Of a DNA stretch of 64,000 nucleotides, positions 1 through 64,000 are shown in pieces. Position numbers and translations under genes: made by a program. The notes under the pieces were generated by a model. It was given only the letters and a program-made list of their open reading frames with translations, did no database searches and was not told where the DNA came from. The first letter of the stretch is position 1. Every line of letters starts with the position of its first letter. The DNA comes from Nematopogon swammerdamellus. Lineage: Eukaryota; Arthropoda; Insecta; Lepidoptera; Adelidae. Where the stretch lies: contig OX336338.1 in NCBI GenBank assembly GCA_946902875.1, forward strand, positions 8,609,971 to 8,673,970, read 5' to 3'.

Positions 1-112
1 TGGTTGCTGTTATAAAGAGTGACAGTGACAAACGTTGTTGTTTGTTTCGCCTGAGCATGTTATGGCGTGTTAAGAAGCCATGCTGTCACGGATATGATCG
101 TGTCATGTTGGT

Positions 113-246
113 ATCGCGTTCTTGTTCTCACTTGCCTACTGATGATAGGAGTGAGCGGAAAGACGGCAATCGCGCCGGTGGGCGAGCGATGACATCTTTC
201 TCGCTCACTCTTATCATCTGTAGGCAAGTGAGAACGAGAACGCGAT
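113..246. repeat. Foldback element, near-perfect 134-bp inverted repeat
   Basis: The two halves (113-179 and 180-246) are reverse complements with only a few mismatches, meeting in the middle with almost no loop. Both outer ends read ATCGCGTTCT inward. No coding content. Probably a MITE-like or foldback remnant; no clear target duplication seen. Confidence 0.7.
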
Positions 247-399
247 AGCACCGTCGTAGGGATCGTGTCACGTATCATAATACTGCGTGTGAATGCACGC
301 ACACTTGTACCGACGTCTAGCACAAGTTGCAAGTTGTATGTCCGATCTATAAAATGGACATCGATGGTCGATCCCAAGTTGGGCACCCACAAAGCACAT

Positions 400-1095
400 A
401 AGACCTGCTGACCGACTTCACAACTGGCTCGGTCAGCTGATCGACTGTTTACACACTAAAGTATGGAGCTGACAAGTGCTCTTTGCACAGTCAACAAGCT
501 ACCGGTTCTCAAGAGGTCAACAGCTGACTGGCAGTAAATGAACTGGCGAGCCAGCTGACACTGTATAAAGTAGGGTAGGCTAAAGACGTCACGCAGCGCA
601 AAACGCGGCGCAGCGCAAAACGCGGCTTAAAGTCAAGCAATATCGGAATGAAGAGGTCGAGCGCGGAGGGAAGTGGAGATTAACTTCTGATTACTTCATC
701 GTCAAGTCTGCCTCCAGCCAGTCGGCATGCGCCTCTACTGTTCAGTCGTCTGGGGGTTAACTCAGTTAATAAACTGACTGCACTTAAGTGCAATCTAAGA
801 TTTGATGTCAGTATTTACTTTCAGATATTATATCTAAATAGATCTAAGAACCTGGGAATCATCATACATCTGGAGCCGCACATCATTCAGCCATTCGAAA
901 AATTGAAACCCATGAAAACGCCATCTATCATTCGTCATCATCATTTGACACATCAAACTTGTAAATATATATTTTGTTCTCTGACGACGACGACTTACAA
1001 AAGTCGATATATGAGATGTATTATAATATGTGTATTTTTTAATTTATTGTGTACAAAATATATATAAAAATCTAAAACCAAATATTGGTGTGATT
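400..1095 (+). repeat. Possible LTR-type fragment and shared repeat E
   Basis: The stretch has a TATA-like CTGTATAAAG near 562, a 17-bp tandem duplication (GCAGCGCAAAACGCGGC twice, about 594-627) and an AATAAA near 767, an order that fits an LTR. The 950-1095 part (GACGAC..AAAAGTC.., then AAACCAAATATTG) recurs at 17680-17830. No second LTR, gag or pol was found, so the LTR reading is tentative. 1100-1390 holds nothing recognisable. Confidence 0.3.
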
Positions 1096-1394
1096 AAAAA
1101 TATTTAATTCAGTTATTATGAATAACACAAAAATATATCTTGTGCACTCTCGTCATTGCGGTACCTCGCCTATGATAGTGTTTAGCCATAAATAAATGCT
1201 ACGTCTGTTCTATATTGAATGGTTCGAAATCCATATAAAGCTCTAGATAGAAGGAGCCTGTAGCTAAATATAGCTACTATGAGATCACTTCATTCCCTGA
1301 GTAATATCACTACGTTAGATAGACATCGGACAAGGGTTGATTTTTCCCCACACTAAATGGTTTTTTGGCTGGTGGTTGATACTACGAATACAAG

Positions 1395-1585
1395 GATTGA
1401 TCACTTTTATGCTTGCGCGACGCGAAGCGCGGCATATGGCGGCGGGCCACCCATAAGGTGTCTAACAACGCCCATGGACATTCAGTTGTATGCGGGGGTT
1501 GCGAATGCCATGCCGGCCTGACAGATGCCCATTGACGCCCTCTTGAAGGACCCAAGACTGTACTGCGGAGGAAATATATGGGCAG
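1395..1585 (-). mobile_element. LINE 3' end fragment, jockey-like (copy 1)
   Basis: On the minus strand this reads like the C-terminus of a non-LTR retrotransposon polymerase with frame damage: a YSLGSFKR-like stretch followed by HGIRNPR-like residues. The same nucleotide block occurs at 35790-35950, 46450-46615 and 38625-38722. It is 5'-truncated, as expected for LINE copies. Not functional. Confidence 0.65.
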
Positions 1586-1599
1586 GGAGGGTGAGGGAA

Positions 1600-2144
1600 G
1601 ATCAGTAGAACCGATTGGACGCATCCGCGGTATGTCCGATCAATTTTTTACCCGACCATGGCTATAAGCCAAAACGAGAGCAATGAATTTATAGTCTGAA
1701 TGTTTGTATGTATGTATGTATGTTTGTTAGGTCTGTAAGTCCTAAACGACTCATCGGATTTTTGATAATTCTTACGTCATTCGGTTTGTCTCATTTAAAA
1801 CTGGGTTCCAAATTTTTAAGAAAATGCAAAATGGCGACCGCCAGTTTCCATATTGCACAACTGTAAAAATAAAATTTCTCCAAAACCGAATCAGGTATCA
1901 TTGTCTAAATAGAGCTTGAAACGATGACTTTAAAAATATACTTAGGTACTACACTACTGCAGAGTTTAGAATTTATTAAAAACTGAAAATAAAAATTGTA
2001 GAAAATCCCATGACTACGAAAAACTAAGAAAATATGGCTTCTTTTTTTTTTTAAAGGTGTAAATCTTTATTAGACAAAGAAAAATTAAATTAAACAGAAA
2101 TGTAACAACTTAAATTAAATAAAAATATTCCTGCATTCTCGGGA
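1600..2144. other. No gene seen; repeat-like AT-rich DNA
   Basis: Contains a short GTATGTATGTATG microsatellite near 1700-1725 followed by text resembling other moth repeat 3' regions (ACGACTCATCGGATTTTTG). No coding signal supported. Confidence 0.4.
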
Positions 2145-2307
2145 CATCATTCATTGTCCCGAGGACAGCCGCCGCGTTCCCGCGCTGGATGGCGAGGCTG
2201 ATGTTCAATAAGCAGCTGACCTAGCTGCTTCACGAGGTCTTTAGCGTCCGGACTCCACACCCCAAGAGTCTCCACAGCAAAGGCAACGAACTCGTAGTGC
2301 TGCTTAA
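2145..2307 (-). mobile_element. LINE polymerase C-terminal fragment, frameshifted
   Basis: Reading the minus strand gives HYEFVAFAVETLGVWSPDAK and then, after a frame change, ISLAIQRGNAAAVLGTMND. Both halves resemble a C-terminal block found in insect LINE-type polyproteins. The frame change shows it is a dead copy. A poly(A)-like tail follows on the minus strand (T-run near 2041-2053 on the plus strand). Element clade not determined. Confidence 0.6.
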
Positions 2308-3029
2308 TAGTATGCAAGTTTATCTTAAAGATCAGTATAAAATTATTGTTTTACTTAAACGGCGTTTAAACTAATGAATGAACATGGAGCCCGACTACAA
2401 CAATTGCTGCTGCGCTTTAAGGTCAACTTTCCCTCTTTTCTTCGTTTTATCCAAATTGTCGAAATACAGCAAGACGGTTTGCCATTTTATGCCATCTTTC
2501 ATACCAACCACTTTCAGGAAGATTGTCTCCAGCTCAATACAATACGACATCAGATAGGTATCTAAAATTTGTACGACACTCACTACTAACTACGTCATAG
2601 AAAGGAAACTTCTAACCAACGAACAGCTCGCGTCCCGTCCCGCATTAGGAGGAACTTTGCTGAATCCCTACATAACTTTTAAGGGTGTTACGCCCTGGTG
2701 GCCTCTTGTTTGATATATTTGAGTGTCATTTGGATATATTTCGTTTGCGTCCGGTCCACTGCTTGTTCCAAGGTCACCAAAAGCCTTATAGCACCTGAAA
2801 TGTATAATGTTCTTAGTTATAGTATCACGCTAATTTTGAGATTTTTTGTTTGTTGAATATTAGTGAGATAATTTTTTTGATTCCGTGCCTAAAAAGGAAA
2901 AATGGAACTATTATAAGATCACTTCGGTGTCCGTCCATCTGTCACAGAGGATTTTCTCGAAAACAAAGTAACGTAGAAACTTGAAATTTGGCATAATGAT
3001 ATATCTTGAGGACGCGCACATATATATAT
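2308..3029. other. No gene seen; includes a GTCT-family fragment
   Basis: Two short overlapping frames at 2374-2583 lie on opposite strands of the same DNA and look like chance. 2885-2990 resembles the GTCT family (AGGATCACTT-like, then GTCCGTCC-TCTGTC and TTGAAATTTGGCAT). Confidence 0.35.
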
Positions 3030-3417
3030 ATATATTTTTTTTTTATGGAACCTGACACGGTTGGCTACATCACCTACAACATCCGTGATGTCAGCCCATA
3101 ACACAGGGTGAACTAGGTGCCATGTCAGTGCTTCCCTTCATTTCATGTCGGCTACACTAAACTGGACGGAAAACACGAACTATTTTTACATAGCCGTTTC
3201 GACCGACGTTTCGTTCAGTGCGGTGGTACCAACCCGGCCGGGATAAACCCTACCACCTAGTAAGGTAAGAAGGGAAGGGACCTACAGTTTAACGTGAAAT
3301 CCGAACCACGGTCAGCCTCCAACGGTCGAGCGGTCACCCATCCAATCACTGACCGCGCTCAGCGTTGCTTAATAACAGTTGACTAACCAACCGCGCCACT
3401 GAGCTACCGAGGCTGAC
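3030..3417 (-). mobile_element. SINE with composite tRNA/5S head, nearly full length (copy 1)
   Basis: On the minus strand the head has GGTAGCTCAGTGG (tRNA A-box-like), then TTAAGCAACGCTGAGCGCGG and GATTGGATGGGTGACCG, which resemble the internal promoter of 5S rRNA, then GTGGTTCGGATTTCACG (B-box-like). The body has CTAGGTGGTAGGG, CACCGCACTGAACGAAACG and ATGTAGCCAACCGTGTCAG, and ends in an A/T-rich tail. Among the most complete copies in the window; at least eleven relatives or fragments follow. Confidence 0.8.
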
Positions 3418-4595
3418 GAATTTTCTTATCCCTTAGTCGACTTTTACGACATGCGACGGGGAGAGATCGCTCTAAAAACTAAATAAAATTTTATTTTACA
3501 TTAATATGGCGGGCCAATTTTATTGAAAAAAAATATAAAAAGTTTCAACTAACATATCGTGTGGGGTATCATTTGCTAATTGGAAGGATTCTAAAAATTT
3601 TTTTTTTTCAATTTTAAGTTCCATGGTAAGTATAGCGAAAATGTGCAAAAAATTACAATTTTTACTTTCATTTGGTTAGTAGATATTAAGCCATAGATAA
3701 CAGGAAAACTGCAGGTTTTTTCGACAATGTAATATTTTCGTAGAAAAAACATATTTTTGTTTTAGTACGGACCCATAATTTATTTGTGCGAGCCTGACTC
3801 GTCTTTTCTCGTCAGTATAAAACGCTGTAAATCAGGTTAGTTTCGCGAACCGCTTCATGTATTAGAGCGAACTAGAGCAAGACCTCTCGGATTCTGCAAT
3901 CAGATGCGAGCTCAAAGTTAGTCGTAATGTTAACGTCAAATTGAGACAGACTCAAAAGGGATCTCTCCTGTCCTGAGGCGGTGTGCGGTTGCTTTGTTAA
4001 ACGCATATAGCGAATCGGTTTTAACAGGTAAGAACATGTCATGAGCAGACATACGAACTTTTCAACTTTATTAACTAACATAAACCGTCACGGCTCTATT
4101 CTGCTTATGCCATTTCTACAGTAAAGCATACACGGCCAGGGAAACCTCATTTCATGGTAGACGAACTGCACCAGGCGCTGCTGGCTTCCTCCGCTAAATT
4201 GCTGCAACATTATACCAAAGTTGGGCTGCAGTATAATCGAGAATGTTATAAGTAGCAATAAATTTTCTCTCCTATTCGGATGGACAGAAAACTGCTTCGG
4301 TTAAAAGGCAACATAAATAGGTACCCTATTCATTTTAAATTCTCTTCAAATTGATTTATCCAGATTTTTTAAACTTTTTTTTCTTTAGATAATGTTATAC
4401 CTGTGCGTGCAGTAGGACTCAAAATAATTTAATAAAAATTCAAAGTGCAAATGGCAGTCACATTTAAAATTTAATAATATGTTTTCCTAATTATTGTGCA
4501 TAATAAAAAAAAAAATAAAATTAATTTAATTTAGGCCGCATTAAACTAATACACCCCCATAGTGGCTATTATACTCTTCAAAGATTAAGAGATAA
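3418..4595. other. No gene seen; short piece of repeat family B
   Basis: 3425-3475 (CTTATCCCTTAGTCGACTTT, ACGACATGCG) matches family B copies near 8875, 37680 and 58580. The rest is AT-rich, with no supported coding or RNA feature. Confidence 0.4.
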
Positions 4596-4840
4596 TTCGG
4601 TAGATGGCACTCTTTAGAGATATTTGTGTGGGACCCCCTTTATTTTTTAATTTTTCTCCTTATTTTTTGTATTATTACCTATATGTTGTTATATCCGCCA
4701 TAATAACACATATTCCGTGAAAATTTCAACCGGCTAGTATTACGGTTCCAAAGATACAGCAGTAGGACCGACAGACAGACAGACAGATGGCGTAGAATTA
4801 GTAATAGGCTTCCATACGTGTTACGGAAACATAAAAATGA
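4596..4840 (-). repeat. GTCT-microsatellite repeat (family C), reversed
   Basis: Shows the family's landmarks in reverse: GGTAGATGGC, TTGTTATATC.GCCATAATAACA, GTGAAAATTTCAAC, then (GACA)n and TTACGGAAAC. Related copies occur across the window. Non-coding; probably a non-autonomous interspersed element. Confidence 0.7.
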
Positions 4841-5254
4841 CATCTCCTTTTTATGTGAAGCGACAAAATTACCATCTGACTGGTTTGGTAGGCAACCCTA
4901 ACTGAATCTGTAAATGGAAACACGTGTCTACAAGAGTTTCATCTTGGTAGAACACCAACTCAGAAATTCCGTCAAAACACCCCAACGAACGCAAGGGTCG
5001 AACCCTAGTAATTTATTATGGGATAAGCAGTTCAAATCTCTCTGCAGCAAATCCGACGGATCGACGCCGCACGCGACGCGGAGCTGGACTCGTGGTCCCT
5101 CAAAATGTCAATGAACGCACATTTCAGACTTACATGGGCCGCCGATGTTGAGTGCTTCTTTCGAAACAGAGAGATAAGATGGGTCGGTAGGTAATTGATG
5201 AGACCCAGAAGGCCAGGCGCGAGCTACTATGGAGTTTCATTTGTATTGCACTCA
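4841..5254. other. No gene seen
   Basis: A 66-codon frame at 4914-5114 has no recognisable motif. 5125-5200 (TGGGCCGCCGATGTTGAGTG..) may be old LINE sequence but is too short to place. Confidence 0.3.
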
Positions 5255-5680
5255 AATAACATAAAAAAAAGACGCCAAGTGCGAGTTGGACTCACGCACC
5301 GAGGCTCACACGGCCATCACAAAATATTTTTGTATTAGGTTTGTATGTACAAAAATAATCGTTTCTTGTAAAATCACGAAACGCCTAAGTAAAGTACAGC
5401 AATGGTTTGACTGTTAGGCATTCTTGTAGTTGAAATACACAAAAAGTTATTATTTTTTGTATGACATAACTACAAATTTACGATTTTCTGATTTTTCCTT
5501 TACTTGTGCTGTGAGACCTTGCTTCTTGCTAAATTTTATTAGTCTCGCTCAACGGGAAGTACCCTATAGGTTTTGATTTAATTTGAATGAGTTTGCGAGT
5601 ATTATTACTTAATTAAACAAAGAAGTGATTTTATAAGCGTTTAGTTTTTTCCTCTTTTGAGGTACGGAACCCTAAAAACA
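5255..5680 (-). repeat. Family C variant with one long internal unit, reversed
   Basis: Begins with GCGAGTTGGACTCACGCACC and ends with GGTACGGAACCCTAAAAA, the two family ends. The interior (TTTCCTTTACTTGTGCTGTG, GGGAAGTACCCTATAGG) matches the unit repeated four times at 41860-43090. Confidence 0.75.
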
Positions 5681-7334
5681 TATACTGCACGTCTGAAGTA
5701 CTTTCAACTGTTCCATGTCTGTTATATACTGAAGATTATAACAGGAATAGTACAGCAAAGATGAAAATGAAAATGCTTGAATGGAATATGAATTATAGTC
5801 CTTCACATATCATTAGCAAGCTCCTTTTGCCGACGGCGTCTGTCGACCAGATACCGGTGTCCAGTTGAAGACGTAAGTGCGGTCCCTTGTAATCCGTTTA
5901 GCCGGGTTCCTCTTGTAAGACAACACGCAGTGGGCGGAACGTGGAAGTTAGCCCCGTCCGCCTTCGCAACCCGCGACAGATATACTGCTTCAGACGGACG
6001 ACGACGGAGAGGAAGAAACTGCTTTCAAGCATTTCCGCACCAACTCGCGGTCGGCTGTTTGAACAGTTAGGACGAATGAGGCCAACAAGTCGCCGAACTT
6101 AAACATCCTGTTGCTGTAAAAGCTAATTTCTTAAGATATTTGAAGGAAACAGCTTACACGTAGTTCATTAAAAGATCTTACAATACAATCACAAATAAGC
6201 CTTTAAATATAATTAATTCATAATTTGGAAGTCATAAAGGTTGGTTGAATTTTTAACATTTAAAAATTGCAATGTCGTTGAGGTTCATCAAATATTTTTT
6301 GTACGAAGGTTTTGTAAGTGGAGTACTAAGGCATCTTATGGCAACAATTCCATTTCGAAATTTTAAGAATAAAAAATCTTATTTCTTACAAAATCGCTTC
6401 GCAATAGAAAAAAAGTACAAAATTTCCTTTTAATTAATTGATTTAGGCTTTTGCTTGGTTTTGTACGAAAAACACAGTCATTTGTATAAGATCCCTACTT
6501 TAACGCGAGCGGAGTCATTTAAAAATAAAGTCATCCTTAGATATTTTCAAAATTATGCAAGTGTACAAAATTTCATTCAATTCTACTTTCAATTCTAATT
6601 CTACTGTTCGTTTAAAAGCTTGCTGTTAAGAAGGTTTTTTATTCGTTTATTTACACATTTTTTCTTTTTTTATATTAATTTTACAAATAAAACCTAAATC
6701 TAAAATTAATACAAAATAACAAATTGGAATTTCCACCACCGGCGGCGGGGCGAACCCAGGCTACCGATGGTCGGACCCGAGAGAGAGAAACCTCCGGACA
6801 ATTCGAGCGGTGTCGAGCAAGACCGCCTTTTGCATCTGACCCTTGATCCAAGCAAGTGGCTCTAGCGAGAGCCTCTTGAGATGATGGTCGTTTTATATTT
6901 TTTATTTTATTATTACTTTGACTGCGGAATTCTTATCTTTCCATCTATCATTCTCTCCCTTTCTAATAAGAAAAAATGCATGAAATAGCACTAGACGAAA
7001 ATGTATAATATACATTATTATTATATGTATGCGCGACCTCTATTTTGATTGTAGCCTTCAACTTCATGTAGTAATGTGGATTTTCATGTTAACCTGTTCA
7101 CGCGTATCGTAAAAATGCACTCTCATTTTCTCATAACACGTCTAAAAAGTACAATTTCAAAAATAACCGCATGAAAATCCGTAGAGAATAAACGGGTTTC
7201 TAGATTTAAAAAAAATCACGCCTAATTACCTACGAAAAATTTGCAAATAATAAATCCATGGTTTATCTATGTATGACTGCAATTTCCAAACATAAAAATA
7301 AAACGGTCCGCGGTATTCCCACAAGACAACCTAA
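5681..7334. other. No gene seen
   Basis: Mostly AT-rich. A GC-richer patch at 5820-6110 (CCGACGGCGTCTGTCGACC..) and another at 6735-6880 lack a convincing reading frame, splice structure or match to other repeats here. Confidence 0.35.
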
Positions 7335-7813
7335 TATACAGGGTGTATCAGGATAGGTTTTCGAAACTTCAGGGTTCGAAAGGGGCCCATATTTGAAGAC
7401 GAAAAGTCTGAAACTTTTTCCCAGATTCGATCATTTTACAGTACTTTTTGGTGAAAATCTATTCTTCAAGATTTGGTGGATAGTTAACGTCCGCCTTTAT
7501 CAAATAAAAAATAAATTCTAACTCATGAATAAAAATGGTTAGGTTGCATACATACATAACTAGTACAATTGAACTGCGTGTAGGTAAATTCCAAACACTG
7601 GAAGTTCAATGACCTCAAAAGAAAAAGAGGACTGAATTAGTACACTGCACTCTCCAGTCTCACTGTCCATCGAGTTTTTATTACAATTTCCAACTTTTGT
7701 ATGACCAAAAAAACAACGGAATTTCGATTTGAGTGATAAGGATTTTTTTCTTCTAATAATGAGTACTTTCTATTCCTGAAGTTTCTCAAACCTATCCTGA
7801 TACACCCTGTATA
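7335..7813. mobile_element. MITE with about 26-bp terminal inverted repeats
   Basis: The left end TATACAGGGTGTATCAGGAT and the right end (its reverse complement, 7788-7813) continue as inverted repeats through GGTTT and, with mismatches, to the CTTCAGG block. Length 479 bp, no coding capacity. The TA at both borders is compatible with a TA target duplication (Tc1/mariner-type), but it lies within a palindrome so this is not proven. Confidence 0.75.
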
Positions 7814-8129
7814 TTTCAAGAATAATCGACAATCCACTGCTCAATTAGCACGAAGTAACGCTGATGTAATATGCAGAATCTAATGGACTATTTGATGATA
7901 GATAACATACAAGGATGGCCCTAATGCCTACATTGTTGAGTGGGTAAGGTGAGAGGGCTGTAAGTAGTACAAGCACTAACACGAGGGTCGGAAGCTTATG
8001 GTAATCTTCCCGCAAGTTTCAATAAGCTTTTGTAAGTTTATCTACGAAACCCTTGTACGAAGACGGTGTAAGTATCTATATAATTTAAAATAAGAGGTTT
8101 TTTATGAATATAATATATATATATATATA
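7814..8129. other. No gene seen; ends in a TA-repeat
   Basis: AT-rich sequence ending with a (TA)n tract near 8110-8132 that abuts the SINE tail. Confidence 0.4.
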
Positions 8130-8487
8130 TATATTTTTATGGAAACTGACACGGCTGGCTACAACATCCGTGATGTCAGCCCGGGTGAACTAGGTGCCAT
8201 GTTAGTGCTTCCCTCATTTCATGTCGGCTACACTGAACTGGACGGAAAACACAAACTATTTACATAGCCGTTTCGACCGACGTTTCGTTGAATGCGGTGG
8301 TATCAACCCGGCCGGGATAAACCCTACCACCAAGTAAGGTAAGAAGGGAAGGGACCTACAGTTTAGCGTGGAATACGAACCACGGCCAGCCTCCAACGGT
8401 CGAGCGGTCACCCATCCAAGTACTGACCGCGCCCAGGGTTGCTTAATAACAGTCGACCGACCGCACTACTGAGCTACCGAAGCTGAC
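8130..8487 (-). mobile_element. SINE with composite tRNA/5S head (copy 2)
   Basis: On the minus strand it has CGGTAGCTCAGTAGTGCGG, then TTAAGCAACCCTGGGCGCGG and CAGTACTTGGATGGGTGACC, the closest match to the 5S box A/box C region of any copy here. A B-box-like GTGGTTCG and the common body follow, ending in AAAAATATATATA. Confidence 0.85.
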
Positions 8488-8699
8488 ATGTTTACTAAAA
8501 CGGTCACACTACATACTCAAAGTTTGTAGTTAGTGTGACATGTGGTTGAGGCACATTTTTCGCTTCTTCTTGTTTTGTTTTTTATTTGACCATTGTTTTT
8601 TTACACTATTGTATTTTTTCATATTTTTTCTAAAATATAAAAACCTACTCTTAAGCTCTAAACTATTTCAAACCATTTTTGCAATTTTAAACGCGCATT

Positions 8700-8945
8700 A
8701 TGCAAAGGCTTCAGAGTAATCCGTTTTGTGCAGTAAGAACTCTGAGTAAATTACAGCTTACTTTAACAAGCATCAAGATGGCACGAAGGCAGTTAGTAAC
8801 CTAACTCAATGACTGCGGAAGGACCGTAACAAGGTGCGAAGAGGCCAACCTGACGCCCTTTAACATGTCATATTGCCCTTATCCCTTAGTGGCCTTTTAC
8901 GACATGAGGTGGCCCTATTCTTTTCAAGCACCGCGCCTCACACGG
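8700..8945 (+). repeat. Repeat family B copy
   Basis: Shares GAACTCTG.GTAAATTACAGC, GGCACGA.G, CCTTATCCCTTAGT, CCTTTTACGACATG and CACCGCGCCTCACACGG with copies at 37490-37770 and 61730-61915. Function unknown; looks like the 3' part of an interspersed element. Confidence 0.65.
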
Positions 8946-9239
8946 TATGAGAAGTATTTCTTCCTACGATAAAGTAACACACCGAACAGGTTAGACATCT
9001 GTACTTTATAGCCCGGACTCTACATAGAGCTACGTAACCGCCCGCCCTCCGTGCCGCCCCGCCCGCCCATAAGGTTGTAGCGAAGGCTGTAGCGGCGTGT
9101 AGCTGGGTCGATGAGATTACCTCTCATTCAGGTGGCGACGGTTATAAATTCATCCACGTCAGAATGATTGATACGGGAACTACGCGGCAGGATGGAAACG
9201 CGATAAAAACATGCCTAGCGCGCACCCTTTTCGAAAAGT
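8946..9239. other. No gene seen; locally GC-rich
   Basis: 9030-9130 is GC-rich (CCGCCCGCCCTCCGTGCCGC). No open frame or promoter motif could be tied to it. Confidence 0.3.
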
Positions 9240-9295
9240 GCTACGACCAACACCTAGTGTATGTACGCCTATATACACTAGGTGTTGGTCGTAGC
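9240..9295. repeat. Perfect hairpin, 23-bp arms, 10-nt loop
   Basis: Arms 9240-9262 and 9273-9295 are exact reverse complements (GCTACGACCAACACCTAGTG..). Loop 9263-9272. Could be a foldback remnant or a miRNA-like stem; the arms are perfect, which is more typical of inverted-repeat elements. Confidence 0.85.
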
Positions 9296-10959
9296 GTTGA
9301 CTTCATTTTAAAAGTCGAGTGAGATATGTGATGACGTTATAAAGATAAAACGATGTAACGATCATGTGATACATTCAAAATAGAAAAAAATATTAACAGG
9401 AAGAAACTTTTTTAAACAATAATTAAGTATATTGTTAGATAAGAAACAATTATATTGTAGGTTTAGCGTGGGAACATTATAATTTTTTTTTTTTATAAAA
9501 ATTTTAAAAACACAGCAGCAGCAGCAAAGCAGAGAAGAGAAAAGAAATGTAATAAAAAAAAGTAATCTGTTTTAAAAAGTTGAAATACTTTTGAAAATTG
9601 TAATTATTTTTCTCAGTAGGACTTAGTACATAATACACTAAGTGATTAACGTACACTTTAAGTGATTAACATCATTTGAATGACAAAATATTAATTTATA
9701 AATCCAACTAGTGAACCACTACTGACAGACAAACACCACAAATCAATAGAGTTCACGCTACCCGGCTGAAACGCCAAAAAAAAAGAAGCGCGCCCCAGTT
9801 AGCCTACGCATATTAACGAGCATTTGGGATGCGGACACGTTTCACTTGTACGTAAAAAAATCTTGAAATTTCACCTCCGGAAAATTTCAGCATTCTTTAA
9901 TCGCTGATTATTCCCTGACAAAAAGGAAATAATAATTAATATTAACTGAACTTCGAACGCAAACCTCTGATATAAGATGCCGGTGCTATAATCACTAATG
10001 CTATCGGACTAATATTATTAGGTATCTGCTATATAATAACTAATATTAGTAACTCTAGCCACAATGTAGGTATGTATAGCCATACAAATACGCTATATCC
10101 GCCGTTTAGCAACTTATTCTAAGTTGTTCAATAAAACATATTTATCTACATTTCATTTTATTTTCTCACGTTGAATTTCGTTTCATTAATTTTAATATTA
10201 TTAATTTAATAAGAGATTTCATAAATCGCTATCCATCTAATAAATAACTCACCCTAACCACCGAATTGCCCTAACAGGCTTGGTTAAAGCGAAATATGCA
10301 TAATATCGGATTAAGTTCCGATCGAATTGGTTATCACAAGGCACGTGACTTAGATACGAGTTTACTCATTTACATAAGTTCTGACAATGACATTTTCGAA
10401 ATTGAATAATCGTGTTATCTGCTGATTCACTGTTCGGGATCTGTGTTAGATCGTTGGCACCAACCAACTGATGAACACCCTCCCTTGGCATCGATAAATA
10501 GGAGTTAGGATATATTGGCTTAGGTTACGATTTGGTGAATGTACTTACCAGTTCTTTCTCACCAAATTGAATAATATAAACTAATTATTTTTTATTAATT
10601 TGAATGAAATAACTCAAAAATTATGATCATTTGTCCAAGTTTATCGTACGAGCATTACCAATTTGATTATAAAAGAAATTAAAAAAGTAACAGTACCTAC
10701 ATCTAGAGTCTAGACAATTTAAGTATCTTATTGAAAACTAGGGAATAAAACACACGAATAGTTATTTCTTAATAGTATAACCAAAACTAGAATTGTAAGA
10801 AAATAAAGAAACTCATCCACTCATACCACTCATAAATACTTTTGCGTTCACTGTCAGGTTAAAAGGAAAAAATAAACCAGTAAATAAGTTGCGGAACTTA
10901 CTACTTTTGCGAAAAAACTGAGATAAAAATGAAAAAAAAAAACCATCTCTGTTCATTTT
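9296..10959. other. No gene seen
   Basis: Long AT-rich non-coding stretch with homopolymer runs. I see no reading frame, RNA gene or repeat landmark shared with other parts of the window. Confidence 0.4.
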
Positions 10960-11350
10960 TAGGGTTCCGTAGCCAGCGACGCTGGCAGGGACTCCTAAGG
11001 TTTCTGTCTGTCCGTCCGACCGTCTGTTGATCCTAAATGGTTTGAGTTACTTTCTTGAAACTTGGAATGTTTGCAGATTCCCGGTAGGTAGGAAAATTTT
11101 TGTGAGTAAACAATCTCAGGGGTCCTCAGCTTAAATTAATTGAAAATAAAAATATTTTTAAGAGGGTGAGCATCATCACGAGCAAAACCGCAGGCAAACG
11201 ATTTAGTATGAAACAAGTGGATTCAATTTCAAATTATCTCACCTTTGGAATTTGAGTGAAGACTCTCTGATTTCAATTAATTAAAAAAAAAAAACAAGTT
11301 AGACTCATTCCCTGAGGGTTCCGCAAAATAACTGCTAAATTTATTGTATA
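10960..11350 (+). repeat. Family C fragments
   Basis: Begins TTTTTAGGGTTCCGTAGCC and continues into GTCTGTCTGTCCGTCC, then text related to the TTGAAACTTGG variant. Degraded. Confidence 0.6.
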
Positions 11351-12519
11351 CTTACGGATTCCTTGGCGCTCAATTGAAATATAAATAGAGTGGACCATAA
11401 TATCTAAAACACAATATAATATATTCTGAACAAAAGATATCACAATATACATAAATTAAACAGACTAGAATAGAATCTTCGTTCCAATAGCTACCTATAC
11501 AATACTGTCACTGACTGGCGATCACCTAAGAAGTTTTCTTCTTCTTCTTTCATAAATAAAGTAAAAGTGTAAAAGGCTTTATCAAATATTTGTACACAAT
11601 ATGGCAGCATGTAATGCCCCCAAAATGTATTAAAAAACAATCTGTTTTACCACCAGAGCCCTATAATAAATCAGAACAGCGAACAGCCGGCCAACGCTAT
11701 TCGTTCATCAAATTTCAATCTGCCCCGCATTCAATCATCGCTTCGAAATTTGAATTCGCAGCGTTGGGTCAGTCGAATAAAAAGTGACTTCCACGGGGCA
11801 GAAAAAGAATAAATTAAATGTTACAATGAAAATCCGGATTAACAATACGCGTATATCGAATATTGTTACATACATTGAAAATATATACAATTTACAAAGT
11901 TAAAACAAACGTAATGTTGCTATTGACTTCGTCAAAACATAATAGCTATAATTCAATAATAATTAACATTGTCTTTTATTTGGCAGAATTAAAATCTTAT
12001 GAATGATGAAATTAATGAAATGAAAGGAAATGAAGAATTTGATTACTTTTGTACGAGACTGGAACACGGGAGGAGGTTTGCGTTCACTTCCGACGTCACT
12101 GCTGAGCTCATATGAATAATAACATGATGCTATATAGCCGATAACCTGGCGGAGATATTATGTCCCATTACATAGGCAAAAACCGCAAGTAAATAGGTTG
12201 AGTTGTTCGTTAGTTTAATAAGCGAATATACACACATTCGTACATACGCACGAACGTCAGACGTTCGATCTTATATAAAAGACATAATTTTTTTTTGTTA
12301 AGTTAACACTCACGGGGATAAGTTTTAGGCTAAACTACGTATTTATTAATTTTGTGAGAAATATTTAAAAAATCATAAGAAATAATGTAAATTTCACACA
12401 TTAACTGGCGATTAAATACCAAAGAAGTAGCAACAGAAATACATTCGTGCCATATATTATTTTACGATAAACGGAGATCACTTTACAAATACCTACATTC
12501 TAATAAATGAAATGAAGGG
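11351..12519. other. No gene seen
   Basis: AT-rich. A 65-codon frame at 11590-11787 has no recognised motif and no supporting splice or promoter signals. Confidence 0.35.
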
Positions 12520-12615
12520 AAGCACTGACATGGCACCTAGTTCACCCGGTGATATGGTGGTATATCGCGGATGTTGTAGGTGATGTAGCCAACCGTATCA
12601 GTTTAAATAAAAAAA
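12520..12615 (+). mobile_element. SINE 3' tail fragment
   Basis: GGGAAGCACTGACATGGCAC, GGATGTTGTAGGTGATGTAG and CCAACCGT.TCAGTTT followed by an A-run: the 3' end of the tRNA/5S-headed SINE without its head. Confidence 0.8.
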
Positions 12616-13064
12616 AAAAAAATAAGTAAACGAAAAGTATAATGTGACTCAAGCAAGACGCATGCATCAATCAGTCAAGAACTTGGTACCTATCAGTCAA
12701 TATCCGATTTGTCGGAAACCTGCACAGTTCTTTAGTAAGCAACTCGCGCACGCGCCTAGCATTTGAATACAAATAAGCACGCATTCCGACCATCCTGTAT
12801 CCTTTGTCTTTATTTATAACACTTACGTCGCGAGCGAAGCCTGAGCTTTGCATAACGCTATTGAATTTTAAACATAAGCCATGGTAAACTTGTATGCGAA
12901 AAATATTACGTACCTATATTTAAAGCTAAAATTGGCCTTGTAGGTATACTTAAACTATTGTGGTACTGTGAAAATTTCAAAGAAAAAAAAAATTAGAATG
13001 TGCATTAAAAAATATTCACATATTAAAAGATAATGTGATCAAATACATTATTTATTTAGAACTA
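12616..13064. other. No gene seen
   Basis: Non-coding AT-rich sequence with one chance 60-codon frame on the minus strand. Confidence 0.35.
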
Positions 13065-13315
13065 GCATTTGCCCACGGCCTTTCTTTGTATAGATCGCAC
13101 CTGTGGATCGCACTATATCTACACAAAGTTTCGTCAAAATCCGTTAAGTGGTTTTTGCGTGATGCGCGTATTACAGACAGACAATAATTTTAAAAACAGT
13201 TCTAACATGTTCAGTTGCTCATTTTAAGTTGGCCTGGTTGGTTTTTTCCGAATATATTCAATGTACAGATTTTTTGCCTTTACGGCTTTATCGTGTATAG
13301 ATTATATTCATTTTT
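13065..13315 (+). repeat. Interspersed repeat shared with 35255-35430
   Basis: Begins near CTAGCATTTGCCCACGGCC (the moth-type end) and contains AAGTTTCGTCAAAATCCGTT, TTGCGTGATGCGCGTA, GACAGACA, AACATGTTCA and GAATATATTCAATGTACAGA, all repeated at 35255-35430. Confidence 0.7.
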
Positions 13316-14599
13316 ATAATTTATATGTTAGTACTAAGCATGCGCCCGCTTTATATTTCTTCATTAGATAGATGCAAAGCCGAAAATAATAATACTTTAT
13401 GTGTTCGATGCTGCATGAGTATCAAATACCGATTGTGTAATAAAATGTCCTATCTATCTCTTAGGAAGATATAAAAATAACTTTATCTACCTGACGCACG
13501 CAAGATGCGTACTACATCACGAACATCTTTTGCGGAAACATTAAAACACTGCTCGATGCTTGGCGAAGGTCAAAAAGGCCGAGCACGTTTTGTTAGAGTA
13601 CAGTGTACCCACTTGACAACCGATGACTACCGACCGAAGTGAGATACTTCTTTCTCCACCTTCCGTTGCAAAAATGGTCTTGTGGCCCTCGTGGAGAACG
13701 TAGGCTGGTTGGGGTAGTTGGAGATCAAGGAATTGGGACAGATGGTCCCCGACCAAGAGCGACTATAGTTTGCAGCAACAACAACAACAACAACAACGTG
13801 TACATACAATTTCTACAGTTCTGATTTTGTCTTTATAATGCAACCCATTTCTCCATCCACACTAACTAGGACAATACCAAATAGCCATCGTTCCGTAAAC
13901 TAAGTTAATTGAAATTTGCCAAATTCCTGACAGACATAATTTGTCCGCAGTCCGTAGAGAAACGCCCTCTAAATGAGTTTTAGCGACCGGGCCCGCCGCG
14001 CCCGCAAGATGTAATAATGCGACCGAAACTGGAATCCTAGATCAAGCCGAACGACCTCCGGAGCCTTCGGACTACGCAGGGCTTTGTGGAGATATCGCGG
14101 GCGACAGTTGAAATCGCAACGCACAACACACGCAGTTGTGGACATGAGCCAGCCAGAACAGTGTACATCGGTCGCCATCTAGGTTTTTTATGCGAGAGCC
14201 TTTCTCATTTTCTCGCTTGAAATATTACGGTGTCTGGTCCAACGCAGGCGTCGCATAAACTCCCATTTCAGGGGCTTTATTCCAAGAAGCGCGTTTTACG
14301 GATAACGATAACAAAGTAGGAACACTCTTCTTCTCGAGGCTATTCAGAACATATACAACTTGGGTGACCGTTATTCTACCTATTTTGAAATTTGGGACCA
14401 ATTCTAGAACCGGAATGTAGCCAAACCAATAGTGTGAATCTTCGAATGTCTTGCACTTTCGGAGATACAGATCTTCGTCTGGGTAAGACAGGAATACTCG
14501 TAGATGCCTAATAACGTGACCAAGTGATGTGTATAATGTGCGTATTGTATATTATTGCGACTGAAACTGGAATCCGTCCAGTTGGGTGTAGCCGGTACG
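13316..14599. other. No gene seen; CAA microsatellite
   Basis: A (CAA)n tract lies at about 13775-13797. Frames around 13541-13824 overlap on both strands and include this microsatellite; 13969-14178 is GC-richer without a recognisable protein. Confidence 0.4.
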
Positions 14600-14690
14600 A
14601 CCAAATAAAAGGGAAGCACTAACGTGGCACCTAGTTCGCCAAGGTGGTACGGGTTGACATCATGGATGTGTCAGTTGCCATTAAAATATA
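14600..14690 (+). mobile_element. SINE 3' tail fragment
   Basis: GGGAAGCACTAACGTGGCAC, CTAGTTCGCCAAGGTG, TTGACATCATGGATGT and GTCAGTTGCCAT match the SINE 3' end with deletions. Confidence 0.6.
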
Positions 14691-16744
14691 TTGAATTAGT
14701 TCGCATAACAAATTTTCATTTATCACCAGTGAAAAAGGAATCTAAATGAATCAAAATGCCAACATTCACTTTTTATGTTTACTTATTTTCTTATTTTTTC
14801 AGTTTTTAATGTTCCCAAATGAAACTTCCAGTAGCTACTTAGATAAAGATTTAGTAAATACGCAAGCAAGAAGATAACAAATTGACTAGAACACATAATA
14901 TAATACAGTTATGGCATTTGCCTACTATCATCAGTAAGCAATGTCTTAGAGGAAATCACAAAGTGCTAATTGAATCGCTGATTGTTAAAAGGGGGTATGT
15001 TACATTTTCAACTTTCCGAGATATTAAAAAAAAAACTGTTTTATTTCTAACATTCACATATATTAAAAATTTATTTGTTCATATCAAAGTTAGTGTGTTT
15101 AGAATAAGAATCAACGTATTTTTCAAGCTGTCAAATAAATGACTTTCTGTGTATGAATTCGTTCCCTTGTTACACTCATCGATGGAGCTGCTGTTCAAGA
15201 GCCCGAATCGATAAAAAAGTCAATTCGGCCAAATGTGTATTATAGCCTTTAACAATCAGCGATTCAATTGGCAACAAACGGTCGATAATTTTGCAACCGG
15301 TGCAGTTGAGGATTACAGCATTAATATTGAAGGAGTTTGGAGAAGCTAACTATTGAGATTATCATAGATAATTATTTTCCTATATTTCTTCTTCTTCTTT
15401 CCATCCACGATCTTCTTCTAAAATATTGTCAGTACAATTTATTCATCACGGAACCAGTTTCCAGCACATTAAGTATGTACCGGAAAGCTTTGCCTCAGGT
15501 TTAGCCGAGCACTCAAAATCACTCGCACATGTTACATTTGTAGCAAGTTAAATTCTTCTTATGAATACTGACTGTTTAGCTAGATTGTCTTTCAACTGTA
15601 TAACCAGGTCGTTTGATCCTATTCTGACTCAATTCCATAAATATTCAATTGTCGATTAAGGCTTATTTTGGCCTTGTCAAAAGGTTTCATTTGTACCTAA
15701 ATCAAAGTAATGTAGATTTCAGTCAATATGCACGAAGGTCAAATTAGATCAAGTTTGAGATAGGAATGCCTACCTACCTCTGTTCCAATACCAGGTTTGC
15801 CCTACGTCGCGGTCATATATTCATTGAGCGGGAAGCCTACGCACCGCACAGGAATCCCTTTTAACTTTTAAATATAATCTGGGACGCGGGGCAACCCAAA
15901 TGCGAACAAACTGGCAAAAGGGCCCATTAAGGTGGCTTTATGGGGAGTTAAAGGGATGTAAGGGGTCGAGAACTTATGCCTAAAAAGCCGCAACACACGT
16001 AATAGTTTTAGGGGTTTGCTCGTTTAGAAATGGACATGTTCAGACCGATTCAGATTATGCAGAATTCTAGGTTGATTATTACGCACTGAAAAAATAAACT
16101 AATAAAATCTTACTAATAAATTACTTACTTGTATCTTTTAACTTTTATGATTTGTTTCGTCCGTCTGAGCAAAATGTTGTAATAAAATATTTTGTTTCTG
16201 GGAGATCTGTAAGTAGATACTTTGAGCATAAAATTATAAACGAAATAAAGAAATTTGTGCCATTAAATGGTAGCTATATCTAAGAACCGTATTTTCACAC
16301 CTTTACGTAGTATACTTAAAATGGCTCTAATTTTTACTTTGTTGCCTTCGTTGACTTAACTTATATTCGAACCCTATAGCACAGATTACTAAATAGTTAC
16401 TTCGTAACAGATGAATCTCTCCATAGAAAAAGTTACGTACCTTCGGCTTTAATAGCCTAAACTTTTACGACGCCAGTCGCTGCGTGCGAAAATGTACCTA
16501 AACGAAAGAGCGTAAAGTGATTATTGCTTTGCAGCTGCGCGCGGACGCGGGGCCTTGAAGCAAATTCGGTGACGTTAGGGCTGCTACTTTCGATAAAAAT
16601 ATCAATGCATTACACAATCTTTAATATTATTATATTGTAAAGAGGAAATATGTGTGAATCTTTGTTCGCGAGCTGCAGCACAGATTTAAAAATGTTTTTT
16701 TACTGTTAGATAGGTACCAATTTTTTTTTTGTTTAACATATAGG
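14691..16744. other. No gene seen
   Basis: AT-rich. An 86-codon frame at 14882-15142 shows low-complexity AT-derived composition. 15780-15980 is GC-richer but has no landmark I can name. Confidence 0.35.
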
Positions 16745-17035
16745 CTACTACTAGTTTTAGCCCGCGGCTTCGCCCTCGTTAAACTCAAGCGAAACACAAC
16801 ATAAACCAAAATACCTATCTACCTACCATTTTTAGTGTTCCGTACCAAAGGGTGCCACGGGACCATATTACTAAGCCCCGCCGTCCGTCCGTCTGTCAGC
16901 GGGCTGTATTTCTATTACCGCTATAACAAGAAATATTAAAAATATAAAAAATAAAGTACCTACATAGTGTTAAATCTTGTACGGTACGGAACCCTTCGTG
17001 TGCGAGTCCGACTCGCACTTGTCCGGTTTTTTAGA
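16745..17035 (+). repeat. Family C copy with moth-type GCCCGCGGCTTCGCC end
   Basis: CTAGTTTTAGCCCGCGGCTT starts the block. TTTTTAGTGTTCCGTACC, (GTCC/GTCT)n and, at the far end, GTGCGAGTCCGACTCGCACT plus GTCCGGTTTTTT complete it. Internally shortened. Confidence 0.65.
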
Positions 17036-17219
17036 ATAGGTAATTATTGCTCAACAAAAACAATATACTCACATTTCTTCATCAGCAGGTAAATGTAAAA
17101 AAGAGAGATTTTTATCTCTCCTCTTGCTGGATTTACATCCATCTACTGCACATAAATTGCCACTGCCACTATTAACAGAAGCCATGTCAACTTGAATTAA
17201 GACATAGGCAAAGAAACTC

Positions 17220-17520
17220 TTTGGATATAGGTAGGTACGACCGTACGAAGCAGTAGCGTGAGCGCGCGCTCACGTAGGTTAGCTCCACGCGGCTGTCGGC
17301 AGCCCAATGAATTATGGATCGCCGGCGGTCCGGTCGGCGGTAGGTAGTTATCGCGCGCAAGTACATAGAGTGCGTGAGCCCTGCCTATAGTGCTGCCTAC
17401 ACGGACGGCGGCAGAGGCGGCGGCGCGGCGGCGGCGGGGGGCCGGCAGCGCGGTGCGTGCGAGTGCCCGATCGCCTGCTGACCGATAAGGGCGCTTTTAC
17501 ATGTAGCCGTACTTTTAACG
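17220..17520. other. GC-rich CpG island-like segment
   Basis: Strongly GC-rich for this window, with an 18-bp perfect palindrome CGTGAGCGCGCGCTCACG at 17257-17274 and a purine/GCC-rich stretch at 17400-17460. It could be a promoter or first exon, but I find no initiator, start codon with a long frame, or downstream exon. Confidence 0.35.
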
Positions 17521-17679
17521 GGTTCGTCGGACAAGCTTGTAGAAAAATAATAACATTTTATTTTATTTTAAACAATTAGTACAGCCTTAAAATAAGTCAG
17601 CTGGCCTAGAGTTCTGTGAAGCCTAAATGTAAAGAAACCTATAAATTTAAATTATAGTTATGTTTCAGTAAAAACTTAA

Positions 17680-17835
17680 ACATAAATAAAACATTAAACT
17701 TGTAAATATAAAAAAAAAATGTATCTGATGACGACTAATAAAAGTCAAAATATTATGTAAAATATGTGTTTTTTTATTTATTATGTACACATTATATTAT
17801 AAAAACTGAAACCAAATATTGTAAATAGAACCAAG
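17680..17835 (+). repeat. Repeat E, second copy
   Basis: TTGTAAATATA.., TGATGACGACTAATAAAAGTC, AATATGTGT, TATTATGTACA and AAACCAAATATTG parallel 950-1095. Confidence 0.55.
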
Positions 17836-18119
17836 GCAAGTTAATCTTAAAGAACAGTATAAAATGCTTTAGTCCGACTCTATGTTCAATCATAAATTAG
17901 TGTTAATGATTTTAAATAGCATAGTAACGTTCAGATAATCGAAGAATCCTTCCACAAGGGATTCAAGTGCACTAGAAAGTCCACTTCGATCCATTTATGG
18001 ATCCTACCAAGGGAGCCAAGTGGACGGAGCGGATAATATCTGCACCTACCTACTGCAACTACAAATGTACCTACCTGTATGTATATTGCACAACTGTATC
18101 AAAAGACATCTCCACATAA

Positions 18120-18535
18120 TGGGTATTAGTGAAGACCCACTGTGTGCTCCATATTCGATGGTGTGCTCAATGTGGGGAGGCTGAAACCAACTTCGTCGGT
18201 CAGTGCACCATGTATGCAGGACCGAGATGACGCTGGGAAAGGGTCACTACGGTGAGGAAGGACTTCGAGGAATCGACTGGAAGATATTATTGGAGTATGC
18301 AGCGCAGACGGGTAGGCTGGACCACCCTGATATGTGAGTAGACAGCATGTAATTCCCTCCACCCCCTCCGGGATAGGCGATATAGTCCCAACCTTTTTTT
18401 TTTATGTAATCCGGTATGGGTGGCTGAGTCGGAGGGGCCAAAGCGCATGCTCCGACCAGCCAATATAACCGCCGAGAAGGTAGGTGCCATACCGGAGACT
18501 TCCTTAGACCTGGAACCTGCGGACCTGACCCGTCA
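18120..18535. repeat. Repeat tail related to the 27290-27410 SINE 3' end (opposite strand)
   Basis: 18395-18520 on the plus strand is the reverse complement of the tail at 27295-27405 (shared: GGAGGGGCCAAAGCGCATGC, GACCAGCCAATATAACC, GGTAGGTGCCATACCGGAGA). 18120-18380 is flanking, possibly LINE-derived. The short frames here are repeat-derived. Confidence 0.65.
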
Positions 18536-19085
18536 GTCCTCCCACCAAGAACTATTTATAAATTATATAAATTTTTCGTCCATTTTCTTGAGACATACAA
18601 GCACTGGGTTAACATCAGTTCCCGCCCAATGCATCTCAGGAGAGGGGGTAGATGTGTGGTGATGTATTAGATTAGATTGAGCTCTTCTAAATATCCAGTC
18701 ATTACTTTTGTTACCATTTTCGTAGTTAGTATTGCAGCTTGTTGTTGTAAGACTTGTATTTTTATATCTGCATCCAAAAAAAAATGTTGTGGGAAAATAA
18801 AAGAAATTGCAATTTGGTAATACATCATTTATTTGTACGTAGCGGATCTGACTATACGGACAGGACGGTGTAATGTATATCCAACATGAGTGCGACTGCA
18901 ACCGAAGCAGTCAAGGTCAGTGACCTTCACACACGTGCACGCACACTGACACACATCAGAGCACAACCTAAATGAAGAACTCTTACGCTTTGAGCTGAGG
19001 CATACCTATTGGTCAACTTTGGTGATTCTAAATTTCACACTGGACAAGTGTACACCCAAAACATGTTTTATTGCGAACTAAATAG
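18536..19085. other. No gene seen
   Basis: A 112-codon minus-strand frame (18563-18901) has no recognised motif and overlaps repeat-like sequence at its 3' end. Not called. Confidence 0.3.
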
Positions 19086-19089
19086 TTTT

Positions 19090-19240
19090 TAGGGTTCCGT
19101 ACATCAAAAGAGGAAAAAGTTGAACCCTTATAGGATCACTCTCGTTTCTGTCTGTCTGTCTGTCCGTCGGCCACAGCTTATTTTCTCCGTAGTGCTATGG
19201 ATCGACGTTCGATCGTGAAATTTAGGACAACTTGTTGTGG
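19090..19240 (+). repeat. Family C fragment
   Basis: TTTTTAGGGTTCCGTACATC, AGGATCACTCT and (GTCT)n; truncated afterwards. Confidence 0.65.
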
Positions 19241-19242
19241 TC

Positions 19243-19540
19243 AGAAAGTGGATGGAAGACCGTTGAGGCTGACCGTGGTTCGGATTCCACCTGAAACTGT
19301 AGGTTCCATAATTGCCTTACCTGTTACTACTACCGTACTAGGTAGTAAGGTTTAACCCATTCGGCTTGTTACTGCCGCACTTAATGAAAAGTCGGTCAAA
19401 GTGGCTAAGTAAAAAATTTTGTTTTGCGTCCAGCTCAGTATAGCTGGTATGATCGAATGGAAGCACTGACACGGCATCTAGTTCATCAAGGTTTTGTGGG
19501 CTAACGTCACGGGGTCAACTTCCATGAAAGAGACGCGGTT
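19243..19540 (+). mobile_element. SINE copy lacking the 5S-like head
   Basis: Starts in GACCGTTGAGGCTGACCGTG, GTTCGGATTCCAC and continues through the shared body to a SINE end with some deletions (GTCAACTTCCATGAAAG). Confidence 0.7.
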
Positions 19541-19915
19541 GCGGAGCTTTTTTTTTATAATTTCACAGCGGAAGTTCAGTGCGGTCACGGCGACGTTTTA
19601 AGCGGTTATTTCAAATGCTACAAGGGTACGCTAAACCGCGGGCTGCTCTGTAGCATTATTTTGGGTGTTTAATTAGCATTACTTCCAGGGCTCAAGATCG
19701 CATTACAATGTTTGTGTACAAGGTTAATTGGATGATTTCCATTGTGTTTCGGCCGCAGAGCACACATAGGGCACTAAAGTATAAATAAACCACGAAATAC
19801 CTACAACATCATAGCCAAAGATGCTCTCTGAACTCTGAACTACTTAAATAGAAATGGTGCGTTATTTATTTTTATAAATGTTTATAAAAAAATCTGATTT
19901 AGACAAATTGTTGAC
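19541..19915. other. No gene seen
   Basis: No reading frame or repeat landmark that I can support. Confidence 0.3.
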
Positions 19916-19917
19916 AT

Positions 19918-20235
19918 TTTTAGGGTTCCGTATCCGTCGTACGGGACCCTATTAATAACCCTACGCCGTCTGTCTGTCTGTCTGTCCGTCTGTCCGAGGG
20001 CTATATCTCTTGAACCGTAATAGATAGCCCGTTGAAATTTTCACAGAATATGTATTATGGCCGATATAGCAACAATTAAGAAAAATAAGAAAAATTTAAA
20101 AAATCCCCGTGACAAGAAACTAAAAAGTGTATGCGCGCCATCTACCGAAAACAGTATGAAGCAGCGCTGACCATGACTTGGCGATACGGAATCCTCGGTG
20201 CGCGAGTTTGACTCGCACTTGGCCGGTTTTTTTTG
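19918..20235 (+). repeat. Family C, nearly complete copy
   Basis: Runs from TTTTTAGGGTTCCGTATCC through (GTCT/GTCC)n, TTGAACCGTAATAGATAGCC, ATTTTCACAGAATATGT, GCGCGCCATCTACCGAAAA to CACTTGGCCGGTTTTTTTT. Confidence 0.85.
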
Positions 20236-20428
20236 GGTCTCGGCGAAATCGGATAGAGATATAAAACGTGATCATAATGATATCACACTCTTGTCTATTC
20301 TTGTTTAGAGTCGCTGAGAAAAGTAAAGCGATGGAGTAAGAATGCTGGAATTATTTAATTCATAGTTTTTTACCGCAAAGCGTGGGCGAACTTGTATATG
20401 CACTCAAAACGCTGTTGTCAAAACAAAC

Positions 20429-20600
20429 AAACAAATTTTTATTGTCCACCAAAATACACAAATATACATATGTAACATACAAACAATTTAAATGAGATTT
20501 CATAAAAATTTAATAGTGTTACAATGGTCACTTCTGTCTAAACTAACCTGTTAGTTTACAGGTTAAGGTAGTTAGTAACCTAACTACCTTAAAATATTAG
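20429..20600. repeat. LINE-tail-like repeat
   Basis: AACAAACAAACAAATTTTTATTGTCC resembles antisense LINE 3' ends that begin with short tandem repeats. Assignment uncertain. Confidence 0.35.
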
Positions 20601-20682
20601 ATATGTACCAGTTTCTGTACTATGTAAAACTGTGTTGAGGTGCTATACAACAGTAGGTACTAAGTACATAGAATAAATTTTG

Positions 20683-20962
20683 TGTAAAAGGTTGAAAGTT
20701 GCCCAGCGAGCAACGGAGCGAGCCATGCTCGGAATAAGGCTACATGAATATGGTGCGTAACGAGACAAATCCGCCGACGCACCAATGTAGTTAATATTGG
20801 ACACCGGGTCGCTCAAGTGCCAGTGGGCTGGGCACGCCAGCCGAAGAGGCGACGACAGTTGGAGTAACCGTGTCCTACACTGGCGGCCGTGGACAGTAAA
20901 GCGAATTGTGGGAAGACCACCCGCCAGATTGGACGACGACATCAAGTACGTCGGCGGAAAGA
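20683..20962 (+). mobile_element. RTE-type LINE polymerase C-terminal fragment
   Basis: Plus-strand reading gives LKVAQRATERAMLGIRLHEY, then after stops LKCQWAGHASRRGDDSWSNR and GRPPARLDDDIK. This order (AQRA.ERAMLG, WQWAGH.AR, GRP..RW.DDI) is typical of the C-terminus of RTE-like reverse transcriptases common in moths. Internal stops and a missing tryptophan in the last motif show it is a decayed copy. Confidence 0.8.
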
Positions 20963-20974
20963 AATCCAACGTCT

Positions 20975-21900
20975 GCTTTCTATCTGTCTGTCTGTCCGCT
21001 TATAACTGGAGAACCACTAAACCGATTTTAATACAGTTTGCTTCTACGGATAGCTTGGTTCTTCCTATCAATTATAGGCTACTTTTCATCACGTGGAATG
21101 GCTTTATGAGGTTAGCAGAGAAGTCAAATATGAGAGCGGGCGGAGCCGCGGGCACATGTAATATAAAATTCTTGCACAATGAAGACAAGTTATTCAAGTT
21201 GTTCCTCCCACCACGCGACATCGACTCCAAAATATCTATGTACTTTTCATTCACATAGATACTATCTCTTTCTGTCCAAGGTGGACGAAGGCGCCACTGA
21301 CCTGTGCTGGAATGATGGTCTTCTGCGGCAGCGGCGCGCAGCGCGGAGGCGTTCTGGGATTTCTCGCGTTGGGATGATTGGGTCAGAAATTATGGAAACT
21401 TCACACAAAAGACTGCACTGTTGCGCGAGAGGTACCTCTGATACTGTATTGTGGGTTGATATGCTTTCACTTTCTGTTCTCCATGGTTTTATGGAGCGCG
21501 GCGGAGCGGCGCGGCGGCGGTGGAATTTGTTCCTTCATTTTAAGCGGTGACAGAACAACTGCTTTTTCTTGTGAAAGCGTTTTTGACATTTCTAGTGGCG
21601 CCAGTATTGAAGACGGAATGAAAATGCAAATGAAGAGGAAGCACGATATACAAAAGACTTGGCTATACGGTCCCTCGCCTTTCCATAAGTATAAAATAAG
21701 ACAAAATGAATGAATGATTGTATGAAAGATTATATAAAAAGACGAAAAACTAAAAAGCGGCGCAACCACAAAATTGTGCAGCATTTTCGTTCACTGCTTA
21801 TCAACACGAGACATTGCCGTGCGGTATCTGGCAGCCTCAATAGCTGTCGTGGCGTTACGGTATAAATATATCATCCTCGGAGTCGGTTTTGAACGTTAAA
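20975..21900. other. No gene seen; repeat-derived
   Basis: 20975-21160 has CTGTCTGTCTGTCCGC, ACCACTAAACCGATTTTAAT and GCGGAGCCGCGGGCACATG, the wording of a moth repeat 3' region. 21280-21560 is GC-richer with several overlapping frames on both strands; none has a motif. Confidence 0.4.
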
Positions 21901-21902
21901 TA

Positions 21903-22175
21903 AACCTGGGCGCGGTCAGAACTTGGAACGTGACCGTTTGACCGTTGTTGAGGCTGAGAGAATACAATGCGATCATCATTCATAATCATCGGTTATGGAC
22001 GACCGTCCAACGGTCGTGGATACTGGCCGTGGTTCGAATTCCACGTAAAACTGTAGATCTCTTCCCTTCTTGACCTTGCTAGGTGGTATGGTTTAACCTG
22101 CCCGGGTTGGTACCACCGCACTGAATGAAAGGTCGGTCGAAACGGCTATGTAAAATAGTTCGTTTGTACGCATCC
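21903..22175 (+). mobile_element. SINE copy, interrupted head
   Basis: A damaged 5S-like piece (GGGCGCGGTCAGAACTTGG, then GTGACCGTTTGACCGTTG) is followed, after an internal insertion, by GGCCGTGGTTCGAATTCCAC and the common body to GGCTATGTAAAATAGTTCG. Confidence 0.7.
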
Positions 22176-23000
22176 GCGGTAAGTAGAGCGAGTAGGGATG
22201 CAGTCACTGCCCGATGCGCGTGGTGCGGAGGTGGAAAGGGGACGGCGGGATCGCGTTAAACAGCTTCTCCGAGCGCTCCCCATAGAATAAGCGATAGACT
22301 TAGGGAGCCGACGACGTCCCTGCGGAGTTGCAGTGTTTCTAGATTGCGCGACACTTCGGGGTCACTCCCTAGTCTCATACGGTTCGACGCTGGATTGAGT
22401 CCAGACCAGAGGTGCAAACTGGTATTTATTTATGGTAAATTTAATTAAATTTAAAAAAATGCAAGGTAGTGTTACGTAGGTACCTGCTGCTTTATTTATG
22501 TTTAGATTGTATGCGGCACCCACATCATATTTGCCGGAACGATGCCCCTTGTTCGGCGGAGTGTTAACAGGCCACAGGCTTCACAGGGAACGAGGCAAAC
22601 GCGAACACACACACACGCACACCCTGACACACAACAAACAAACATTATGATCTACTTACTATGTGCATACAAACATGGAGTAACACACACTACACCAGAT
22701 AGGAAACAATGCTACTCCGTCCGATGTCTGTCTAACTTGAAAATCGAATACTTTCATAGTAGTAGTGTTGCTCCACTTAGTACTGGAGGAAGTGGCATTA
22801 TTTTCTACTAGGTCTCCTGTCCACCATATTTTATTGAAATAGGTAGTTTGTTCTAGCTTCTCCAATATCTTTCCATACTTACGATGTGCGAAACCACTGT
22901 TTTTCGTCCTGGTGAATGTGAGTGATAGTGTATACCTACGCGACGAGCCGAGCCACATTAAAAAAAAAGTTATTGTATCTAATAGGTGAAATTAATCAAA
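22176..23000. other. No gene seen
   Basis: 22190-22400 is GC-rich (GCGTGGTGCGGAGGTGG..). A short (CA)n tract lies near 22607-22633. Overlapping frames at 22542-22958 lie on opposite strands of the same DNA and have no motif. Confidence 0.35.
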
Positions 23001-23001
23001 A

Positions 23002-23206
23002 ACTATTATGCTCTGTTCATCGAGTCGACCTAGTACTGGAAATGTGGCCTTGTCCCTGATTGGATGCAAAGCCCGCATGCATCCAATCACGTACATGCAT
23101 ACGCTCGTGGGCGGGGCGTTATCATTTTTCGTCCTTATCATTTGTATGGCAATGTGGGACAGAGAGAGCGCCATACTAGGTCGACTCGGTGAACAGACTA
23201 TAGTAG
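23002..23206. mobile_element. Foldback MITE, about 33-bp imperfect inverted ends
   Basis: Left end CTATTATGCTCTGTTCATCG and right end (reverse complement CTATAGTCTGTTCACCGAGT) both continue into GAGTCGACCTAGTA. The interior holds a second inverted stretch, GATTGGATGC and GCATCCAATC. 205 bp, non-coding. Confidence 0.7.
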
Positions 23207-24831
23207 GTAATCTGGTTTACTATTAGTAGGTAGTCTGGTTTACAGGTAAGGAAACGTACCCAGTCCATTCCACATGACTGAATTGGTGGGAGAGAGGGGT
23301 TTGTCGAAATACCACGCTGGGTACACCACAGGGGGCGAGTTATTCACCATGTCACGTGGTACATTTTAATATAAGGAGGGAGCCAAAAGTGGCTGGCGGA
23401 ACCCTCGATGCGCGAGTCCAACTATAAGCTTTTGAGAAACCTTCGTACCCCAAAGTATTTCCTTTGCGCACCGTTAGGGTGTGGACAAAAACTCTAACGT
23501 TCTTGAGTGCGGACCTGTCTACCTACAGGTACCGATGATAAACCAAGGTAATTTGCGCTTTTCATAAAAAAATATTAATCAATTCTAACAGTAGCTTGGC
23601 GACTTATGAACCATTAAACATATTTTAAATATTAAACATGTTTCGAAATAAATCAACAACAAGTTCTAAACATTGTTAAATATTGAACATGTTTTGATAT
23701 TTTTTTAACAATACACATACCTATCATAGTTTTAAATTTTTTTTAACATTTTAAACAATGTTAAACTTATTATCTTTGGCAACTCTCGGTGCAGCCCGGT
23801 TTTGAACCGAGATGCGGTCGACTTCAGAGGAGGTAGCGTTACCTTTTATCGAGTGATGCGACTAGCGTGATAACAGCGTTCACCGACCGAGGGGTCCCCG
23901 TGATATGCACTTTAAGCAATCAGGAATCTGTGTTGGACGAATCAGGAACAAGCTCTATGAATACCCGTAGCTACTCACCGCGTGCGGCTGGGGAACACTG
24001 CGGAAGGATTATACGACCATAGACACAGTACACTGCTGGTTATACACAGTACAACTTATGTTCTGTGTATAACGAGTTAATTCGGCAAAGGTAAAAACAT
24101 GCAGTTTCTGTTTACTTTGGAGATGTATAAGTAATTGTATTTTCAAGAGTAAACAAGATCGTTCCTAACCTAACCTACCCCCTTACCCTCTGTAAGTATT
24201 GAAGGTATATTTAGGGAATTATTTTGTGACCTAAATACATAAAAAAATTATTATAAATTTGTGGTAGGTAGGTAGTCAATAAAGCAAGTCAAGACATTTT
24301 ATGAGCATATAGAGCAATATGTTGGGTTAATATCTAAGCCATGACAGACGAGCATGTATGAAGAACATTAAAGAGAGTGGAAGAGGCGGCAGAAGTGTCT
24401 CAGGATCGTGGCACTTGAAAATCCGTTTTCCCTGCCTACCCCACTGAGAAACAGACGTGACGATATGTATTTATCTAAGCCATTGCTGTTTGTCATGGCT
24501 AAAATATGTCTCCGTGACTCCGCCTGCGACATCAATGTTACGGAGAAAATGGCATCAAAGGCAGCCAAATCTCGCGTTGGAACTTTCCCTGGAATAACTG
24601 GTCGAAGTCCTGGACACTATGCACCAGATATAGGTAATGTAAATAGGCAGAGTGGTCAGATTTTTGAGCTTTCATGTTTATGCTGCAAATAATATTCTTG
24701 TAAGCGGTAGTATGAGTTAATTATTGGTAAGTAAGTTACTATAACAAGGTACTAACAAAACATTGTGACTTGCGAACTTTGTTTGTCAGTTCTTTTTCGC
24801 ATTGAATTTATAACTGGTGGAATTTTCGACA
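23207..24831. other. No gene seen
   Basis: 23590-23770 is a run of ATTAAACATGTTT / AACATTGTTAAA-like near-repeats. The 94-codon frame at 24408-24692 and its 66-codon antisense partner lack motifs. A short repeat, GTAGGTA..TCTGGTTTAC, is duplicated at 23203-23255. Confidence 0.35.
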
Positions 24832-24839
24832 TGTCTAAG
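24832..24839. repeat. 8-bp target site duplication, left
   Basis: TGTCTAAG directly precedes the left inverted end; the identical octamer follows the right end at 26654-26661. Confidence 0.85.
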
Positions 24840-24863
24840 CACGAGTCAGTAAGCCTGGATACG

Positions 24864-24991
24864 CTATACATAGGAGGACAGGGGTAGCCGCGCGTCGGCG
24901 CACACGCGCCAGCGCGTCAGTCTAGCGCCGGCGACCGATCTTAGTCTCCGTCCGCCGCTCAGGCGGAGCGAACGTGCGCGTCTGTCACAAA
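24864..24991 (+). promoter_or_regulatory. GC-rich leader/promoter of the P-like element
   Basis: A GC-rich segment (CGCGCGTCGGCGCACACGCG) between the left inverted end and the THAP start codon. A TCAGT initiator-like motif lies at about 24919-24923 (GCGTCAGTCTAG). No TATA box. Transcription start is inferred only. Confidence 0.45.
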
Positions 24992-25071
24992 ATGCCTCAT
25001 TGTGCAGTGCTTTGGTGCAAAAAGTCGTCGAAAAATTCAAACTTGAACACAGATGGAGTCACCTTTCACGA
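24992..25071 (+). CDS. THAP-domain first exon of a P-like transposase (partial)
   Basis: The exon encodes MPHCAVLWCKKSSKN and continues to DGVTFHE. This is the start of a THAP zinc-finger: Met-Pro-x-Cys-x4-Cys (C4, C9) and the conserved GVTFH block that precedes the second zinc ligands. THAP domains bind DNA, and in P-type transposases they recognise the element ends. The exon ends after two bases of a codon at a strong donor, GTAAGT (25072). A continuation is weakly visible at 25110-25165 (NKHRRKYVWRAL-like after a TTTCAG acceptor), where THAP proteins have a similar basic/Trp segment, but the FP of FHRFP is not clear. The remainder of the protein is not in the element. Confidence 0.8.
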
Positions 25072-25439
25072 GTAAGTACTTTCATTCAATTTGATAGCAT
25101 TTTTCGCTTGAATTTCAGTAACAAACATCGGCGTAAATATGTATGGAGAGCTCTTTTCTGCTTACCCACCATAGGTCGACTATCGTGTTGGATGCAGTTA
25201 GCTCTTGTAATTTTTTTTGTTTATTGATAAATATGTATGTTAAATGTATACAGATATTTCATGCATTCTGCCTTATTGCCAAAGGACATTTCTTCTAGTC
25301 AACCTCAGCAGGTTTCCTCGTTCAATATTCGTTTATCGCGCTTTTTTCATTCAACCAGTACCTACCGGTTTTTACTTTTGAGCGACTCTAAAGGAATTAA
25401 TTTCTTTAGGTCATGCGTCTACCGGGAATTAGTCTTGTT

Positions 25440-25740
25440 ATGCTTAGCATTAACAAAATTAATTCATAATGAATACCCCGTTAGCATTTAGCACTGCTAA
25501 GCGCCCTGATGAATAAAAATTAATGCTAAATGCTAAGCAATAATCACATTTAATTTTAGTTAGCATTGCTGTTTCGTTCGTAAAACTTTGTTGGTTCGTT
25601 TGTTTTGGAACGCACAAAGCAATGAAGTATGAGCTATTTATCTGTAGTACTGCTAAATGCTAAATGCTATATAGCGCCTGCGCTCCGCTGCTAGCTAGCT
25701 AGCTAGCATCTAAATGCGAAATGCGATGCGATCATGCGAG
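25440..25740. repeat. GCTAA/TTAGC-rich internal block of the P-like element
   Basis: Many near-copies of ATGCTAAATGCTAA and its complement, plus (GCTA)4 near 25691-25707. These may be subterminal/internal repeat sites or simple decay. Confidence 0.55.
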
Positions 25741-25889
25741 TGAGGGGTCGGAATTATCATCTGTCACGTGATCATTAGTTTTGGTCATATCTACAGAACC
25801 ACTGGACTTAGACCCATCGTGTTGGTACTCAAACTGAACGTCTCGATGAGATCTACCCATCTATCACGTGATAATTTGTTTTGGTCATA

Positions 25890-26017
25890 CCTGGAAAACC
25901 TCATTTTACCGTAAAAAAATTAAATATCCAGGTGGGTATGGCTGGTTAGTTTGTTAAAAAAGGCAAAGCCTGGAAAACCTCATTTTACCGTAAAAAAATT
26001 AAATATCGAGGTGGGTA
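25890..26017 (+). repeat. 49-bp direct repeat inside the P-like element
   Basis: 25890-25938 and 25969-26017 are identical except for one base near the end (CCTGGAAAACCTCATTTTAC.. to AGGTGGGTA), giving a 79-bp period. A looser preceding repeat, TCACGTGAT.ATT..TTTTGGTCATA, occurs at about 25764 and 25864. Confidence 0.9.
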
Positions 26018-26653
26018 CTCATAAATTTTTTATGGTAGGGTAGATTTTCGCGAATTTTTCGCGAAGTCATATTGCAATATAATTTGTCATATCGTTGGCT
26101 AAGTAATTAGCAAATAGTTGTTAATAATATAATTATTTTTTTTTGGTTACAAAACTTTTCGACTTTCTAACATTATTTTTTTAATTTTGGAAAATTCCAA
26201 TAACAAATACTCCAATAAGATAATACCAATGTACGAGGTCTTACATATCATTGTTTTGGAAATTTTATGTAGATTTATAATAAAGTATCCGAGGTATCTC
26301 AGAACTTAGAACTATTATCGTGTTTATGCGAAAATCTGCAAATTCGCAAAATTGTGAAAGGGGCGTTGGCTTTGTTCATTTAAGAGAAAGTTATATTATT
26401 CCCTTGATGTAAAGAAGGGTTAAATATTGTTAAATCCGTTTCATCTTTTCATCGCGAATCGACACAATGAGCGACTTATTGTATGAATCCCGTTCAAACG
26501 TATGGAAGACTGGCGTCACTTGGCTACCTACTCGCTCGGCCAATCACGGCGTTCCATGCGCCGCTCCCGCCTCAGACTTCACACCCCTTTGGCGGCTACT
26601 TCGGTTCTCATACAAACGATGCCGTATTTCGTATCCAGGCTTACTGACTCGTG

Positions 26654-26661
26654 TGTCTAAG
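26654..26661. repeat. 8-bp target site duplication, right
   Basis: TGTCTAAG, identical to 24832-24839. Confidence 0.85.
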
Positions 26662-27003
26662 GGTAGGTTACCTACTTATGGATGAAATTATACAATAAAC
26701 AATAAACAGTTCGAACATCACCAAACTGCAACTGCGTGAGCCTATTGTCGTGCGTTGGGCGTTTTCGCGGAATAGACATTGAAGTCTCCGGGTAGCACGA
26801 GGGGCGGCTGCTGTACACCGTTGTCGCGTTCCGCTCCACTAGACTTCTGATTGGCCGATGCACTCGAGCGCGGTGTTCAGCAAGCAATGAGGCTACCTGT
26901 ACGCGGTGACCCACCGAACTTCGGCCAGCTGCAGCGCCGTACACTCACAGCGCAGTGTCCACCGTCGGCGCGCCTGCGCTGTCCCTACACCACTCCTGGA
27001 AAC
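26662..27003. other. No gene seen; GC-rich flank of a SINE
   Basis: Overlapping frames on both strands continue into the SINE below and are not supported as genes. Confidence 0.35.
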
Positions 27004-27412
27004 AAGCGGCGGGTGGCAGAGTGGTTTGGGCATCGGCTTCTCATGCGAGAGGTTCGAGGTTCGAATCCGGCCGGCGTGTACCAATGAGTTTTTTCTGACG
27101 AAAAAATTTACGTGCATACCTACACCTGCTGCTTCACCGTTCGGAACCGGTGTAAAACTGTAGGTCCCTTCCCTTGCCCCTTACTGGGTGGTAGGCTCAA
27201 ATTGTAGCCGACTGGGTTGGTACCCCGTACTGGATGTAAGATGGCCGCATAGCAGCCTCGGTTGTGTTCTCCTCTAGTCCAGTATAGCTAGCAATTCAGG
27301 GAAGTCTCCGGTATGGCACCTACCTTCTCGAAGGTTATATTGGCTGGTCGGAGCATGCGCTTTGGCCCCTCCGAGTCAGCCACCCATAAACGGATTACAT
27401 AAAAAAAAAATC
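27004..27412 (+). mobile_element. tRNA-headed SINE
   Basis: The head GGTGGCAGAGTGGTTTGGGC (A-box-like) and GAGGTTCGAATCCGGCC (B-box) are tRNA-derived, but the acceptor stem does not pair, so it is not a tRNA gene. The body, GTAAAACTGTAGGTCCCTTC and GGGTTGGTACC, is shared with the 5S-headed SINE, and the tail ends in an A-run after CGGATTACAT. A second tRNA-headed copy is at 40125-40310. Confidence 0.8.
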
Positions 27413-27669
27413 TTGCACGAGCTCCGACTTGACGTACTGTAAACTTCCAACTTCCTTTTTGGTCCGTGACAGTACGCCAAGGATCTCCAGCCCGGCTTGG
27501 ACACTCCCATCAGCGTACTCTCCCGTTTAGCCACTTGCGACTGTGAAACACTTTTTCAAACTGTAAAACATCTTGTTGACAGCTCACAATTCGGAACACA
27601 GTCTAGAATTAGGTTTCGTCTTCACCTCTTTGAGGTGCAGAACCTAAAAACAGTGATTCAGATACAGAT
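27413..27669. other. No gene seen
   Basis: Non-coding by eye; leads into an ATTGT microsatellite. Confidence 0.3.
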
Positions 27670-28330
27670 TCAGATATTGTATTGTATTGTATTGTATTGT
27701 TTATTGATCATTCATATGGCAGTTAGACTGCTCTCGAACTTGTCACAATTTGTTCTATCCGGTTCGATTACACCCACGAAGAAGAACCGACAAGAAACTT
27801 CGCAGGGTATTTTTTAAACATATTTTTACAAGAATTTAGTGACTAGCCACATAATAACACCGCCCATAGTCTATCTAAAACACAGCTTGAGAGCAAGATT
27901 AACAATTTTGCTGAGAGTTCTGACTACAAAGACTTATTAATTAAGTGAATCAGGTGTAAAGAGCCTTTGTCAAACTTTGATACGTAATTTGTATCAACAT
28001 AACTATGTTAGTATATTAAACTACAATGTAGTATAATTGTATTGTCAAAAATAAAAAAATAAAAATATATGAATATTTAAGATACTTGAAGTATCAAGTT
28101 GTCAATGGGTTAATAAAGTTGAGGTACTAATGGTACCTAGTCAAGAGTTAATATTGTTTGTAAAAAATACAATTGTCAAAAACCAAAAAAATATTAATAT
28201 ATATATATGTTTATATATAATAAAATATTATCATACTTGAAGTATCAAGTTGTCAATATGGGTTAATATAATTATTGAGGTACAAATGGTACCTAGTCAA
28301 GTATTAACTAATTATGCAGTCAGAAACTCA
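27670..28330. repeat. ATTGT microsatellite plus a twofold tandem duplication
   Basis: (TATTG)n at about 27677-27702 resembles the start of LINE-tail repeats. Further on, blocks near 28035-28150 and 28165-28320 share ATACTTGAAGTATCAAGTTG and GGTACCTAGTCAAG, giving a period of about 160-170 bp. Confidence 0.6.
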
Positions 28331-28725
28331 AGATATGATTTTATCAGCTAAGGCCTCCTTTACACTGTAGTAGGCTTTCTTTGCAAGGGTAGATTTTAAG
28401 TGTTTCTTAAAAAAAGGATCATTAAGATTTTTTACCTCTTCGGGTCTATCTATCTCTCTATATGTATTTGGCCGTAACTAACACACAGCGTTAACAATAT
28501 TTAACCATACTGTAGTTCGTCATTGAACACACAGTGTGATTCGTGGCGTTTTCTACGAAAATAAATATTTATGTGGCTTAAAAAATTACAAGGGTTAATT
28601 TCCACAGCTTTATCTATTTCAATCTCGTCAGCTTACTTCACTCCACACTTACACACACACACACTAGCAACTGTGGTCTCTTACACAATACAATCCCGCG
28701 CGTGCCGCAGCCAGACCTGGCGCGG

Positions 28726-28730
28726 CGGCG
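28726..28730. repeat. Possible 5-bp target duplication, left (CGGCG)
   Basis: CGGCG precedes CACTATGG and also follows the right end at 30801-30805. The local CGG-repeat makes chance agreement possible. Confidence 0.35.
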
Positions 28731-29274
28731 CACTATGGGCCAAAGTGCCACTTTTCGGTCATAAATCTGTATCTCCTAAACTAGAAGACCTTTATTTACA
28801 ATTTTTTTTATGGTATTACTTGAATAGTTACTCTTCAAAAAAACAGTAACATTTGATTGCAAATAATATTTATTATTAATAAAAAAAAATCCTAAAATAC
28901 TAAATAATTTATTTCTAAACTATGAAAATAAGATAAAAAATTATTATGTACATTTACCAATAAAGTATAAACTTTTATATAATATTCACTAATAAAAACA
29001 TTTTTGTACCTATATTGTAATAAATTAAAAATTAATCATTAAATAATTAAACGCATTAAATGCGCTTACAGGACAGCATCTGTTTTTTGCTTCCTGAATT
29101 TTATTATAAGAAGGGAAGACGATGGAATATCTTTCCAATAAACAGCTTCTCAAATATTGTTATTGCAATTTAGTCAGATCTAAATCTACGAAGACACTAA
29201 AGCTTCATCGCCGTCGTTGAATTGAAACAATTTAGCAGAATTTCCTTTGATAATTTCATTGCAGTTTTTCTTGT

Positions 29275-29280
29275 TTTATT
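29275..29280 (-). terminator. Polyadenylation signal AATAAA
   Basis: AATAAA on the minus strand shortly after the stop codon at 29301-29303. Confidence 0.5.
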
Positions 29281-29300
29281 GAGTTACGTTACGATACGTA

Positions 29301-29451
29301 TTATTTTATCAGTGGGGCTTCGTCTTTTTCGCCAATTGAATTCAGTCCTTTAATGTACTCGTATGAAGGATAGACGTTGTCCAAACCAGATTCCCCAAAA
29401 AGTTTCACAGGTTTACGATTTTGTGTCCTCTCTGGTGAAATTGCGTAGTAA
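29301..29451 (-). CDS. Orphan terminal exon, unknown protein (partial)
   Basis: On the minus strand the frame reads SYYAISPERTQNRKPVKLF and later LDNVYPSYEYIKGLNSIGEK before ending DEAPLIK-stop (stop codon at 29301-29303). Composition is that of real protein, not AT-derived low complexity, and an AATAAA signal lies 21 bases past the stop (29275-29280, minus strand). A plausible acceptor (TGTTTCTTGAAAAG) would start the exon at 29451; the frame itself stays open to 29510. I do not recognise the protein. It could be the last exon of a host gene whose upstream exons lie beyond the nested repeats or outside the window, or a captured or decayed transposon gene. No upstream exon could be identified on the minus strand between 29510 and 31000. 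Confidence 0.5.
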
Positions 29452-29510
29452 CTTTTCAAGAAACACAGTGGATAGCTCACCTTAAGAATACTTGTAAGAC
29501 GCCATATCGT

Positions 29511-29862
29511 TTAAGAAAGACTACACTGCACTCATCTGGCACGAATATTCAGGCAGTACAATGTGTAAATGTACCACCCCTCACAGAATGGCTTATATTC
29601 GTTCGTACGAAAAATAATATGGCGTGTGCATCATATCTCCTTACACTCTGTGGTTCAGAAATTGTGTTCAAAACATCAAATAACACAAAAACACACCTGG
29701 CGTAAATACATATATAATCATATCATAGTTTTAACCGCAATTGTTTCCATTACGAAGTAGCTATACCGTGAGAATGCTGAGGTTGTAGTGTACTTTCTTT
29801 GCATAATTTATACAATCAGTACTCTTAAGTTAACTTTTCAAATAAAATCATTTAAAATCAGC
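29511..29862. other. No gene seen
   Basis: Searched for upstream exons of the minus-strand frame; none convincing. Confidence 0.3.
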
Positions 29863-30212
29863 CTCGGTCGCTCAGTGGTGCGGTCGGTCGACTGTTGTTA
29901 GAGACGGAAGTAAACTTTCTTCATACTCCATACAAAATCGTATTTCGGCATTTATGTTATCTCGCCCCCTAGACCTTATCCGATTTTTAAAATTTTTTTT
30001 AGTAGGTAGCATTTATCCCGTCCGGGTTGGTACCACCGCACTGAATGAAACATCGGTCGAAACCGCTATGTAAATAGTTCGTGTTTTCCGTCCAGTTCAG
30101 TGTAAACGATATGAAATGAAGGGAAGCATTGACATGGCACCTAGTTCACACGGAGTTTATGGGCTGACATCACGGATGTTGTAGGAGGTATAGCAAACCG
30201 TGTCAGTTTCCA
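29863..30212 (+). mobile_element. SINE with interrupted body (copy)
   Basis: CGGTCGCTCAGTGGTGCGGT and GGTCGACTGTTGTTA form the head. The 5S-like part is replaced by unrelated sequence (29902-30003), after which the body resumes at CCGTCCGGGTTGGTACCACC and runs to GCAAACCGTGTCAGTTTCCA plus A-run. Confidence 0.75.
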
Positions 30213-31060
30213 TAAAAAAAATTAATAAAATAAAATTTAAAAAAATTCGTTCAAGCGAACGCTCCGAGCACGCATATTTTTTTAATTTTCGTGCCAATTT
30301 GCAGAGTTTTGCAGAAAGTTGTTTATTAATTCTAAATAAACAGTGTACTGGCTGTATAAAACCATTATAATATTCACCCGGGCAGACCCTGATACCATTT
30401 GAAAGCTTAGATGAAAATTGTAGTTTTAGATAAATTTCGCGTTTTCGTTAGTGCTTTAAATGAGGGATGGTATCTTTAAAAAACCCATCACAGTTACCAC
30501 TACCTAAAAGCCCAAGAAGTATTCTTTTCGAATATGTATGGGTTTCTATATGTTTACCTAAGTATTTTTTGAGAAAAATATACATAAATATGCGCTCCCT
30601 TAATATGCGGATGTTTGCGCAAAGAATTTGTTCAACTTTCAAGAGTCATATAACCGAGGAAAGTCAACTAAAATCTAAAATATGTACGTATAAAATAAGT
30701 ACCTTTCATGGCCTATCGAACCCACTATATTTCATTACCCCAGGTGGTATGTTGCCAAAACCATTTTTGACATTTGCTTGTATGGGGCCTGTCCATAGTG
30801 CGGCGGCGCGGCGTGGCGGTATAAAGACCCGGCGGCGCTGCAGCGCTGTGATAACCTCGGTGGTGATAACAGTGCAGGTTCGACTGAACATGACTGAACT
30901 GACAGAATAGCAGAATATTTTAACTGACTTGCTGGCATGCTTGCTGACCAGTGACCATTCTGAATTCTCAGCAAAACATTCAAGATTTCCGTGAAATTTA
31001 TGTTATTATCAGTAAGTAATCGAAGCAGAGCATACCCACTTAGTGTAGAAATATAATTTA
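30213..31060. other. No gene seen
   Basis: The 147-codon plus-strand frame at 30467-30910 crosses the candidate element border at 30800 and changes composition there, so it is not called. 30795-30880 is GC-rich (CGGCGGCGCGGCGTGGCGG). Confidence 0.35.
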
Positions 31061-31061
31061 T

Positions 31062-31425
31062 TAATTAGGGTTCCGTCGTACAGGACAGGACCATATTACT
31101 ATGCCAACGCCGTCTGTCTGTCTGCCTGTCTGTCCGTCTGTCAGTCCGAGGGCTGTATTTCTTGAACCGTAATAGATAGCCTGTTGAAATTTTCACAGAA
31201 TATGTGTTATTATTATGGCCGATATAACAACAAATAATAAAAATAAGAGAAATTAAAAAATTGGGGTTTCCATTACAAGAAAGTAAAAAGTGTATGTGCG
31301 CCATCTACCGAAAACTGTATGAAGCATTTTAACTAATCCATAGATGGCGTGAGTGGCGCTGACCATGACATGGCGATACGGAACTCTCGGTGCGGGAGTT
31401 CGACTCGCACTTGGCCGGTTTTTTT
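31062..31425 (+). repeat. Family C, nearly complete copy
   Basis: From TTAGGGTTCCGTCGTACAGG through (GTCT)n, ATTTTCACAGAATATGTG, CGCCATCTACCGAAAACTG, to CTCGCACTTGGCCGGTTTTT. Confidence 0.85.
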
Positions 31426-31783
31426 TTCTTAAGATTTCACTCTTTTGAACCTCCGACGCAAAAAACGGAGGGGTGTTATAAGTTTGACGCGTGAGAGGGT
31501 GTGTGTGTGAGGGTGAGAGAGGGTGTGTATGTGTATGTGTGTATCTGTATGTGGCATCGTAGCTCCCAAACGGATGGACCAATTTGGATGCGTTTTTTTA
31601 TTAGGAGGCTTGTTTAATCGGGATGGTTCTTATTCTTGATGTTTGTAATCAAGTAATAATTAAGTATTAAAAAAAAATATTATCTTAAAAAGTGGCCCGA
31701 TTTGCATGCGGCTTTTTTAAAAAAAGCTTGAAATAAAAGTTAAATTACAAATTTTAAAAACCCCCGACCATTAAAAAGTAAAA
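31426..31783. other. No gene seen; GT-rich microsatellite
   Basis: A (GT)n/(GAGAGG)n tract at 31493-31550. No coding signal. Confidence 0.4.
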
Positions 31784-31915
31784 AATAATTTCCGTTGACT
31801 TCCTTAAAGGAGTCGGGGGACCGCTAAGTGAATAAAATATAAAAACTCAGAGCTGCGCGGGAATTTACTTAGCGGTCCACCGACGCCTTTAAGTAAGTCA
31901 ACGGAAAGAATTTTT
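31784..31915. mobile_element. Foldback MITE family G (copy 1)
   Basis: The arms AATAATTTCCGTTGACTTCC..GGGGGACCGCTAAGT and the reverse complement ACTTAGCGGTCCACCGACGC.. enclose a short loop with AAAATATAAAAACTCAGAG. A second copy in opposite orientation is at 59574-59726. Confidence 0.8.
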
Positions 31916-32111
31916 CAGATATAACATAATCGCGGATATGTCAGCAACAGAGTTTTAGATTGAAGGCACGAACGCTGATAAAGCTTGCGCGTGGAATGTA
32001 CACTGACCGTGCGTGCGATTATCTGACAAATCTCCTCTATGGATTAACATTTTCTCACATAGGTATTTACAACAACATTTAAAAGTGCACGTTCATTTGA
32101 TTATGGGTTTA

Positions 32112-32146
32112 TATAAAAAGCGTACTGCGATCGATTTGTCTTCAGT
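32112..32146 (+). promoter_or_regulatory. Core promoter of small gene 1 (TATA + TCAGT initiator)
   Basis: TATAAAAAGCGTACTGCGAT at 32112 is followed by a TCAGT initiator at 32142-32146, with the TATA box 32 bp upstream of the initiator A (32144). The same sequence and spacing occur at 36551-36585. Confidence 0.75.
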
Positions 32147-32174
32147 GTCCTCTCGTGACGACCGAGGCTTGTGG

Positions 32175-32189
32175 ATGAAGTCGAGATGA
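32175..32189 (+). promoter_or_regulatory. Minimal upstream ORF overlapping the start of gene 1
   Basis: ATGAAGTCGAGATGA encodes four residues, and its stop TGA overlaps the main start codon as ATGA. It is the first ATG after the inferred cap site and could lower or tune translation. Absent from the paralogue. Confidence 0.45.
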
Positions 32190-33108
32190 CAACGCGCGCT
32201 TGTGGCACCAACACCAGGACGAGGCCCGGCTCCACCGAGCAACGCCGACGCCGCCGCCAACTCACCCGCTCCAAGAAATACAACAGCTTAGATGAGCTAG
32301 AGAAGGTATGTAAGGTTTTCTTTTATTTTATTTTTATTTATTGTTATTGTTTCCACAATTAGGAAAAACTATAAACATGTTTTCAACACTAGTATATAAT
32401 ACAAAAAAAGAAGTGAAATATATGGCAAAAAAATAATTAATTACATTTTAAGCACCTAGAGCAAATTTATTTGTGTGCACAAAGTTAAACACTGTTTCTT
32501 AAACTACTTAATTTTGAGTTAAATATATCTACACTATTAAAAATGTCATTATATAATTTATAACTTCTATTAATAAATCTATGTTTACTGTAATTACAGT
32601 GGGTTTTATACAAAATGAAAGTGTCGTTGGAACGTGTTCGTTTATTTGAGCACCTGAATTTAATTCTCTCCAGTAAGTAGGGAGATTCGACAATGTTGTT
32701 AATAATTTTGTATAAGAAGGTAACGTCCGAAATTTGTCTTCTCTGCGAAAGAGGATATAAAGAAAATAAATATTCATCTCTAGATTCGCCATATATATAT
32801 ATTGATATAAGGATAATGAAATATAATAAGTATAAGTACCAGAAAATCTGTGAAAGTATACAAAATGGTTACAGTTAAACGAGGAGATGCTGGACGCTCC
32901 AATGCGCCGTGGTCCTAAGAAGCGTGCCACGTGCGGTTCTCCATACTGCGTCTGTGTCCCCTGGGAGTCGAGTCAACCCAACGCAGCAGAGGCTAGAGCT
33001 TCTTTGAATACAACTGCGAATGGAACCCCGAAGCGGTCGCCCACCTCTGCGTTGCGCCAGAGCATCAGGAAACTCTGGCGCACGATCAAGATGAAAAGAA
33101 CATCATAG
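32186..33108 (+). CDS. Small two-exon gene 1, unknown function (117 aa predicted)
   Basis: Exon 1 is 32186-32305 (40 codons, ending ..SLDELEK at donor AAG|GTATGTAAG); exon 2 is 32875-33108 after a TTACAG acceptor, reading LNEEMLDAPMRRGPKK. The intron is phase 0. The N-terminus is basic (EQRRRRRQLTRSKKY). The middle has CGSPYC, and the C-terminus ends with the basic, amphipathic-looking LRQSIRKLWRTIKMK. No signal peptide or membrane segment. A paralogue 4.4 kb downstream shares the promoter, 5'UTR length (42 nt), intron position/phase, the EML..PM block and the RKLWRTI motif. I do not recognise the family. The compact TATA-driven structure and paired copies suggest a regulated small intracellular protein; that is inference. 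Confidence 0.7.
32306..32874 (+). other. Intron of small gene 1
   Basis: GTATGT at the 5' end, TTACAG at the 3' end, AT-rich throughout. The 133-codon minus-strand frame overlapping it (32529-32930) is AT-derived and not called. Confidence 0.6.
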
Positions 33109-33331
33109 CAGTATAACTCTACTTCTCTCCCTGTCTGCTCTCCCCCTCCTCTCTCCCTATCGCCCTCCTTTTCTCCCTGTTTTGTATTCCTATCACCTTC
33201 TGACTACCTCCTTTTCTTTAATTCACTATCCGTATCTCCCACTCTATAACACTCTCCTTATCTCCCACTCTATTACACACTATAATAATTACCTATCAAT
33301 AGTACTTTGTGCAATCATGTTTTATTAATTC

Positions 33332-33337
33332 AATAAA
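33332..33337 (+). terminator. Polyadenylation signal of small gene 1
   Basis: AATAAA, followed by a second overlapping ATAAAG; 223 bases after the stop codon, downstream of a pyrimidine-rich 3'UTR. Confidence 0.65.
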
Positions 33338-33384
33338 TAAAGTATGTTTCTGTGTTTAAACATTTGTTTTCATTTCGAATTTCA

Positions 33385-33510
33385 CTAGATTGGTTCCACA
33401 GCACTGAATGAATATCGGGCGAAGTGGCTATAAAAAAATATTTTTGTTTTCTGGTCAGTTAAGTGTGGCCGACACGACACGACCGAAGGCAATACCTGAC
33501 AGGCTAGCTC
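33385..33510 (+). mobile_element. SINE body fragment
   Basis: TGGTTCCACAGCACTGAATG, GGCTATAAAAAAAT and GTGTGGCCGACACGAC match the SINE body. It lies just past the gene 1 polyadenylation site. Confidence 0.6.
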
Positions 33511-34195
33511 CTAACAGTAACTAATAATTAATAAATATATTGCAATGTCTTCACGTGGCGGCGGCGGCAGCGGCGGCAACGTCGTCGCCGGGTGTGGCAA
33601 ATCTTGTCCTTTATCAACATAGATATAATCTAAGATGCTACCTGTGGAGCGGCCATTGTATAGTGTGTGGGAGTTTTTTTTTAGTATTAAGTATTTAATA
33701 CTTCGGCGAATGAGCCTCGCTCTGCATTTTTTTTTGACGTGATGACGTCACGTCTTATAAATTGATGAGCACCGGCTGCACGCACGAAAGTGTGTAGCGT
33801 TGATATTCAAAGTTACCATGGAAACGTCTTAAGAAGCAAAACTGTCAAGATCAGACAACAGAAGTTTTGATGGCCAGTCACAAGATGATTAATCTTTCTA
33901 CTGGAAATAGAAATTACTGATCTTTGATCTATGTACTACGATTATTCCACGTCATCACGTAAAACTATCGTCCGTAAACCGACTTTACAGACAACCAATT
34001 TTTTTTTTGTAAAAACTTATTTCCTCAGTGATGATGTCTAGACAAACTTCGAAAATAAAACATTATGTAAATCCAAAATGTCATCCAAATTGTTAAAGCC
34101 GTTATATATAAATATATACAAGTTTAGCTCACATTAATGGGATAATTTATAAAATTCTAAACAAATAATAGCTAAACCATATATTTTCTCAAAGA
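33511..34195. other. No gene seen; short CGG-rich patch and repeat tail
   Basis: 33550-33595 is (GGC)n-like. 34030-34135 (CTAGACAAACTTCGAAAATA.., CATCCAAATTGTTAAAGCCG, ACAAGTTTAGCT) matches 47765-47880. Confidence 0.4.
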
Positions 34196-34196
34196 G

Positions 34197-34490
34197 TGTA
34201 ACCAAGTGTGAGGCCGAAAGCCGAGCTACGTTCAGGTAAACAATAAATCTTCTCGAAGAAGGTAAGTACGGCGAGGCCGACGAAGGCCGAGCCACAGATT
34301 ACTGCCGAGCTTCGTTCGTAAACGATATTATATAGGTATATGTCATTAACTTTCTTCGAGAAGGTTTATCATCTTCCTGAACGCATCTCGACTCGGCCTT
34401 CGACCTCGCCCTTAGTTGTTTACTTTTTTCGAGAAGGTTTATTGTCTTCCAGAATGCAGCTCAATCTTCGGCCTCGCCTTTAGTTACTTA
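34197..34490. repeat. Nested inverted repeats rich in GAGGCCGA and TTCGAGAAGG
   Basis: GAGGCCGAAAGCCGAGCTAC.., TCTTCTCGAAGAAGG on the left half and CTTTCTTCGAGAAGG.., CGACTCGGCCTTCGACCTCG on the right half are mutually inverted, with a further shortened copy at 34425-34480. Confidence 0.65.
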
Positions 34491-34604
34491 CCTACTATTT
34501 GGCAAAAACCTTCGCGGCGCGCACTACTACTCACCAAAGTTTCACCATAATCGAATGAAGGATTTACGAACGCTTAAAAGACAAACAAACGAACGAACCA
34601 ATAT

Positions 34605-34660
34605 TCATTTTTAGGTTTCCGTATCCCGCACAGAAGCCTATTACTAAGCCTCCGCTGTCT

Positions 34661-34691
<31 letters not shown>

Positions 34692-35041
34692 CGTCCGTCC
34701 GTCCGTCCGTCTGTCTGAGGGCTATTATCTTTTGAACCGTAATAGGTAGCCGGTTGAAATTTTCACAGAATATGTGTTATTATGGCGGATATAACAACAA
34801 ATAATAAAAAATAGAAAAAGAAAAAAATTAAGGGGGTTCCCATACAAGAAACGTCTTTTTTCAATTTTTTTTTTGTGGTGCTGAAACCTCGGTGCGCGAG
34901 TCCGACTCGCACTTGGCCGGTTTTTTTTCAATGTTTTTTTTTTGTGGGCGGAAACCTCGGTGCGCGAGTCCGACTCGCACTTGGCCGGTGTTTTTTTGTG
35001 GTGCGAAAACCTCGGTGCGCGAGTCCGACTCGCACTTGTTT
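34605..35041 (+). repeat. Family C copy with triplicated 3' terminus
   Basis: Normal 5' part (TTAGGTTTCCGTATCCCGC, long GTCT/GTCC tract). The terminal block AAACCTCGGTGCGCGAGTCC..GCACTTG occurs three times, starting at 34884, 34952 and 35007. Confidence 0.85.
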
Positions 35042-35049
35042 TATATATA

Positions 35050-35215
35050 TATATATTTGATAGAAAATAGAAGCGGTAATTCGTTCAGTCGTCATGCATC
35101 TGGTAGCCCTTGTTTGTAATTTACATTAGTCGTCTTCTTCATAGAACACAAGTATCGCGCAGGTGGAACAGGTAGACGCGAGTTCAAATTCCGAGTACAA
35201 CGGATATTGTTTTTT
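35050..35215 (+). repeat. tRNA-like repeat with B-box (copy 1)
   Basis: AGCGGTAATTCGT, GGTAGCCCTTGT, TCTTCATAGAACACAAG, CGCAGGTGGA and GCGAGTTCAAATTCCGAG parallel 47545-47665, where the B-box is intact (GAGTTCGAATCCC). Probably a tRNA-derived SINE. Confidence 0.5.
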
Positions 35216-35254
35216 TTTTTCGTAGTTGTTTATTTTATGTTATTCTGGCATACT

Positions 35255-35430
35255 GTCGCTGAACAAAGTCTCGTCAAAGTTCGTTCAGTGGTTTATGCGT
35301 GATGCGCGTAAAGACAGACAGACAAAAATTTAAAGAACTATTTTAACATGTTCAATTTCTTATTTTAAGTCGCCCTGGTTATTTTTCTGAATATATTCAA
35401 TGTACAGATTTTTTTGCCTTTACGATTTTA
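35255..35430 (+). repeat. Interspersed repeat shared with 13065-13315
   Basis: ACAAAGTCTCGTCAAAGTTC, TGCGTGATGCGCGTAAAGAC, TTTAACATGTTCAATTTC and GAATATATTCAATGTACAGA match the earlier copy. Confidence 0.7.
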
Positions 35431-35441
35431 TTACATTATGT

Positions 35442-35545
35442 TTTTTTTATGGAAACTGACACGGTTGGCTACATCACCTACAACGTCCGTGATGTCAGCC
35501 CATAACACCGGGTGAACTAGGTGCCATGTCAGTGCTTCCCCCTTT
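35442..35545 (-). mobile_element. SINE 3' tail fragment
   Basis: TTATGGAAACTGACACGGTT, CCGTGATGTCAGCCCATAAC and GGTGAACTAGGTGCCATGTC: the SINE 3' end on the minus strand, truncated at 35545. The adjoining 35575-35660 is a plus-strand body fragment of the tRNA-headed relative. Confidence 0.8.
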
Positions 35546-35789
35546 GATCGTTCGACCCTTCATATGTAATAGTTAACTTCCCTTGCCCCTTGCTAGGTGT
35601 TAGGCTCAAATTGTAGCCGACTGGGTTGGTACCACCGTACTGGATGTAAGATGGCCTGGATGGATGGATGGAGCGGATAGTACTTATGTACTTATGATAG
35701 AAATGAGAGAGATAAAAGACAAGAGAAGATAGCTCAGGTTCAGAGAGGTAACTTCCGACATTTCAGTGATATGATAAAGCATGACTACA

Positions 35790-36045
35790 TATTTCCCCCC
35801 AAGTACAGTCTCGGGTCCTTCAAGAGAGGCGTGAACAGGCACCTGTCAGACGCGCATGGCATTCGCAGCCCTCGAATGCTACCGAATGTCCATGGGCGTC
35901 GCTAGACACCTTATGCGTGGCTCGGCGCCACATTTCGCGCTTACTATAAAAACAAAAAAACATATCAGATTTTTTATTTATTTTTTTATTATTGGATATA
36001 CAAACAGAAACACAAGATTATACATACATTCCTATTAAAATAAAG
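35790..36045 (+). mobile_element. LINE 3' end, jockey-like (copy 2)
   Basis: Reads FPPKYSLGSFKRGVNRHLSD then HGIRSPR and NVHGRR before a stop, the same C-terminal block as copies near 1500 and 46470. The sequence after ACTATAAAAACAAAAAAA is tail. Truncated at the 5' side. Confidence 0.75.
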
Positions 36046-36220
36046 CGAAGTTTCTACGGGTGACCGTGTAACGTAAGTCAATTATTTGAATATTCTTGTA
36101 ACTCGAGAAGCATTTTATCAATTTACATACGGTTTTCACTGTTACATTATGTCACTTCTCAAGATGGCTGGGGGCTATAAATCATAACTTTATCGGCGGC
36201 CTGAGCTGTGAGCAAAAAGG
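36036..36220 (+). repeat. Repeat family F (copy 1)
   Basis: AATAAAGCGAAGTTTCTACG, TTGTAACTCGAGAAGC, TTTTCACTGTTACATTATGT, CACTTCTCAAGATGG and CTGAGCTGTGAGCAAA recur at 53108-53290. Confidence 0.75.
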
Positions 36221-36550
36221 TAAAACCCTAAACACGCGAATCGAACCCTAAGCTAGTACATAAATAAACTAAAATGTTCTGGTATATATGTGTCCCCAGG
36301 CACCGTCCGTACTGCACAAATAGATACTGATATAGGTAAGGCAAGATAATGATGAAAACAGCAGAACTAGAAGAAAAGTTAACAAATGTGAATTGGAGCG
36401 AAGGAGATATTTGAAAAAGTCACGTTTTCGTTGACGGCTGACGGACGATGCTGTGATGTGATCTATCTCGTACAGGAATTTTTCTTGCGAGTACGTGATT
36501 GTCTTCACGACAAAATGAAAAGCTGAATATGCGTACGCTTGTTGTGTTTA
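36221..36550. other. Upstream region of small gene 2
   Basis: No gene seen. This is the 5' flank of the promoter below; no obvious shared block with the flank of gene 1 apart from the core promoter itself. Confidence 0.35.
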
Positions 36551-36585
36551 GTATAAAAAGCGTACCGCGATCGATATTGTTTCAG
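36551..36585 (+). promoter_or_regulatory. Core promoter of small gene 2 (TATA + TCAGT initiator)
   Basis: TATAAAAAGCGTACCGCGAT at 36551, TCAGT at 36581-36585. It is almost identical to the gene 1 promoter with the same 32-bp spacing; the GCGATCGAT block between the two motifs is also conserved. Confidence 0.75.
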
Positions 36586-36624
36586 TGTCTGTACCAACTA
36601 GCACCGTGAAAGGGTCCACCGAAG

Positions 36625-38193
36625 ATGACTTTCGATTCTCCCAGATCCCTCACGCCCGCGCCCGTGCTCCGCCGCAACCACGACCGCTTGCGGAAATTAT
36701 TCCAGTTAGCTGAAGAAGACTCGGTAAATTTGGTTTTTAGGGTTCCGTATCCGGTACGGGACCCTATTACTAAGCCTACGCCGTCTTTCTGTCTGTCCGT
36801 CTGTCTGTCCGAGGGCTGTATCTCTTGAACCGTAATAGGAAGCCCGTTGAAAATTTCACAGAATATTTGTTATTCATTATGGCCGATATAACAACAAATA
36901 GGAAAAAGTAAAAAATTCACGGGGGTTCCCATATAGAAGAAACCAAAAAGTGTATGCGCGCGCGCCATCTACCGAATAGATTATGAAGCATTTTAACTAA
37001 TCGTGACATTTAACTATGAGGCATTCCATAACACGCCATAGATGGCGTGAGTGGCGCTAGCCGTGACATGGTGATACGGAACCCTCGGTGCGCGAGTTCG
37101 ACTCGCACTTGGCCGGTTTTTTTTATGTTTTTTTCTTCTACTTTTTTATTAATTAGCTACATCTCGTTATGTCGCAGGTGCCCTAATTTATGGTTTGCAA
37201 TAAATGTCAATCATGGAGCAACTCATGCTCTGATAAAAATGCACTTATAATTATTCACAGACCCATTATGAGGTTTTGAAGAAACACCAAGAGATAATTT
37301 TTGTGTTTTTTTTTTTAGATCATCTGCCTAGATGTTTCCCTGATCTCCACCTCAATTAATTCTGCTGTTTGTATTTTCTAATATGTCGCTAGAGCAGTTT
37401 GTTAAAACTTCAGATTTCCTCCACATACATACATACATTGGTATCACACACGCTGAATCCCGAAAATCGAGGTAAGCAGAGTAATCGGTGCTATGCTGCA
37501 AGAACTCTGGTAAATTACAGCACAACACCGACCACCACGCTCCGCAAAGCATTCGAACAAGATTCAATCAATCAAGCAGCAAGTAAGGCACGACGACCCA
37601 CCTGCTGCTTGACTCGTTGTAAGTACCGTGCCAAGGTGAGAGTTGGAAAGCCTGTCGCCCTTTAGCACGGCATCTTCTCCTTATCCCTTAGTCGCCTTTT
37701 ACGACATGCATGGGGATAGATGCAGTGGGGATGTTCTTTTTATTAAGTACCGGCCCCACACGGCCCTACACGAAGGTATTTTTTCTTTTAGTCGGTCAGT
37801 CTCCGTTTAGTGACAGACACGTTTATGTGTCCATTGCTGGACATAAGCCTCTCCAATTAGGTAGGACCCATTGCCGACAACAAGACGACTCTGTTAAAAT
37901 GTTCTAACTGTTAACAGGACAAAGAAATGCTGTTCCCGCCGATGCAACAACGGCGTGATACACCGTGCTCCACGTCGTCGTGTCCTCGCCTGTGCCGCTG
38001 TGAGTCGACCGCCTGTGCGGAGGCTGAATCTACTTCGACTGGTAGTTCCACTACGGCTTCGACTACAATTTCGACTGAGGGTTCGACTAGCCGGACCTTC
38101 GCGTGGCGCGAGAACTTCAGAAAACTATGGCGTACGATCAGACTGAAGCCAACACCATCGCAGTCAAATAGAAAAACGTTTCCGTTAAATTAA
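36625..38193 (+). CDS. Small two-exon gene 2, paralogue of gene 1 (124 aa predicted)
   Basis: Exon 1 is 36625-36723 (33 codons, MTFDSPRSLTPAPVLRRNHD.. to LAEEDS, donor TCG|GTAAAT); exon 2 is 37918-38193 after TTAACAG, reading DKEMLFPPMQQRRDTPC. Intron phase 0 as in gene 1. The middle part is unusually rich in Ser/Thr (CESTACAEAESTSTGSS..), which could be a phosphorylation-prone linker. The C-terminus has FRKLWRTIRLK, matching the IRKLWRTIKMK of gene 1, followed by a short extension. Shared features with gene 1: promoter, 42-nt 5'UTR, EML..PM block, paired cysteines and C-terminal motif. The introns differ in size because this one has collected repeats. Family not recognised. Confidence 0.7.
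36738..37125 (+). repeat. Family C copy inside the gene 2 intron
   Basis: TTTTTAGGGTTCCGTATCCG to CTCGCACTTGGCCGGTTTTT, with the (GTCT)n tract and the CGCCATCTACCGAATAG landmark. Begins about 15 bases after the splice donor. Confidence 0.85.
37485..37775 (+). repeat. Repeat family B copy, best preserved
   Basis: GCTATGCTGCAAGAACTCTG, ACAGCACAACACCGACCACC, GACCCACCTGCTGCTTGACT, CTTATCCCTTAGTCGCCTTT, ACGACATGCATGGGGATAGA and TAAGTACCGGCCCCACACGG. Confidence 0.75.
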
Positions 38194-38494
38194 TCTGCCT
38201 TCTTCACTTCCACCTGTTCTTCTCCTTCCATCTTACTATATTCCTCTCCCACTCTCAAGCTCACTATTTTTTGGTCGATTGAATTACATGTTTGTAGTTG
38301 GAGTAGTGAACTACTGTACTGTGTTAGTGTTTTATAATTAAGACTATTTTAATGTTTTATCCTGCTGATTTCACTTCGATAGTCAGTTTACTAATGTGAT
38401 TCATTCAAAGTATTAATGGGTGCCATAGGACTTGATTGTGTTTTTAGTATTTTTCATACAAAGCATGTAACTACGTAGCTAAGCAAAGCCGAAA

Positions 38495-38500
38495 ATAAAG
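38495..38500 (+). terminator. Polyadenylation signal of small gene 2
   Basis: AATAAA 302 bases past the stop codon. The 3'UTR starts with the same kind of TC-rich run as gene 1. Confidence 0.5.
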
Positions 38501-38624
38501 TTAAACATTTTATCATTCTTCTGCTCTGAGTAAATTTGTGTGTTTATTTTTATTTATTTCATATCCTATTTAAAACAAATAAATTATACTATAGAATTCA
38601 TTATCACTTCATTACTTTTTTTTA

Positions 38625-38718
38625 CAGTAAGCGGGCGCCGAGCCACTCATACGGTGTCTAGCGGCGCCCCTGGACATTCGATCGAGTGCGGGGGTTGCGA
38701 ATGCCATGGTTATTGTTG
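38625..38718 (-). mobile_element. LINE 3' end fragment, jockey-like (copy 3)
   Basis: The reverse complement reads CCATGGCATTCGCAACCCCC and GAATGTCCAGGGGCGCCGCT, the block seen in the other copies. Very short. Confidence 0.6.
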
Positions 38719-38721
38719 TTA

Positions 38722-38857
38722 GGCCCACTTGCACCAACACGAGTTTAGAGTTAAGTAGCGAGTTATGGATTTAAACGCGGTTCCCACAGTCAACGGGTGC
38801 TAGCTTAACGAGTTAAACTGGTTTATATCGTTAAATTTGTGTTGGTGCAAGTGGGCC
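38722..38857. mobile_element. MITE with TTA target duplication (PIF/Harbinger-like)
   Basis: TTA (38719-38721) and TTA (38858-38860) flank inverted ends GGCCCACTTGCACCAACAC. Length 136 bp. Ends with GGCC and a TTA duplication fit PIF/Harbinger MITEs. Confidence 0.85.
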
Positions 38858-38860
38858 TTA

Positions 38861-39179
38861 GTGAGTTAGTGAAATAATAGCAATACATATTTACTTAGAT
38901 AAGTACCGTAATTAGATAATGTAATACTGTACTTTTACTATACCATTCAATATGCTTATCAAAAGCGTTATCAATTAACATATTGTCGTACGTAAGGGAT
39001 GACTAACGGTCCTAACGGACTAACTAGCCCAATGTAGTCACAGACAAATTGCCTTGTCAATGTGGCCGAGACTGCGGTGGTTCAATACCTTGTTAGTTAC
39101 AAGCTACGAAGCACAAAGCATTACTTAACCTACCGTTTTGCTCGCATATCAAAGTGAATAGGTACCTACCCCAGTATTA
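38861..39179. other. No gene seen
   Basis: No supported feature. Confidence 0.35.
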
Positions 39180-39520
39180 GCTATTGTAGCTCAGTGGTGC
39201 GGTCGATCAAATATTATTAAGCACAGCTGAGCGCGGTCAGTACTTGGATGGGTGACAGCTCGACCGTTAGAGGCTGACCGTGGTTCGGATTCCACGTAAA
39301 ACTGTAGGGCACTTTCTTTCTTACCTTACTAGGTTCATCCCGCCCGGGTTGATGCCACGGCACTGAATGAAACGTCGGTCAAAACGGCTATGTAAATAGT
39401 TCGTGTTTTCCGTCCAGTTCAGTGTAGCCGACATGAAATGAAGGGAAGCACTGACATGGCACCTATTCCACACGGTGTTATGGGCTGACATCACGGATTT
39501 TGTAGGTGACGGTATTCCAA
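39180..39520 (+). mobile_element. SINE with composite tRNA/5S head (copy 3)
   Basis: TTGTAGCTCAGTGGTGCGGT, TATTAAGCACAGCTGAGCGC, CAGTACTTGGATGGGTGACA, GACCGTGGTTCGGATTCCAC, then the body to GACATCACGGATTTTGTAGG. Tail shortened. Confidence 0.85.
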
Positions 39521-40120
39521 ACTAAACTATTGTCAAGTACAATTCGTCTATTATGTGTTCGCTTACAATTCAGGAACTACTCATTCTATTCACATGGACA
39601 TTTCACTCACATTTTCTGAAACATCTTAGGGTGATTATAATAGGATATTTTGCCGAGGAGCGAGACCGCGGGAATAGGCAGTGATGTAATAAAATAATAC
39701 AAAGTATTCAATGTTTTTTTATTGTAGGTACCATGAACTAACTCATTTTATGTTTTCTAAAGTTTTTATTTTTTATTTTTCTTCTTCCTAGATATTTTCT
39801 TAGTAGGTATGTTCCAAGACTCTGTAAATTGTCTAATTATTGCCTAGTTTTCTCTTTCAACTTCCGGAAGACACTTGCTCCGCAAGTGTTAAAAAAATGT
39901 TTGCGTTTTTATTCGATGTTTCAAAATTATACTCCACCGCTGATGCACAGCTTTACACATAGAATAATAATGTATAAGGTACGACTGAACACACAAACAT
40001 AGGTACAACGATGTTTGCTAACAGAAAAATACGAGGGTGGAACGCCGTAAGTGATTGCACGAAGTTATACTCCCGGAGAAGCTGTAAGCGCGGAGCGGCG
40101 CTGTGGCGGCGGCACAGCGG
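39521..40120. other. No gene seen
   Basis: Frames here run into the SINE below; no independent support. Confidence 0.3.
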
Positions 40121-40124
40121 CGGA

Positions 40125-40315
40125 GGAGGCGACGGGTGGTGTTGGCTCGGACTCTTAATCTCAAGATGCGAAGTTCGAATCTTGCCGATATGCACCAAGC
40201 ATTTTTTTTCCTAATGGAAAAATTAGCTTGCATACCTATGTCACACCTACGAGTATGTAAACTTTTTGCTTCACCGGACCAGGTGTAAAACTTTCCTTGC
40301 CCCTTAGGCAAGGAA
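40125..40315 (+). mobile_element. tRNA-headed SINE (copy 2)
   Basis: GACGGGTGGTGTTGGCTCGG (A-box region), GCGAAGTTCGAATCTTGCC (B-box), then ACCAAGCATTTTTTTTCC and TTGCTTCACCGGACCAGGTG, parallel to 27010-27180. Truncated after CTTGCCCCTTA. Confidence 0.7.
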
Positions 40316-40950
40316 AGGTTTAGATAAAACGTTTTTCAGAAACAAACTCGATTTAAAATTTACATGAGGGTCAAAGGCGGACTTATTCCTTACAAGAATT
40401 TCTTCCAGTCGAGCTTTGTATGTTTGACAGTCTTTTCTTATAATTATTGTGGAGCGTTATAATAGGCAATAAGGGCAGGGCGCAGACGTAGGTATCCGGG
40501 TTTTCACAGTTTATGAAAATGTAAATGCCTATAGCGGAATCGCTAATGTTGCATATTCCATGCATATTCATGTTATCCAGGATACCGTAATGTATTGCGC
40601 CGCTCAGCCCATCGCTGCTCAGTGTCGCCTGAGCGCGCGCGCTGGATATCCAACTCGCAGCTTCCAAGGCTAATCTGCTTCGAAGAGTACACAACGCCGT
40701 TCGATACTCACTCATGAAACGCAAACACGGTCGCGATTCACGCCACCGTCCGCGTCCGCTCGTCCGCCGCCGCTCGTCCCGACGACGTCCTTGCTCCCAG
40801 AACCAATTTCCACAATGCATACATCCCTTTATTTTCCTTGACATATCCAGTGAGGTATCCACAGAGTTACATCACTAAGTTTAAATGTAAGGTGCCAAAA
40901 ATTACTTTACGGAATAATTATGGATTTTGAAGCACCTTATAAAATTAAAC
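40316..40950. other. No confirmed gene; arginine-rich open frames
   Basis: A 159-codon frame on the minus strand (40383-40862) covers a GC-rich patch at 40600-40800 with Arg-rich composition on both strands. No motif, promoter or splice pattern supports it. Left unassigned. Confidence 0.25.
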
Positions 40951-40952
40951 TC

Positions 40953-41480
40953 GATGAAAACCAGTGTGGATTCCGGAAAGCGCGGTCAACAGGAGATCTT
41001 CTAACGCACGTTACGCATACTCGTATATGGATGGCCTGAAAGACTGGATCATTTTGAGGAATCCTGGGCAGTCGCACTGGATATTTCCAAGGCTTTCGAT
41101 AACGTTTGGAACCGAGACCTTCTAGGCAAGCTTCCATCTTTTGACATTCCATCCAAATTGTGCACCTGGATCGCCAGCATTTTTGGCAGGTCTTTCCATC
41201 TTCGTTACAAATTATTGTTCAAAAGCAATTGTATGCTGTGCTGGTGTTCCACAGGTATCTGTGCTGACACCTATGCTATTCTCAATCTTTATAAACGATC
41301 TACTGTCCTTGGGCAAAATACACAGCTGCGCAGATAAAATTTTGAATTATTTTCTGTAATAGGCAGCTCTTCTCACCAGCATAACTATTATTGCTGTACC
41401 AAACACAGATTAGGCCGGCGATGGAGTACTGCAGTCACATCTGGGAAGGCAGCCCCCGATGTCTGTTTGAGCCATCCGTC
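40953..41480 (+). mobile_element. Jockey-like LINE reverse transcriptase fragment, frame-damaged
   Basis: In shifting frames it reads NQCGFRKARSTGDLLTHV, ALDISKAFDNVWNRDLLGKL, CTWIASIFGRSF, then GVPQVSVLTPMLFSIFINDL and, at 41395, QIRPAMEYCSHIWEG. These are RT motifs in the right order (ISKAFD = first catalytic Asp block; GVPQGSVLxP; the YADD block is degraded to CADK). The loss of the YADD residues, stops and frameshifts show a dead copy. Confidence 0.85.
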
Positions 41481-41776
41481 TTGTTGGTGACCCGTACTGA
41501 TGGTCTAGGGTAGCTGAGTCCCAGACGTCTAGACGTTTTGTGAGTTCGCGTAGTATGTCTTACTGAGACTATCATGGTATTGGTTGACTACACAGATTAG
41601 GTGAATTGCCTCCAGGGAAAGGCGATATAATCTCAGTGTGATCTGATCTCCAGAAACCCACCAGCCCTGGAATTAATATAATATGTATGCACGATACCCG
41701 CACAATTAGTCCCATTTCATGAAACCACGCGCTCACTACACGAAAAAGAACAATTTCTCAAGTACATAATTTTACG
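41481..41776. other. No gene seen
   Basis: May include decayed LINE 3' sequence; no clear landmark. Confidence 0.3.
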
Positions 41777-43291
41777 TTTTTTAGGGTTCCGTACCTCAAA
41801 GGAGGAAAAAACTGAACCCTTATAGGATCACTTTGTTGTCCGTCTGTCTGTCTGTCTGTCAAGACCTTTTTTCTCAGGAACGGGTAGACGTATCAAGTTG
41901 AAATTAATATCAAATACTAAGGTCTACGAAACCTTTGAGGTGTAGAAAATGCAAGCTTCTAGGTCAACGGAATCACTAGATACGCCCATTTAAGTCACAT
42001 ATTTTGCTACCGGCAAATCAAATCAAATCCTATAGAGTACTTCCCGGTAACCTAGAATCATGAAATTTGGTAAGAAGCAAGGTCTCACAGCACAAGTAAA
42101 GGAAAAAATCTAAAATTGTAAATTCATAGTTATGTGGCATTAAAAAAATTGTTTGTTTGTTTTCTATGTCAAGGTCCCTTTTTCTCAGGAACGGATCAAG
42201 ATAACAAATTGAAATTAATACGAAATACTAAGATCTACGATCTCTTTAAGGTGTAGAATAGTAAAGCTTCTAAATCAACGCAATCAAAAGATACGGCCAT
42301 CTATGTCATATTTCATACTCGCAAACTCACTCAAAACAAATCAAAACCTATAGGGTATTTCCCGTTAACATAGAATCATAAAATTTGGTAAGAAGCAAGG
42401 TCTTACAGCACAAGTAAAGGAAAAAATCCGAAAATTGTAAAATTGTAGTTATTGACATTAAAAAAATAAATATTGTTTTGTATGCCAAGGACCCCCTTTC
42501 TCAGGAACGGATCAAGATAACAAATTGAAATTAATATGAAATACTAAGAGCTACGATCTCTTTACGGTATAGAAAATGCAAGCTTCTAAATCAACGCAAT
42601 CAAAAGATACGGCCATCTATGTCAGATTTCATACTCGCAAACTCACTCCAAACAAATCAAAACCTATAGGGTATTTCCCGTCAACCTAGAATCATAAAAT
42701 TTGGTAATAAGCAAGGTCTCATAGCACACGTAAAGGAAAAAATCCTAAAATTGTAAACTTGTAGTTATGATATTAAAAAAAATTTGATTGTTTTGTGTGT
42801 CAAGTCAAGACCCTTTTTCTCAGTAACGAGTCAAGATATCAAATTGAAATTAATATGGAATACTAACGTCTGCGATCCCTTCGAGTTATATAAAATGAAA
42901 GCTTCTAAATCAATATAATCAAAACATACGGCTATTTATGGCAAATTTTAATACTTGCAAACTCATTCAAATGAAATCAAAACCTATAGGGTACTTACGT
43001 TGACCTGGAGTAATGAAATTTCGCAAGAAGCATGGTCTCACATCACAAGTAAAGAAAAAATCCGAAAATTTTAGATATTATGTCGTTATGTCGTAGTCAT
43101 AATATAAGAAATATATTTTTGTATAACTTCACGAATGCCGCACAGTCAAACCATTGCTGTAGTGTTTATTTAGGCGTTCGTGATTTTCCAAAACAATTGT
43201 TTTTGTACATACCTACATAATACAAATATATTGAGTGATGCTGATGATACGGAACCCTCGGTGCGCGAGCCCAACTCGCACTTGCCGACTT
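41777..43291 (+). repeat. Family C element with fourfold internal tandem repeat
   Basis: Family ends TTTTTTAGGGTTCCGTACC and GATACGGAACCCTCGGTGCG..CACTTGCCGACTTTT bracket about 1.5 kb. Inside, a unit starting CAAGACC..TTTTCTCAG.AACG recurs at about 41860, 42170, 42486 and 42806 (periods 310-320), each containing GAAATTAATA..AATACTAA, AAACCTATAGGGTA and CACAAGTAAAGGAAAAAATC. The variant at 5255-5680 holds a single unit. No reading frame. Confidence 0.85.
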
Positions 43292-43574
43292 TTATTGAAA
43301 ATATTTCAATCCGTGGTAAACGTGCGCGGCCACCCCGTGTAGTATCACGTTTTCCGTAGGTACATAAAATGTAGATAGGCACAAATAAATTAGTACACAT
43401 ACATGATAAAGCCTTACAAAAATCAGTTTATCGTGAAAGAGCTCGTGCGTAACTAGCTTATTTGGAAAAATCTCTGCGCTGGTATTCCAATAAAATGCTA
43501 AATTCAATCTTTAATAAATTATTCACATTCGAGATTATCTGGGAAAACGATAGTACTACCTGCTAACCTAATGA
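43292..43574. other. No gene seen
   Basis: No supported feature. Confidence 0.35.
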
Positions 43575-43980
43575 AAAACCGGCCAAGTGCGAGTCGAACT
43601 CGCGCACCGAGGGTTCCGTATCGTCTTGTCATGGTCAGCGCCACTCACGCCATTTATGGCGTGTTTTATGATATGCTTCATATTAGTTAAAATTCATGCT
43701 TCATTCTGTTTTCGGTAGATGGCGCGCATACACTTTTTAGTTTCTTGTATGGGGACCCCGTAAATTTTTTACTTTTTCTTATTTTTATTATTAGTTGTTA
43801 TATCGGCCATAATAACATATATTCTGTGAAAATGTCAACGGGCTACCTATTACGGTTCAAGAGATACAGCCCTCGAACAGACAGACAGACGGACAGACAG
43901 ACAGACAGACAGACGGACAGTCAGACGGCGTAGGCTTAGTAATAGGGTCCCTACTACGGATACGGAACCCTAAAAATACT
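43575..43980 (-). repeat. Family C, nearly complete copy, reversed
   Basis: AAAACCGGCCAAGTGCGAGT to CGGATACGGAACCCTAAAAA with (GACA)n near 43876-43920. Confidence 0.85.
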
Positions 43981-44712
43981 ATGAAAGTTTGATTCTGATA
44001 ATAATTCCAAAAATTTACGAATAATATAGGGTGTACCCGGCCGGATACCGAGAATATACGACGCTCGGCGGGCGTCATGTTTTTGCAATTTCATTCGAAT
44101 GTTTGGTCAGTATTTAGATGAATAATTTATTCGAGCTTCTGGTATATTCTGATTGGGAGAGGTTCCGATGAAAAACTGGTGATTTATTATTTATAGACAT
44201 CCGTCCGTACGATATATTTTATGCGGCTACCTTTGGAGACGTGCTTAATAATGTAGGTACCTACCTACATAAGGCTCGGGATTTTTTCACCTCACGCATG
44301 TAACATATGATTTATAATTTTTGAAGCTAAGCTTCTATAGCGTCGTTGCGCGCTCGCCCGCCTGAAACGTAGACAGAAAAAATAGTTCTGGACTCCGCAC
44401 TTCATACTTCAATTATTACTAAAACGAGACACCGTGGTTATGGTAGTGTGCGTATCGCGTAATACAGGACCGACCATCTCAAGAGATCGCAGTGATATTG
44501 TGTCATCCTTTTTCCACGCGCAGTAATCCCGTATCGCTTGCCTGCACGCTCCACGCAAACATTTACGTGTTCCAAAACAAGCGAATGTCGCACGTAGTCG
44601 ATCGATAAATTGCCGCTTGCTTCAACGGCTCAAAACTATGGAGGTGGCTTTTTACTTCTTATTATTAAATTATTTATTAAAAACATTTATTGCAATTTTT
44701 TTCGTTTATTTT
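43981..44712. other. No gene seen
   Basis: No landmark except GC-richer text near 44335-44370 and 44510-44560. Confidence 0.3.
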
Positions 44713-44972
44713 TTTTATGGAAACTGACACGGTTGGCTACATCACCTACAACGTCCGTGATGTCAGCCCATAACACCGGGTGAACTAGGTGCCATGTCAG
44801 TGCTTCCCCCTTTGATCGTGCCGGCTACACTGAACTGGTCGGAAAACACAAACTATTTACATAGCCGTTTCAACCGACGTTTCATTCAGTGCGGTGGTAT
44901 CAACCCGGGCGGGTTAAACCCTACCACCAAGTAAGATTAGGAGGGAAGGGACCTACAGTTTTACGATTTACA
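44713..44972 (-). mobile_element. SINE copy without head
   Basis: TTATGGAAACTGACACGGTT to AGGGAAGGGACCTACAGTTT on the plus strand: tail and body of the SINE on the minus strand. Confidence 0.8.
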
Positions 44973-45074
44973 TTTATTTGTGAAAGAAAACCTATGGACG
45001 ATGAGTGAATTATTTTATAAAAAATTCAAACGCATTTGTCAATTTAGGTCGACTTTAGACGTGTCTTATATTAA

Positions 45075-45330
45075 TCAAATCAAATCAAATCAAAAAACGT
45101 TTATTGCACATAATTGTTGTACAGAAGGTAGCACTTAATGCCTATGGCATTTTCCACCAGCCTACCCTTATTTACATATAGAACCAGGGTAGGTGCAACA
45201 AGACAAGGTAAACAAAACAAAGTCTTATAAAATAGAAAATAGAAGGACAAATAGTATATATCTATATATGTAATGCATATAATACACATATATTATTCAT
45301 AATAAATAATAAACATATATAAACATATAC
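45075..45330 (-). repeat. LINE-tail-like repeat starting with (ATCAA)n
   Basis: (ATCAA)n at 45076-45093 then ACGTTTATTGCACATAATTG, GTACAGAAGG and CCAGCCTACCC. Read on the minus strand this is a LINE 3' end with a pentanucleotide tail. Confidence 0.5.
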
Positions 45331-45856
45331 AAAATAAAACTCACTTGCAACTAAAATCACCTAAAATTTGACAGATGTGCTTAAATTAAGATTATTAAAT
45401 CATTCGTTCATCTCCTGTCTTTCTTTCTCAAAATGACAATAATGACAGGAATATCTAAATTTTAGCTTTAATAGTGTGAAGTGTCTACTAGAAATAAAGC
45501 CAATATGTTACTAACATTATAAACACAGACCAAGTTGACCAACCCACAAACCGAGGGTTCCACACAAATACGACGGAGGCGTGGCTTTGAAGTGGGGAAG
45601 TTTGCTAGCAAATTGCTAGTAAGCTTATTATGTAGACTGAAGTTAAAAAATAAATTTTAGTGAAATAATGTTTTGCCGGACGCGTAGTTTATTTAGTTTA
45701 CTTAAAAGAAGAAACAGGTTTCCATACAACTTTTAATTTTTAATCTTTCATGCAAAATTAAAACTTTACTTTTTTTAACTACAAAAACATTGATTTTGAA
45801 TAGACATGTATGCAAAAACGACACGGGCTGCCTCGACATGGTCCCTATTAGGTTAC
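45331..45856. other. No gene seen
   Basis: No supported feature. Confidence 0.35.
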
Positions 45857-45909
45857 GGTTAATTTATAGAAGATGCGGAGCGTAGTGACGCATCTTCTAT
45901 AAATTAACC
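45857..45909. repeat. Perfect hairpin, 21-bp arms, 11-nt loop
   Basis: Arms 45857-45877 (GGTTAATTTATAGAAGATGC..) and 45889-45909 are exact reverse complements. Confidence 0.85.
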
Positions 45910-46235
45910 TTATAATTTTTTTTTAACCACCAAACTGGTTATAAAAAGAAAAACATTTCTCACCTCCACTCATCACCTTTTTGATACATAAATATATTAC
46001 AAACAAACTTAATTTTGCAGTCAACCTAAATAATAATTTCTCACTAACTATTTTAACGAGACCAGTTTTAATATTTTCGTATTCCTCCCTTTGATGTTAA
46101 CTTTTTTGAACCACTTTGTCATATACGTTTCATAAAGCAAATAAATATGTTATTCAAAATCTGTAAGAATCAAACAAGAACCAACCAAGAAAGAAACACG
46201 TAAATTTCTTGTGCACCTAAGTCCTTTTGCACAAA
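45910..46235. other. No gene seen
   Basis: AT-rich, no landmark. Confidence 0.35.
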
Positions 46236-46625
46236 TCGCAGATCAGGTCATGCGTGGAGTACTGCTTGCACCTGTGGGATGGCTCTGCCAAATATCAGCT
46301 TTTAAAAGGGAAATTTGTTTGAAAAGAGGAATTTGTTAAAAAGGATTGCATCCCCACACGCTGGACTTACCGTGGATGCGTACCAACCTCTTCTGCAGAT
46401 TTTTCCTCTATAGAACCGGTAAACTCTGGGACGTTCTCCTGTCTATATATTTCCTCCCAAGTACAGTCTCGAGTCCTTCAAGAGGGGCGTGAACAGGCAC
46501 CTGTCGGGCCGGCATGGCATTCGCAACCCCCGCATACGACCAAATGTCCATGGGCGTCCTTAGACATCTCCCTTAGGGTGCCTCGGCGCCACAGGTCGCG
46601 CTTTCAATAAAAAAAACACAAAGAA
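46236..46625 (+). mobile_element. LINE 3' end, jockey-like (copy 4, longest)
   Basis: Reads IRSCVEYCLHLWDGSAKYQL, then HPHTLDLPWMRTNLF, SRFFLYRTGKLWDVL-like, and FPPKYSLESFKRGVNRHLSG, HGIRNPRIRP, NVHGR. It matches the C-terminus of the LINE represented at 40953-41480 (EYCSHIWEG). Frames are broken. Confidence 0.8.
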
Positions 46626-47149
46626 AACACAAGCAAAAATCTGTAAAAAAAAATCATGTAAGGGTTCTGGTATTTTGTTGATTTTATTGTAGCTTTTCAA
46701 ATTGCCATCTAATATAGTAAAATATATATATTATAAAATAATTCTTTTGGGAATCCAGTGTTACCGTTTTCAAATTTGGTGACGTAAAAAAATATAATTT
46801 TAAAGAAGCCATCTCCACTTAATCCAAACACATTAAATGTATGAAGTGAAAATTTTTACTTTTTCTTATATAACATTGTATTTGAAGGGATTTTCACTCT
46901 TGAAATATAATGCCAGATGCTCTCGTATACTATGCAGAGGCCTGAAGCCGGCATTTGTGTAATATTGAAGACGCTGAAGCAAGTGCTCTCGCGCTGGCGG
47001 TCGATGGCAGAATGAGCGGGCGATGCACGTAATATTTGAATTGCACGTATTTTTGGTGGGGCACGGGTGAGTTTAATGTCTTTGGGCACGAATCGCCCTG
47101 ACATGCGGAATCTTAATATTTTTTATGATCGAAGGCCGGAAAGCAAAAT
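46626..47149. other. No gene seen
   Basis: An 82-codon minus-strand frame (46856-47104) has no recognisable motif. Confidence 0.3.
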
Positions 47150-47490
47150 GAGAAAAATCCGGCCAAGTGCGGGTCGAGTTAAAATGCTTCATACTCTTCG
47201 ATAGATGGCGCGCGCGCATACACTTTTTAGTTTCTTGTATGGGAGGGAGCCCCGTGAATTTTTTACATTTTCTTATTTTTATTATTTGTTGTTATATCGA
47301 CCATAATAAATAACACATATTCTGTGAAAATTTCAACGGGATACCTATTACTGTTCAAGAGATACAGCTCTCGGATAGATGGACAGACGGACGGACTGAC
47401 AGACAGACAGACAGAGAGACAGACAGATAGACAGACGGCGTAGGGTTAGTAATAGGGTAATACCGAATACGGAACCCTAAAAATGTTAAC
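47150..47490 (-). repeat. Family C copy, reversed
   Basis: AAATCCGGCCAAGTGCGGGT to CGAATACGGAACCCTAAAAA, with a (GACA)n tract at 47395-47440 and the CATCTA/GGTAGATGGCGCG landmark (CGATAGATGGCGCGCGC). Confidence 0.8.
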
Positions 47491-47544
47491 GTCAGTCACC
47501 GTTAGATTTTCGAATAAAAGCCGGTGATGCCGGATAGATATCAG

Positions 47545-47880
47545 CGGTAATTCGTAGTATATTATGGGTGGCGGTAGCTCTTGTAGTTTAAAGTCGTTTT
47601 CTTTATAGAACAACTGTCACGCAGGTGGACACGAGTTCGAATCCCGAGTTCTCCGGGTATTTATTTCATTTCCATTTTTTTTTCTTTTTGTTTATAAGTA
47701 CATACATTCTTCACAAAACTTAATATAAAATATAAAATATAATATATAGGACCTAGGCGACTACACCTATCTAGATAAACTTGAAAAAATAACATTATCT
47801 AAATACAAAATTTCATCCAAATCGTTAGAGCCGTTACCGAGAAACTAATTATACACATACAAGTTTAGCTGACTTAAAGT
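47545..47880 (+). repeat. tRNA-like repeat with B-box (copy 2) and shared tail
   Basis: GAGTTCGAATCCCGAGTTC is a near-consensus B-box. Upstream text matches 35050-35215, and 47765-47880 (CATCCAAATCGTTAGAGCCG, ACAAGTTTAGCTGAC) matches 34030-34135. Confidence 0.55.
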
Positions 47881-48792
47881 AATAGGATTTAATTCCACCG
47901 ACTTAATTACTTTCACTGAAAAATACGTAAAAGCTTCGCTTCCGTCGGGCGTCCCGTGACGCCACCCGTTTTTTTACAGCGAAATAAGTTCTTCATTATA
48001 GCTCACTTACCAAATTCAGAAACCATTTCGGAAGACATACCTGGAAATAAAAATATTAAATTAATAACGGAGTACAAAAGCTGAAAGTAGAAAATGTATA
48101 TATCTATATCTACTATTAAGAGGAATGTATGGCGTAAAGCATGTGAACGACAACCTGAACTAAAAGTAAAAGTAAAAAATGTATTTGTTCCAAAATAATT
48201 AGGCCATCTACAGTTTTTGCCATTACAGCTAGTCGGTACATGCATTTTATCAGTATAATATTTTTCTCAACAATAAATGAACGGCTTGGAATGGTATGTT
48301 GTGTGGTGTGGTGTGGTGTGAGAAGATAGTGTGGATGGTGTTTATGTGAGCGAAGAAGTGTGACTGCACATGTTTTAACACAATTTCAGTATATTATAAT
48401 GCAATATTCCGATAAAATCTAAACCCCTTATTAGTTATTATAGAGGTTGACAGAATTTACAAAATCTTCCAAAACTGTTTCCCAGCAGTTGCGACAACCA
48501 AACAGCCAGTAGCGTGCTCTAGCATACGTAATACGGGAAGGGCTGTTTGCCATCAAGTTCAAATATGACTTCATCAAACAAATAGGAAAGGGAATGAAAC
48601 ACGAGAGGCGCTAGAATAAACTGATACTCTCACTAAACGTTCTCGGCAACAACGTTGAAACAGTTTTCTAAACTACTTTGCCTGCTCCTCAAAATGCAGA
48701 ATTAGTTCTGCATTTTATTTGATGATAAGGGAATCATCTAATCTTCACACAAATCACAAAATTTTCAATTCACACAATTTTCACGTATTACT
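47881..48792. other. No gene seen
   Basis: 48296-48320 is a TGTGGTGTGG microsatellite. No coding signal. Confidence 0.35.
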
Positions 48793-48949
48793 CTACCAAA
48801 ACTTTTAGACCAATGGCATTAGTGTTAGTTAGTGAGTTAGTGTGCGTGATCGCCACTGCGGTGCTCGACACACTAATAGATGCACTCAGCGCGTACACTT
48901 GTACATATTATCACTAACACTAATGCCATTGGTCTACAAGTTTTGGTAG
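48793..48949. mobile_element. MITE with about 42-bp inverted ends
   Basis: CTACCAAAACTTTTAGACCA.. and the reverse complement of 48908-48949 (CTACCAAAACTTGTAGACCA..) match through GGCATTAGTGTTAGT. 157 bp, non-coding; target duplication not clear. Confidence 0.8.
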
Positions 48950-51115
48950 CGTAGTAGACATTTCCTACTTGCGCATCACCGCTACCCGTGTGAATCCGAG
49001 CGTCTGCTTTGCACCCCACATGCCGTTCCGCTCAGAAGAATGTAGTTTTCTCTATAATAGTTTTAGTTACATACCTACATACAAATTAGTTATCATGCCG
49101 TAAGCACTAAATGGAGTACTTTCATATAGATACTTTTATTTTGGAATAATCGCCTCGAACAGTGCAAAATTGAACTCTACCTATAACTTTACATTTAAGT
49201 AGTAATCTAGGCTCTCAGGGCATTCAAGATCATTGAAAATGCAACAGCCTGATATTATATTTTATTTAGTAGACGAATATTTTATTTTCAACTTTGTTTT
49301 GGCATCCCCTATTAATTACAGTTGACGACTCCTGGCATTTTTTCCTTGAAATTTTGCTTCCCGGAAATCAACAAACATTTTAAGTTTCGAGAAGACAGCC
49401 CACGATATTTATAGGCTGTGACGGACAGACAAAGCTAGACAGAGAGACGCACAGACAGGTAGATGGCGTGTCAAAAATGACTGGGACAAGAAAATACGTC
49501 CCAAGTGCACAAAAACTCGATATTCCCCAGAGAGTAAACTCGATAGGACGAAAGACGCCGACGACGAAGCTGGCGTCCCGCGTCGTCGTCATGGTGGAGG
49601 CACGTCGCGACGCCAACGCTTTGCTGCCGAAAGCCTAAGTAAATGAACGTGACACAAAATACTACAGAGGTTGAGGATTTGACTGTGTCGGATGCGCACT
49701 TCGCTGCCAACAAGAGCCGATCTCTTCACCGCATTAAAACGCCACGAAAAATGTTAGGTAACGTTCCCATACCACGTCAACGATGTTAGGCCACTTTTGA
49801 ACCACCCTCTCCTCCCTTGTGACCATGTGTTGTATCTTGACTTTTAATAGAAATCCCATTTTTGTTGCTGAATATATATATATATATTTTAAAACAACAT
49901 AATAACTTTAAAATGTTTTAAATAAGCAATGTTTTTGTGACGATCCCTTTTCATGAAAGAAGACTTAACAGGAAATCCTATACAATTTATTACCTACACA
50001 TACCTATAGTGTAAAGCCAAAGTTGTGTGAATGAAAATCAAATATAATATCTTCATTCCATATGTATGTTTTCTGTGTCGCACAGCAGTACTTTTTAGAG
50101 TATCCGTATCTAATTGACGAAAAAAGTTTAAATTTGGTATCTACATTATAAATTTTGATGACCCGGTCACTAACGTACCTATAACGTAAATGAACGAATT
50201 TCGGTTGGGACAAATTATAAAATTTATTTTTTTTGCATCATGCATGTGACATATCAATGGAAAGGGTCGTTATTTGAAATAAAGTATAGGTATTTTTATA
50301 ATTTGCATGCATTTTATAAATGCAAAGTTTAAGATATATTAAACAAAATATACGAACATAGAGCGCCCCCCCCCCCCCACATCTCTGACACTACTGAGAT
50401 TAAAATTTTGAAAAAATAGGCAATATAGGGGCCTATCTTAAGTTTACAGGAAGACCTAAGAAAATCCCAAATCTTAAAGTTCTCAAAGAAAACGAAACGG
50501 TACGGAACCCTTTCCATAAGAGTTAAGAGGCTACTCCCTGGGACACAGAACACCAACCCGGGTGATCTGTACTTTCGAATTGATGCACATCTGTGAATAG
50601 TTATAAATAAGTATAGGGGATGTTCTAGGTTTTCAATCTACAGGATTATCTTTAGTGAACCAAAAGGTTGAAACAGCAAGTTTTTTAACTTCGCTCGATA
50701 GAAAAAATTCTGAATATTCCTCTATTTTTACAGCAATTTCTATTGTAAAAATATAAAGAATTAATGTACATTTTTTATAATTTTTCTCCAAATACAATTT
50801 TATATTCTTTAGTGAACCATAATTTTAAAAAGTCACAAAGCCAAAATGTTTCATACTTATTAAAATAAAAAAGATTTGCGCGTTATTCGCCTTCGCTTTG
50901 TTTTATCGTAAGCGCCTTGTGGCGAATTCCATCCCGCTCCAGTAAAGAGGAAACTGCCTCGCGCCCGCTTTGGCTCGCGACGCTCCCCACTCCGCTGAGC
51001 CATAGCCGTCTCTATTTTGAGCGCATGAAATTAGATATTCTGTGGCATGGGTGAAACAGGCTTAAGTCACATCAATGGCGGTTTCAGAGGAGAGAAAATG
51101 TACCTATACCTACTT
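48950..51115. other. No gene seen
   Basis: A poly-C run lies at about 50367-50378 and a (TA)n run near 49875-49889. 49490-49740 is GC-richer with overlapping chance frames. 50885-51030 is GC-rich, without a frame. Confidence 0.35.
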
Positions 51116-51117
51116 AT

Positions 51118-51510
51118 GTAATCAATCAATCAATACTAATAATAAATTTGTAAGGGATGGTCATGGAGTAAGTTACTTTGTTTTGTGAAATACTGCGTTT
51201 GTAGACTCTATGTATGATACTAAAACTAAATTGACAATTTTTAGAAATCTTTTCTGTATGTATGTTCCTCCATAACTCTTAAAGCGATCATCCGAATTCG
51301 ATTAAACTTAGTAAAAGCCCATTTAACTATACGAGACACAGCACAGGATAGGCTAAATAAAATTCAGTTCCGGTTACGCTAATATATGGCTCCCATACAA
51401 ACCGAATGGTTCCGCGCGCAGAAATAAAGGTACGGTAGCGGGGTTGCTTACTTTCATCTTTTTAAATACAAATTTCACGCGAGCGAAGCCGCGGGCAAAA
51501 GCTAGTACCT
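51118..51510 (+). repeat. Repeat family D (copy 1)
   Basis: (AATC)n then ACTAATAATAAATTTGTAAG, GGGATGGTCATGGAGTAAGT, TGTAGACTCTATGTATGATA, AACTCTTAAAGCGATCATCC, GGATAGGCTAAATAAAATTC and the terminal CACGCGAGCGAAGCCGCGGG..AAAAGCTAGTACC. Copies 2 and 3 follow. Confidence 0.85.
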
Positions 51511-53105
51511 AAATAATATTATTATGTAGGTACCTATGTATTATTTGTATTTCTGATTTACAGTTAAGAATTTCTTCCAGTCAACATTGTACTCAATAAC
51601 GCATCGCCATCGCTACTGTACTTTCCTCATCCCTCCTTCATAATTGAAATGTGTATGTTGAACGGAACAGCAGATGCTGACCCACTTGTGGGTCGCCGCT
51701 GTAACTTTTCATAAGCTTCTGGCTGCATCGAGCGAAGCTAGTACTCTTGAGTATTGCACAAACTCCTAGTCCCCTGAATGGAAGGCAAACCTCTTCTCCT
51801 ACTAAATAAAACAACCTCTAGCAACGTTGCTCTCAAACAAAAGCTGCCAATAAAATCATACTTCGAAAGTCAACTTTAAAGTCTCGTGCATAAGGTTGAT
51901 AATGCAGCGAAAACGAAGAATGGGTTCATTGTTCTGGGCACAAACATAGCGCCTAATATGAGCAAACAATAGTAGGTAATTATTACGAAGTTGCGACTCG
52001 GGAATGTATCGCTCTCTCTCCTGGCTGGCTCAAATGGTTCTGCAGATCTTGAGAAGCTCTCTCTCTACAAAGTCGCTCGTAAGATTAAAATAAACACTAC
52101 TATTTAATTACCTACGCCCTCGGTACATTTGTACCTACTTTACTTTTATGTGCATACTCTAGGCCTCGGCTTCTCCTACTGATGTAATTGAACAATAACT
52201 TTGTTTTGAATTACAAAAAACATAAGATTGAATTTTTTGTTATATTATTATAGTTATTTAATTAATGTTAAATTATTAATTAATGTAATTAAAAAAAACA
52301 AACTTTAAATAATTCACGTCTCGTTGAACCACCGCCAGAAGTCGTCTGTGACCGCCAGCGTCACAGAGCAATTCCCTCGACGGCCTCAGTTCGGTAGATA
52401 GAAACGTGCACTAGAATTTTTAAATAGAACTTTTTTAGAATTAAATTAATTTGAAAATGTGTTTCTACCGTTTCTACAGAGACACAAATCTTCTTGAGTA
52501 GAATAGTTGATAAAAACCCATATAGTTGATACAAAGTAAAATGTACCCTATTTCAAATTGTTTTGAGGTTAGTATGGGAAACCGAGGCGTGTAATATAAG
52601 AAAATTAAATACGAAACTATTAACGCAACAAATAAAAATATAGGCATTTTACGATACAAACGGTGAGTATGAAGCCAAACATAACTGTGTAAAACTCTGA
52701 AATTCTTAAAATGATAGCCCGATAGGTTTTAGGTGTGGGTTTTCCATGGCATCACGTTATAGCTAAAATTTTATGCTGGCGTACCCGCAAGCAAAAGCAG
52801 GGAGCCAAAATAAATTCCAACTTCATTGCCTAAGGTTATTGGATAGAAAGGACGTGTGGAAAATGTGACGGATAATGCTTGTTGTATGAATGAAACCCTT
52901 CGCTGAATGGCCCGTAGCCGTTAAACCGACCGACCTATATCGCGAGCGGAGACCCGATAGCAGGGCTACTTTTGAGATAGTTAGAGAAAGTAATTTTGCT
53001 ATTGGAATCTCTTGATGTCTCACTCGTTCACTTGCGTTGAACGATGCGTGAGATAGAGAGAGCAAGGATTATTTTTGTTATTCTCAAATAGTTATTTTGA
53101 GTGTC
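51511..53105. other. No gene seen
   Basis: No frame, RNA gene or repeat landmark supported. 52315-52400 and 52880-53060 are GC-richer. Confidence 0.35.
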
Positions 53106-53107
53106 CT

Positions 53108-53290
53108 AATAAATAAAGCGAAGTTTCTACGGTCGTCTAACGTACGTCCTTATAACTCGAAAACGACTTTATCCATTTGCATACGGCTTTCACTGTTACA
53201 TTCTGTCACTTCTCAAGATAGTTTTAATCATAACGCTATGTCATCGGCAGTCTGAGCTGTGAGCAAATATGTTTATGTGCTATACATAAA
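53108..53290 (+). repeat. Repeat family F (copy 2)
   Basis: ATAAAGCGAAGTTTCTACGG, TATAACTCGAAAACGAC, GCTTTCACTGTTACATTCTG and TCTGAGCTGTGAGCAAA. Confidence 0.75.
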
Positions 53291-53755
53291 TCGAAGTTAC
53301 ATAATATATAAACTTACTGGCCGAATTAGTTATCATGCCGCATATTTCGGGGATTGATCTGTAAGTATCGAAAACTAAGTGCATTCCAAAAAATAACTTA
53401 GGAAAAATTGGGAAAAATAAATGTGTAGTGCTCCATACATTTTGAGGTTAAGAAGATATTTTCGAAAATTTATGGAGAATTCAGTTTTTTTTTTAATTTC
53501 ACCATCGTTGTTTTTGGAAATACTTGATAAGCGTTCGACGCATATAACCAAAAACGCTACGCATTGACCCCGTGAAATATGTGGCATGGTAACAAATCAC
53601 CCAGTATAGGTTTTATGCACACTTATACCCACTTCACTTATAAATTATTTGACAAGTTCAAGAGTAATACTTTGTACTATATTAAGAATGTTAAACAAGA
53701 AATAAATACCTACCATAGTTTTTATTGTTTGCACTGTACAAACTGTAGTCATCAT

Positions 53756-54090
53756 CATCAATCAATCAATCAATACTAATAATAAATCTGTAAGGGATGG
53801 TCATGGAGTAAGTTACTTTGTTTTATCAGATATTGCGTTTGTAGACTCTATGTATGATACTAAAACTAAATTTACGTTTTTTTTTAATCTTTTCTGTATG
53901 TATGTATGTACGAAGAAACTTAATACAAGCACATTTGATTATACGGGACACAGGATAGGCTGAATAAAATTCAGTACAAACCGAATTGCGCGCCGAAATA
54001 AAGGTACAGTAGCAGACTTACTTACTTTCTTCTTTTTAAATTCGAATTTCACGCGAGCGTAGTCGCGGGCAAAAGCTTGTAATAGTAGCT
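53756..54090 (+). repeat. Repeat family D (copy 2)
   Basis: (AATC)n then the same order of blocks as copy 1, with internal deletions, ending CACGCGAGCGTAGTCGCGGG..AAAAGCTTGTAATAG. It ends about 75 bp before the RAG1-like transposon. Confidence 0.85.
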
Positions 54091-54157
54091 TAATAAACTA
54101 AAACTTTCTTACAACCTTTACAAAACCTTTCTTACAAAACCTAAGTGTACCGTGTGG

Positions 54158-54162
54158 GGCCG
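54158..54162. repeat. Target site duplication of the RAG1-like element, left (GGCCG)
   Basis: GGCCG here and at 58532-58536. Joining the flanks gives GTGTGGGGCCGGTACTTTA, which matches the reverse complement of the end of family B (compare AAGTACCGGCCCCACAC near 37745). An equally good reading is a 4-bp GCCG duplication with ends starting CCACA. Confidence 0.75.
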
Positions 54163-54163
54163 C

Positions 54164-54650
54164 CACAATGTGTTACGGAAGCCATTTTTCGGACACCCGC
54201 TTTTTATTATAGAAACTGATAGAATGAATCATTTAAAACACTAGAGTAGAACTCCCGTAGTTCCAAAATGCTTAACAAAGAAAATTTTTTTTTTTGAAAT
54301 TTCAGAAATTTATTTCCCGATGTAGTGAAAAAAAAATCTACACTAAAAACTAAAAGTATTACAAATGAATGGTATAGGTATTTCAAAAGTACATTGCAAG
54401 CCTTAATTTTCAGAGGCTTAACCAAACTCATAACTTGCTTAGAATCAGAGAAATAATTTATTTTGAATTTTTTGTTTTTATTTTTTTTCTAAAGAACTCC
54501 GCCTTTTCGGGAAAAGATATTAACATGAAAATGAAGATCTTTTATTGTTCTATTCACTAAAAAAAAACCACATCCAGATCTTGTGGAGTATAGATAATGT
54601 AGGCTCTTTTAGTTATATCCGGTTTTTTTGGCGGTAGGGTTGTCACATCT
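54164..54650 (+). repeat. Left long terminal inverted repeat
   Basis: Pairs with 58056-58531 over nearly its whole length: GGACACCCGCTTTTTATTAT, GAACTCCCGTAGTTCCAAAA, CTTAGAATCAGAGAAATAAT, AGAACTCCGCCTTTTCGGGA, ACCACATCCAGATCT and GGGTTGTCACAT are all mirrored, with small indels in homopolymers. Confidence 0.92.
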
Positions 54651-54959
54651 TTGAAAAATAAAAATACTTATCGGGATATTTATGCATGTAATAAAAATTA
54701 TACTAAAATTAGCGTAATTTGCAAGCTACTAATGATGATGATGAGTGTTGGCGCCAATCTGCATTCTAAGTTTGAAAACCCTACAGATAATATTATTATG
54801 CTCGCTCACTGGCAGGCAAGAACGCGCGAGTGACATTTGACGTTAAATTGACATACTAGAGTCTTAAATTAAGCTGGCTGATTTTGAAAAAGCTTCTACG
54901 TTCGAAATATATTTAAATTCAAAATTTCGAAATTTCTTAGCCGCTATTAAAAAAAGGAA

Positions 54960-55167
54960 AGGGCTCACTTCACGGTCACTTTCAGAGGTACCTAAGCAGG
55001 ACATAGCGGCCAGAAAAGTGTGTCAGTTCTTCCCGAGGAAACTCGGAGGGCCTGGGCCTGAGGACTGACTACCAACTGGAGGACCCATTCGGGCGGGTGA
55101 AGGCTGCCCTGAACAATAAGTGTAATTTCATTCCAGGGCTCTAAGTGATCAACGGGGGTGAAGCATC
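54960..55167 (+). promoter_or_regulatory. Leader of the transposase gene
   Basis: GC-richer than its surroundings. A TTTCATTCCAG at 55126-55136 could be a splice acceptor for an upstream non-coding exon. A stop (TGA, 55159-55161) lies in frame two codons before the ATG, so the protein begins at 55168 unless splicing joins downstream of that stop. The start has A at -3 and G at +4. Confidence 0.5.
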
Positions 55168-57525
55168 ATGGAGCCGGACAAGACCCGTGATGCTACTTTG
55201 CCTCAGCAGAACCTGACCCGCTCTGCTGGGGGATGTCCTTCTGAGCCCCAAACAGACGACTTAATGCTAGGGGGGCATAAGGTCGCCAACCTTCATGCTG
55301 GTCAGCGAATGGCATTAGAAGCTACGGATAGCGCCGCAGCCGGCTTTCTTCATCCTCTGAGAGTGACCGCAAGTCCGCAAAGAGATGAAACCAGAAAAAC
55401 TTTAACTCGTTTGGACGTGTTTAAGATGTTTACGAACAAAACAAAAGATCTGCCACTATTGGATCGAGTTAATATTGTCTTTGACCATTTTGGTGACAAT
55501 TATGACATTTCTACCACAAAGGAAGAGTTTATGCCTGTTCTATCAACGTTCATAAGCAAAAGTCAGACCAAGTACAAAGAATGCAAATATATGATGAAAA
55601 CATTCATAACAAAAAACAAGAATTGGCTGAGCAAGGTAATCATTAGTGGACAATTTAAAGTGACTGATTCGGCTCAGCTGAGCCCACCACTACCGACAAC
55701 ACCAAAGAGTCGTACGTATTTAGAGTTAAGTACACGCCAACAGCTTCGATCGCGTCGGAAGCTCAAAACTCTGTTAGATGAAGAGCCTTCTGTAAAAAAA
55801 ATTAAAGCCTTTACAATGTCACTCTCAATCGGGGATGAACCTCTGTCATCCAATGCAGCAAAGAATGTAGAAAAGGTGCTCCATTTGTGTTTGGAAACGG
55901 ACAATGCGCATGCGAATGTTTTGAAAAAAATCGAACACCGTACCTTACCATATACTCCGGAAGAAGCACTTGCTGTTGTAATTGATAGAAAATTATCCGT
56001 CGAAACTTATAATTTTCTGCACAGTGATCTCCAAGAGCGTGGATTCCCTTCATTCCCGCCCTACTATAAAGTACAAAAAGCCAGAAAAGACTGTTATCCT
56101 GCTGACATTACAGTATCAGAGAGAGAAGCTTCAGTCCCGTTCCAAGCTCTTTTACAACACACTTTTGAGCGACTACTAAAATTAAACGATGAAGTTGTGA
56201 TACAGTTCTGCGACCAAAAGGGTTTAAAAGAATTAGAATGCTTTCTACAAGGAAACTGGGGTTTTGATGGAAGTACTGGACAATCCCTCTACAAACAAGC
56301 CTTTTCTGATGTTGAAGGTGGGGAAGAAAACAGCCTAATAGCTACAACATTTATTCCGTTGACCCTAATAACCAATAATGGAGGCTATCTTTGGAAAAAT
56401 CCAGCTCCACAATCGTATCGATACTGCAGACCGCTAGGTATTCAATACAGGAAAGAAACTGCACAGTTAACAATGGCAGAAAAACTTAAATATGAACATC
56501 AAATTCACAATCTTGTACCATTAATAGGTGAAACATCAAAGGGACATAAAATAAAGGCCACTTGCGAATTATATTTAGCTGCAATTGATGGTAAAGTATT
56601 AAATGTAATATTGAATACCTCATCTCAAATGCGTTGCCCATATTGTAGCCTAACTGCTACTCAATTCAATAATATAGACATGGCTTTGAGCAAATCAGTA
56701 AATAAGGAGGCCTTTAAACATGGTGTAAGCCCACTGCATGCATGGATTCGGGTGCTCGAGTTTCTTTTACATGTTGCATATAAAAATGTGGTTAAGATGT
56801 GGAGAATACCGCAGAATTCAGAACAAAAGCGACTCGTTGATGCAAGAAAAAAAGAGATTCAAGAACAAGTAAGGCTGAAATTGGGGTTACTAGTAGACAT
56901 TGTTCGTCCTAATTCTGGTACAACAAATGACGGGAATACCGCAAGAATAGCCTTGTCTGACAAAAATCGCCAAACTTTTTCCGAAATATTGGATGTCGAA
57001 AAATGGCTGCTTGACGACTTACATGTTATTTTAACTGTTATGTCCAGTGGTTTACCAATAGATGACCAAAAATTTGGCGAGTTCTGTAAACAGGTTGCTT
57101 ACAAATACGTCCAAAGTTATCCCTGGCATCCAATGACAGTGACATTACATAAAATATTAGTACATGCCGCTGATATAATTAAGTCAACAACACTGCCTAT
57201 TGGTATGCTCTCGGAGCAGGCCTCGGAAGCTAGAAACAAATATTGGAGAAGCGATCGCCAACATCACTGCAGAAAAATGGATCGCATTAAAACAATGACA
57301 GATTTGTTTCACAGGGCTTTAGAATCTTCCGATCCTTTGATATCAAATTCACGGCTACTTCAAAGACAAAAGAAACAACCAAAAATACCGCTATCAGCAG
57401 CAGCAATACATTTATTAAAACCTGTGGCTAACCCAGACTCACTCGAATGTCATCGCAGTTCTAATGATGATGAGACAGAAAACTTAAATTTGGAAGAAGT
57501 CTTAGTACTCCGGGTTGAAGATTAA
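55168..57525 (+). CDS. RAG1/Transib-like DDE transposase, intact, 785 aa
   Basis: Predicted to cut and join the element's ends in the nucleus by DDE chemistry. Landmarks match the RAG1 core in order. First Asp D367 is in WGFDGSTGQSLYKQ and second Asp D474 in AAIDGKVLN. Zinc ligands C490/C493 are in RCPYC (RAG1 C727/C730) and H661/H666 in LHKILVHAADII (RAG1 H937/H942, same spacing). Glu E687 is in SEQASEARNKYWR, aligned with RAG1 E962 in its E-x2-N-K context. The basic residues after E687 (RSDRQHHCRK) also follow the family. Residues 1-70 look disordered; 180-215 is basic. No RING finger is seen. The frame has no stop or frameshift over 2.36 kb, and all catalytic residues are present, so it may be active. 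Assignment to Transib rather than a sister RAG1-like lineage is not settled. Confidence 0.93.
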   Translation: MEPDKTRDATLPQQNLTRSAGGCPSEPQTDDLMLGGHKVANLHAGQRMALEATDSAAAGFLHPLRVTASPQRDETRKTLTRLDVFKMFTNKTKDLPLLDRVNIVFDHFGDNYDISTTKEEFMPVLSTFISKSQTKYKECKYMMKTFITKNKNWLSKVIISGQFKVTDSAQLSPPLPTTPKSRTYLELSTRQQLRSRRKLKTLLDEEPSVKKIKAFTMSLSIGDEPLSSNAAKNVEKVLHLCLETDNAHANVLKKIEHRTLPYTPEEALAVVIDRKLSVETYNFLHSDLQERGFPSFPPYYKVQKARKDCYPADITVSEREASVPFQALLQHTFERLLKLNDEVVIQFCDQKGLKELECFLQGNWGFDGSTGQSLYKQAFSDVEGGEENSLIATTFIPLTLITNNGGYLWKNPAPQSYRYCRPLGIQYRKETAQLTMAEKLKYEHQIHNLVPLIGETSKGHKIKATCELYLAAIDGKVLNVILNTSSQMRCPYCSLTATQFNNIDMALSKSVNKEAFKHGVSPLHAWIRVLEFLLHVAYKNVVKMWRIPQNSEQKRLVDARKKEIQEQVRLKLGLLVDIVRPNSGTTNDGNTARIALSDKNRQTFSEILDVEKWLLDDLHVILTVMSSGLPIDDQKFGEFCKQVAYKYVQSYPWHPMTVTLHKILVHAADIIKSTTLPIGMLSEQASEARNKYWRSDRQHHCRKMDRIKTMTDLFHRALESSDPLISNSRLLQRQKKQPKIPLSAAAIHLLKPVANPDSLECHRSSNDDETENLNLEEVLVLRVED

Positions 57526-58055
57526 TATTCACAATATTTTTTCCGCTGCCCTTAAAAAGAAAAATTTTAGCTTAAGATTGGTATGAAAAATTTTATTTAA
57601 CAATTGTAGTTAATAAAATGTTAGATTAATATTTTTAGTAAAGAAAACTTGCAGCTTGTAAAGAAAAATGGTGGTTTAGGATTTGTAATATTAAAAATTG
57701 TAGTGTAAGATTTGAAGTAAAGAAAAATTTTATTTTAAGATTTGCAGTTAAAAAAGAATATTTAAAGATATGTACTAAGAAAAATATTAGGTTAAGATTT
57801 ATAGTAAATAAAATTAGTATGTCGTATAAAGATCTGTAGTTTAAAAGAGGTACTTTGTAAAGAAATATTGTAGTTTAAGAGGGCAGAAACGAAAAATTGT
57901 TGTAAAGGAAATTGTTATATTAAGAATTTAAATAAAGAAAAGTTGTAGTTTTAAATATTTGTAGTAAAGATAAATTTCAGTTTAAGAATATAGAAACGAA
58001 ATATTGTTGTTAAAGAAAATAAAAAATAATTAAGATGATGATGATGACCCGGGTA
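57526..58055 (+). repeat. AT-rich degenerate tandem repeats, 3' part of the transposon
   Basis: A loose unit of about 35-45 bp, GTAAAGAAAAATTGTAGTTT and AAGATTT, recurs many times between the stop codon and the right inverted repeat. Contains several AATAAA-like signals that could end the transcript. Confidence 0.7.
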
Positions 58056-58531
58056 CAAAATGTGACAACCCTAACAAAAACATATAATTGACCATAACTT
58101 CTATACTCCACGAGATCTGGATGTGGTTTTTTTTTTAGTAAATAGAAAAATAAAAGATCTTCATTTTCATATAAATATCTTTTCCCGAAAGGGCGGAGTT
58201 CTTTAGAAAAAAAAAAAACTAAAAATGAAAAAAAAAAATAATTTCTCTGATTCTAAGCAAGTTATGAGTTTGGTTAAGCCCCTGAAAATTGAAACTTGCA
58301 ATGTACTTTTGAAATACTTATACCATTAATTTGTAATACTTTTAGTTTTTAGTGTAGAATTTTTTTTAACTATATCCGGAAATAAATTTGTGAAATTTAA
58401 AAAAAAAATGTTTTCTTAATTAAGCATTTTGGAACTACGGGAGTTCTACTCTGGTATTTTAAATGATTCATTCTATCAGTTTCTATAATAAAAAGCGGGT
58501 GTCCGAAAAATGGCTTCCGTAACACACTGTG
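58056..58531 (-). repeat. Right long terminal inverted repeat
   Basis: Ends with CACTGTG at 58525-58531 (CACAGTG reading inward), identical to the consensus RSS heptamer; the left end has CACAATG instead. Confidence 0.92.
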
Positions 58532-58870
58532 GGCCGGTACTTTAAAAGAATAGCCCCACTGCATCTCTCCCCGTGCATGTCGTAAAAGGCGACTAAGGGA
58601 TATGACTCCCTATGACACCTATGATGATATGATATGACCACCTAGTAATATAAGAATTACTAGGTGGTAGGGTTTACCCGCCCGGGTTGATACCACCGCA
58701 CTGAATGAAAGGTCGGTCGAAACGGCTATGTAAATAGTTTGTGTTTTCCGTCCAGTTCAGTGTAGCCGGCACGACCGAAGGGAAGCACTGACGTGGCACC
58801 AAGTACACCCGTTGTTATGGGCTGACATCACGGATGTTGTAGGTGATGTAGCCAAACGTGTCAGTTTCAA
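58532..58870 (+). mobile_element. Family B / SINE composite hosting the transposon
   Basis: 58532-58610 is family B reversed (CATGTCGTAAAAGGCGACTA). 58655-58870 is a SINE body and tail (ACTAGGTGGTAGGGTTTACC, GCACTGAATGAAAGGTCGGT, GTAGGTGATGTAGCCAAACG) with an A-rich end. Confidence 0.8.
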
Positions 58871-59573
58871 TAAAAAAAATAAAAAAAAACAGGTGTCCGC
58901 AGTTTGATACGTGATACGTTACGTCCCGTCACAGCTGTTTTGCTCAAATATCACCCCTTTCAGTATTGCATACATACCTACTGAGGAAACCCTGCATACA
59001 AAATAATATTTGTTTCATTATGTCAATGGTACAAACCACAAAATAACCTTTTTGGTATCTACAACCAAACAGTTTGAATACGTCCTACAATCTACAAACA
59101 ATATAGCACTGAGCTGTCAGTGTTTCACACTACAGTTTCACTTTCCCAGAAAAAAAGTGACGTTATACATACCACGATGTATACCTAAGTGAGAAGGAGA
59201 GAGGACAACCTTTTTTAAGAAATTTTAAATATTTTTTAATATGGCCCTACTAGGCTGAAATATATAAATAAATAGATAAATTAAATATACCACTTCCACG
59301 GGCTATTTGGGTTGTAGATGTAGAGACTCTTTGATTTTGGTACATATTTTAAAAGGATTAAACTTTTCAAAATTTGTAAAAAAAGTGGAGTTCTATATCG
59401 TGCCAAGTACCTACTTGGTTTGACTACGGATAAAAAGTAGATATTATTATCTATTCCATTATTTGCATAAAAGTAATTTTTATGTAATTACACTGAAACC
59501 ATATACATAACTGTAATTTGTAATACCATAATAAACATAAAATAATACCATATTGGTCCTGACAGGGTTATAT
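58871..59573. other. No gene seen
   Basis: A 60-codon frame at 59010-59192 is unsupported. AT-rich. Confidence 0.35.
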
Positions 59574-59726
59574 AAAAAGTAAAAAATATTTCCATTTACT
59601 TACGTAAATGAGTCGGGGTACCGCTAAGAAAAAAACCTGCGCAACTCTGAGTTTTTATATTTTATTTACTTAGCGGTCCCCCGACTCCTTTAAGTAAGTA
59701 AATGGAAATTATTTTTTACTTTTTTA
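59574..59726. mobile_element. Foldback MITE family G (copy 2, opposite orientation)
   Basis: AAAAAGTAAAAAATATTTCC..GAGTCGGGGTACCGCTAAG and its inverted partner ..CTTAGCGGTCCCCCGACTCC..TTTTTTACTTTTTT. The loop contains CTCTGAGTTTTTATATTTTA, the reverse complement of the copy 1 loop. Confidence 0.85.
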
Positions 59727-59815
59727 CATGGCACCTAGCTCACCAAGGTGTTATGGGCCGACATCACCGATGTAGTAGGTGATGTAGCCAACCGTGGCAG
59801 TGTCCATGAAAAAAT
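59727..59815 (+). mobile_element. SINE 3' tail fragment
   Basis: CATGGCACCTAGCTCACCAA, GGCCGACATCACCGATG and AGGTGATGTAGCCAACCGTG abut the MITE. Confidence 0.8.
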
Positions 59816-60674
59816 CATACAATGACAATCATACAAATAAATAAACAAATTAATAAAATTAAATGGTTTTCATTTGATCGATTGAATGTGAAGGCACGCA
59901 CAATTGTTTGCCGACAGTTAACATGTTTCATCGCGTTATACCGATTCTATACGTTATAATTCGGTGGCCGTTGCCGGCGCGCGCGGCGTATCGACTTAGC
60001 AAATTGGTTATTTTCACGCCGTAAAAGCCGTAGCTTCGGGCAAAACCTATGAAATATTGTTTTTCTTCTACTTTGTGTTTTATAAATAAAAACAAAATAT
60101 ACATTGGTACCGGGAGTAGGCCCGCTTAGTCACTCTATATGCGAAGCGAGGGGACACGCTCCGTAAACGGTTATTCAAATAAGCGAACCCTCGCGGCGGC
60201 GGCGCGGCGGCTAGCTAGCTATCGTCCGCAAACTCCCACTCTTAAAGCAAATAGCCGTCTTCGTGACATTTCGTAAAAACTTCATTTCATAAAATGTTTA
60301 ATATGAATACAAATACTGTTAAATGAGAACGTTGTTCACAGTCAGAGGGTTCCGTAGCAATTTCCATGTTGTGCATCTTATATCCGTACGACCATACGCA
60401 TAGAATCATCACTGTCCTAATTTCTTCCCCGCGTCGCGCGCCCTTGAGACGCTTCATGCAGCAGAGAAGAATGCGATTTTTTCTATAACCATGGAAACTT
60501 TTAAATAGTTTTCATAACACAAAATTGACTACATAATTATTATTGTTTTTATATTTATTGAGCATTTTGTTTTGGAATGATCATGAAATTTGATATAATA
60601 TAGGTATTGAAATCTATAATAACTTTTTATACAAAATGTAAAATATCGTTTTCTTTCCAAGAATGTTATCATAT
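59816..60674. other. No gene seen; GC-rich patches
   Basis: 59960-60000 and 60180-60225 (GCGGCGGCGGCGCGGCGGC, then CTAGCTAGCTA) are GC-rich islands without a frame. Confidence 0.35.
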
Positions 60675-61115
60675 CAATCAATCAATACTAATAAATAATA
60701 ATAAATCTGTAAGGGATGGCCATGAGTAAGTTACTTTGTTTATATTTATGAGATACTGAGTTTGCAGACTCTATGTATGATATGATACTAAAATTAAATT
60801 GACGACTTTTATAAATCTTTTCTGTATATAAATGTATGTATGTATGTTGCTCCATAACTCTTAAACCGATCATCTGATTTCGATGAAAATTCGTACAAGC
60901 ACATTTACCTATATCTACGAGACACAGGACGCTAGTAATATATATTCGGTGACACAGGATAGGCTAAATAAAATTCACTTCCGGTTACGCTAAGGCTAAG
61001 GTGTGGCTCCCATACAAACAGAAATGTTCCGCGCGCCGAATAAAGGTATGGTATAGCGGGCTTAGTTAATTTCTTATATTTAAATACGAATTTCACGCGA
61101 GCGAAGCTACGGGAA
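60675..61115 (+). repeat. Repeat family D (copy 3)
   Basis: (AATC)n, ATAATAAATCTGTAAGGGAT, AGACTCTATGTATGATATGA, AACTCTTAAACCGATCATCT and the end CACGCGAGCGAAGCTACGGG. Confidence 0.85.
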
Positions 61116-61700
61116 AAAGTTCGTATGATATAAGAATATTATATTTATTTTGTTTTCCGATTACGCTAACCTATTTGAATTGCCGACCATCTGCCTCTAA
61201 GGGACAGGGCATGTAGAAATAAAAGTAATTAAAATAAGTACCTAATTTCAAATTACACTTAGATGAAATACGTATTTACTAATTAATTTTAGCGTTTCTA
61301 ACCAACATTTAACTAAAGTTTATAACAGTGACTCCTTCGTCGATATAAGCGATAATTTAAAAGGTAATACGGTCACGTTTTATCCCGAGACGTGGATTAT
61401 TATCTCCTTTCCAAGGAAATTGAGCCAAAATATTATTAGATGAGAGAATTTCTTTACCGAGACCCTAGCGGCCTAGCGATTCTCTTACGATATCGACAAA
61501 ATTTCAACACAAAAAAGTTGAAGCCGATTCGATTATCCCGACCTACAAGCCCCAACTAAAAAGAGGGTTTATTAACCCTTCGTGTAAAAAAGGGGGTTTT
61601 CATCGGGTAGCTTTTAAGATTCCGGTAAAAAAAATTCAACATACCAATGGTACTCACTTGGAACGTGTACCGTAAAAGATACATAAATACATACATACCT
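61116..61700. other. No gene seen
   Basis: No supported feature. Confidence 0.35.
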
Positions 61701-61704
61701 TACA

Positions 61705-61915
61705 ATCCGGGTAACCAGAGTAATCGATGTTGTGTTGCAAGTACTCTTGTAAGTTACAACACAACACCGACTACCACGTTTAGCAATGTATTAGGACAAG
61801 ATCAACTATCAAGCAGCAAGTAAGGCACGAAGACCCACCTGCTGCATGACTCGGTGGAAGGACCGTGCCAAGGTGTGAGGTGGCTAGACTGTTGATCTCT
61901 ACCACGGCAACGTAA
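61705..61915 (+). repeat. Repeat family B copy
   Basis: GATGTTGTGTTGCAAGTACT, TACAACACAACACCGACTAC and AAGACCCACCTGCTGCATGA; lacks the distal CTTATCCCTTAGTCGCC part. Confidence 0.7.
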
Positions 61916-62299
61916 AGGATGCACTAAAATTATGTACTTATCAGATTTAATACAAATCAGATAAACCACCAAATATTATATGGGCGACATATTTCAACAA
62001 TAAGGTAAAAAGGTTTTCGTGTAGGTAGTAGATAGAAAACGAAAGGTAAACTGTTCACTTTTATCCGGGGATTTGCGTTAATCAGGGCAAGACCCAATTT
62101 TTGTTGAACAACGTCCTGGCACAAAGTACATAGATCAATATACCTAGTTAGAATTATCTTATTTGTTTAAAAATATTTTACTGAAACAAGCTCAATAGAA
62201 GGTCTATAATATTATGATGTTTAAAGTTAGAGTTACAGACATTTCTTCCAGTCAACCTTTTAGATGTTTGGAAAATACTTTGAGGTAAGTGATTTCTAT
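61916..62299. other. No gene seen
   Basis: No supported feature. Confidence 0.35.
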
Positions 62300-62700
62300 A
62301 TTTTTAGGGTTCCGTACTTCAAAAGGAAAAAACGGAACCCTTATAAAGGATGACTTTTTTGTCCGTCCGGCCGCTGTCAAGACCCTTCTTCTCATGAACA
62401 GGTTGAAATTAATATCAAATACTAAGGTATACGGTGCCTTAGAGGTGTAAATACCGCCAATTCCGTTGAATCGTCCAATTGAATCGTGCAAGTTGACTGA
62501 ACGCAGGAGATGCGTCATACCTACTAGAGAACATCCAAGAAACAGTTCGAAACGCGCTGGCGGCTCAAGCCGGAGTTGCAGGTTCGAATCCTGGTCGGGA
62601 CGTATTTTTTCTCTTAATTTTCGGCGTTTCATTTATATAAAGAAAAATATTACAAATAGTTAAAACCGGCCAATTAAATGGTGGTACGGAACCCTCTGTA
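62300..62700. repeat. Family C variant interrupted by a tRNA-like segment
   Basis: 62303-62445 (TTTTTAGGGTTCCGTACTTC, GACTTTTTTGTCCGTCCGG, GGTTGAAATTAATATCAAAT) is family C. 62545-62605 holds GCTGGCGGCTCAAGCCGGAG and CAGGTTCGAATCCTGGTCGG, a B-box with a pairing T-arm. The flanking open frames on both strands are repeat-derived. Confidence 0.55.
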
Positions 62701-63770
62701 TCAAATCGAGAACCTCGAATCGGACCTGACCGAACTTTTTATTCTATATTCTTTATATATGTTCAGAATTTAATTGTAAATGATTGCCGGGGACGACGAC
62801 GACGCGGTCGTCATAGCGATCGACGTGGTTGAACAAACACGAGGGGAGAGCAACCAGCCTTATGTCCCAGCAAATAAAGTTGGCCTCCACACTTGGCAGG
62901 CACGAACGTATTTGGGGATATATTATGTCTGCCCTGCAGTATTAATACAATTTTATTTTGAAACTAAGACTTCGCTCCCGATGAAGTAAAACGTCGTGAT
63001 GAGCCCTACGCCTGAAATTTTGCATGGACGTAACTGGCATGCCGACTTAGCAAGATGTAGTTTGACGTCGCGGGAAAAAGCTAGTAATTCAATAACACTA
63101 TAAATTCACTTCACATTTTTACCTAGGTACGTTCTTACGTAAAATAAATTACGTAACTAGTGTCGTGGGTCCACTGAACCCAGGTGTTAGTCATAATAAT
63201 GCACTTTGCACTTATCCGACAGTGATGTCAGCTTACTGGCGCATGCGCGCGCAGTACAACTAACTGGAGGATCGTACTGACGTGAGGAGGCCGGGGTGGG
63301 GCGAATACTGCGTGAGATCCCGATCCCGATGTATATGCAAGTTTAATATGTCAAAAAAACGTTTGTCTGTATGTGTGTACATATGTTATAAACTCCGGAA
63401 ACATTGATGCTATAAACTATATACGAGTACCATCACGCTAAATACCTTAAACCTTAAAGCTGAGCAGTATCAAAGAAAGTATTATTTGAGTCATACTACA
63501 GCACACGAGGACACGAGTATCATTTGAAACGCAGTACTTATGTACCTACTTGAAATCTAGCACCAGGCCATTTAAGCTCAGGTATCAACTGTTAGTATTT
63601 ATATTAATGGTGTTGTTGTGTAGCGGTTTATTTTATTACAACTACGGTGCAGGTGTTCCAACATAAATTACTTATTGCACGATAAAATGCCATACAGTTG
63701 GTGAGTTTTATGATGTTGGTGCTGAATGAAGCTGTTCCCGTGGTGTCGCTTCACGGAAAACATTTCTACA
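62701..63770. other. No gene seen; repeat-like ends
   Basis: 63055-63085 (GCGGGAAAAAGCTAGTAATT) resembles the terminal motif of the moth repeats. No coding signal. Confidence 0.35.
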
Positions 63771-63890
63771 TGTATGTACATAATCGTATTGTGTAAATGG
63801 ACAAGTTCTGACTCACTCACTGACTGACTCATCAATAGCCACCCAGCCCAATCCGCTGACGCGGGCAAATGCTAGTATCCTTTAAGTATC
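63771..63890 (+). repeat. Interspersed repeat 3' end
   Basis: CTGACTCACTCACTGACTGA, CTCATCAATAGCCACCCAG and GACGCGGGCAAATGCTAGTA, the latter matching the family D and 13065 end motif. Confidence 0.55.
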
Positions 63891-64000
63891 CTTAAGTATC
63901 CTCAGAGGTGCCGGGATACGCCTGTAAAATTGTACGTGAAAAAAAAATATGATTGCTTCCGAACTGGGTGGCTCTGCCCGAGGTCGAAGCCTCAGGCGCA

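What the first reader, a model, noticed from the sequence alone, without database searches (positions are those of the whole stretch)
54164..58531. Complete RAG1-like transposon with an intact transposase and RSS-heptamer ends
Seen: an uninterrupted 785-codon frame between about 480-bp inverted repeats that start CACAATG and CACAGTG, with a readable target duplication. Known: RAG1/Transib enzymes use a DDE triad and a C-x2-C / H-x4-H zinc site, and V(D)J signal heptamers are CACAGTG. The protein keeps D367, D474, E687, C490, C493, H661 and H666. Inference: this may be an autonomous and possibly active relative of the ancestor of the RAG recombinase.
Basis: partly seen in the sequence, partly recalled or inferred. 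Interest (0 to 1): 0.88.

Follow-up and report, generated by a model that had tools for sequence, protein, structure and literature searches.

The report
Intact Transib transposon in an insect
This is a complete-looking jumping gene of the well-known Transib family, distant kin of the RAG1 enzyme that builds our antibody genes; it appears undamaged, but such elements are already known from moths, and its nearest relative of known structure is one of those, not RAG1.

The parts
54164..58531 (+). Whole Transib element by its heptamers (54163-58532 if the outermost C/G pair is counted)
   Evidence: Inverted repeats, end of similarity just outside the heptamers, related site without the element
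54164..54651 (+). Left terminal inverted repeat, heptamer CACAATG at 54164-54170
   Evidence: 370 of 405 ungapped matches with the right arm; 92% over 436 columns; further block 54635-54651
58057..58531 (-). Right terminal inverted repeat, heptamer CACAGTG inward (CACTGTG at 58525-58531 on +)
54158..54162 (+). Left copy of the target duplication GGCCG, followed by one extra C at 54163 before the heptamer
   Evidence: the related site without the element reads GTGTGG-GGCCG-GTACTT
58532..58536 (+). Right copy of the target duplication GGCCG (or 58533-58536 GCCG in the 4-bp reading)
55168..57525 (+). Transib transposase gene, 785 aa, intact
   Evidence: frame; HzTransib 6pqn E 2.2e-90; 76 relatives listed; fold
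55168..55314 (+). Codons 1-49: conserved N-terminal cap, predicted disordered, in a G+C-rich stretch (0.54-0.56 against 0.20-0.42 elsewhere in the element)
   Evidence: 44-69% identity to six capped relatives; residues 1-73 under pLDDT 50; G+C
56266..56268 (+). Catalytic D367
   Evidence: aligned to HzTransib D126
56587..56589 (+). Catalytic D474
   Evidence: aligned to HzTransib D225 and to the Asp of RAG1 TGYDEK
57226..57228 (+). Catalytic E687
   Evidence: aligned to HzTransib E436 and to the Glu of RAG1 GNESGNK
56635..56646 (+).
   Evidence: both cysteines invariant in 34 of 34
57148..57165 (+). H661 to H666, second half of the zinc site (same basis)
   Evidence: both histidines invariant in 34 of 34
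57658..57813 (+). Degenerate AT-rich tandem repeat (period 29, 5.3 copies) in the 3' non-coding part of the element
   Evidence: further diverged self-matches between 57556 and 58020

Best explanation
A full-length, structurally autonomous Transib DNA transposon of an insect, very probably a moth or butterfly, belonging to a lineage of long Transibs many of which share a conserved N-terminal cap. Inferred mechanism, from the HzTransib and RAG enzymes: the transposase binds the two inverted repeats as a dimer, nicks one strand 5' of each CACARTG heptamer, makes a hairpin on the flanking DNA and a blunt transposon end, and joins the 3' ends to a G+C-rich target across a 5-bp stagger. Repair of the gaps left the GGCCG duplication; the extra C at the left junction is most likely a one-base gain during or after insertion. 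Shown here: intact frame, triad and zinc residues, RAG/Transib fold (predicted model), heptamer ends, inverted repeats, and insertion into a repeat of which a copy without the element lies in the window. Inferred: cleavage chemistry, autonomy, host group. Not shown: present activity.
Against: The target duplication is off by one base from the family's 5-bp rule, and GGCCG does not fit the CNNNG listed for Transib-type MITEs of H. armigera (PMC7764229 passages). The repeats differ at 35 of 405 ungapped positions and the heptamers at one base. Homology of the left flank to the site without the element is short: 13 bases, 8 of them beyond the duplication; of three other copies of the target repeat in the window, two extend across the site and the one at 3427 does not. 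One copy of the element seen; the own-genome search did not complete. The window protein reaches no Pfam family above noise; four of six relatives hit PF12940 RAG1 at E 6e-8 to 1e-4, one of them above Pfam's cut-off, and the nearest relative scanned, P0001, does not.
Confidence: 0.95

Rival explanations
1. Same element, but its family uses a 4-bp target duplication (GCCG) and true ends CCACARTG: a Transib lineage that has shifted its stagger by one base. (Not exclusive with the other readings except on this point.)
For: The outermost C/G pair is symmetric and the GCCG copies then abut the ends exactly with no extra base; the site without the element fits equally well.
Against: Transib, RAG and RAGL duplications are reported as 5 bp, almost always (PMC7204232 passages; PMC8355894 passages). 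GGCCG fits the CGNCG preference better than the neighbouring 5-mers tried. A symmetric outer base arises by chance one time in four. One copy cannot decide.
Confidence: 0.2
2. Same element, but an inactive fossil that happens to keep an open frame: full length, no longer mobile.
For: Arms 91% alike (370 of 405), unequal heptamers, imperfect duplication; autonomous Transibs are typically present in one or at most a few copies per animal genome (PMC4411706, part 1 of 4 read).
Against: 785 codons without a stop and all catalytic and zinc residues in place are unlikely to last long without selection or recent insertion (inference); Transib junctions consistent with transposition are reported in baculovirus passed through Trichoplusia ni (PMC4735498 passages; Transib insertions also in PMC6983493 passages).
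Confidence: 0.4
3. A domesticated RAG1-like host gene rather than a transposon.
For: Intact long frame; a single copy in 64 kb.
Against: Sits between full inverted repeats with heptamer ends, inside a dispersed repeat of which a copy without the element exists.
Confidence: 0.02

Closest known systems
HzTransib / Hztransib of Helicoverpa zea (PDB 6pqn, 6pqr, 6pqu, 6pqx, 6pqy, 6pr5; PMC1852546)
   Different: 33-36% identity in the fold alignments. HzTransib sits in another clade. The published deduced protein is 489 aa and the element 3518 bp, against 785 aa and about 4370 bp here, with a roughly 260-residue N-terminal part including the conserved cap.
Relatives P0001-P0008 (unnamed sources), P0011 (Helicoverpa armigera), P0012 (Euphydryas editha)
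   Same: Same 11-row clade, 100/100 support; 46-55% identity over the alignment for the eight that were aligned; cap in 8 of the 11 rows, window included
   Different: No near-identical protein was listed: nearest 55-56% over 86-96% of the query, and 59% for P0009 over 54% (only the 7992 candidates sharing most words were scored)
RAGL / ProtoRAG transposons (BbRAGL, 6b40) and vertebrate RAG1
   Different: 15-17% identity; no RAG2-like frame; no RSS nonamer; no Pfam match to RAG1 domains in the window protein

Membership tests
Transib superfamily | Transib transposase core with DDE triad in register | tested here: met
Transib superfamily | Terminal inverted repeats beginning with an RSS-type (CAC...) heptamer | tested here: met
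   (the heptamer as the family's hallmark is from passages)
Transib superfamily | 5-bp G+C-rich target-site duplication next to the heptamers | tested here: inconclusive
   GGCCG with one extra C on the left, or GCCG exact; insertion itself supported by the related site without the element
Transib superfamily | Only one gene, no RAG2-like gene | tested here: met
   Longest stop-to-stop stretch, both strands, 93 codons in 54164-55167 and 80 in 57526-58531; no profile search for RAG2 was run
Transib superfamily | Nick-and-hairpin cleavage and strand transfer | not testable with these tools
   Needs biochemistry
RAGL / ProtoRAG transposon | Convergent RAG1L-RAG2L gene pair | tested here: not met
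   no second open frame of size; the element ends at 58531
RAGL / ProtoRAG transposon | Closer to RAG1/RAG1L than to Transib | tested here: not met
   625.6 bits to HzTransib against 57.5 to RAG1L (profile); 35% against 15-17% identity
V(D)J recombination signal | Nonamer ACAAAAACC 12 or 23 bp from the heptamer (nonamer letters recalled) | tested here: not met
   1 of 9 at spacing 12 and 0 of 9 at 23; best at spacings 8-29 is 5 of 9, reached by 1186 and 1205 of 2000 shuffles
Chapaev / other DDE superfamilies | Closer match than Transib | tested here: inconclusive

The most novel reading that the evidence does not exclude
A probably lepidopteran lineage of Transib has acquired a conserved, intrinsically disordered N-terminal cap (about 50 residues, encoded in a G+C-rich island in this copy) that in four of the six relatives measured is held at least as tightly as the catalytic core while the next 200 residues drift. 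It would act as a functional regulatory or targeting module of a RAG1-family transposase, independent of RAG1's own N-terminal domains, in an element that may still be mobile.
Probability: 0.3. Interest if true: 0.45.

Novelty: new member of a known kind. Interest (0 to 1): 0.27.

Why it matters
Intact Transibs are working models of the kind of enzyme from which the RAG recombinase is thought to descend, and HzTransib was the only Transib among the 18 solved sequences matched. This element offers a second, distant and apparently undamaged one with clear ends, long inverted repeats and a related site without the insertion, useful for comparative biochemistry. As a kind of element it is ordinary in moths and does not change the picture of RAG origins.

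Tried and rejected
Special closeness to RAG: rejected by profile scores and identities. RSS nonamer: not found. RAG2-like frame: not found. Domesticated gene: rejected because of the ends and the related site without the element.

Copies elsewhere: the own-genome search was asked nine times in the same form and never answered. Viral contigs gave no relative of the protein (7 stretches matched a pattern, none confirmed) and no exact match to a 19-base word of the inverted repeat. Genome contigs was not scanned. So copy number, other duplications and activity are untested.

N-terminal cap in other proteins: two searches with residues 1-60 found only P0022 (query the window protein, 12 candidates) and P0001 itself (query P0001, 18 candidates). 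They missed capped relatives already in hand, so they are too insensitive to show that the cap is confined to Transib. P0017, outside the 11-row clade, has a start that resembles the cap by eye; not tested.

Pfam on the window protein gave only noise. Rfam found nothing at gathering scores in the window. Pfam accessions PF26100 and PF26024, precomputed for some relatives, did not appear in the Pfam copy scanned and were left unexplained.

Tree: 62 of the 76 hits were used, those of 560 aa or more, with the window protein and HzTransib; 14 shorter ones were dropped. RAG1 was not in the tree because only pieces of it were in view. Alignment A1 holds 33 of the 76 hits, picked by me for length and spread, plus the window.

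Full report
Check of the observation. The frame is as described: 55168-57525, plus strand, 785 aa, no stop. The inverted repeats are real: 370 of 405 ungapped positions agree, BLASTN gives 92% over 436 columns and a further short block brings the arms to about 475-490 bp with gaps. The ends are CACAATG and, inward, CACAGTG, and the similarity stops one base outside them. These heptamers occur 8 and 5 times in the window, so only their place at the repeat ends carries weight.

The target site. The junctions read GTGTGGGGCCG-C-CACAATG and CACTGTG-GGCCGGTACTT. The element sits in a dispersed repeat carrying GTCGTAAAAGGCGACTAAGGGATA, found four times in the window with up to 3 mismatches and never in 100 shuffles. 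The minus-strand copy at 37682-37763 lacks the element and reads CCGTGTGGGGCCGGTACTT. The joined flanks score 60 against it, the left flank alone 13 and the right flank alone, with the duplication, 52. The copy near 8.9 kb also runs across the place but aligns less well (28, 10 and 24); the copy at 3427 does not reach it. The left-flank homology is short, 13 bases of which 8 lie beyond the duplication, but in exact register. So the insertion is well supported. The duplication is GGCCG with an extra C on the left, or GCCG if the outermost C/G pair belongs to the element. I favour the first. Transib, RAG and RAGL duplications are reported as 5 bp (PMC7204232 and PMC8355894, passages; Hztransib GCTCG, PMC1852546, passages). 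GGCCG fits the reported Transib target CGNCG at 3 of 4 fixed positions (PMC4735498, passages). Against that, it does not fit CNNNG, listed for Transib-type MITEs in H. armigera (PMC7764229, passages). One copy cannot decide.

What the protein is. HzTransib is the best solved relative (E 2.2e-90, residues 262-738); RAG1L is the only other sequence matched (E 4.8e-6). A profile of 34 sequences matches 18 chain sequences: HzTransib 625.6 bits, 15 RAG1 or RAG1L sequences from 57.5 bits down, and two at E 0.64. The positions of the HzTransib motifs in the chain (109, 208, 419), taken with the published D126, D225, E436 (PMC6941560, passages), put D367, D474 and E687 on the triad with a constant numbering offset of 17. 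In the alignments the Asp of RAG1L GADGMGD, the Asp of RAG1 TGYDEK and the Glu of RAG1 GNESGNK fall in the same columns. All seven residues are invariant in 34 of 34 sequences; 34 is 33 of the 76 hits, picked by me, plus the window.

Lineage. In a tree of 64 rows (62 of 76 hits, those of 560 aa or more, plus window and HzTransib) the window protein falls in a clade of 6 rows (100/99) inside one of 11 rows (100/100); HzTransib lies in a different clade. Ten of the 11 rows are 738-849 aa long and P0012 is 624 aa. Two of the 11 bear names, both Lepidoptera: Helicoverpa armigera and Euphydryas editha. The rest are unnamed, so the host group is an inference. The nearest long proteins are 55-56% identical, and the partial P0009 59%.

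N-terminal cap. Residues 1-49 are 44-69% identical to six capped relatives (P0001, P0003, P0004, P0006, P0007, P0008); the core (261-740) is 55-62% for the same six. The cap equals or exceeds the core in four of the six and falls below it in two (P0003 44 against 62, P0007 49 against 55). Residues 50-130 are at 23-43% and 131-260 at 28-42%. A pattern search, written after seeing the caps, finds it in 8 of 76 hits; in the clade 8 of the 11 rows have it, counting the window, and P0002, P0005 and P0012 do not. The model gives residues 1-73 pLDDT under 50, and the DNA there is 0.54-0.56 G+C against 0.20-0.42 elsewhere in the element. Its origin and function are unknown; searches for it in other proteins were too insensitive to count as absence.

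What it lacks. No second gene of size: the longest open stretches outside the transposase are 93 and 80 codons. No RSS nonamer: 1 of 9 and 0 of 9 matches at spacings 12 and 23, and the best value at any spacing of 8-29 is reached by more than half of the shuffles.

How it works. By inference from HzTransib, whose purified enzyme was reported to make hairpins on flanking DNA and blunt transposon ends as RAG does (PMC6941560, passages), the element is cut and pasted by its own transposase acting at the heptamers. Transib junctions are reported in baculovirus populations passed through moths: 178 and 37 in two Trichoplusia ni data sets and 0 in Spodoptera exigua in one study (PMC4735498, passages), and 51 unique chimeric reads in another (PMC6983493, passages). 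So mobile Transibs exist in living moths. Whether this copy moves is not known. Against recent activity: arms 91% alike, unequal heptamers, imperfect duplication, one copy seen. For it: an undamaged frame with all seven checked catalytic and zinc residues. The own-genome search that would have told was asked nine times and never answered.

Verdict. A real, complete-looking and structurally autonomous Transib: a new member of a known superfamily, with a conserved N-terminal cap as its one unexplained trait. I make no claim that this family or the cap is unpublished; the five literature searches were not aimed at settling that.

Noticed in passing
54963-55362: G+C-rich island inside an AT-rich element, covering part of the 5' untranslated stretch and the first 65 codons; it coincides with the conserved, predicted-disordered N-terminal cap.
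   Followed up: partly
57556-58020: AT-rich 3' part of the element made of degenerate repeats; period 29 bp in the array at 57658-57813.
   Followed up: no
58657-58890: Dispersed repeat just downstream of the element with about a dozen other partial matches in the window, e.g. 44697-44934 at 92% and 3037-3263 at 90%.
   Followed up: no
3427, 8880, 37682 (-) and 58579 (+): Four copies of a repeat bearing GTCGTAAAAGGCGACTAAGGGATA; the one at 58579 carries the Transib insertion.
   Followed up: yes
41853-43070: Satellite-like tandem array, unit 316 bp, 3.9 copies.
   Followed up: no
about 3290-3400 (-): Stretch resembling the inner part of a 5S rRNA gene (resemblance recalled, not from a call), perhaps a 5S-derived short retroelement; no Rfam match at gathering score.
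   Followed up: partly
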